Of a stretch of 33,857 bases of DNA, positions 1 through 33,857 are shown piece by piece. The notes below the pieces were generated by a model. It did not search any database and was not told where the DNA came from. It was given only the letters and a program-made list of their open reading frames with translations. How positions within the stretch are numbered: the first letter of the stretch is position 1; each line of letters starts with the position of its first letter. Where the stretch lies: NCBI GenBank assembly GCA_022703255.1, contig JAKLDZ010000011.1, positions 1 through 33,857 on the forward strand. Reading direction: 5' to 3'. Source of the stretch: Myxococcota bacterium. Lineage in GTDB: Bacteria > Myxococcota_A > Polyangia > Polyangiales > Polyangiaceae. The position numbers and the translations under genes are program-made.

Positions 1-18
1 CGAAAGGAGCCACCCATT

Positions 19-267
19 ATGAAAATGGACCGGTTTACCGAAAAGTCCCGCGAGCTTTTCATATCCGCCCAGGACCAGGCCAAAACCGCCGGGCATCAAG
101 AATTGACGGTCTTTCATCTGCTCAAGGCGATGCTGACCGATGAAGAGCGCGATCGGTTCGAGCAGTTCCGCAAGGACGAGGGGCGTGGTCGCGAGGGGAA
201 GGCCGGCTTCGGAACCCTCGGCGACCTGCTCGGCAAGGTCGCCGTCAAAGCGCCCAAGAAGCGCTGA
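19..267 (+). CDS. Small protein with a half Clp_N (ClpB N-domain) motif
   Basis: 82 residues. The first ~40 residues match the opening of the ClpB/ClpC N-domain (DRFTEKSRELF, then an HxEL/HLLKAML-type helix). The Clp_N domain of ClpB binds substrates and normally consists of two such ~75-residue motifs followed by two AAA+ modules. Here neither the second motif nor any ATPase follows. After residue 41 the protein becomes highly charged (EERDRFEQFRKDEGRGREG), then has a short GTLGDLLGKV helix and a basic tail. An AAAGGAG ribosome site at 3-9 lies 9 bases before this ATG, which favours it over the ATG at 25. It could be a standalone adaptor-like protein that mimics the Clp N-domain, or a remnant of a clpB gene. 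The stop lies 3 bases from the stop of the convergent next gene, so there is no room for a decayed ClpB remainder. Confidence 0.6.
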   Translation: MKMDRFTEKSRELFISAQDQAKTAGHQELTVFHLLKAMLTDEERDRFEQFRKDEGRGREGKAGFGTLGDLLGKVAVKAPKKR

Positions 268-270
268 CCC

Positions 271-834
271 TCAGTCGTCGTCGTCGTCGTCGGCAAACTG
301 ACGGATCAGCTCCGAGCCCGGATAGGTGGGCGGCGCCGGGACCGTGGGGCGGTTCGGATCGCCCTCTTCGGCCTTCCGCAGATAGCTCTGACCGAAGGGC
401 GATCGCGCGGACACCGGAGGCGAATCGGGCTCCTCCTCCACGTGGACGTCTTCTCCGATGTCGATCTCGATGTCGCCGTCGCCCACGTCGGGAACGATGT
501 CGGACGATGGCCCCGACATCCCCAGCAGTTCGTCGTCGTCCAGCTCCTCCGGAGAGCCCAGCGACACGCTCGGCGCGAGGTTCGGGCTGTCCTTGGTGCC
601 TGCCGGAACCGCGGCGAAGGGATCGACTTCGGGCGGTACGGGCGATGCGAACGGGTCGGCCGAGGGAGGCGGGAAGGGATCCTTCTCCACTCCCTCGAGG
701 CCGGCGAAGGGATCGACCACGCGAGCCGCCGGCTCGGCGAAGGGATCGTCGAGCACCGGCGACAGGGGCGTCTCTTCTCGGGTCGGGACCGCGTCGGAGC
801 TACGGCGACTCGGTCGAGGAACTTTGCTCGTCAT
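271..834 (-). CDS. Acidic disordered protein with five DPF motifs and a poly-Asp tail
   Basis: 187 residues, family not recognised. The N-terminus is basic (MTSKVPRPSRRSS). Five DPF motifs follow at residues 30, 41, 52, 60 and 71, embedded in Pro/Ala-rich sequence and mostly spaced 11 residues apart. Next come strongly acidic stretches (residues 97-103 and 118-135), then a Pro-rich part. The protein ends in six aspartates. There is no signal peptide, membrane helix or predicted fold, so it is probably disordered and works as a binding scaffold or linker. The start at 834 is chosen because the reading frame upstream becomes Arg-rich and looks non-coding. No strong ribosome site is visible, so the start is uncertain. 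The repeated DPF codons leave a recurring GAAGGGATC-type word in the DNA. Confidence 0.6.
   Translation of the reverse strand: MTSKVPRPSRRSSDAVPTREETPLSPVLDDPFAEPAARVVDPFAGLEGVEKDPFPPPSADPFASPVPPEVDPFAAVPAGTKDSPNLAPSVSLGSPEELDDDELLGMSGPSSDIVPDVGDGDIEIDIGEDVHVEEEPDSPPVSARSPFGQSYLRKAEEGDPNRPTVPAPPTYPGSELIRQFADDDDDD
274..291. repeat. Trinucleotide repeat (GTC)6
   Basis: Six tandem GTC triplets, read as six GAC (Asp) codons at the end of the minus-strand acidic protein. Slippage here would change only the length of the acidic tail. Confidence 0.85.
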
Positions 835-1230
835 GGCGCAATGCCTTGGGCCGTTGAGGCCCCGCAGGTTGACTCTCCTAGATGCGCAGCCAATCCGCAA
901 CCCGGAACTGCAGAGGGGGCGAATGCCGCCCCGCCTGGTGCGAGGACGACCGGGCGTAGCGTCCGCTCGGCCTCGGCACCAGATCCCCGCCCCCCAAGGA
1001 GGCGAGCATCGTGTCGGGGAGCGATCATAGCGCCGCCTTCGACCGATGGCCGCGTTTCCGGCCCCCCCTCCGGATCCGCCGCAGGGGTGCCCGCCACGCC
1101 TTCCTTCCACGAAGCCGGGCGAGCGGCTTGCGAAACCGGGGCGACGTCGCCATGCACGGACGGCCGGGCGCGAGCGTTCTGCCGTCCGGCAACCGATACC
1201 CAACCCATCCCCTCCGAAGACGAGGTTTCC
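835..1230. other. Gene-free divergent region
   Basis: 396 bases between the divergent starts of the DPF protein and the YceI lipoprotein. Open frames crossing it are Arg/Pro/Gly-rich shadows without a recognisable domain. An AAGGAGG at 996-1002 precedes a GTG at 1011, but the frame it opens runs through yceI out of frame and does not look coding. I see no tRNA-like or riboswitch-like fold and no convincing -35/-10 pair. It presumably holds the promoters for both flanking genes. Confidence 0.5.
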
Positions 1231-1872
1231 ATGGATCGATTCCTCCTGCTGTCAGGCGTTGCGCTGCTCGGTGCGGCCCTCTCCGCGTGCGACAACAAGC
1301 CGGCCGAGAACAAGCCCGTGGCCACGGTCGGCGAGCCGACTGCGCTGACGAAGCCCGCGGCGGTTGCCGGGGCGAAGTACCGGATTGGCGCGGCAGAGTC
1401 GAAGATCGAGTTCGTGGGTGCGAAGATCACCGGCAAGCACGACGGCTCCTTCGGTGCGTTTTCCGGCACGGTCACGCTGCCCGGGGCCGACCCGACCGCG
1501 GGATCGGTGTCGGTGCAGATCGACACGTCGAGCCTGCAGTCGGACAACGAAACGCTGACCGGCCACTTGAAGAGCGCGGACTTCTTCGACGTCGCGAAGT
1601 ACCCCAGGGCGCGATTCGAATCGACGTCGGTTCGGGCCGGCGGGGAGAAGGGCGCCTCGCACACGGTCAGCGGCAACCTGGAGCTGCACGGCGTGACCAA
1701 GGGAATCAGCTTCCCGGCGACGATCCGCGTCGGGGCGGACAGGGTCGAAGTCGACGCGGAGTTCGCGATCAACCGCAAGGACTTCGGGCTGGTCTACCCT
1801 GGAAAGCCGGACGATCTGATCAAGGACGAGGTGCTGATCAAGCTGAAGGTGCGCGCTCCCAAGGCGGAGTGA
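1231..1872 (+). CDS. YceI-family lipoprotein
   Basis: 213 residues. The N-terminus is a type II signal peptide: a hydrophobic core at residues 4-16 and lipobox LSAC with Cys20. A ~25-residue linker leads to a YceI domain (about residues 48-208). Signature pieces are YRIGAAESKIEF, the FGAFSG strand, LKSADFFDVAKYPRARFES and ELHGVTKGISFP. YceI proteins are lipocalin-like beta-barrels that bind an isoprenoid-type lipid in the periplasm; the ligand here is unknown. Residue +2 after the lipidated Cys is Asp, which in E. coli causes retention in the inner membrane. Whether that rule holds in this organism is uncertain. The start is supported by a GAGG at 1222-1225, five bases before ATG. Longer in-frame starts upstream lack the signal peptide at the N-terminus and are rejected. 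Confidence 0.9.
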   Translation: MDRFLLLSGVALLGAALSACDNKPAENKPVATVGEPTALTKPAAVAGAKYRIGAAESKIEFVGAKITGKHDGSFGAFSGTVTLPGADPTAGSVSVQIDTSSLQSDNETLTGHLKSADFFDVAKYPRARFESTSVRAGGEKGASHTVSGNLELHGVTKGISFPATIRVGADRVEVDAEFAINRKDFGLVYPGKPDDLIKDEVLIKLKVRAPKAE

Positions 1873-1879
1873 GGTGGGA

Positions 1880-1899
1880 TTGACGGCGGTCGCGGTCAA
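1880..1899. terminator. Imperfect 20-base palindrome after the YceI gene
   Basis: TTGAC and GTCAA arms enclose GCG..CGC, giving eight pairs with one G-G mismatch. It lies 7 bases after the stop codon and has no T-run. It could be a weak terminator or an operator for the downstream nadC transcript. Confidence 0.3.
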
Positions 1900-2004
1900 C
1901 CCCGATCCGAAGCTGTCGCGGATCGCGCGACGGCGCGGCTGGCGCGTGGAGCGCTGGTAGCTTTCAATCTTCCCTGCGCATGGCCGACGCCCTACGCTCG
2001 CGCC

Positions 2005-2850
2005 ATGCTGCTTCCCAACGCATACCTGGACGTCGTCGATCGGGCGCTGGCGGAGGATCTCGGCTCGGGTGACGTCACCACCGAGGCGACGGTGGACGAG
2101 TCGACGTCGGCGCGCGCGACAGCTGTGGCGCGACAGCCTCTGGTCGTGTGCGGCGGAGAGGTCTTCTTCGCGGTCTTCCGTCGCATCGACGCGTCGGTGC
2201 GTTGCGAGAAGCTGGTTGACGACGGCGCGAAGGTCGAGCGCGGGGCGGCGCTCTGGAGGGTCGAAGGGGCGGCTCGCAGCCTGCTGATGGGCGAGCGCGT
2301 CTCGCTGAACCTTTCGCAGCGCATGAGCGGCGTCGCGACCCTGACCCGCGCCTTCGTCGAGCAGATCCCCGAGGGGTGCACCACCCGCGTCGTCGATACA
2401 CGCAAGACGACCCCCGGGCTGCGCGCCCTGGAGCGCCATGCCGTGCGCGTGGGAGGTGGGCACAACCACCGCGACAACCTCTCCAGCGCCGTGCTCATCA
2501 AGGACAACCACATCGTCGCTGCCGGCGGTATCGAGCGCGCCGTGGAGCGCGCCCGCCAGCATGCCCCCCACACGAGCCGCATCGAGATCGAAGTCGCCAA
2601 CCTCGCGGAGTTCGACCGCGCCCTCGCCCTCGGCTGCGAGATCATCATGATCGACAACTTCTCCACCCCCGACATGCTCGAAGCCGTGCGGCGCGGACGC
2701 GGCAAGGCGATCCTCGAGGTGTCGGGCGGCGTGAGGCTGGAGCGCATCCGTGAGCTCGCTCGGGCCGGCGTCGACATCGTGAGCGCGGGCGCCCTCACCC
2801 ACTCCGCCCCCGCTGCCGACATCGCCCTCGACCTGGAGCTCATGCCGTGA
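2005..2850 (+). CDS. nadC: Nicotinate-nucleotide pyrophosphorylase (quinolinate phosphoribosyltransferase)
   Basis: 281 residues, the usual family length. The cytoplasmic enzyme converts quinolinate and PRPP to nicotinate mononucleotide, CO2 and pyrophosphate in de novo NAD synthesis. The N-terminal lid domain carries EDLGSGDVTT (residues 17-26). The barrel carries DTRKTTPGLR (131-140), GGHNHRDNLS (151-160), IKDNH (165-169), EIE (194-196), MIDNF (215-219) and SAGALTHS (260-267). These hold the conserved Arg, Lys, Glu and Asp that bind quinolinate and PRPP. No ribosome site precedes the ATG. A TACGCT element at 1993-1998, seven bases upstream, would fit a leaderless transcript. The stop overlaps the GTG of birA by 4 bases (GTGA), so the two are translationally coupled. 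No nadA or nadB lies nearby. Confidence 0.97.
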   Translation: MLLPNAYLDVVDRALAEDLGSGDVTTEATVDESTSARATAVARQPLVVCGGEVFFAVFRRIDASVRCEKLVDDGAKVERGAALWRVEGAARSLLMGERVSLNLSQRMSGVATLTRAFVEQIPEGCTTRVVDTRKTTPGLRALERHAVRVGGGHNHRDNLSSAVLIKDNHIVAAGGIERAVERARQHAPHTSRIEIEVANLAEFDRALALGCEIIMIDNFSTPDMLEAVRRGRGKAILEVSGGVRLERIRELARAGVDIVSAGALTHSAPAADIALDLELMP

Positions 2851-3638
2851 GCCACGAACCGTCGATCGACGCCCGGCGGCTTCGCGACGCGATCGCCGCT
2901 GCCGGTCTGAGGCTGGGCACACCGCTGACGTGGATCGAGCGGACCGAGTCCACCAACGACGTGGCAGCGCGGGAGGCCGCGTCCGGGGCGCCGCATGGCG
3001 CGACGTTCCTGGCTGAGCAGCAGACGGGCGGGCGCGGGAGGCTCGGCAGGAAGTGGTTCTCTCCGCCCGGCCAGAACTTGTACTTGTCGATCGTGCTGCG
3101 TCCCGACGTGCCTGCCGAGCGGCTGCCGTGCATCACCCTCGCCATCGGTCTTGCCGTCGCCGAAGCCATCACGCCGTTCGTTCCGGGGATCCCGGTCGAG
3201 GTCAAGTGGCCCAACGACGTCCTCATCGCGCGCCGCAAGGCCGTGGGCATCCTCGTCGAGGCGAGCACGACGGGGGCCGGGGCGATGACGTTGGTAGCCG
3301 GGATCGGGATCAACGTGCTTCAGACCGCGTTCGACCCGGAGATCGAGGGCATTGCGACGTCGATCGCGGCGCACGGGCCGAGGCCGGAGCGCGCGCAGGT
3401 GTTGCTGGCGGTTCTGGAGCGGCTTTCGGTGCGGCTGGAGCAGTTCGAGCGCGACGGGTTGAGCGGGATGCTGGGGGAGTTGAGGGCGCGTGACGCGACG
3501 CTGGGGCGTCGGGTGCGGTGCGCTTCGGGCGAGGGGCTGGGGGCTGGGATTTTCGACGACGGAGCGCTGCGTGTGCAGACGGCGGCTGGGGAGATGATTC
3601 GGGTGCAAGCCGGAGAGGTGGAGATCCTGCGCGCCTGA
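2847..3638 (+). CDS. birA: Biotin--[acetyl-CoA-carboxylase] ligase, monofunctional
   Basis: 263 residues. The enzyme activates biotin with ATP to biotinyl-AMP and transfers it to the lysine of biotin carboxyl carrier proteins. Motifs are ESTN (34-37), the adenylate-binding loop GGRGRLGRKW (61-70), KWPND (120-124) with the catalytic Lys, and GIGIN (152-156). A small C-terminal SH3-like domain follows (about 215-263). The N-terminal winged-helix DNA-binding domain of E. coli BirA is absent, so it should be a ligase only and not a biotin-operon repressor. The start is a GTG overlapping the nadC stop, and no other start fits the ESTN spacing better. The gap to the next gene on the same strand is 103 bases. 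Confidence 0.96.
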   Translation: MSHEPSIDARRLRDAIAAAGLRLGTPLTWIERTESTNDVAAREAASGAPHGATFLAEQQTGGRGRLGRKWFSPPGQNLYLSIVLRPDVPAERLPCITLAIGLAVAEAITPFVPGIPVEVKWPNDVLIARRKAVGILVEASTTGAGAMTLVAGIGINVLQTAFDPEIEGIATSIAAHGPRPERAQVLLAVLERLSVRLEQFERDGLSGMLGELRARDATLGRRVRCASGEGLGAGIFDDGALRVQTAAGEMIRVQAGEVEILRA

Positions 3639-3741
3639 GCGAAGGGGCCGGGGGAGTGCCGTGTGGCGGGCGAAAGACGCTTGCTGCGCAGCGAGATTTG
3701 CGGTGTGATTCGGGTCTGCCGCAGAGGTGGGTGGAGAACGG

Positions 3742-5823
3742 ATGACGTTCCGCGGAGTCCAGAAGACGAAGTGCCCGGGCTGTGGCGCCGAGTTCGACGA
3801 CCCGGTGATCTTCTGCGGTGTTTGCGGAAAGCGCATAGCGGCCCAGCCAGCGCCGTCGTCGCCGTCTCGAGTCGGTGCGCCCCTCGATCCGACGGCGATC
3901 GCACGCGCGCGAGCGATCATTTCCCGTCCGCCCGTGACGGCCCCCGCGCAGGCGAGCCCGCCCGCTCCGCCTCCGGCGCCGGCGAAGGCCCCGCCACCGA
4001 GTGTCGCGCAGCAGCCGCCTGCCTCCGAGCCCAAGGCTCCCGCAGCACCTCCGGCTTCCCAACGCGGTGATGCGTCGGGTGGCGAACCTCCTCCTTCGCG
4101 CCCGATGTCGAAGTTCGAAGCGGTCGCGCGCGCGGTCCAGGCCGCGTTCTCCGGATCACGCGCCCCCGCGTCTTCGAGGAGCCCTGGCGCGCCGCCTCAG
4201 CAGCCCAAGGCGCAGCCTCCATCCTCCGACCGGAGCGCGCCCCGCTCGCAGCCCGAGCGGAAGCCCGACGCCGCTCCTGCCCCGAGAACGGGCGCGCGCA
4301 TCGACGTGACTCCGCGGCCGCCGGTGGAGCCGCGGATCGAGGTCGTGCCCGCGCCTCGGCAGCCCGTGCGGGTGGAGCCGTCGGTCAAGCCGGTCCCCGC
4401 GACGCTCAAACCGCAGCAGTCGTCACCGCGGGTGGAGCCATCTCCGAAGCCCGCCTCGGCGACGCTCAAGCCGCAGCAGTCGCCCCCGCGGGTGGAGCCA
4501 TCTCCGAAGCCCGCCTCGGCGACGCTCAAGCCGCAGCAGTCGCCCCCGCGCGTGGAGACGTCGGCCAGGCCCGTCCCTGCGACGCTTCAACCGCAGCCGT
4601 CGACGCGTGTCGAGTCTGCGCCGAAGGCTGCTCCGGCGACGCTGCAACCGCAGCCGTCCGCGCCGCGCGTGGAGCCGGCGCCGAAGGCCGTCCCCGCGAC
4701 GCTGCAGCCGCAGCCGTCTGCGCGTGTGGAGCCGGTGCCTGCGACCAAGGAGTCCCCGGCGGCGGAACCTGTGGTGCCGAAGCCGGAGGGGTTGGGGCGC
4801 GGCGAGGCGCCGACGCTGGACTGGGGGTTCGGTCCGGACTCGGATCAGGCGCTGCTCGACGATCTCGATGCGGGCTTCTACATGATCGTGCAGGGGAAGA
4901 CCGAGTCGGGGGAGGGAGCGGCCGCGGAGGCGGCGGCGCCTGCGCAGCAGGAGGCTCGGGGTGAGCGTCCCGAGGACGTCGTTGCCGTGCGCGAGATGTT
5001 CGAGCAGTTGGCTCCGTTCTATGCGAAGCCGATCCGTGACTTCCTGATCGAGTCCGCGTGGGGAGATCCTCCGAAGACCTGGCTCTCGATCACGTTGCCG
5101 GCGGCACGGGCGCTGCGTCAGGCCGCCGAGAAGATGTCTCTGCCCGAGCTTGGCGTGGCACTGGCGGACTTCGTCGCAGCCCTCGAGGTGGCCGAGAGCG
5201 CGCCGGGCGCGCACGTGGGCAAGGAGGCGAAGGACTTCATCGCGGGCGCCTACGAGCGGCTCGTCACGGTGATGCCGAAGGTCTTCGCGTTGGAGCAGGA
5301 GCGCAGTGTCCGCGAGCCGATCATCGTGCACGCGATGCTGCAGCAGGTGCCCGGGTTGGGGAAGGTCGCGATCGATCGGATCTACGCCGCCGGCCTGTCG
5401 CAACTGGAGATGTTCTACACGGCGAAGCCCGGGGACATCGCGGCGGCGACCGGGATTCCGCTCGCGACGGCGCAGGTGCTGTGCGGCAGGTTCCGTGCGT
5501 ACCGCGACGAGGTGCAGCAGACGGCGCCCGATCAGCAGCGTCAGGCGGAGCGCAAGAAGCTCGAGGAGCTGGCCCATCAGCTGCGGGGGCTCAATCAGAC
5601 GTTCAAGGGGGCATCGACCTCCTGGTCCGCGCAGGCCGCGAAGGACAAGCGGTGGTTGCGGACCGAGAGGGAGCGCCTCTTTCTGGAGATGACGGTAGTG
5701 CTCGCGCGCATCGGCGAAGTGGAGCTGCTGAGGCGTCTCGAGAGGCTGCCGTTCGAGCGGAAGGTCGCGGAGCTCGAGGCCTTCCTGACCGAGAACCGAG
5801 GTGGAGGCCAGGCGGGCGGCTGA
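3742..5823 (+). CDS. Zinc-ribbon, proline-rich repeat and helix-hairpin-helix protein
   Basis: 693 residues, family not recognised as a whole. An N-terminal zinc ribbon has CPGC (11-14) and CGVC (25-28). Residues ~35-340 are Pro/Ala/Ser-rich and disordered, including six ~20-residue repeats of the form RVEPxPKPxxATLxPQxS (about 214-333). A folded C-terminal part begins near residue 360. It contains an all-helical region, then a helix-hairpin-helix-like segment (VPGLGKVAIDRIYAAGL near 536, plus a second hairpin IAAATGIPLATAQVL). A charged coiled coil follows (~595-660). HhH folds often bind DNA but also mediate protein contacts. A GGAG at 3733-3736 lies 5 bases before this ATG and decides it over the in-frame GTG at 3727. 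It is followed after 23 bases by the pentapeptide-bactofilin gene. I infer a scaffold or adaptor role in a bactofilin system, possibly linking it to DNA. Confidence 0.75.
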   Translation: MTFRGVQKTKCPGCGAEFDDPVIFCGVCGKRIAAQPAPSSPSRVGAPLDPTAIARARAIISRPPVTAPAQASPPAPPPAPAKAPPPSVAQQPPASEPKAPAAPPASQRGDASGGEPPPSRPMSKFEAVARAVQAAFSGSRAPASSRSPGAPPQQPKAQPPSSDRSAPRSQPERKPDAAPAPRTGARIDVTPRPPVEPRIEVVPAPRQPVRVEPSVKPVPATLKPQQSSPRVEPSPKPASATLKPQQSPPRVEPSPKPASATLKPQQSPPRVETSARPVPATLQPQPSTRVESAPKAAPATLQPQPSAPRVEPAPKAVPATLQPQPSARVEPVPATKESPAAEPVVPKPEGLGRGEAPTLDWGFGPDSDQALLDDLDAGFYMIVQGKTESGEGAAAEAAAPAQQEARGERPEDVVAVREMFEQLAPFYAKPIRDFLIESAWGDPPKTWLSITLPAARALRQAAEKMSLPELGVALADFVAALEVAESAPGAHVGKEAKDFIAGAYERLVTVMPKVFALEQERSVREPIIVHAMLQQVPGLGKVAIDRIYAAGLSQLEMFYTAKPGDIAAATGIPLATAQVLCGRFRAYRDEVQQTAPDQQRQAERKKLEELAHQLRGLNQTFKGASTSWSAQAAKDKRWLRTERERLFLEMTVVLARIGEVELLRRLERLPFERKVAELEAFLTENRGGGQAGG
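4381..4740 (+). repeat. In-frame ~60-bp tandem repeats
   Basis: About six units encode the 20-residue RVEPxPKPxxATLxPQxS repeat. Units 4441-4500 and 4501-4560 are almost identical. Later units diverge and some are shortened to 57 bases. All length changes are multiples of three, so the frame is kept. The near-identity of neighbouring units suggests recent duplication. Confidence 0.85.
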
Positions 5824-5846
5824 GGCCCCCAGATCGGGATGAACAG

Positions 5847-7082
5847 ATGACACGCGACGAAGTCCTGAAGAAGATCAGTGCCCGGGAGCCGCTGCAGCGC
5901 GCGGACCTTCGGGGGCTCGACCTGTCCAACGCCGAGCTCGGGGGAGGCGACTTCCGTCGGGCCGATCTCGAGGGGGCGAACCTCGAAAACGCGAAGCTGC
6001 GCGGCGCGGACCTGCGCAACGCCAGCCTCGGAGAAGCGTTCCTCAAGGGCGCCGACCTGCGCGAGGCCAACCTCGACAAGGCGGACCTCGAAGGCGCCAA
6101 CCTCGAGGGCGCCGATCTGAGCGGAGCGAACCTCGCGCGAGCGAGCCTCGACGGCGCGAACATGACGAGCGCGAACCTGGAGCGGGCCGTGCTCACCAAC
6201 GCGCAGCTGTGCGGTGCGCGCCTCGGCACCTCCAAGCTCGCTGGCGCCCAGCTCTCCCATGCCGACCTGAACGAGGCCTACCTCGGAGGCTCCGATCTGT
6301 CGGACGTCGATCTGGAGAACGCCGACCTGTCCGCGGCGAATCTCGAGGAGGCCGTGCTCGCCGGCGCGAAGCTCGACGACGCCTCCCTCAAGTCGGTCTT
6401 CGCGCCCAAGGCCAAGCTCGTCGGCGCCTCGCTCGTGGCGGCCGATCTGTCCAAGGGCGTGCTCGACGGCGCCGACCTCACCGGTGCCGATCTGCGCAAG
6501 GCGATCCTCGACGACGCGTCCTTCTCGGACGTGCGAATGACGGGAGCCAAGGTCGCTGGGATTTCGTGTCGTAAGACGAACTTCCAGGGGCTGCTCGCGG
6601 AGTGGGTGGACAACAGCCCCAGCGTCGAGGAGGTCCAAAAGCTCACAGGCCCGGCCATCCTCGCGTCGCTCACCGGCGAAGCCCCACGCATGCCCGCCGG
6701 CGTGCGCTACTTCGGCGAAGGCGACGTCATGCGCAACGCGAGCCTGGAGTTCGGCGACGGCGCCAGCGTGCTCGTCGAGAGCCGGTTCGAGCAGTGCTCC
6801 ATCGCCATCGGCCAGGGCACCGCGCTGGTCGTGGGCAAGGCGGGCGTTCTCTCGCAGTGCCAGATCAACGGCCCGGGCGAGATCACGATCCACGGCCAGT
6901 TCGTGGAGAAGAAGAGCCCGGGCATCGTGCAACCCAATACCCTGGTGGTCACCTCGGGCGGACTGGTCCAGGGCGTGGTCGAACAGGGCAACGTGCCCAC
7001 CCGATTCGGATTCGAGTCCGGGTGCAAGCTGCGACTCAAGATCCTCCGCGCAAAGAACGCGGAAGGGAACGGCGAAAGGTAG
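5847..7082 (+). CDS. Pentapeptide-repeat protein with bactofilin-like C-terminal domain
   Basis: 411 residues. After a short helical N-terminus (residues 1-18), about 46 pentapeptide repeats of the A(D/N)LxX type run in nearly perfect register from residue 19 to ~249. They should form a long right-handed quadrilateral beta-helix of about 11-12 coils. A linker (250-290) follows. A second beta-rich domain (about 291-400) reads EFGDGASVLVES, QGTALVVGKAG, GPGEITIHGQF and SGGLVQGVVEQG. That resembles the polymer-forming bactofilin fold (DUF583) and the bactofilin encoded immediately downstream. There is no signal peptide, so it should be cytoplasmic. The start at 5847 directly precedes the helical cap; an upstream in-frame extension is out-of-frame translation of the previous gene. 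I infer that it co-assembles with, or caps, bactofilin filaments. Confidence 0.85.
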   Translation: MTRDEVLKKISAREPLQRADLRGLDLSNAELGGGDFRRADLEGANLENAKLRGADLRNASLGEAFLKGADLREANLDKADLEGANLEGADLSGANLARASLDGANMTSANLERAVLTNAQLCGARLGTSKLAGAQLSHADLNEAYLGGSDLSDVDLENADLSAANLEEAVLAGAKLDDASLKSVFAPKAKLVGASLVAADLSKGVLDGADLTGADLRKAILDDASFSDVRMTGAKVAGISCRKTNFQGLLAEWVDNSPSVEEVQKLTGPAILASLTGEAPRMPAGVRYFGEGDVMRNASLEFGDGASVLVESRFEQCSIAIGQGTALVVGKAGVLSQCQINGPGEITIHGQFVEKKSPGIVQPNTLVVTSGGLVQGVVEQGNVPTRFGFESGCKLRLKILRAKNAEGNGER

Positions 7083-7088
7083 GCGACG

Positions 7089-7529
7089 ATGACGAACGGC
7101 AACCAGGCCGACGGCGGCAAGAGGACGCTGGTCGAAGAGGGAACCGAGGTCCAGGGCTCGATCAAGTCGACCTGCCCGGTGCTCGTGCGCGGTCGCATCG
7201 AGGGCGACATCGAAGCGCCTTCCATGACGGTCAGCCCGTCGGGCGCGGTGCATGGACGCGTGAAGGTCGGTGAGCTCAAGTCCGAAGGCGAGATCGCCGG
7301 CGAGTATCAGGCCGACACCGTGCAGCTCTCCGGCAGGGTCCGCGACAAGACCGTGCTCAAGGCCCGTTCGCTCGAGGTCAAGCTCGACGCGAAAGAGTCC
7401 GGCCTGCAGGTCGTGTTCGGCGAGTGCGAGCTCGAGGTGGGCGACGCGCCGACGACCAAGGCGGAGAAGCGCAAGCGGGGCGGCGCCACCGAAGGGGAGC
7501 CCACTCCCGAGCCCGAGCCCCAGGGCTGA
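7089..7529 (+). CDS. Bactofilin (polymer-forming cytoskeletal protein)
   Basis: 146 residues, a typical bactofilin length. The central domain (about 13-118) has the short, valine- and glycine-rich strands of the bactofilin beta-helix: VEEGTEVQGSI, CPVLVRGRIEGDI, SPSGAVHGRVKVGEL, SEGEIAGEY and DTVQLSGRV. Flexible tails flank it; the C-terminal one (119-146) is Lys/Pro/Glu-rich. Bactofilins polymerise without nucleotide into filaments that organise cell shape, polarity or chromosome-segregation proteins. The ATG lies 6 bases after the pentapeptide gene, with an AAAGG at 7075-7079, so the three genes from 3742 form one transcription unit. Two differently built bactofilin-type proteins side by side suggest hetero-polymers. 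Confidence 0.92.
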   Translation: MTNGNQADGGKRTLVEEGTEVQGSIKSTCPVLVRGRIEGDIEAPSMTVSPSGAVHGRVKVGELKSEGEIAGEYQADTVQLSGRVRDKTVLKARSLEVKLDAKESGLQVVFGECELEVGDAPTTKAEKRKRGGATEGEPTPEPEPQG

Positions 7530-7577
7530 CTCCGTCTCGGACCTCCCACGGCAGACCACGCCCGTGGCCGTCGTCCA

Positions 7578-7880
7578 TCAGCGCGTCATCTCGAGCGAGT
7601 GGCACGTCACCGTGCCGTCGCACGGCCCCTTCGGCTCCCGGCAGTCGCACGGATCGAAGTGGCCCGGCTGCGCCTGCGATGCGCACTGCGCCGCGGACTT
7701 CGGCGCCTCCTGCGGTGTAGGGACGCACACCTCCACCTCGTGCTTCGCTCGATCGTCGTAGTCCGTGAGATAGGGGCAGGTGCAGTGGAACCACTGCCCC
7801 GGGCGAGCCTTGCTGCGTCCACACGCGGGCAGGACCGCACACAGTGCTGCGACGATGAGCATGCCGTGGCCGAACCGCAT
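7578..7880 (-). CDS. Small cysteine-rich lipoprotein
   Basis: 100 residues, family not recognised. A type II signal peptide has hydrophobic residues 7-17 and lipobox LPAC with Cys20. The mature part has eight further cysteines (33, 35, 52, 66, 78, 80, 87, 93). They fall in two similar halves: CTCPxxT..C..C and CDCRxxK..C..C. This suggests a duplicated disulfide-stabilised unit or a metal site. The start at 7880 is chosen because it gives the Met-Arg n-region of the signal peptide. The upstream in-frame sequence is Arg/Pro-rich and unlikely to be coding. The gene converges on the bactofilin gene with a 48-base gap. Confidence 0.72.
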   Translation of the reverse strand: MRFGHGMLIVAALCAVLPACGRSKARPGQWFHCTCPYLTDYDDRAKHEVEVCVPTPQEAPKSAAQCASQAQPGHFDPCDCREPKGPCDGTVTCHSLEMTR

Positions 7881-8041
7881 CGGGAGGGTGATCCCGTGGC
7901 GTGCTGGCCGCGTCAACAGCGTCCGTCCCGGCCGGCGCGCTTGAGGACGGCACGGCGAGCGCGACGCTGTCCCGGCTGCAGCATCAAGATACGATCGGAG
8001 CGCGGATGACCGAGGGGCGGTCATCGCGAAGCGTCCCCGAG

Positions 8042-8051
8042 GGGAGGGAGG
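8042..8051 (+). promoter_or_regulatory. Strong ribosome-binding site of the GYD gene
   Basis: GGGAGGGAGG ends 5 bases before ATG 8057. It sets that start and rules out the longer frame that opens at 7901. Confidence 0.7.
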
Positions 8052-8056
8052 TCGAG

Positions 8057-8362
8057 ATGCCGACGTTCGTGCTGATGACGAAGATGAGCCCGGAGCTCGC
8101 AGGCGATCCGCGCGGCCGCAAGAGCGCGGGACGCGACTGGATGCGACAGGTCACCGAGCGCTGCCCGGGGGTGAAGTGGCTCGGGCACTACGCCCTGCTG
8201 GGCCAGTACGACTTCATGGACATCTACGACGCGCCGGATCTGGAGACGGCGCACAAGGTTTCGTACCTGTCGATGGCCGGAGGCGCCGCCAGCGCGGAAA
8301 GCTGGCCCGCCATGCCCTACGAACGCTTCATCGAGCTCGTCACCACGACCGACCGTCGCTAG
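8057..8362 (+). CDS. GYD domain protein
   Basis: 101 residues. It matches the GYD family (named for its Gly-Tyr-Asp motif): MPTFVLMTKM first strand, HYALLGQYDFMDIYDAPDLETA with the G-Q-Y-D core (residues ~49-52), and a final PYERFIELV. GYD proteins are small ferredoxin-like alpha/beta cytoplasmic proteins related to dimeric alpha/beta-barrel folds. Their biochemical role is unknown. It stands alone: divergent from the small lipoprotein and convergent with the next minus-strand gene. The start is fixed by the strong ribosome site just upstream. Confidence 0.85.
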   Translation: MPTFVLMTKMSPELAGDPRGRKSAGRDWMRQVTERCPGVKWLGHYALLGQYDFMDIYDAPDLETAHKVSYLSMAGGAASAESWPAMPYERFIELVTTTDRR

Positions 8363-8466
8363 CCCCATTCACTTCGCCGCTCGCAGCGCGCGGCCGACCG
8401 CGATCATGACCCTGGCCGGGCAACGCGGCGTGGCTTCGCGCTGCCCTCTCGGCTCCCCGCTCGGCG

Positions 8467-9057
8467 TCAGAACGTTCCCATCAGGCCGATCGTGCCGCCG
8501 TGTTTCTGCCACGACACCGACGGCACGACGCGAACCTGAGCCGGCTCCCACGACACTGCGAACCAGTCGATCGGAGCCGCGAGCAGCGCCCCGCCCGTAG
8601 CTCCCATGGCGCCCGGAAGATCGCACGGTTCCTCTGCCGGATCCTTGCACGTCGACATGCCGTCTGCGATCAGGTATCCGAGCAAGGGCAGGCCAAGGCG
8701 CAGCGCCACCGACAGTCCCGTGCGTGTGCTGCTGCCGTGCAGCCCGTGGATCGTCGGCGCACCGGCCACGTACCCGATCCCTCCGACTACGGCGATCGCG
8801 CCGTTTCTTGCGGCAATTCCCCCTGCGAAGAGCCCGGCTGACACGGCGTCTGCCAGGAAGGTCTGCCACCCGTACCAGCTCGCCCCTGCCGGATCCGTGG
8901 CACCGGCTTCACGCCGTGACGCAGGAGATTCACGCCGTGGCGCGGGCTCCTCACGGTCCGGGCCCAGGTCCATCGGGCCGCCCGCGTGTGCTTCGATGGA
9001 TAGCGTCGCCGCAAGGGCAGTCGCCAACACCGCTGCGAGGGTCTTTCCGTGCATCAT
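8467..9057 (-). CDS. Exported Gly/Ala-rich protein with glycine-zipper-like helices
   Basis: 196 residues. A Sec signal peptide (residues 1-25, ending in EAHA) is followed by an Arg/Glu/Pro-rich linker (about 28-58). Two hydrophobic, Gly/Ala-rich helical stretches come next (about 68-100 and 108-132), joined through PTIHGLHG. A region with two Cys residues (STCKDP..EEPCDLPG) and a beta-rich end follow. I believe similar small exported proteins are common in myxobacteria, but no function is known to me. The hydrophobic stretches suggest insertion into a membrane. The first of two tandem ATG codons (9057) is chosen because an AGGAG (minus strand, 9066-9070) lies 8 bases upstream. Confidence 0.7.
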   Translation of the reverse strand: MMHGKTLAAVLATALAATLSIEAHAGGPMDLGPDREEPAPRRESPASRREAGATDPAGASWYGWQTFLADAVSAGLFAGGIAARNGAIAVVGGIGYVAGAPTIHGLHGSSTRTGLSVALRLGLPLLGYLIADGMSTCKDPAEEPCDLPGAMGATGGALLAAPIDWFAVSWEPAQVRVVPSVSWQKHGGTIGLMGTF

Positions 9058-9065
9058 CCCGATCA

Positions 9066-9070
9066 CTCCT
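9066..9070 (-). promoter_or_regulatory. Ribosome-binding site AGGAG
   Basis: Lies 8 bases before the first of two adjacent ATG codons (9057 and 9054) and favours the first. Confidence 0.6.
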
Positions 9071-9204
9071 CGGCGGTCCACAGCAAGCGCGATGCCATGT
9101 GATCGGGCGATGTGGGGCGCGTGGGACCGGCTCCGCCGCGGTGATCCCCGATTCAAGCGCACGGTGGAGTCCCCGACTCACCGCGGCCTCGTTCGCGGCC
9201 AGCC

Positions 9205-10410
9205 CTACGCCGCGCGAAGCGTGAGCACGGTCACTTCCGCCGGCACGCCAACACGGAACGGAAGCCAGTGCCCGGTCCCACCCGAGACGTACAGGTGGCT
9301 GTCGCCCTGGCGATAGCGGCCGAGCATGTAGCGATACGACGACACGATCGGGCGGCCGTCGTAGGCGACCTGCCCGCCGTGCGTGTGCCCCGCAAGCGTC
9401 AGCGCAACCCCTCGCTCCGCAGCGATGGGGAAGAAGTCCGGGTGGTGCGACAGGCACAGCGTGGTCAGCCCATTGCCCGCTCCGGCGAATGCGACGTCTG
9501 CCGAGTTCCGCATCAGCGTGTTGCGCTCGGAGGCGGGGAGGCCATGCCTTCCGCCGACGCGCATGGGGTAGTCGACACCAACGACCTGGAGCGGAGCTTC
9601 GTTGTGGCGGAGGAGCACATGGCGATCGACGAGGAGCCGGAGCCGGTCACGCGATGCGGCTTCGTCGTAGGCGCCCATCACGGCGCGCAGGGTGCTCCTG
9701 CGCTTCTCATGGTTGCCCAGGATCGCGAGCATCCCGTGCTTCGCGCGCGTCCGCTCGAGATGGGCAAACGTGTCCCTCACCAGCACCACATCGTCGATCA
9801 GGTCGCCGGTCATCACGTGCAGATCCGCGCCCGAGTCGTTCAGCGCGTCGATCGCACGGCCCAGATGGCCCACGTCCACATACGCACCCACGTGCACGTC
9901 GGAGATCTGACCGATGCGGAATCCATCCAGCGCTCGGTCCAGTCCGGGCACCAGGACGGTTTCGTTCCGTACCACGAACCCTTTCATGCCGTTGACGGTG
10001 CCGCCCGTCCCCGCGAGCACGGCGACCGCGGGCACTGCGGCTCCCTGAAGGAAAGCGCGGCGATCGACCTGGGAGGAGAGTGCAGGGGGGGGTGCTTCGG
10101 GAGCGGGCGAGCGGCGCGAGAGTCTTCGCGCGAGGCGCATCACGGTGCGGGCGAGGAGCACCGGGGCGCCGAGGAGCACGCAGGCGAGGCAGGAGACGGT
10201 CCAGGCGCCGGCCAGGACGCGCAGGACGAACACGAGGGGGCCGGAGGCGCCGTGCAGGACGTGGGTGATGAGGAACCAGGCGCCGTGGATGACGAGGGCG
10301 GTTCCGACGAAGGCAGCGAACCCCTTGCGAGAGCGCACCGCGGGCCACAGTCCGGCGGTGACGCCGAAGGCGAGCAGTGCGAGCAGGATGCCGGGCAGGT
10401 ACAGGAGCAT
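9205..10410 (-). CDS. Membrane-anchored metallophosphoesterase (YkuE/YaeI-like)
   Basis: 401 residues. Three hydrophobic segments (about 1-22, 31-52, 57-81) are followed by a linker. A twin-arginine-like stretch, DRRAFLQG then a hydrophobic run (116-135), comes next. The calcineurin-like phosphoesterase domain (about 163-400) has the full set of metal-binding motifs: DVH (171-173), GD (202-203), GNHE (232-235), H322 in SHHPDFF, and GHTH (341-344). This architecture matches the YkuE/YaeI-like enzymes that cut phosphodiesters in lipid or nucleotide substrates. The substrate here is unknown. An internal Tat-like segment after three helices is usual for this family. No ribosome site is obvious at the ATG. 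The gene stands between the exported Gly/Ala-rich protein and the efflux operon, all on the minus strand. Confidence 0.92.
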   Translation of the reverse strand: MLLYLPGILLALLAFGVTAGLWPAVRSRKGFAAFVGTALVIHGAWFLITHVLHGASGPLVFVLRVLAGAWTVSCLACVLLGAPVLLARTVMRLARRLSRRSPAPEAPPPALSSQVDRRAFLQGAAVPAVAVLAGTGGTVNGMKGFVVRNETVLVPGLDRALDGFRIGQISDVHVGAYVDVGHLGRAIDALNDSGADLHVMTGDLIDDVVLVRDTFAHLERTRAKHGMLAILGNHEKRRSTLRAVMGAYDEAASRDRLRLLVDRHVLLRHNEAPLQVVGVDYPMRVGGRHGLPASERNTLMRNSADVAFAGAGNGLTTLCLSHHPDFFPIAAERGVALTLAGHTHGGQVAYDGRPIVSSYRYMLGRYRQGDSHLYVSGGTGHWLPFRVGVPAEVTVLTLRAA

Positions 10411-10526
10411 TCGGGTGGCCTAGCTTGGCACCGTCATGGCCGGCGCGCACGACCCAGAACCACCCGCCGGGGAGAACCATTCCCCGGAGCGTGGTCCGAC
10501 GTTTCGCCGGGTTCGCTCCCCGGGTG

Positions 10527-12017
10527 CTATCGGTTCGCGGTGTATTGGATCAGACGCCCGGTGGCTCGCCGCAGGTTCATCACGGCTTCGAAGGCATCGG
10601 CCGTTGCGCGAAGGGCGCGGAGCTCGGCGGCGCGCACCTGGTTCTCGGCCTCGATGACCTGCAAAGCGGTGGCGCTGCCGGTCTGCATGCGGGCGCGCTG
10701 GGAAGCGGCGGATTGCTCGGCGATCTCCACGGTGCGTGCGGCGAGCTCGGCGCGCGATCGTGCCACACGCTCCTGGAGGATCAGGCTCTCGACCTCGGCG
10801 CGGATCCGGGCCTGCGCGGCGATCAGGTTCTTCTGCGCAGCCTCCACCGAAGCGGTCGCCCTGGCCTCCTCGGCCTCGCGTTTGCCGCTGATGGGGAGCT
10901 CGTAGGTCACGCCCAAGTGCGCGCTCCAGGCCTTGCCACCGACCATCTGCGTCAGAGCCGGATACGCTTCCTTGTTCCCCAGACCCTGCACCTGCATGTA
11001 CGCATCGAGATCGAGCCGGGAGCGATACGACTCGCCTGCCACGCGAGCACGCAGCTTCGCCGCCTCCAACGAGGCATCGAGCTGCTGCAGCTCGCCCGAG
11101 TGAGCCATCGCTTCCGCCACCAGATCCCCCTGCTCCGGCGGCGGCACCGCCAGCTCCTCCACCGTCGAGAAGTCCGACTCCACGCCTCCTCCCATCACCC
11201 GGATGAGCTCGAGCTTCTTGCTCGACAGCGCTTGCCCCGCATCCAAGACCGACTCCTGCTTGGTCGCGACCGTGGTCTCGAACGACAAGACGTCGGCCTG
11301 GGCCATCGAGCCGGTCCGCTCGCGCGCCGCGGCGTCGTTGCGCTGGGTCGTGGCGACCTCGAGGGACTTCTTCTGGACTCCGACGTTGCGCGATGCGTAC
11401 CAGACCTCGGCGTAGGCATTGAGGGTGTCGCGGGCGAGAGTGGAGGCGGCATGCTCCTCGGCGCGCGTCGCGGCCTTGCGATCGGACTCGGCGGCGAGGA
11501 TCGACGTGCGGTTCACCTCCCTGCCCGCGCCGCGCAGCAGGGGTTGGGTGACGCCGATCCTGGCGGACAGGCCGTAGGTGGGGCCGAGGGTGAGCATGCT
11601 GCTCTGGCCCGGCATCGAGGCCATCTGGGATTGCCCCCAGGTGCCGGCAAGGCGCGCCGAGACGTCGGTTCCCGGCGAGAACTTCTTCTTGATCTCGGCT
11701 CCCGCCGTGGCGCTGTCGTTGCGTGGAATCGCCGTGCCGGAGGTGGCTGCGTTGGGCGTCTGCGTGCGCGTCACTCCGGCGTCGAGCACGAGCGTGGGAG
11801 CGAACTTCGCTCCCTCGGAGGTGAGCGCCCATCGCGACTGTCGAGTCTGGGCCGCGGAGGCGCCGAGCACGGGGCTGTTGCCCAGGGCGAGGGAGACCGC
11901 GCGGTCCGGGGTGAGGACCTGTGCGGAGCCGTCGGGTTGGTCGGCGCGCGCATCGACGCCGGCGATCAGCAGGATCAAAGCGCAGGGAATTGCGACGCGG
12001 TGGCGGATGCTACTCAT
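10527..12017 (-). CDS. TolC-family outer membrane efflux protein
   Basis: 496 residues. A Sec signal peptide ends near residue 25 (DARA). Two TolC-type repeats follow, with long amphipathic Ala/Glu/Arg helices (about 185-290 and 385-490) between beta-rich segments (about 85-180 and 350-380). The C-terminal repeat keeps the typical pattern of RARMQTGSATALQVIEAEN then an LRRATGRL-type end. TolC trimers form the outer-membrane barrel and periplasmic tunnel of tripartite pumps. It is the last gene of the efflux operon and overlaps the permease stop by 8 bases. Confidence 0.93.
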   Translation of the reverse strand: MSSIRHRVAIPCALILLIAGVDARADQPDGSAQVLTPDRAVSLALGNSPVLGASAAQTRQSRWALTSEGAKFAPTLVLDAGVTRTQTPNAATSGTAIPRNDSATAGAEIKKKFSPGTDVSARLAGTWGQSQMASMPGQSSMLTLGPTYGLSARIGVTQPLLRGAGREVNRTSILAAESDRKAATRAEEHAASTLARDTLNAYAEVWYASRNVGVQKKSLEVATTQRNDAAARERTGSMAQADVLSFETTVATKQESVLDAGQALSSKKLELIRVMGGGVESDFSTVEELAVPPPEQGDLVAEAMAHSGELQQLDASLEAAKLRARVAGESYRSRLDLDAYMQVQGLGNKEAYPALTQMVGGKAWSAHLGVTYELPISGKREAEEARATASVEAAQKNLIAAQARIRAEVESLILQERVARSRAELAARTVEIAEQSAASQRARMQTGSATALQVIEAENQVRAAELRALRATADAFEAVMNLRRATGRLIQYTANR

Positions 12018-13236
12018 GTCGAAGTGCCTCGATGGGATTCAGTCTCGCGGCCTTGCGCGCGGGCAGGTATCCGAAGAGCACGCCCACTCCGCCGGAGAAC
12101 ACGAACGCGATCAGCGCGATCTCCGGGGGGAAAGAGAAGGGCATCCCCATCAGGCGCGTGGCCGCGTAGGAGCCGGCGCCGCCGACGATCATGCCGACGA
12201 CTCCGCCGAGCAGCGACAGCCCGACCGCTTCGGCGAGGAACTGCAGCAGCACCTCTCGCCCGCGCGCACCGATCGAAAGGCGAATCCCGATCTCCCGCGT
12301 GCGCTCGGTCACCGACACCAGCATGATGTTCATGATGCCGATTCCGCCTACCAGCAGGCTCACTCCCGCGATGCCGCCAAGCAGCGCCGTCAGCGTCGTG
12401 GTCACGGTCGACATCGCCGCCGCGAACTCCTTGGTGTCCGCCACGTGGAAGTCGTCGTCCTCGCCAGGACCGATGTGCCGTCGCTCCCGCATGAGCATCT
12501 CGAGATTCCGCACCACTCCGGTCTGGCTTCGGCCGGGCTTGACCGTGAGGTAGATCGAGCTCACGTCGGTCTTTCCCTGGATTCGACGCTGGAACACGCG
12601 AAGGGGCATGAGGATGAAGTCGTCCTGATCATCCCCGCCGCCCGAGCGGCCCTTCGTTTCGAACAGCCCGACGATGCGGCAGGAGACGTTGCCAACGCGT
12701 ACGGTCTCGTCGAGCGCGGCCTGGTTGCCGAACAGCTCCTTGCGGGTGGACGACCCCATCATGCAGGCGGGGTTGGCGCCGCCGAGCTCCGCATCGGTGA
12801 ACTCGCGCCCTTCGGCGACCTTCCAGCCCCGCACCCTCAGCCACGCGTTGGTGCTCCCTCGGATCGGTGTGGTGTGATTGCGATTGCCGAACACCACCAG
12901 CGCGCTCTTGGCCGACTCGGGCGCTACATCCTGCGCGCCCGTGACCTGCTGGATAATCGCCTTGACGTCGGCGGGCGTGAAGGGCGCGCCGGAGCCTCCG
13001 CCCGGGCCCCTGCGCGGCGCGCCGGGCATCAGCATGATCATGTTGTTGCCCATCTTCGCGACGTTCTGGGTGACCTGCTCGGAGGCGGACTTCCCGAGCG
13101 ACACCATGGCGATGACCGAGGCGACGCCGATGACGATACCGAGGACGGTGAGCGAGGAACGGAAGACGTTGCGGCGGACCTCGCGGACGGCCATCACCAT
13201 CGCGGCGAACAGCACTCGCGACCAGGAGCTCAGCAT
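12010..13236 (-). CDS. MacB-type ABC transporter permease
   Basis: 408 residues. Topology is that of FtsX/MacB permeases: one N-terminal membrane helix (about 28-48), a large periplasmic MacB-core domain (about 50-280) and three C-terminal helices (about 281-308, 335-360, 372-392). Conserved pieces include SLTVLGIVIGVASVI, GGIGIMNIMLVSVTERTREIGIR and the C-terminal YLPARKAARLNPIEALRHE. Such permeases act by mechanotransmission, driving substrates taken from the periplasm through TolC. Unlike E. coli MacB, the ATPase is a separate polypeptide encoded just upstream, and the two genes overlap by 7 bases. A GGGGG run lies upstream of the ATG. Confidence 0.95.
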   Translation of the reverse strand: MLSSWSRVLFAAMVMAVREVRRNVFRSSLTVLGIVIGVASVIAMVSLGKSASEQVTQNVAKMGNNMIMLMPGAPRRGPGGGSGAPFTPADVKAIIQQVTGAQDVAPESAKSALVVFGNRNHTTPIRGSTNAWLRVRGWKVAEGREFTDAELGGANPACMMGSSTRKELFGNQAALDETVRVGNVSCRIVGLFETKGRSGGGDDQDDFILMPLRVFQRRIQGKTDVSSIYLTVKPGRSQTGVVRNLEMLMRERRHIGPGEDDDFHVADTKEFAAAMSTVTTTLTALLGGIAGVSLLVGGIGIMNIMLVSVTERTREIGIRLSIGARGREVLLQFLAEAVGLSLLGGVVGMIVGGAGSYAATRLMGMPFSFPPEIALIAFVFSGGVGVLFGYLPARKAARLNPIEALRHE

Positions 13237-13922
13237 CGCGCCCCCGTGTCCTCGGCGACCTTGCCGTCGCGGAAGTGAACCTGCCTGCGACAGTACTCCG
13301 CCATCTCCGGCTCGTGCGTCACCATCACGATCGTGATGCCAAGCCGCTCGTTGAGGTTCACCAGCAACCGCATGATGTCGTCCTTGCGCGCCGTGTCGAG
13401 GTTGCCCGTCGGCTCGTCGGCCAGGAGCATCGACGGTCCGGTCACGATGGCGCGTGCGATGGCGACGCGCTGCTGCTGGCCGCCGGACAGCTCCGAGGGC
13501 GCATGGTGGGCGCGGTTCTCGAGCCCCACCAAACGCAGCGCCTCGAGCGCACGTTCGCGCCGCTCACGCGCGGCGACCCCTCGATACACCAGCGGCAGCT
13601 CCACGTTGTCCACCGCCGAGGTGCGCGCCAGCAGGTTGTACCCCTGGAAGATGAAGCCCAGGTAGTAGCGACGCAGCAGCGCAAGCTGGTCCTGCGTCAG
13701 CTCCCGGGTCTCGTTGTCCGCGAACTTGTAGCTCCCCGCGGTCGGCTGATCGAGACACCCCAGGATGTTCATGCAGGTGGACTTCCCCGAGCCGCTCGGC
13801 CCCATCACGGCCACCAGCTCGCCCGGCATGAAGTCCAGATCGATGCCGTCGAGCGCGCGCACCTCCGCCTCGCCTTCTCCGTAGACCCGCTCGACACCGC
13901 GGAGGCTGACCAATGGGCTCAC
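13230..13922 (-). CDS. MacB/LolD-type ABC transporter ATPase
   Basis: 230 residues, a compact single-domain ATPase. It has Walker A GPSGSGKST (41-49), Q-loop FQGYNLL (92-98), signature LSGGQQQR (145-152), Walker B and D-loop LLADEPTGNLD (166-176) and the switch His203 in VTHEP. These place it with the MacB/LolD/FtsE branch. It powers the adjacent permease. The start is a GTG at 13922 whose codon overlaps the adaptor stop (GTGA), indicating translational coupling. Longer in-frame starts upstream lie inside the adaptor gene and encode non-coding-like Arg/Gly-rich sequence. Confidence 0.95.
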   Translation of the reverse strand: MSPLVSLRGVERVYGEGEAEVRALDGIDLDFMPGELVAVMGPSGSGKSTCMNILGCLDQPTAGSYKFADNETRELTQDQLALLRRYYLGFIFQGYNLLARTSAVDNVELPLVYRGVAARERRERALEALRLVGLENRAHHAPSELSGGQQQRVAIARAIVTGPSMLLADEPTGNLDTARKDDIMRLLVNLNERLGITIVMVTHEPEMAEYCRRQVHFRDGKVAEDTGARC

Positions 13923-15217
13923 TGCGCCTCCAAGGTGTCCAGCGCGACGCGCATGCCCGGCTTCATCTCGCCGGTCACCGCGGTTTTCTGGCCATCGGTG
14001 GCCTCGGGATGCACCTCCACCGATCGCAGCTGGCCGCTGTCCTCGAGCACCCACAGGAGCTTGTTCCTCGGATCCTTGAGCGCGTTCGCCGCGGCCGAGC
14101 TCGCCCCCGGCGGCCCCCCCCCGAAGAACGGCATGGGCGGGCCACCGCGCGTCGGCCCCGCGCTCACCGGGGCAAAGCGGAACGCCGCGCTGGGCACCAG
14201 GATCGCGTTGTCGAGCGCCTCGGTCACGATGGTCGCGCTCGCGGTCATTCCCGGCCGCAGCGTGAGCGCCGCGTTGTCCACCGAGAGGACCGCCGAGTAG
14301 GTCACGACGCCGTTGGTGGTCTTGGCCTCGTTGAGGATCGTCTTGAGCTTCGAGGGGAACTGCTTGTCGGGCCAGGCGTCCACCTGGAACGTCGCGTGCT
14401 GCCCCTCCTTCGCCCTGCCGACATCGGCTTCGTCGATGTCCACCTCGAGCTCGAGCTTCGTGAGATCATCGGCGAGACGGAACAACACCGGGGTCTGGAA
14501 GGAGGCCTGCACGACCTGGCCGGGCTCCACGAGACGGGCCAGGACGATTCCGTCGATGGGTGCGATGATCTTGGTGCGCCCGAGCTTCCAGCGCGCCGTC
14601 GACGCGGCCGTGGAAGTGAGGGAGGCGTTGGCCTTGGCGCTGAGCACGGAGGCCTGCGCCCGCGCGTCGGCTGCGCGGGCCGTCTCCAGATCCTTCTTCG
14701 CAATCAGGCCGAGCTTCGCCTGCTCCTCCGCACGCTCGCGCGCGAGGTGCGCTTCGAGAGCGGTGGCCTCGGCCTGCGCGATCGAGGCTCTCGACGCCGC
14801 GTACTGGGCGCTGGTCTGGGCGACCTCCGAGGACAGCTGCATCGGGTCGATCTCGGCGAGCACCTGGCCTTTGGTGACGCGCGCGTTTTCCTCGACCAGG
14901 ACCTTCTGGATCTTTCCCGACACCTCGGAGCCGACCTCGACGGCCCCCACCGCCGAAAGCGTGCCGGTGGCCGAGATCGTCACCTCGAGACGTCCCTGCG
15001 TGACCTCTCCGGTCTCGTACTGCGTGAGCTTCGGCTTCATCGCGTTGCGCGAGGCCCACACGCCGCCGCCGATGGCGCCGACGGCGACGACCGAGATGAG
15101 CGCGATGGCCCAGCGCGGGAAGGGAGCGCGCCTGCCGGCTCCGATGCGCCTGGCGACGTCTTGGGGAGTGGGGACTCGCGGCGCGGCCGAGATACGCTCC
15201 GGGATTTCGTCTGTCAT
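13919..15217 (-). CDS. MacA-type periplasmic adaptor (HlyD/RND membrane fusion family)
   Basis: 432 residues. A cytoplasmic Pro/Arg-rich N-terminus (1-34) precedes one membrane helix (about 35-55). A biotinyl-lipoyl-like half (about 92-125, VEVGSEVSGKIQKVLVEE) follows. An Ala/Glu-rich alpha-hairpin (about 128-215) should contact the TolC tip. The second lipoyl half has IIAPIDGIVLARLVEPGQVV, and beta-barrel and membrane-proximal domains follow. A Gly/Pro-rich insert (SAGPTRGGPPMPFFGGGPPG, ~335-360) is unusual. It is the first gene of the operon. The 34-residue cytoplasmic tail is longer than in E. coli MacA. The start at 15217 is the only Met close to the membrane helix; the ribosome site is weak. 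Confidence 0.92.
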   Translation of the reverse strand: MTDEIPERISAAPRVPTPQDVARRIGAGRRAPFPRWAIALISVVAVGAIGGGVWASRNAMKPKLTQYETGEVTQGRLEVTISATGTLSAVGAVEVGSEVSGKIQKVLVEENARVTKGQVLAEIDPMQLSSEVAQTSAQYAASRASIAQAEATALEAHLARERAEEQAKLGLIAKKDLETARAADARAQASVLSAKANASLTSTAASTARWKLGRTKIIAPIDGIVLARLVEPGQVVQASFQTPVLFRLADDLTKLELEVDIDEADVGRAKEGQHATFQVDAWPDKQFPSKLKTILNEAKTTNGVVTYSAVLSVDNAALTLRPGMTASATIVTEALDNAILVPSAAFRFAPVSAGPTRGGPPMPFFGGGPPGASSAAANALKDPRNKLLWVLEDSGQLRSVEVHPEATDGQKTAVTGEMKPGMRVALDTLEAQ

Positions 15218-15463
15218 GAATACGCCTGCATCACTCTGGTTGCGGTGTGCGCCCCATTCGGTTTCGGGCCCCGAGGCTGGGGCGGGCTGGGGCAATCCAT
15301 AGGCACAACTGACGCTGCAAGGACAGACGGCGGCGGGGCGATGTTAGAGCGTGCGACGCGTCCCGCGCCTCGGCGGGAGTCCGTGCACGAGTTGCTGGCG
15401 ATGCGGCTGCGCGAACGCTTTCCGCGCGCGTTGGCCCCGGTGCGTAGCGGATCGGGTGCGTCT

Positions 15464-15483
15464 GGGGAAGGGGAAGGGGAGGG
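15464..15483 (+). other. G-quadruplex-type motif
   Basis: Four runs of G (4, 4, 4 and 3) separated by loops of AA, AA and A. It ends 3 bases beyond the stop codon of the minus-strand TPR gene, on the template strand for that gene. It lies inside the 269-base stretch between the TPR gene and the efflux operon, where I see no gene. A fold here could stall RNA polymerase at the end of the TPR transcript. Confidence 0.55.
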
Positions 15484-15486
15484 ACG

Positions 15487-18400
15487 TCAGCCGGGCTGCC
15501 CGAGGATCTGGAGGAACTCTCGCGCCTCGACGAACTCGGGGTCTTCGGCCTGGGCCTTCTTCGCGAAGAACACGGCCTTGCGCTCGTCGCCCTGCTGATG
15601 GGCGATGTGGGCTTGCTTGAGGTAGGCCATCGGGCGGCTCATGGGCCCCGGGTTCTTCATGGTCGTGATGGCGCGCAGCGCCTTGAGCGCGACCTCGAAG
15701 TGGCCGAGCTCCATGGCGAGCTCCGACAGCTCCGAGGCGATCTCTCCGCTCTGCGGATAGCTGTCGAAGGCGGCATAGAGCCAGGAGAGCTCGTTTTCGC
15801 GATCTCCGAGGGCGGCGACGCGGGCCATGCGGTGTTGCAGGGCGGCGAGCTCGCGGCTGCGCTTGCCGCCATGACGGTTGATCGCGGCATCCAGCATCTG
15901 GGCTGCTTCGTCGACGAGCCCGGCGGCGGTGTACGAGTCCGCGAGCATCAGCGTGGTGTCGTGGTCATTGGGGCGCAGCTCGAGGGCCTCGGAAAGCGGG
16001 CCGATCGCGGCGTTGGGCTGCTTCATGTCGAGCAGTCGGATTCGCCCCGCGTCTCGCTGCAGCTCGAACTTCTGGTTGTCGTCCGACGCGTACTTGGCGT
16101 CGATGAGCAGGAGGTTGGCGAGCTCGCGGTGGGCGGCGGTCTGCTCGTAGAGCTTGCGCAGCCGCGCGCGGACGTTGGTGCTGCCCGGGTCCGCCTGGTA
16201 GACGCGCTCGAGTCCTTCGCGCGCTTCCTCGGGGCGGCCCGCCTTGTCGCAGGCGTCGGCGAGCTGAAGAGCGGCCTTGATCTGCTCGGGGCCTTCGGCC
16301 ATTTCGAGCAGCTGACGGTAGTGGTCGGCCACGGCGTCCCAGTTGCCGGCGCTGACGTCGAGGGCGAGCAACGCCTGGCGCGGCTCGCGGTCCTCCGGAA
16401 CACGCGCGACCCAGTCGGCCAGCACCGCGCGCGCGTCTTCCGGGCTGCCCAGGCGCGTGAGAATTTCCGGAAGCCGCAACGTCGCCTTGCGTTCCGAGTC
16501 GAAGTCGGACCGCCGTGCGGCGTCTGCTCGCGCATGCTCCAGAGCCTCGCGCAGCTCCGGCAGCGCACCCTCCCCGCCAAGCGCCAGCGCCCGGTCGAGG
16601 TCGGCAACCGCCGAGTCGAACTCTCCGCACGACGTCCACAGCCGCGCACGCAGGCGGAGCAGCTCGATGACGTCGGCCGTGGCGCTCTCCGGGGTCGCGT
16701 CGATCGCTTCGGTAGCAGCGGAGACCGCGTCGCGCTGCTGGCCTGACGCTGCCAGGGCGTTGCAGAGGGCGTCGAGCAGCGAACGGTTCGTAGGACGAAG
16801 CGAATGGGCCTTGGTGAGCGGGGACACGGCTGCGGCGGAATCGCCGAGCTTGTCCCGCAGGATGGCCGCGGCCTGCAGCAGCTGATCCATGCCGCCGCCG
16901 GGCTGCTCCTCGGCCTCGCGCTCGAGACGCTCCGCGAAGCGCGCGAGCTCGCGGCGCACCTCGGTGTGCTTCGGATCGAGCTCGAACGCGCGGTTGATTG
17001 CACGCTCGATGCCCGCGTTGTCGCCGAGCGTTCCGCGGAGCTTGGCGAGCTCCAGCGCCCGAGAGACCGCGTCGGGCCCGGACTCGTGCTGGAGCAACCG
17101 CTCCGAAAGGTCCGCGCGCTCGGCGTTGTCCTCAGGGTCACGCAGCAGGGCGAGCAGCGCGCGAAGCACCACGGCGTTGTCCGGCACCCACTGGAGCACC
17201 GACCGGTAGGTGTCCGCGGCTTCCGGGCGCCTGGCGTCGGCAAGCAGCCCACCCAGACGCGTGGAAAGCGCCACTCCGGCCTCCGCGTCGTTCCGATCCC
17301 GCGCTGTCTCCAGCTGCCGCCACAGAATCGTCACGAGCTCGTCGCGCTCCCCCGTCTGCTCGAGCAGGTCGCACAGCTGCGCGGCAGCCCCCGCGTGATC
17401 GGGCTCCTCCTCGAGGATCTTGCGCAGCGCCGCGATCGCCTCCTCGGTCTTCCCGCCGGATCCGAGCAGCAGTCGGACGCGCTCGAGCCGCAGCGTCGCG
17501 CGCTCCGACGGATCGAACACGGCCTCCGCCGCGCTGTCGAGCAGGCGCACCAGCCGAGGCTCGTCGCCCAGCCTTCGCACTACGTCGAGCAACGGCTTCC
17601 ACAGATCGCTGTCGGTGACGTCACCCTCGAGCAGCCGCTCGTAGGTCGAGGCGGCGAGCTCGAGATCATTGGCAGGACCGGCGGCGAGACGGGCAATCTC
17701 GAGTCGCAGCTCGTGGGCCTCGGTCTTGTCGGCGACGTCGGCGGCGCGCGTCATCCAGTCCAGCGACGTCGCAGCGTCGCCCGCGTCGCGGTTCCACTCC
17801 GCGAGCCGACGCATCGCCCAGAGCGAAGGCGCCAGGGAGCCCGAGGCCTCCGCGATCTCCACCGCGCGCTGCAGCAGGTTCAGGAAGTCGTTGGTGGACT
17901 CGAGCTTCTGCGCGAGCGACGCCGCCTCTTGAAGCAGCTTCTGATCGGCGCGCGCCGTGAACGCGATCCGCACCAGCGCGTCGAGCAGCACATCCTCGCG
18001 CTCCGACGCCCGCGCGATCTTCTCGAACAACGCCAGCGCCTCGGCGTTGTGCGGCTCGATCGCGAGCCCCTTGCGCAGTATCTCCGCCGCGCGGTCGTGC
18101 TGCGGAGAGCTCTCGGCCACGTCGGTCAGGGTCAGCAGCCCCGCAGCCAGGTTCTTGTTCGAGAACTCCAGATCGCTCAGCGTGAACAGCGCCTCGATCC
18201 GATCCTCCGGATCGAGCGCGTCCCGCCCCGCGTCGACCAGACGCCTCAGCGCCTCGAGCTGCGCAGACCGGTCCTTGCGCGCCGCTGCGATGCGGGCGAG
18301 CGCCTTCCACACCGAAACGAGCTGCTCGCCCGTGTCCTCGGCGCGCTTGTAGACCGACGCGGCCCTGTCGAGCTGACGCAGGTCCTGCTCGTAGACGGCC

Positions 18401-21321
18401 CCCAGGCGCAGCAGCAGCCCGGCAGCGACGGCGGAGTCCTCGCGAGCGAGCGCCTGCTCGGCGAGGGTCTCGAGGTGATCGGCGTAGCGCTGCGTGAGCT
18501 TCGAACGCAACGCCAGCGACCGCGCGCTCTCGTGCAGCTCCGCAGAGAGCGGCTGATCGCTGATGGCCCGAAGCCAGGTGTCCAGGGCGTCGGCCGCGCG
18601 CCCGAGACGCACGTAGGCGGTTGCCATCTCCACGAGGATTTCACCGCGCACGCGCGGATCCTCGCTCGCCTTGTAGCGCAGCTCCAACGCACGCAGCAGC
18701 AGGTTGGTCTCGCCGGAGTCGCGCAGGGACCGCTCGAACGCCTTGGCCTCTCCTTCGTCGCGCGACGCGACGTCGAACGCGCTCTCCAGGTTCTCGGCTG
18801 CTCGCTCGGTGGCACCGAGCCTGGCGGCGACGCGGTGGAGGTTGAGGAGGGTCAAGGCGATGCCGACGGGGCGATCGGCTGCAGGGCCGCGGTGGCGTCG
18901 GAGCAGCAGCAGCAACGCCTGGTACGCGCGCTCGGCGCGGTCGAACTGTCCGGCCTGCTGGTACAGGTCGCCGAGCATGCGCTGGACGGCGAGGTTGCCC
19001 ATGTCCATGCTCGATGCGCTCTCGAGCTGCTGGATCGCTTCGGCGCGATTGCCCTGGGCTTCGAGGATCTCCGCGAGCAGCAGGTGCAGCGTGGCCCGCT
19101 CGGGCGGACGGCGACGTCCGTAGTCGGCGATGAGCTCCTCGGCCATCGTGCGCGCCTCCGCCACCCTGCCGGCAGCGCGCAGCGCGTCGGCCAGCGCAAT
19201 CCGCATCGAGCGGTCCTCGGGCGCGAGCTCCACCGCCTGCTCCAGCACCGGCACCGCGCGATCCGGTGTGCGCAGCTTGTGGCGCAGCACGTCGGCCGCC
19301 TCCCGCAGGAACTCCAGCCGCTCCCCAGGTGTGGCGAGCGACGCAGCCCCCTGCAGCGATTCAGCAAGCGCTTCCCAGTTGCCCGCCGTCCGATGCAGCT
19401 CGGCCTCGAGAACTCGCAGATCGAGCGACGCAGGATCCTCCTCGATGCCGTGCTCGAGTCGCGCGAGCGCCTCGTCGTGGCGTCCGCCCTGCATGTGCGC
19501 TCGCACCAGACGCACCGTCGCGTCGGTGCGATGCCCCGGCTGCGTCAGATCGAGACGCTGCTCGAGCCAGCGCACCGCGGTGCCGTGATCGCCGAGACGC
19601 CCGTGGATCCGCGCGAGCGCATCGAGGGACTCCGACGTGGGTGAGACGGCCACGACGCGCTCGTGGCACTGCACCGAGCGGGGGAGGTCGTGCAGCCGCT
19701 CCTCGTAGACGACCGCCGCGCGGCTCCAGAGCACGGCAGCCTGGGGCTTGCGCCCGAGCCCCTCGATCTTCTCGGCCTGCTCCCGGAGCACCTCGGCCAT
19801 GTCGTCGTAGCGCAGCCCGTCTTCCAGCACCTCCACCAACGCCTCGATCGACAGCTGATGCCCCGGTACCTCCTGCAGGTTCTCGCGCAGCGTGGCGACG
19901 CGCTCGTCCTCCTCCTCCAGGATGCCGAGCAGCTCGGCGATGCCGAGCCGGAGCTCGACGCGACGCTCCGCCGACTGAGCGAGGGACAGCTCGTGCTTGC
20001 GGAGCTCCAGCAGATCGCGGCTGGCACCGCGTGCCTCGTACAGCGCGGCCAGCGCCTCGATTGCCCGCGCATCGTCCGCCTGATCCTCGATGAGCCGCGC
20101 GTACAGCTTGATCGCGCGCATCGGATCCGCGAGCGAACCCGCCGCAAGCTCCGCCGCTCGGTGCAGCAGCGCCCGCCCCTTGTCCGCGCTCAGCTTCGGC
20201 TGACACCCCGCCACCTTGCCGTCGAACGTCCCGGCCAGCAGCTTGTCCAGCACCGCCGCTTCCCACGTCGCGGCGTCCAACACCACCAGCGACGCAAGAT
20301 GATCGATCGCGTCGTCCGTTCGATCATGCTCCACCAGCCGACGCGCGATCTCCGCGTGGATCGCCACGCGCTCCCCGGGCTCCGCGAAGTCCAACGCGTT
20401 GCGCAGCGCGCGCACCAGATCCAGCCAACGGTTCGTCGCGTCGTAGTAGCTGCGCAGCAATCCCAGCGCCTTGCGACGCACCCCCGCATCCGTCGTCGTC
20501 GAGCCGAGGATCTTCTCCAGCAGCCCGCACGCCGACGGCGCCGCCTGCGGATCCGCAAGCAGCGTCTCGATCGTCGCAAGCGCACCGTTCGGATCCTTCA
20601 GATCCTGCAGCCAGCAGATCGCGATCTGCTCGCGCACCGCGATCGCCTCCACCGGCGAAAGCACCTCGACGCGCGCCGTCCAGAAGTCGATGAGATCGCG
20701 GAAGCGCTTCTGCTGCTTGAGAAGACGCTCGAGGGACGAAGCGACCTGGGAGTCCGACGGGTTGACCTCGAAGAGCTGCTCGAGATACCGCAACGCGCGC
20801 TCGGTCTGCCCCGCGCAGTCCTTGGCCAGGTGCGCGGCTTCCTCGAGCAGCACCAGGCGACGCTGCTGCGACCGCGTCGAGTCGATCGCCCGATCATAGA
20901 ACCCCAGCAGCTCGTCCCACCGGGCCAGCACTGTCAGGTGCAGCGAGATACGGTCGAACGCCCAGTCCAACGTGGGATCGGCCTCCAGCACCCTGCGCAG
21001 GATCTCGATGACGGCGTCCAGATCCTCGAGCCACTCGTCGTGGAATCCCACCGCGCGCTGGCCCAGCTCCACCACCAGCGCGGCCGGGAGCTCCGGACGC
21101 GCCAGCACGCTGCGATACAGATCGGCCACCTCTTCGGCCCGCTGCGTCACCCGGGCCATCTCCTCCACCGCGTCCCAGGCTGCCGCCTTCTCCGGCGCAG
21201 CGCTCGCTGCACTCAACGCCGTGGCAAGGGCGTCCCTGCCGCCAGCCATCGTCACTTCGTCATCGTCGCGCGCCACCGTGATGCGCACGTTCCCATCTCC
21301 GGAGCCTGTCTTGATGGTCAT
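15487..21321 (-). CDS. Giant TPR-repeat protein
   Basis: 1,944 residues, with no signal peptide or membrane segment, so probably cytoplasmic. A short beta-like N-terminus (MTIKTGSGDGNVRITVARDDDE) is followed by almost continuous helical repeats of 30-40 residues rich in Ala, Leu, Glu and Arg. TPR hallmarks (W/L..L...Y...A..P) recur throughout. One example is ALRYLEQLFEVNPSD early on; another is a near-C-terminal block ending in AYLKQAHIAHQQGDERKAVFFAKKAQAEDPEFVEAREFL. No catalytic domain is visible. Proteins like this act as large docking superhelices. The partner is unknown. The start at 21321 gives the beta-like opening; no good ribosome site is seen, but a TAGACT lies 20 bases upstream. 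Long plus-strand open frames inside it are antisense shadows. Confidence 0.85.
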   Translation of the reverse strand: MTIKTGSGDGNVRITVARDDDEVTMAGGRDALATALSAASAAPEKAAAWDAVEEMARVTQRAEEVADLYRSVLARPELPAALVVELGQRAVGFHDEWLEDLDAVIEILRRVLEADPTLDWAFDRISLHLTVLARWDELLGFYDRAIDSTRSQQRRLVLLEEAAHLAKDCAGQTERALRYLEQLFEVNPSDSQVASSLERLLKQQKRFRDLIDFWTARVEVLSPVEAIAVREQIAICWLQDLKDPNGALATIETLLADPQAAPSACGLLEKILGSTTTDAGVRRKALGLLRSYYDATNRWLDLVRALRNALDFAEPGERVAIHAEIARRLVEHDRTDDAIDHLASLVVLDAATWEAAVLDKLLAGTFDGKVAGCQPKLSADKGRALLHRAAELAAGSLADPMRAIKLYARLIEDQADDARAIEALAALYEARGASRDLLELRKHELSLAQSAERRVELRLGIAELLGILEEEDERVATLRENLQEVPGHQLSIEALVEVLEDGLRYDDMAEVLREQAEKIEGLGRKPQAAVLWSRAAVVYEERLHDLPRSVQCHERVVAVSPTSESLDALARIHGRLGDHGTAVRWLEQRLDLTQPGHRTDATVRLVRAHMQGGRHDEALARLEHGIEEDPASLDLRVLEAELHRTAGNWEALAESLQGAASLATPGERLEFLREAADVLRHKLRTPDRAVPVLEQAVELAPEDRSMRIALADALRAAGRVAEARTMAEELIADYGRRRPPERATLHLLLAEILEAQGNRAEAIQQLESASSMDMGNLAVQRMLGDLYQQAGQFDRAERAYQALLLLLRRHRGPAADRPVGIALTLLNLHRVAARLGATERAAENLESAFDVASRDEGEAKAFERSLRDSGETNLLLRALELRYKASEDPRVRGEILVEMATAYVRLGRAADALDTWLRAISDQPLSAELHESARSLALRSKLTQRYADHLETLAEQALAREDSAVAAGLLLRLGAVYEQDLRQLDRAASVYKRAEDTGEQLVSVWKALARIAAARKDRSAQLEALRRLVDAGRDALDPEDRIEALFTLSDLEFSNKNLAAGLLTLTDVAESSPQHDRAAEILRKGLAIEPHNAEALALFEKIARASEREDVLLDALVRIAFTARADQKLLQEAASLAQKLESTNDFLNLLQRAVEIAEASGSLAPSLWAMRRLAEWNRDAGDAATSLDWMTRAADVADKTEAHELRLEIARLAAGPANDLELAASTYERLLEGDVTDSDLWKPLLDVVRRLGDEPRLVRLLDSAAEAVFDPSERATLRLERVRLLLGSGGKTEEAIAALRKILEEEPDHAGAAAQLCDLLEQTGERDELVTILWRQLETARDRNDAEAGVALSTRLGGLLADARRPEAADTYRSVLQWVPDNAVVLRALLALLRDPEDNAERADLSERLLQHESGPDAVSRALELAKLRGTLGDNAGIERAINRAFELDPKHTEVRRELARFAERLEREAEEQPGGGMDQLLQAAAILRDKLGDSAAAVSPLTKAHSLRPTNRSLLDALCNALAASGQQRDAVSAATEAIDATPESATADVIELLRLRARLWTSCGEFDSAVADLDRALALGGEGALPELREALEHARADAARRSDFDSERKATLRLPEILTRLGSPEDARAVLADWVARVPEDREPRQALLALDVSAGNWDAVADHYRQLLEMAEGPEQIKAALQLADACDKAGRPEEAREGLERVYQADPGSTNVRARLRKLYEQTAAHRELANLLLIDAKYASDDNQKFELQRDAGRIRLLDMKQPNAAIGPLSEALELRPNDHDTTLMLADSYTAAGLVDEAAQMLDAAINRHGGKRSRELAALQHRMARVAALGDRENELSWLYAAFDSYPQSGEIASELSELAMELGHFEVALKALRAITTMKNPGPMSRPMAYLKQAHIAHQQGDERKAVFFAKKAQAEDPEFVEAREFLQILGQPG

Positions 21322-21455
21322 GTGGATAGCGCGCGAGTCTATCCCAACTCGGTCGGTCGCGTCCCGCAACCGACATCCGATCCAAGGGTTTTTCCAGAGC
21401 CCCGGGGCGAGTCAGGTGTGCAGTGCCCGCACCTCCCCAGCCCCCCGACCTCCCC

Positions 21456-22676
21456 TCACTCCCCGACACCCGTGAACGTGTCGAGCGCCGCTCGCACCGC
21501 ATGCGCCGAGATCGACTGCGTGAACACCAGGATCTTGCCAGGGAATCCCTCCTCCGCCGCCCCCTCGCTCACGCGCAGCCGCCGACTCACCGCCAGCAGC
21601 ACCTTGTGCCCGAATCCCGCCTCCAGCAGCTCGAGCCGCTTGAACACCGCCTCCCGGCTCCAGTACCCGAACACCTCCAAGTACACCCGCTGCCCCGTCG
21701 CCCCATGCTCGAACACCAGATCCGGCACGAACACCCCTCGCCCCTTCAGGTGGAACACCCGCGCCTCCTGCCGCACCTCCCATCCCGTGTCCAATCGGCC
21801 GAATCCTCGAACCAGCGCCTCAACCTCCTCCGGTTCCGATGGCGCGCTGCGCGTCGATACCAACCCCTCCCCGTCCGAGAGCTCGAACTGCAGCCTCTGC
21901 CGATCCCTCCCCCACAGCACCTCCGCCCGCAGCTTCCACCCGTCCCCGGCTACCAGCGTCGGAAGAAACATCGCCAGCTGTACCCCGTAGCGCTGCGTCG
22001 CCTCGAACAGGCTCATCGGCCCGTCAAGCTCCACCACCCATCCCCCTCCTTCTCGCTCCCGCACCGTGTGCATCAGTCGGCAGAACTTGATCATCCGGAA
22101 CACGTCGCGCAGCCGCGGCCCCGACGCAGGCTCCAGCTCGATGCACACGTGCACCGCGCGCAGCAACACCCCCTGCGCCAACGCCAGGTCGTAGCGCTGC
22201 AGCAGCGACGTCGCCGACGTCTTCTTCCAACCCCGAATCACCTGCGCCCCAGGCAGGTCCTCGAACAACGACCGCTCCACCTCTTCCGCGCTGCGCCCCA
22301 GACGCGCCGCGCACGCCGCCACCACCCCTTCCCGATCGAAGTCGTCCCGGATGCCCAGCCCCCGTCGCTGTGCTGCCGCCGCCCGGAACACCTCCTCACG
22401 AACCGATTCCGCACTCGAGCCGACCGACGCGTCGATCTCGCATCCGTCCTCCAGGAGCTTCACCAGCCCGTCCGCCCGTACCTTGTCCCCCGCGTCCGCG
22501 ATGACCGCCTCCACCGCTTCACCCAGCTGCGATCTCGTCATCCCTTCGCAACGCGAGAACACGTCGATCAGCGCCTCGGCGATCGGCTCCCACACGGCTG
22601 CCTGCCTGCCCTTCAGCCACAGCGGGACGATGCGCCCCTGCCGACGTCGCACCTTCACCAAGTCGGTGGTCAGCAC
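21456..22676 (-). CDS. bax1: Bax1-type nuclease (DUF790), partner of XPB helicase
   Basis: 406 residues. It matches the archaeal Bax1/DUF790 family: an N-terminal MLTTDLVKVRRR..I.P.WL segment, SLLQRYDLALAQGVLLRA (157-174) and ELDGPMSLFEATQRYG (216-231). A C-terminal PD-(D/E)xK-like nuclease core follows, with VPDLVFEH (317-324) and YLEVFGYW (332-339) carrying the metal-binding Asp and Glu. In archaea Bax1 binds XPB, stimulates its ATPase and cuts DNA near the edge of a repair bubble. The gene lies 30 bases downstream of the XPB helicase gene on the same strand, as in archaea. The start is a GTG preceded by a GGGGGAG ribosome site at about 22684-22690. Confidence 0.9.
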   Translation of the reverse strand: MLTTDLVKVRRRQGRIVPLWLKGRQAAVWEPIAEALIDVFSRCEGMTRSQLGEAVEAVIADAGDKVRADGLVKLLEDGCEIDASVGSSAESVREEVFRAAAAQRRGLGIRDDFDREGVVAACAARLGRSAEEVERSLFEDLPGAQVIRGWKKTSATSLLQRYDLALAQGVLLRAVHVCIELEPASGPRLRDVFRMIKFCRLMHTVREREGGGWVVELDGPMSLFEATQRYGVQLAMFLPTLVAGDGWKLRAEVLWGRDRQRLQFELSDGEGLVSTRSAPSEPEEVEALVRGFGRLDTGWEVRQEARVFHLKGRGVFVPDLVFEHGATGQRVYLEVFGYWSREAVFKRLELLEAGFGHKVLLAVSRRLRVSEGAAEEGFPGKILVFTQSISAHAVRAALDTFTGVGE

Positions 22677-22706
22677 GCGGCTGCTCCCCCGCCCCGTCGA
22701 AGAGGC

Positions 22707-24086
22707 TCAGCGATACGCGCCATGTTCCCTCCTGCGACGGCTTACCCACTCCTCGGAGGTGGACGCGGAGACGACCTCGTAGAGCACGGCTCGCTTGCCC
22801 TCGGCGTGACGCAGGATGCGTCCCAGCCTCTGCACGTGCTCACGCACCGACCCGCTCCCCGACAGCACCACAGCGACGTTCGCCTCCGGCACGTCCACGC
22901 CCTCGTTCAGTACCTTCGAGGTCACCACCGCGCCGTACGTCCCATCGCGCAGCCCCGCAAGGATCGCGCTGCGCTCCTTGGGTCGCGTGTGGTGCGTGAT
23001 GATCGGCACCAGGAAACGCCGCGCGATCTGGTAGGCTGTCGCGTTGTCCTGCGTGAACACGATCGTTCGCTCCGCCCTGTGCTGGTGAAGCAACCTCCCG
23101 AGCAAATCCATCTTGGCCGAGGCCGCCAGCGCAAGCTCCTTGTGACGTCGCCACGCCCGGAAGGCCCGTCGCCCGTCCGGGCTCCGCGCAGCCTCCATCA
23201 CGAACCTCGACCACCCGCGCGGATCCGAGAAGTCGATCCGTCGGCTCCGCACGAACGCCAGGTATAGCTGACGCTCGCGGTCGTACTCCTCGCGCTCGGC
23301 TTCGGTCAGCTCCACCCGCAACGACCTCACGTCGTAGTCCGCCAGGTAGCTCCCCGACAGCTCCGTGATCTCCTTGCGATATGCTACCGGCCCCACCAGA
23401 CGCCCCAGCAGCGCGTCGCGACCGTCTGCCCGCTCCGGCGTCGCAGTCAACCCCAGCCGGTACGGCGCAATGCACGCACGCGCGGCAAACGCGTATGACT
23501 CGCTCGGCAGGTGATGACACTCGTCGAAGACCACCAGACCGAATCGATTGCCGAGCCGCTCGGCGTGCAAGAACGCAGAGTCGTACGTCGCCACGCAAAG
23601 ATCCCGGACCTCGTGATAGCCCCCTCCGACCACCCCCACCTCGCATCCAAACGCGCTCGACAGCACCCCCCACCACTGGCTCACCAGATCGAGCGTCGGC
23701 ACCACCACCAGCGTGCTCCGCTGCGTGCGGTAGATCGCCAGCACCGCCACGTACGACTTGCCCGCGCCCGTCGGCAGCACCACCACCCCTCGCCTCTGCC
23801 CCGCGATCCACCCGTCGATCGCCTCGCGCTGATGCGGGAACGGTCGCTGCGACACCCGCAACGCAAGCGCGAGCTTCTCGAAGCGGCGCGCCCGGTCCTC
23901 CACGACAACCCCGCGGTCGCGCAGCCACTGCACCACCGGCGCGTAGTCCACGGCCTCGAACCGCAATGCCCCGTCGCGCGGATCGCTCCGCCCCTCGACG
24001 GGCATACCCTCCGGCACCGTCTCCAGACCGCGTAGCGCGATCGTGCCTTCCTGGTAGTCGAGACGTGCTGAAGGAGGGGCGATCAT
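22707..24086 (-). CDS. xpb: XPB-type superfamily 2 DNA helicase
   Basis: 459 residues, the size of archaeal XPB. An N-terminal damage-recognition-like domain (about 1-75) precedes helicase domain 1. That domain has motif I LPTGAGKS (104-111), motif II DECHH (188-192) and motif III TATP (214-217). A thumb-like insert (about 258-315) follows. Helicase domain 2 has TIVFTQ (341-346), VVTSKVLNEGVDVPEANV (387-404) and QRLGRILR (419-426). XPB opens DNA in nucleotide excision repair and, in eukaryotes, in transcription initiation. The family RED motif after motif III reads RAD here (residues 219-221). Pairing with the adjacent Bax1 gene implies an archaeal-type repair pair that works beside or instead of UvrABC. 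The ATG at 24086 starts the damage-recognition domain. Confidence 0.93.
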   Translation of the reverse strand: MIAPPSARLDYQEGTIALRGLETVPEGMPVEGRSDPRDGALRFEAVDYAPVVQWLRDRGVVVEDRARRFEKLALALRVSQRPFPHQREAIDGWIAGQRRGVVVLPTGAGKSYVAVLAIYRTQRSTLVVVPTLDLVSQWWGVLSSAFGCEVGVVGGGYHEVRDLCVATYDSAFLHAERLGNRFGLVVFDECHHLPSESYAFAARACIAPYRLGLTATPERADGRDALLGRLVGPVAYRKEITELSGSYLADYDVRSLRVELTEAEREEYDRERQLYLAFVRSRRIDFSDPRGWSRFVMEAARSPDGRRAFRAWRRHKELALAASAKMDLLGRLLHQHRAERTIVFTQDNATAYQIARRFLVPIITHHTRPKERSAILAGLRDGTYGAVVTSKVLNEGVDVPEANVAVVLSGSGSVREHVQRLGRILRHAEGKRAVLYEVVSASTSEEWVSRRRREHGAYR

Positions 24087-24160
24087 CGTGGGTGTGGGGA
24101 GAGGCGGCTTCCGGCCCGACGAGGGTAGCGCCGCCGGCATCGGGAGAGAACCGGCTTCGG

Positions 24161-24169
24161 TGCTACACT
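24161..24169 (+). promoter_or_regulatory. Extended -10 promoter element of the His/Cys-rich gene
   Basis: TGC followed by TACACT, an extended -10 box, with its hexamer starting 26 bases before the ATG at 24190. Transcription would begin near 24176, just in front of the ribosome site. No -35 box is evident. Confidence 0.4.
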
Positions 24170-24178
24170 GGCGCACCC

Positions 24179-24184
24179 AGGAGG
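24179..24184 (+). promoter_or_regulatory. Consensus ribosome-binding site AGGAGG
   Basis: A perfect AGGAGG ends 5 bases before ATG 24190. It is among the strongest in the window, decides this start and implies efficient translation. Confidence 0.75.
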
Positions 24185-24189
24185 TTCCC

Positions 24190-24714
24190 ATGTGCTGCCA
24201 CAATCACGGACGTGACTGCCGCTGCTCGGACCGCTGTCGCTGCTCGGACCGCTGTCGCTGCTCGGACCGCTGTCGCTGCGCGTGCACCCGCACGGGCGAA
24301 GACGAGCCGCGGCACGGGTGCTGTCACCATCATGGCGGGGGCGGACACCACCACCACGACGAGAGATGGCACGATCACGAGGGCGGGGATTGCAGGCACC
24401 ATCACCACGACGAGAGATGGCACGATCACGACGGAGGCGATTGCAGGCACCATCACCACGACGAGAGATGGCACGATCACCATGGCGGCGATCACCGGCA
24501 CCACCACCACGAAGGATGCTGCTGCGGAGGAGCTGGCGATCATGGCCGTCGCGGGTTCGACGAGAAGCGGGTGATCGACTTGATCGTGGGGCTGGTGGCG
24601 GAACGCGTGGAGCGAGTTCTGCTGCGGATCCTGCAGGACCACGGCGTGACCGGGCCGGGAGCGGGGAGCGCGGCGGAACCCGGGACCGGGGGCGAGGGCG
24701 GTCCGACGGGCTGA
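24190..24714 (+). CDS. His/Cys-rich repeat protein, probable metal binder
   Basis: 174 residues with 32 His and 18 Cys by my count; family not recognised. Residues 1-32 are a Cys part: MCCHNH, then repeated CRCSDR units. Residues 44-112 are a His part made of three copies of a 17-residue unit HHHHDERWHDHxGGDxR and a fourth partial copy, closing in HHHHEGCCCGG. A short amphipathic helix follows (about 123-151, FDEKRVIDLIVGLVAERVER). A Gly/Pro tail ends the protein. There is no signal peptide, so it is probably cytoplasmic. The composition suggests storage or buffering of metals such as Zn, Ni, Cu or Co. The C-terminal helix may allow oligomerisation. It is transcribed divergently from the XPB gene across a 103-base gap. 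Confidence 0.8.
   Translation: MCCHNHGRDCRCSDRCRCSDRCRCSDRCRCACTRTGEDEPRHGCCHHHGGGGHHHHDERWHDHEGGDCRHHHHDERWHDHDGGDCRHHHHDERWHDHHGGDHRHHHHEGCCCGGAGDHGRRGFDEKRVIDLIVGLVAERVERVLLRILQDHGVTGPGAGSAAEPGTGGEGGPTG
24223..24276 (+). repeat. Three perfect 18-bp tandem repeats
   Basis: Identical units beginning TGCTCGGACC encode the CSDRCR hexapeptide three times in the Cys-rich N-terminus. Identity at synonymous positions points to recent duplication. Confidence 0.9.
24346..24498 (+). repeat. Three 51-bp tandem repeats
   Basis: Units 24346-24396, 24397-24447 and 24448-24498 encode the 17-residue His-rich repeat. A partial fourth copy follows. The copies differ at only a few positions. Confidence 0.88.
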
Positions 24715-24732
24715 TGCCTGAGGTGAGCGGAG

Positions 24733-24752
24733 GCCGCGCCCAGTCGCGCGGC
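24733..24752 (+). terminator. GC-rich stem-loop after the His/Cys-rich gene
   Basis: A 7-bp stem, GCCGCGC paired with GCGCGGC, with a 6-base loop, 18 bases after the stop. It has no T-run, so termination strength is uncertain. It separates this gene from sspB. Confidence 0.4.
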
Positions 24753-24829
24753 TCTCCCCATCCTGTCTCGCACGGGGCGTTCCACCGCTGGCCATCGGAA
24801 GGGGGTGGCTGTATCGTCACCTCCAACAC

Positions 24830-25435
24830 ATGACCGCTCCGCATCCGTTGCCCAACAAGAAGGACGTCGTGCTCGAGCTCCTCGAGAGCACCGACATCTT
24901 CGTCCATCTCGACCCTCGGCGAGAGCACGTCGTGGTCCCCCCCCACTTCAAGAAGCAGCCGCACCTGATCCTCCAGATCGGGTTGAACATGCCGGTCGCG
25001 ATTCCCGACCTCGAAGTGACCGACGAGGGAATCTCCTGCACGCTGTCGTTCAATCGGTCGCCGGTTTGGTGCCGCTTGCCGTGGGAGTCCATCTACGCGG
25101 TGGTCTCGAACGACACTGATGCCCGGGGGATGGTCTGGCCCGACGACGTCCCGAGCGAGATTGCGTTCCGTTTCCTGAAGCAGGGCGAAGCCAAGCCTGC
25201 GCCGGCCCCGGCACCAGCCCTGGCGCCAGCCCCCGCGCCCGCTCCCGTCGCGGCGGTCCCGGATCGCGCATCGGGCACTGGCAAGCCGCGCAAGTCCAAG
25301 GGCAAGGGGCGCGCGAAGCCCCAGCCGGTCCCCGAAGCCGCTCCCGCTCCGATCGAGCCCGCGCCGCTCGGCGTAGCCGCGGATACCCGGAAGCCGAAGC
25401 GCGAGCTGCCCCCCTACCTTCGCGTCATCAAGTAG
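24830..25435 (+). CDS. sspB: ClpXP adaptor SspB
   Basis: 201 residues. SspB delivers ssrA-tagged and other substrates to the ClpXP protease. The substrate-binding domain spans about residues 10-118: helix KKDVVLELLES, the IGLNMPVAIPDLEVTDEGISCTLSF strands, and LPWESIYAVVS..GMVWPDDVP. A long Pro/Ala linker (119-190) contains a Lys-rich patch. The last residues, YLRVIK (196-201), match the ClpX-binding tail of E. coli SspB (ALRVVK). Both working ends are therefore present. No purine-rich ribosome site lies before the ATG; a TATCGT at 24812-24817 lies 18 bases upstream. Confidence 0.88.
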   Translation: MTAPHPLPNKKDVVLELLESTDIFVHLDPRREHVVVPPHFKKQPHLILQIGLNMPVAIPDLEVTDEGISCTLSFNRSPVWCRLPWESIYAVVSNDTDARGMVWPDDVPSEIAFRFLKQGEAKPAPAPAPALAPAPAPAPVAAVPDRASGTGKPRKSKGKGRAKPQPVPEAAPAPIEPAPLGVAADTRKPKRELPPYLRVIK

Positions 25436-25443
25436 CCGAACAT

Positions 25444-25468
25444 CGCGGTGCCGATGCGGACACCCGCG
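25444..25468 (+). terminator. Weak stem-loop after sspB
   Basis: CGCGGTG (25444-25450) can pair with CACCCGCG (25461-25468), with one bulged base. It starts 9 bases past the stop and directly precedes the -10-like element of the next gene. There is no T-run. Confidence 0.25.
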
Positions 25469-25470
25469 CG

Positions 25471-25479
25471 TGGTATCAT
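25471..25479 (+). promoter_or_regulatory. Extended -10 element of the FG-GAP lipoprotein gene
   Basis: TGG followed by TATCAT, with its hexamer 23 bases before the ATG at 25497. Transcription would start close to the GAGG ribosome site at 25487-25490. Confidence 0.4.
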
Positions 25480-25496
25480 CCCTGCCGAGGTGATCC

Positions 25497-28028
25497 ATGC
25501 GTGCGATGCCCCGCTACAGTTGTCCGCTGCTCCTGTTGACCCTCGGAGGGGTTGGCCTCGGTGTTCAAGGCTGTGGCTCCGACGAGTCCACGTCGGGAGG
25601 CGGGGGGTATCAGAGCGACGCGGGCGCAGACGTGAGCGCGGAGGGGGCGATCGGCGACGCCGGCGCCGATTCGCTGCTCCAGATGGACCAGAGTCAAGGA
25701 GAGGTGAGCGAGGGGTGTCCCGGCGGGTGTCCGGAGGACCAGATCTGCTCGCACGGGACGTGCGTGACGCAGACCACCTGCAAGGACGACAACGACTGTT
25801 GGAATGACAGCTACTGCGTGGCCGGGACAGGGTGCGTGCCGTGGGGCACGCCGCCCGACAAGCTGAACGACCCGGCGTGCGTGTACGTGATCCCGCCGGG
25901 CAATTTCTCTCCTCGCACGCGCTGCGAGTTCAGCCAGGCCCCCGCCGGGGATCCCTTCCCGAACCACGTCGATGTCCAGGCCACGCCGACCGTGGTGAAC
26001 TTCCACGCCAATCCCCTGGCCGGTCCCCCCAGCATCGTCGTCCCCTTCACCGACGCCAGCGTGCAGCCTTACACCGAAACGCAGGGCGTGATTCGGGTCC
26101 TGCGTGGCACCGACTGCACCCAGGAGGCGGTTCTGGGGGGTGTCGATCTCGACGGAGACAGCGCGATCGATTGGATTCGATCGCCGTCGACCCTCGCGAT
26201 TGGGGATCTGGATCTCGACGGCGTCCCCGAGGTGGTCGCGTACGGCGCGGACAACACGACGTTGGCCTTCACGCTGAAGGGCGGTGTCTGGTCGCTTCTG
26301 TGGAAGGCCCGGAGCGCGCCGGGCGGCGCGGTGTTCGTCTCCGCCATCGGCGGAGGGTGGGCCGGTCCGTCGATTCACGATCTCGACGACGACGGCAAGC
26401 CGGAGGTGATCCGCGAGGGCTACGTGATTTCGAGCGAGGGTGTGCTGCTTTCGGGGCTTCCGCCGGGATATGCGACGTATTCGTCGGGGCTCCACGCCAC
26501 GGTAGCGAACATTGACGCAGACCCGGCGGTGGAGCTCATGAACGGCGCGTTCATCTGGGAGTGGACCGCGGGGGCCTGGGTCGCGGAGCCCGCCTACGCG
26601 GGGGCCGCCCCGGGACACGTCGCCGTGGCGGACTTCGGCCCCTATGGCGCCAGCAAGGCCGACTCCCCGGAGCTCGCGATCGTCGCCTCCAACACCCTCA
26701 CGATCCGGGATACCAACGGCACGGTGGTCTTCGGACCCGTGGCCCTGCCACCGGGAGGAGCGTCGAGCGCGGGGGGACCGCCGACGGTCGCCGACTACGA
26801 CGGTGACGGGTTTGCGGAGGTCGGAGTCGCGGGGAGCGACTTCTACACGGTGTTCGACATCGATTGCAGCGCCACGCCGCGAAATGGCGGCAAGTGCGAG
26901 GCGGTGAATCGTTGCGATGACGAGCTCGGTCAGCCTGGGGCGTGCCCGGCGGGGATCCTGTGGTCGCGCAAGACGCAGGATCACTCCTCGAACATCACGG
27001 GCTCTTCGGTGTTCGACTTCGAGGCCGACGGTGCCGCCGAGGTGGTCTACGCCGACGAGTGCTTCGCACGCGTGTACAGCGGTCGGGACGGCGAGGTGAT
27101 CTTCAGCCAGTACCACTCGTCGTGCACCTGGTACGAGAACCCCGTGGTGGCCGACGTCGACGGCAACTTCCGCGCGGACCTCGTGGTGCCGTCGAATCAG
27201 GCGTGCGCCGCTCAGGTCGCGTGTGTCTACGACCCCCTGAATCCGAAGAACTCCTCCCTCGACGCCAACAACGTGGACAAGGAGTTCGCGGGACTGCGGT
27301 GCAAGGAGCCCTCGGATTGCCTTTCGAATCAATGTGACCAGGGGTACTGCCGTTGCACGGCGGGGGCGCAGTGCTGCGCGCTAGCCGACGACGCGCAGTG
27401 CCAGGAGTTCGGATTCGTGTGCGCGCCGCCGCCTGCGGGAACCCCCGGGACGGGCAACACGTGTCGCGCCGCATTCCCCCACAAGGTCAGCGGAATCCGT
27501 GTCTACAGCGATGCCCAGGACAAGTGGGTCCGGTCGCGAACCATCTGGAGCCAGCACGCCTACGCCGTTACCCACATCGAGGAGAACGGTACCATCCCCA
27601 AGAGCAGTCTCTGGCAGAAGAACTGGGAGCAGCCCGGCCTCAACAACTTCCGACAGAACGTCCCAGGTACCCCCAACGGCCAGTCCACCTCCGACCCGAC
27701 CGTCGGTGCCTCCGACTTCTCCCCGTGCACCGGCGGCGCGGCTCCCCTCTCCGTCCCCGTCTGCAATCGCGGCGCCGACGCCGTCGGCGTCGGGCTGACC
27801 GTCAGCTTCTTCGACGGAGCCACGCTGATCTGCGAGACGAAGACCACCAAGCCGCTGCAACCGGGCGAGTGCGAGTCGGTCACCTGCATCTGGGATAGTC
27901 CGCCGATGGGACAGGGGAATGCGAAGGACGTGACGGTGGAGGTCAATACGGGCGGGGCGGTGACCGAATGCAAGGACGGAAACAACAAGGCGGTGATCAA
28001 GGGCGTGTACTGCAAGCAGGTGAGCTGA
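25497..28028 (+). CDS. Large lipoprotein with FG-GAP/VCBS-like repeats
   Basis: 843 residues. A type II signal peptide ends in VQGC with Cys26. A Gly/Ser/Asp-rich linker leads to a Cys-rich knob (about 76-120, CPGGCPEDQICSHGTC). A domain with calcium-binding FG-GAP/VCBS-type loops follows (about 230-565): DLDLDGVPEVV, DLDDDGKPEVI, DYDGDGFAEVG, DFEADGAAEVV and DVDGNFRADLVV. Such loops usually build an integrin-like beta-propeller. A second Cys-rich segment (about 600-640, CKEPSDCLSNQC) follows. A C-terminal CARDB-like domain (about 755-843) contains VPVCNRGADAVGVGLTVSFF. It is probably on the cell surface and may bind polymers or other proteins. GAGG lies 6 bases before ATG 25497. Confidence 0.85.
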   Translation: MRAMPRYSCPLLLLTLGGVGLGVQGCGSDESTSGGGGYQSDAGADVSAEGAIGDAGADSLLQMDQSQGEVSEGCPGGCPEDQICSHGTCVTQTTCKDDNDCWNDSYCVAGTGCVPWGTPPDKLNDPACVYVIPPGNFSPRTRCEFSQAPAGDPFPNHVDVQATPTVVNFHANPLAGPPSIVVPFTDASVQPYTETQGVIRVLRGTDCTQEAVLGGVDLDGDSAIDWIRSPSTLAIGDLDLDGVPEVVAYGADNTTLAFTLKGGVWSLLWKARSAPGGAVFVSAIGGGWAGPSIHDLDDDGKPEVIREGYVISSEGVLLSGLPPGYATYSSGLHATVANIDADPAVELMNGAFIWEWTAGAWVAEPAYAGAAPGHVAVADFGPYGASKADSPELAIVASNTLTIRDTNGTVVFGPVALPPGGASSAGGPPTVADYDGDGFAEVGVAGSDFYTVFDIDCSATPRNGGKCEAVNRCDDELGQPGACPAGILWSRKTQDHSSNITGSSVFDFEADGAAEVVYADECFARVYSGRDGEVIFSQYHSSCTWYENPVVADVDGNFRADLVVPSNQACAAQVACVYDPLNPKNSSLDANNVDKEFAGLRCKEPSDCLSNQCDQGYCRCTAGAQCCALADDAQCQEFGFVCAPPPAGTPGTGNTCRAAFPHKVSGIRVYSDAQDKWVRSRTIWSQHAYAVTHIEENGTIPKSSLWQKNWEQPGLNNFRQNVPGTPNGQSTSDPTVGASDFSPCTGGAAPLSVPVCNRGADAVGVGLTVSFFDGATLICETKTTKPLQPGECESVTCIWDSPPMGQGNAKDVTVEVNTGGAVTECKDGNNKAVIKGVYCKQVS

Positions 28029-28033
28029 GCGAC

Positions 28034-28049
28034 GGGCCCGCGGTGGCCC
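28034..28049 (+). terminator. Short GC stem-loop after the lipoprotein gene
   Basis: GGGCC (28034-28038) pairs with GGCCC (28045-28049) around a 6-base loop, 5 bases past the stop. It is only 5 bp with two following T. The rest of the 277-base gap to the kinase gene shows nothing I can assign. Confidence 0.25.
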
Positions 28050-28305
28050 TTCGTGCTGGCCTCGTGCTCGAATGCGCCGGCGCTCGACCTGCGGGCAGAC
28101 ACATCGCGAGATGCGACTTGACCGCGCCGAAGACCTTCCGCTATTCGATGAGACTGGCGCGCTGTAGACGGGTGCCGAGCAATGCGATGACAGAGCCTGT
28201 GCTGTCCGAGGATGCGGCGATTCCGGCGAAGACGCCGAGCCCCTCCGCCGCGCTTCCGACCGCTGCCCAGCGTCGCGGTCGAGGCATCGAGCGAGGCGCA
28301 GCGCC

Positions 28306-30936
28306 GTGACGCAGCGATGGACGCCCGGTCAGCTCATCGGAGAGCGATATCGCGTCGATCGCTTCCTCGCCGAGGGCGGCTCCGGCGAGGTATACGCCGC
28401 CCAGAATGTCTGGACCGGGCGTCTTGTGGCGGTCAAACGCCTGCTGCCCGGTCTGCATACCGATGCCACGATCGTGGAACGCTTCGTGACCGAAGGGCGA
28501 ATCGGCGGACGCATCGAGCATCCCAACATCGTGCAGGTGCTCGACATGGGCCGCGAGCCAACCGACGAATCGCTCTTCATCGTGCAGGAGCTGCTTCGCG
28601 GCGAGTCGCTCCGGGCAGTCATCACGCACAGGTGCCAGCTCCGGATCGACGAAGCCATGGACCTGGCGATTCCCATCCTCGGAGCCCTCGTCGCCGTCCA
28701 CCAGCAGGGCATCGTGCATCGCGACGTCAAACCCGAGAACATCTTCGTCCTCGAGGCGCCCTTCGGTCAGCGGATTCCCAAGTTGCTCGACTTCGGAATC
28801 GCCAAGGTCAGCCAGGAACACACCATCACGCAGGAAGGAAGCGTGATGGGTACCCTCGGGTACATGCCCCCCGAGCAGCTCGAAGGCAGCGGCGAAGTCG
28901 ATCGCAGGGCCGATGTCTGGGCCGTCGGCATCGTCCTGTACGAGATGCTCGCCGGCGCCCACCCCTTCTTCGCCGACACCTACGTCGCCGCGATGCACAA
29001 GATCCTCTATCGCGAGGCTCGCCCGCTCCACGACGTCGTGCCCCATTGCCCCAGGGGCGTGTCGGATATCGTCCACCGCACCCTGCGCAAGAATCGCCAG
29101 GATCGTCCCGACTCCATGCTCTCCCTCCTCGAGGAGATCCTGCGCTGGTCTCGCGAGGAGCCCGACGAGTTCCTGCGATCGCTGGTGAGCCGTCACCGTA
29201 TGTCGATCCCGTCGCTGCTCGAGCAGCGGCTGCTGGGCGGAGAAGACGGAGGCCCGGGAGCCTCGCGCGCGCATGGCTCCACCAACCGATGGCAGGCGAT
29301 GCCGCTGTCGATTCACACCTCGCGCCGGTTCCAGATCCCGTCGGTTCGGCCGGAGACGGCGGCGGAGTTCGACGTCGATTTCGACCTCGAGTCCCTGCTC
29401 ACTCCGATTCCAGAGGAGGTCGATGACGACTCGCTCGTGGCCACGGGTCGGCAAGCGCGGTTCGATCCGGCGGTGCAGGGCGCGGCCCCCGCGGGAAGGG
29501 AGGCAGGCCGGATGAGCGCCTCGCGCGATGCGGCCGCTCGGGCCCCGACGCTTCTGGGGCAGCCGGCTGCGCCGCAAGCGCCCCTGGAGCGAGCGGGGAT
29601 CGCAGGCGTCGATGCGCCGGACGACGAAGAAGAGGGGGGCGCGAGCTCGAGGATCAACCGCCTTGATTCCTACGCGACCTCGGCCGCGGAGGCACTGGCC
29701 CGCAACGACTTCGTGGCTGCGTGCGGCGCCGCCAACCTCGTGGCATCCACGGTGGGCAAGAACGCAGAGACTCGCGCCGCCATGCGCCTGCTGCAGGCCC
29801 GTGCGTATTTCTGGCTGGGGGACGCCACCTCCCACGAAGCCCACGCCTTCGCGGCCTTCAGGCTCGCGACCGCCGGTTCGGCGCTGCGGCTGCAGGCCGC
29901 GGCCGAGCTGGCCAGCGCAACCAGCACCCTGGGAATCCTCGATACTCTGTTGGAGCTCGTCGACGAGATCGTGCAGGCGAACGTCTCCGATCCCGTGCTC
30001 CCGGACTACCTGATTGCCTGTTGCCGTCTCGGCATCGCCCTGCAGCGCGCCGGCTGGCCCGAACACGTCGAGCGCGTGCTCGGCAGGGTGCAGGCCGATC
30101 TGGTGTCATGGTCCGAGGCGAACGCCGAGGTGCGCGCGTGGACGCTGCTGCTGCGCGCGGAGCTTGCGGACCATGCGGGAGACCCGGCCCGAAGCCTCGA
30201 CCTCACACGCGAGGCCAGGCTCGCTTTCATGGAGTGCGGAGATCGCCGATGGGCGTGCGTGTGCCGCGGCAACGCCGGCTCCGCCACCCTTGCTCTGGGT
30301 GGATACGAGGAGGCGCGCGCAGAGCTGGGTCTGGCCATCCACGAAGCGACCTCGTCGAACCTCGCGCAGTCCGCGATCATGCAGCTCAATCTCGGCCTGG
30401 CCGAGGCCCGAGACGGCGAGCTCCGCTCCGCGGTCGGCAACCTGCGGTCATCGCTGCAGTCGCTCTCGGATTCCACCGACTGGCGCGTGCTGTCCGCCGG
30501 ACACCGCTATCTCGCCGAGGCGCTGGCGCTGAGCGGACGCACGGAAGAAGCGGAGATGGAAGCCAGGATGGCGATCGACCTGGCCGAGCCATCCCCGGCG
30601 CTTCGTGCGCAGGCGCTGTCCATTCTGGCCCTGGTGCTGCTCGCCACGCCCCGGATCATGGAGGCGTTCATGTCGGCCTCGCAAGCGATGGAGATGCTCG
30701 TGTCTCTCGGCGGCGTGGCTGAAGACGAAGCCCGGATCCGGCTGGTGTACGCGATGTCTCTCGATGCGATGGGGCACGCGCGCAGCGCCCGCGATGCCTA
30801 CGACGGTGCGCGCCGGAGGCTCCTGGCCCGCGCGAATCGGATCAGCGACCCGTCCTGGCGCGAGAGCTTCCTGCAGCGTGTGCCCGATCACCAGCGCACG
30901 CTCGCCCTCGCCGCCGCACGATGCGTCGATGAGTAG
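28306..30936 (+). CDS. Ser/Thr protein kinase with C-terminal TPR region
   Basis: 876 residues. The N-terminal Hanks-type kinase domain (about 15-290) has a glycine loop AEGGSGEVY (22-30), with Ala where the first Gly is usual. It also has Lys44 in VAVKR, a likely helix-C Glu63, HRDVKPEN (138-145), DFG (162-164), GTLGYMPPEQL (182-192) and DVWAVG (203-208). All catalytic residues are present and it is an RD kinase. Residues ~295-450 are a disordered Asp/Pro/Ala linker. Residues ~455-876 are TPR-like helical repeats of the kind seen in myxobacterial signalling kinases, probably for partner binding. It has no membrane helix, so it is cytoplasmic. The start is a GTG with a GAGG at 28293-28296, 9 bases upstream. 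It lies between two surface lipoprotein genes. Confidence 0.93.
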   Translation: MTQRWTPGQLIGERYRVDRFLAEGGSGEVYAAQNVWTGRLVAVKRLLPGLHTDATIVERFVTEGRIGGRIEHPNIVQVLDMGREPTDESLFIVQELLRGESLRAVITHRCQLRIDEAMDLAIPILGALVAVHQQGIVHRDVKPENIFVLEAPFGQRIPKLLDFGIAKVSQEHTITQEGSVMGTLGYMPPEQLEGSGEVDRRADVWAVGIVLYEMLAGAHPFFADTYVAAMHKILYREARPLHDVVPHCPRGVSDIVHRTLRKNRQDRPDSMLSLLEEILRWSREEPDEFLRSLVSRHRMSIPSLLEQRLLGGEDGGPGASRAHGSTNRWQAMPLSIHTSRRFQIPSVRPETAAEFDVDFDLESLLTPIPEEVDDDSLVATGRQARFDPAVQGAAPAGREAGRMSASRDAAARAPTLLGQPAAPQAPLERAGIAGVDAPDDEEEGGASSRINRLDSYATSAAEALARNDFVAACGAANLVASTVGKNAETRAAMRLLQARAYFWLGDATSHEAHAFAAFRLATAGSALRLQAAAELASATSTLGILDTLLELVDEIVQANVSDPVLPDYLIACCRLGIALQRAGWPEHVERVLGRVQADLVSWSEANAEVRAWTLLLRAELADHAGDPARSLDLTREARLAFMECGDRRWACVCRGNAGSATLALGGYEEARAELGLAIHEATSSNLAQSAIMQLNLGLAEARDGELRSAVGNLRSSLQSLSDSTDWRVLSAGHRYLAEALALSGRTEEAEMEARMAIDLAEPSPALRAQALSILALVLLATPRIMEAFMSASQAMEMLVSLGGVAEDEARIRLVYAMSLDAMGHARSARDAYDGARRRLLARANRISDPSWRESFLQRVPDHQRTLALAAARCVDE

Positions 30937-30941
30937 CGCTG

Positions 30942-30971
30942 GCCCCGCTGGGAGCGGACGCTCACTGGGGC
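30942..30971. terminator. Candidate bidirectional terminator
   Basis: Nested hairpin: GCCCC (30942-30946) pairs with GGGGC (30967-30971), and inside it GAGC (30952-30955) pairs with GCTC (30960-30963). It fills the 45-base gap between two convergent stop codons (30936 and 30982). There is no T-run on either side. Confidence 0.4.
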
Positions 30972-30981
30972 AATGCACCAA

Positions 30982-32967
30982 TCAGAACTCGCACTGCTGC
31001 GACACCGTCGAGCACTGCGACCCGGGAGCGACGAAGACGCAGATGTTGCCGAAGAAATTCGTGCACGGCGGGCCGCACGCCCACACCGAGTGCGTGTAGC
31101 ACATCTGATCCGCAGGACAGTCCGCGTCCGTCACGCATCGGCAGGCGAAGTCGTCGACGATCTGATTGCCGTTGTCATCGGCATCGTTGCAGCACTCCGC
31201 CTTGTAGTACTCGCTCGCGTTGCAGTCCGAATCCTTGCAGTCCACCTCACCGTCGCAGTCGTCGTCGAGCCCGTTCGTGCACGCGCTCGCCCCGAACTCC
31301 GGTCCCGGCGCCTTCCCCGCATTGCAGCCAAGACACCCGCCTACGGTCGCGCAATCAACGTCCGCGCAGTCCACGTAGTGGTCCCCGTCGTCGTCGATTC
31401 CGTTGTCGCACAGCTCCTTCGGCTCCTGGTTGAACGTCACGTTGAGCGTGAATGGCCCCTCGTTCGCCCCGCCATTCGGATCCACCGTGAACCCGTCCAC
31501 GAACACGTAGTACGTCCCCGGATACAGGATGGAGAAGTCAACCTTCGCCGCCCACGCTCCCCCGGAGTCGTCGTCGCACGCCAGCTCCGCGCCGCTCTCG
31601 CATGACCCCGCTCGCACGTACAGCGCAGCGTCGAAGCTCGTCCCCACCGTGTCGAGCAGCACTTGCGTCGGCTTGCCCAGCACGAAGTAGAACACCGCTT
31701 CCCCGGCATCCCCTCCGCAACTCCCCTTGTAGTCGCTCTTCGTCCCCGTCGTGTCTCCCGTGTACGACCCGCTCCCCGTGATCAGCTTCGCCGTCAGGCA
31801 GTTGCCCTGCTGCGCCACACACACCGGATTCGTCTTGCAGTCCGTGTCGTCGCAGTCCGTCTTGCCGTCCTTGTCGTCGTCCAGCGAGTTGTTGCACACC
31901 TCGGGCACCGGCGCGCACGCCGGCTCGAACTTGCACCCCGTGTCCGCACAGTCGATGAACCCGTTGCAGTCGTCGTCCTTGCCGTTCGCGCAGTCCTCCG
32001 GCACGCAGTTGCCGCACGACGGATCATAGAAGCATCCCGGATCGGCGCAGTCCGCAAGGCCGTTGCAGTCGTCGTCCTGTCCGTTGACGCACACCTCGGG
32101 AACCCCCGGCGGAATGCACGAGCACGACGGCGAGCTGGCGCACTGCGGATCCACGCAGTCGATCAGCAGATCACAGTCGTCGTCCACGCCGTTGGAGCAA
32201 TTCTCGGTCTGGCTCGCGCAAATGCACTCCTTCGTCGACGAGCAGTCGTTGTCCTGGCAGTCCAGCTTGCCGTCGCAGTCGTCGTCCTTGCCGTTCTGAC
32301 AACCGCTCTTCTCCGAATCCAGACACCCGCACGCAGGCGTCCCCACGCAGTCCGGATCGTTGCAGTCCACCGTCGTGTCGCAGTCGTCGTCCTTGCCGTT
32401 CCCGCAGTCCTCACCCCCTGGCGACGGCTTGCAGCCGCAGCCTGGGACTCCCACGCACTCGATATCGTTGCAGTCCGACAGCCCGTTGCAGTCGTTGTCC
32501 GCCCCGTCGAAGCAGTCCTCGATCATCGCGGGGTTCACCTGCGGATTCAGGTCGTTGCAGTCCGGTCCGCCGCACTCCGCAGCCACGAACGTGTCGTTGT
32601 CCAGATCCCGCAGCTTGTTCGTGCACACCCCGCCCTTGCACACGTCCTGAGTGCAGACGTTGTTGTCCTCACACTCGAGGTCCGTCGTACACGGCCCGCC
32701 GTCCTTCGCGTCGGGCACCACGTGGTCCCACGGCGCATCCTTGGCATCCGCCGCGTCCTTCGCATCCCAGGCGTCCGCGCCATCCGGCGCGTCCGGCGCC
32801 CATTGATCCTTGCCCCCGTCGTGCGCCGCCCCCGCGCCGCCCCCAGTGGCCGGCAAATCCTCGTAGTCCAGCACACCGAGCTGCGAGCGTCCGCAGCCGG
32901 CGATGGCCGCCGCAAGGAACAGCGCGCTTCCGCTGCACCGCAAGGCCCAAGTGGAGGCTCGTCTCAT
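30982..32967 (-). CDS. Lipoprotein with MopE-like Cys/Asp repeats and a PPC-like domain
   Basis: 661 residues. A type II signal peptide ends in IAGC with Cys25. A Gly/Ala/Asp-Lys linker (about 40-92) and a Cys knob (93-115) follow. About ten repeats of the form CxNGxDDDCDGxxDCxDxDC then run on: seven from residue ~152 to 378, and three more from ~519. The repeats resemble the metal-binding motif of MopE and thrombospondin-type calcium loops. Between repeats seven and eight sits a beta-sandwich-like domain (about 389-512, YTGDTTGTKSDY..GTYYVFVDGF) resembling the pre-peptidase C-terminal (PPC) domain. A final Cys-rich part (605-661) closes it. It is a likely surface calcium- or metal-binding adhesin-like protein. 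The start is supported by a GGAG 7 bases upstream. Confidence 0.87.
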   Translation of the reverse strand: MRRASTWALRCSGSALFLAAAIAGCGRSQLGVLDYEDLPATGGGAGAAHDGGKDQWAPDAPDGADAWDAKDAADAKDAPWDHVVPDAKDGGPCTTDLECEDNNVCTQDVCKGGVCTNKLRDLDNDTFVAAECGGPDCNDLNPQVNPAMIEDCFDGADNDCNGLSDCNDIECVGVPGCGCKPSPGGEDCGNGKDDDCDTTVDCNDPDCVGTPACGCLDSEKSGCQNGKDDDCDGKLDCQDNDCSSTKECICASQTENCSNGVDDDCDLLIDCVDPQCASSPSCSCIPPGVPEVCVNGQDDDCNGLADCADPGCFYDPSCGNCVPEDCANGKDDDCNGFIDCADTGCKFEPACAPVPEVCNNSLDDDKDGKTDCDDTDCKTNPVCVAQQGNCLTAKLITGSGSYTGDTTGTKSDYKGSCGGDAGEAVFYFVLGKPTQVLLDTVGTSFDAALYVRAGSCESGAELACDDDSGGAWAAKVDFSILYPGTYYVFVDGFTVDPNGGANEGPFTLNVTFNQEPKELCDNGIDDDGDHYVDCADVDCATVGGCLGCNAGKAPGPEFGASACTNGLDDDCDGEVDCKDSDCNASEYYKAECCNDADDNGNQIVDDFACRCVTDADCPADQMCYTHSVWACGPPCTNFFGNICVFVAPGSQCSTVSQQCEF

Positions 32968-32985
32968 CGTCGTTCTCCGCCGCGC

Positions 32986-32994
32986 AGGATACCC
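32986..32994 (-). promoter_or_regulatory. -10-like element of the MopE-like lipoprotein gene
   Basis: Minus strand reads GGG then TATCCT, with the hexamer 24 bases before the ATG at 32967. The GGAG ribosome site lies between them. Confidence 0.35.
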
Positions 32995-33047
32995 GCCGCC
33001 GTCCCCTGCGGCAAGGCGCCGATCCCGCTCCCCATCGTGACGCCGCC

Positions 33048-33056
33048 TGCTACCAT
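33048..33056 (+). promoter_or_regulatory. Extended -10 element of the PilZ-like gene
   Basis: TGC followed by TACCAT, with the hexamer 26 bases before the ATG at 33077. GAGG (33067-33070) follows just after the expected transcription start. Confidence 0.4.
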
Positions 33057-33076
33057 GCCGCCAATCGAGGCGACCC

Positions 33077-33826
33077 ATGACCGCTACCGCTCCGCGCATC
33101 GTGCTCACCTTCGATTCGCTCGAGTCGCTGCAGCGCGAGTTCGACAAGAACCTGCGCACCGGCGGCGCCTTCGCCGCAGGCGCTTCGCCCCTGCCCGAAC
33201 GCTCTGCGTGCCTCCTGGTCCTCATCCACCCGCAGTCCCGCGATGAAGTCGCCCTCCCCGCCGAGGTCGTCTACGTCAAGCCCGACCACCCCGGCATGGG
33301 CGTCGGCGTGCACATCCAGGACTTCGGCCCCGCCCTGATCGAGCGCCTGCGCGCCTTCGTCCAGCCTGCTCCCCCGGCTCCGCCGCCCGAACCCTCGGCC
33401 CCCGAAGAACCCCACCGCCCCGCGTCCACCGCCATCATCGACAAGCTGCGCAACATCTCCGTCGCCGAGCAGCTCAAGGTCGCTCGCGAAGGAGGCCTGC
33501 CCCAGCGCGTCGCGCTCGAACGCCTCTACGGCAAGACCGTCTGGGAGCCCATCCTGCAGAACACTCGCGTCACTCCCCCGGAAGTCGCTCGCATCGCAAG
33601 GATGGGAATGGCCCCGGTGACCCTCATCGACTTCATCTGCGGCAACGCCGCCTGGCTCGCGTCCGGAGAGGTCCGCCGGGCCCTGCTGAGCAACCCGCGT
33701 CTCGGTGACGACAACCTCACCCGCGTTCTGCGCGCAATGCCGCGACACGAGCTCTCGGTGATTGCCAATCAGACATATTACGCACCCAAGGTGCGCAAGG
33801 CCGCCAAAGCCATCCTGCAGAGGTAG
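33077..33826 (+). CDS. PilZ-like domain protein with C-terminal helical repeats
   Basis: 249 residues. An N-terminal PilZ-like domain (about 6-95) has the pattern FDKNLRTGGAFAAG, a beta-rich core and the end VGVHIQDFGPALIERLRAF. The c-di-GMP motifs look degenerate: (D/N)xSxxG reads NLRTGG and no RxxxR precedes it, so c-di-GMP binding is doubtful. A Pro/Glu linker (96-118) follows. The C-terminal helical domain (about 120-249) is built of HEAT-like repeats: LKVAREGGLPQRVALERL, VWEPILQNTRVTPPEVARIARMG, RRALLSNPRLGDDNLTRVLRAMP. As I recall, this pairing is common in Myxococcota signalling proteins. GAGG at 33067-33070 supports this start. It is divergent from the MopE-like lipoprotein gene across 109 bases. 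Confidence 0.82.
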   Translation: MTATAPRIVLTFDSLESLQREFDKNLRTGGAFAAGASPLPERSACLLVLIHPQSRDEVALPAEVVYVKPDHPGMGVGVHIQDFGPALIERLRAFVQPAPPAPPPEPSAPEEPHRPASTAIIDKLRNISVAEQLKVAREGGLPQRVALERLYGKTVWEPILQNTRVTPPEVARIARMGMAPVTLIDFICGNAAWLASGEVRRALLSNPRLGDDNLTRVLRAMPRHELSVIANQTYYAPKVRKAAKAILQR

Positions 33827-33857
33827 TCCGGAGAAGAGCGCGGGTCAGTTGAAGGTC

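Follow-up and report, generated by a model that had tools for sequence, protein, structure and literature searches.

A conserved bactofilin gene module with a pentapeptide-repeat partner and a putative helix-hairpin-helix adaptor in one order of Myxococcota

Results

Organization of the module

Three adjacent genes, termed A, B, and C, belong together as one inherited unit in a single order of the Myxococcota. They were identified in the window, the whole 33,857-nucleotide stretch of DNA that was analyzed, which comes from a draft genome (6.3 Mb, 932 contigs, 73.5% complete). Gene A (positions 3742–5823, + strand) was delineated from its ORF, its domain matches, and the gene order, and encodes a 693-residue putative adaptor consisting of a zinc ribbon, a disordered linker, a short motif, and an all-helical body with a helix-hairpin-helix (HhH) domain; a GTG at 3727 is a possible alternative start. 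Gene B (5847–7082, + strand) encodes a protein of 411 residues that joins pentapeptide repeats to a C-terminal domain specific to the module. Gene C (7089–7529, + strand) encodes a 146-residue bactofilin of a module-specific subfamily that does not carry a membrane-targeting peptide. All three genes are on the forward strand with gaps of 23 nt between A and B and 6 nt between B and C, and an earlier reading made from the sequence alone had the coordinates and this tight packing right. We put the chances at somewhat better than even that A-B-C is an operon complete in itself, encoding an undescribed intracellular scaffold in which C would be the filament, B its co-component, and A the adaptor.

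A promoter and terminator scan gave no signal above chance, and the window gave no PADLOC match to a defense system. A larger operon was considered and rejected, as no window ORF outside about 3.7 to 7.6 kb is common to the flanks of the relatives.

Conservation and distribution of the module

Relatives of the module were found by profile and then read locus by locus. A single-sequence contig scan yielded one relative only, and genome profile searches recovered far more. The sequence-only reading would have been refuted if the three genes were not neighbors in relatives. Of the 41 loci examined, which come from 40 genomes of the order, 38 keep A-B-C in this order on one strand. Two of the three exceptions are contig ends (one contig begins inside B in L059, the other stops inside B in L060), and the third is a natural gene fusion in genome G461. 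Measured from start codons, the intergenic distances range from −1 to 81 nt in the nine loci covered. B is present in 39 of the 184 genomes and 22 of the 84 genera of the order, or about one fifth of the sampled genomes. Complete relatives in the same family lack the module, so its presence is patchy. Strong matches to A or B are confined to this order in a 379-genome sample of the phylum, where the single B match outside it is marginal (E = 4e-4). Allowing for the two contig ends, the strong A matches and the strong B matches in this sample come from the same genomes. Pairwise distances between orthologues are correlated among the three genes (distance matrices, r = 0.88, 0.80, and 0.65; Mantel p = 0.0001–0.002). 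The dN/dS ratios between the window and a congener are about 0.25 for B, about 0.19 for C, and 0.40 for the C-terminal body of A. By these ratios, B and C are under purifying selection, and the body of A is more loosely constrained. Two copies of the module were found in one genome alone, G477 (L204 and L205), and A is strongly diverged in both.

No flanking gene is common to the module across genera. The sole recurring neighbor is dnaE, which lies upstream of the module in one genus only (for example L057, 9872–13486), and a ruvC-like gene adjoins the module in one genome (L055, 5394–5966); neither forms part of a broader pattern. The scaffold would organize some cargo, and the neighboring genes give no hint at what that cargo is.

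C is a bactofilin of a distinct subfamily

The identification of C as a bactofilin in the sequence-only reading was borne out. Residues encoded by positions 7125–7400 (+ strand) match PF04519 with 51.1 bits against a cut-off of 27.9 (E = 1.6e-13), and the closest solved structure is the bactofilin 6ria (E = 7e-7). C thus matches the family of canonical bactofilins, such as Caulobacter BacA, above the cut-off, but it differs from them in two respects. The C proteins form a distinct subfamily, the profile of which reaches E < 1e-60 inside the module only, and ordinary bactofilins are encoded elsewhere in the genome. The N-terminal membrane-targeting peptide of the MFSKKKK type, which is common but not universal among canonical bactofilins, is absent from all module C proteins searched (0 of 40). 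In the proposed scaffold, C would polymerize without nucleotides, as other bactofilins do.

The C proteins have disordered tails, and those of L057, L058, L013, L059, L182, L186, and others have a recurring S.PPPA-like end or a KRK-type basic cluster. By analogy with the tail of BacP, these motifs are a possible docking site.

B joins a pentapeptide solenoid to a private C-terminal domain

The N-terminal 235 to 250 residues or so of B form a pentapeptide-repeat beta-solenoid (positions 5895–6596, + strand; PF00805, E = 1e-53) that is modeled with pLDDT values mostly above 90. The closest natural structure is HetL (3du1, E = 7e-15), and MfpA and QnrB also match in fold. B has the same solenoid as these pentapeptide-repeat proteins (HetL, MfpA, Qnr) and differs from them in its C-terminal beta domain and its genetic tie to a bactofilin. 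The C-terminal domain (positions 6699–7046, + strand) has about 115 residues, belongs to no named family, and, one marginal match aside, accompanies only the module across the searched genomes. The relatives are 44–69% identical to the window in this domain, and it has no match in Pfam, PDB sequences, or bactofilin profiles.

The sequence-only reading described B as ending in a bactofilin domain. We did not detect a bactofilin Pfam domain in B from the window or in nine homologues, and hhalign comparison of the C-terminal domain with bactofilins gave probabilities of 2% and 22% over 16–19 columns. A pentapeptide-bactofilin fusion is unsupported by either approach and was dropped. Inspected for the right-handed beta-helix fold of bactofilins, the model of the domain contains many short strands with pLDDT mostly 30–60; it was built from the rows of the window and one relative (L017), which limits it. 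The domain is not recognizable as a bactofilin and its model is of low confidence, so B may stay outside the filament. The proposed role of B is that of a rigid solenoid that would act, with its private C-terminal domain, as an obligate co-component of C.

The fold of B also raises the idea that B is a DNA mimic that acts on DNA gyrase in the manner of MfpA or Qnr, with A and C merely positioning it. The match to MfpA and QnrB and the acidic character of B (pI 4.9) are in keeping with this function, but B scores far below the curated cut-offs for both families (63.9 against 360 for MfpA and 67.9 against 240 for Qnr), and its closest natural structure is HetL rather than Qnr. A plasmid search with B gave only generic pentapeptide matches among the matches listed. 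We regard a gyrase-directed function as highly improbable.

A has an exchangeable N terminus and a variable linker

The zinc ribbon of A (CPGCGAEFDDPVIFCGVC; positions 3763–3837, + strand) corresponds to residues 8–32 and matches Zn_ribbon_3 with E = 8e-4. This match is under the Pfam cut-off, but the CxxC...CxxC cysteines are intact, and the zinc ribbon recognized by the sequence-only reading stands on this basis. The ribbon is one of two alternative N termini. Of 40 A-type N termini, 15 (including the fusion) have a zinc ribbon and 12 have a short amphipathic peptide of the MGLFSKLF type (M[GS][LIF]FS[KR][LI]F). The two never occur together, and the remaining 13 N termini lack either. Three of the 12 peptide assignments depend on inspection by eye or on non-ATG starts, and 2 of the 13 proteins with neither are cut by contig ends. 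The probability of zero overlap by chance would be 0.0009 if the loci were independent; the genomes are related, and the value is descriptive only.

The distribution of the zinc ribbon on the B tree can be explained by one or two changes. The peptide occurs on both sides of the midpoint of this tree, the root of which was not inferred. The peptide accordingly looks like the older state and the ribbon, in the clade of the window, like its later replacement. The membrane-targeting sequence of bactofilins has been defined experimentally as MFSKQAKS in Caulobacter BacA, with a global consensus of MFSKKKK (PMC12448750). The MGLFSKLF-type peptide of A reads as similar to this sequence. The simplest reading is that A rather than C bears the membrane address. 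The swappable N terminus would thus serve as the address of the scaffold, specified by a putatively membrane-binding peptide or, in the clade of the window, by the zinc ribbon.

The ribbon is followed by a disordered linker (positions 3841–4836, + strand) rich in Pro (26%) and Ala (17%). The very long, repeat-containing disordered linker described in the sequence-only reading is present in the window, but it does not extend to the family. Linker length differs widely among relatives, and the repeats are a local expansion of a 60-bp unit (5.9 tandem copies, positions 4368–4718, + strand) that is missing from the same-genus relative L017. A pattern search combined with reading by eye located a short linear motif in the linker (LLDDLDAGFYMIV; positions 4852–4890, + strand). 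About 25 of 39 A proteins have a similar form of this LDDLDAGFDxIL-type motif, which is kept although the surrounding linker is barely alignable. This element of the disordered linker may be a recognition motif.

The body of A contains a RadA-like HhH domain

The conserved C-terminal body of A (positions 4969–5820, + strand) was defined by alignment and is all-helical in a model with a mean pLDDT of 75. It contains an HhH domain of the RadA N-terminal-domain type (positions 5335–5475, + strand) that was assigned from HHH_5, a RadA profile match, and Foldseek. The HHH_5 match itself is sub-threshold (residues 532–578, E = 3e-4), and the assignment is backed by eight of nine A homologues. The A family profile matches archaeal RadA with E = 4.9e-7, and the predicted body superimposes on the RadA N-terminal domain with an rmsd of about 2 Å over 54 residues (Foldseek probability 1.00) in models built on a two-row alignment of the window and L017. 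Structure prediction thus agrees with the HhH fold that the sequence-only reading assigned to the C-terminal part of A, and its broader view, in which A is the adaptor partner in a bactofilin module, is retained. The HhH region of A resembles that of RadA and Rad51 in both fold and sequence, but A is without the recombinase core. Weak HhH matches to proteins of about 550–620 residues in many genomes were set aside, as they seem to come from other kinds of HhH protein, NusA-like and UvrC-like ones among them.

A natural fusion suggests that the body of A docks to B

The fusion protein of G461 (L186, 5776–7518) consists of a zinc ribbon, a Pro-rich linker, and a motif of sequence SEIDASFGEL that continue in frame into B. 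The HhH body of A was not found in this genome, a draft of 93% completeness. The fusion gene retains the B ATG preceded by a ribosome-binding-like AAGGAG, and B may also be translated separately from this internal start. With the body gone and the rest of A covalently joined to B, the body would normally supply the link between A and B. This single case in a draft genome suggests that the HhH body docks A onto B, and in the proposed scaffold the body would dock to B or to the B-C assembly.

A shared operon can mean a shared pathway instead of a complex. The three genes could be co-transcribed for one process, for example in the envelope or in morphology, and their products might never form a single complex. 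In favor of such an arrangement, what the analysis shows is gene order and co-occurrence. The in-frame fusion of the N-terminal half of A to B argues against it, as does the finding that A, B, and a C subfamily reserved to the module occur only together. We judge this explanation quite unlikely.

A sister family and the DNA and GTPase hypotheses

A family of shorter proteins, A-short (about 290–320 residues), occurs in 8 of the 379 genomes, in other classes of the phylum. These proteins are co-linear with the body of A (hhalign probability 98%, E = 2.7e-14) and share its helical architecture and HhH domain, but they are without the zinc ribbon, the long linker, B, or C. Their genes were mapped at L014 2573–3484, L061 4546–5514, L062 3101–4186, L063 5255–6112, L064 688–1545, L065 4844–5731, and L066 4861–5667. 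The neighbors encode Roadblock/LC7, DUF4388, and HU-like proteins, and several loci also contain MglA/Arf-like GTPase genes. We found no published description of the family. By analogy, these neighborhoods give rise to the idea that A might be linked to polarity GTPases or to DNA.

Classical HhH motifs contact the DNA backbone through a phosphate-binding GxG hairpin. Of 39 A proteins, only 6 have this hairpin intact, including that of the window (VPGLGK), and the other 33 have lost it, with PDVRK as a frequent substitute. The loss in most members is a second difference from RadA/Rad51 and sets A apart from A-short, in which the hairpin is intact in all seven aligned proteins. The net charge is about +1 for the HhH region of A and about 0 for the entire body. 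The sequence-only reading had suggested that the zinc ribbon and the HhH motifs of A bind DNA and thereby anchor bactofilin filaments to the chromosome. The hairpin of the window, the fold shared with the RadA N-terminal domain, and the HU-like DNA-binding protein genes beside the GxG-containing sister family all speak for this proposal. There is also a precedent in PadC, a myxobacterial bactofilin adaptor that connects bactofilins to ParABS (PMC5703909). Against it are the rarity of the GxG hairpin in A, the near-neutral body, the restriction of the zinc ribbon to 15 of 40 proteins, and the failure to find the body in G461. A general DNA-tether function of the A family is not supported by these sequence features, and we consider DNA tethering unlikely as the role of the module. 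The A protein of the window retains GxG, and so this particular protein may bind DNA.

Alternatively, A may serve as the connection between the bactofilin scaffold and a polarity system of small GTPases and Roadblock proteins. Such a link is suggested by the position of A-short among Roadblock/LC7 and Arf/MglA-like GTPase genes, and work in Myxococcus has implicated BacP in the positioning of the GTPase SofG (PMC5703909). However, the surroundings of A-B-C showed neither a GTPase gene nor a Roadblock gene, and the homology between A and A-short is limited to the body. We hold a GTPase connection to be decidedly unlikely.

Discussion

The module is of a known kind, the bactofilin-plus-adaptor operon; what we did not find described is this composition, the private domain of B, and the interchangeable address on the adaptor. 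No paper in the literature searched, which left subscription journals mostly uncovered, mentions a bactofilin together with a pentapeptide repeat or a helix-hairpin-helix; the sequence-only reading, too, could name no described system of this composition. Bactofilins are widespread and few of their partners are known. The module adds two partner families not found described in the papers searched, and one of them (B) contains a domain without a family name. The switch between membrane peptide and zinc ribbon at the N terminus of A, with neither on C, makes the question of how bactofilins are directed to different places directly testable. A bolder proposal, to which we assign a minority but appreciable chance, is that A-B-C represents a new scaffold class in which the filament would need a solenoid partner and take its address from an adaptor with a swappable N terminus (membrane peptide or zinc ribbon); in this view, other members of the phylum employ the adaptor fold next to GTPase/Roadblock and HU-like genes.

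The closest described counterpart is the myxobacterial BacNOP-PadC system of Myxococcus xanthus, in which an adaptor gene likewise lies next to the bactofilin genes. PadC is encoded beside bacNOP and has a long disordered N terminus and a C-terminal part that binds the tail of BacP (PMC5703909). PadC and A are alike in having a disordered N-terminal half, a folded C-terminal body, and a gene near a bactofilin. In contrast, the ParB-like (ParBC) domain of PadC is not matched in A in Pfam or NCBIfam, and there is no recognized relation between the two proteins. A-B-C resembles the PadC system in logic and is unrelated to it in sequence. The module also differs from BacNOP in having one bactofilin rather than three and in containing B, which has no counterpart there. 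The genome of the window has a separate bactofilin trio, with no padC directly beside it. The trio (L144, about 7141–8175, on contig C490) consists of three tandem ordinary bactofilins in a BacNOP-like arrangement, the last of which has a long basic-tailed C terminus and is followed by pyrE-like and tdk-like genes.
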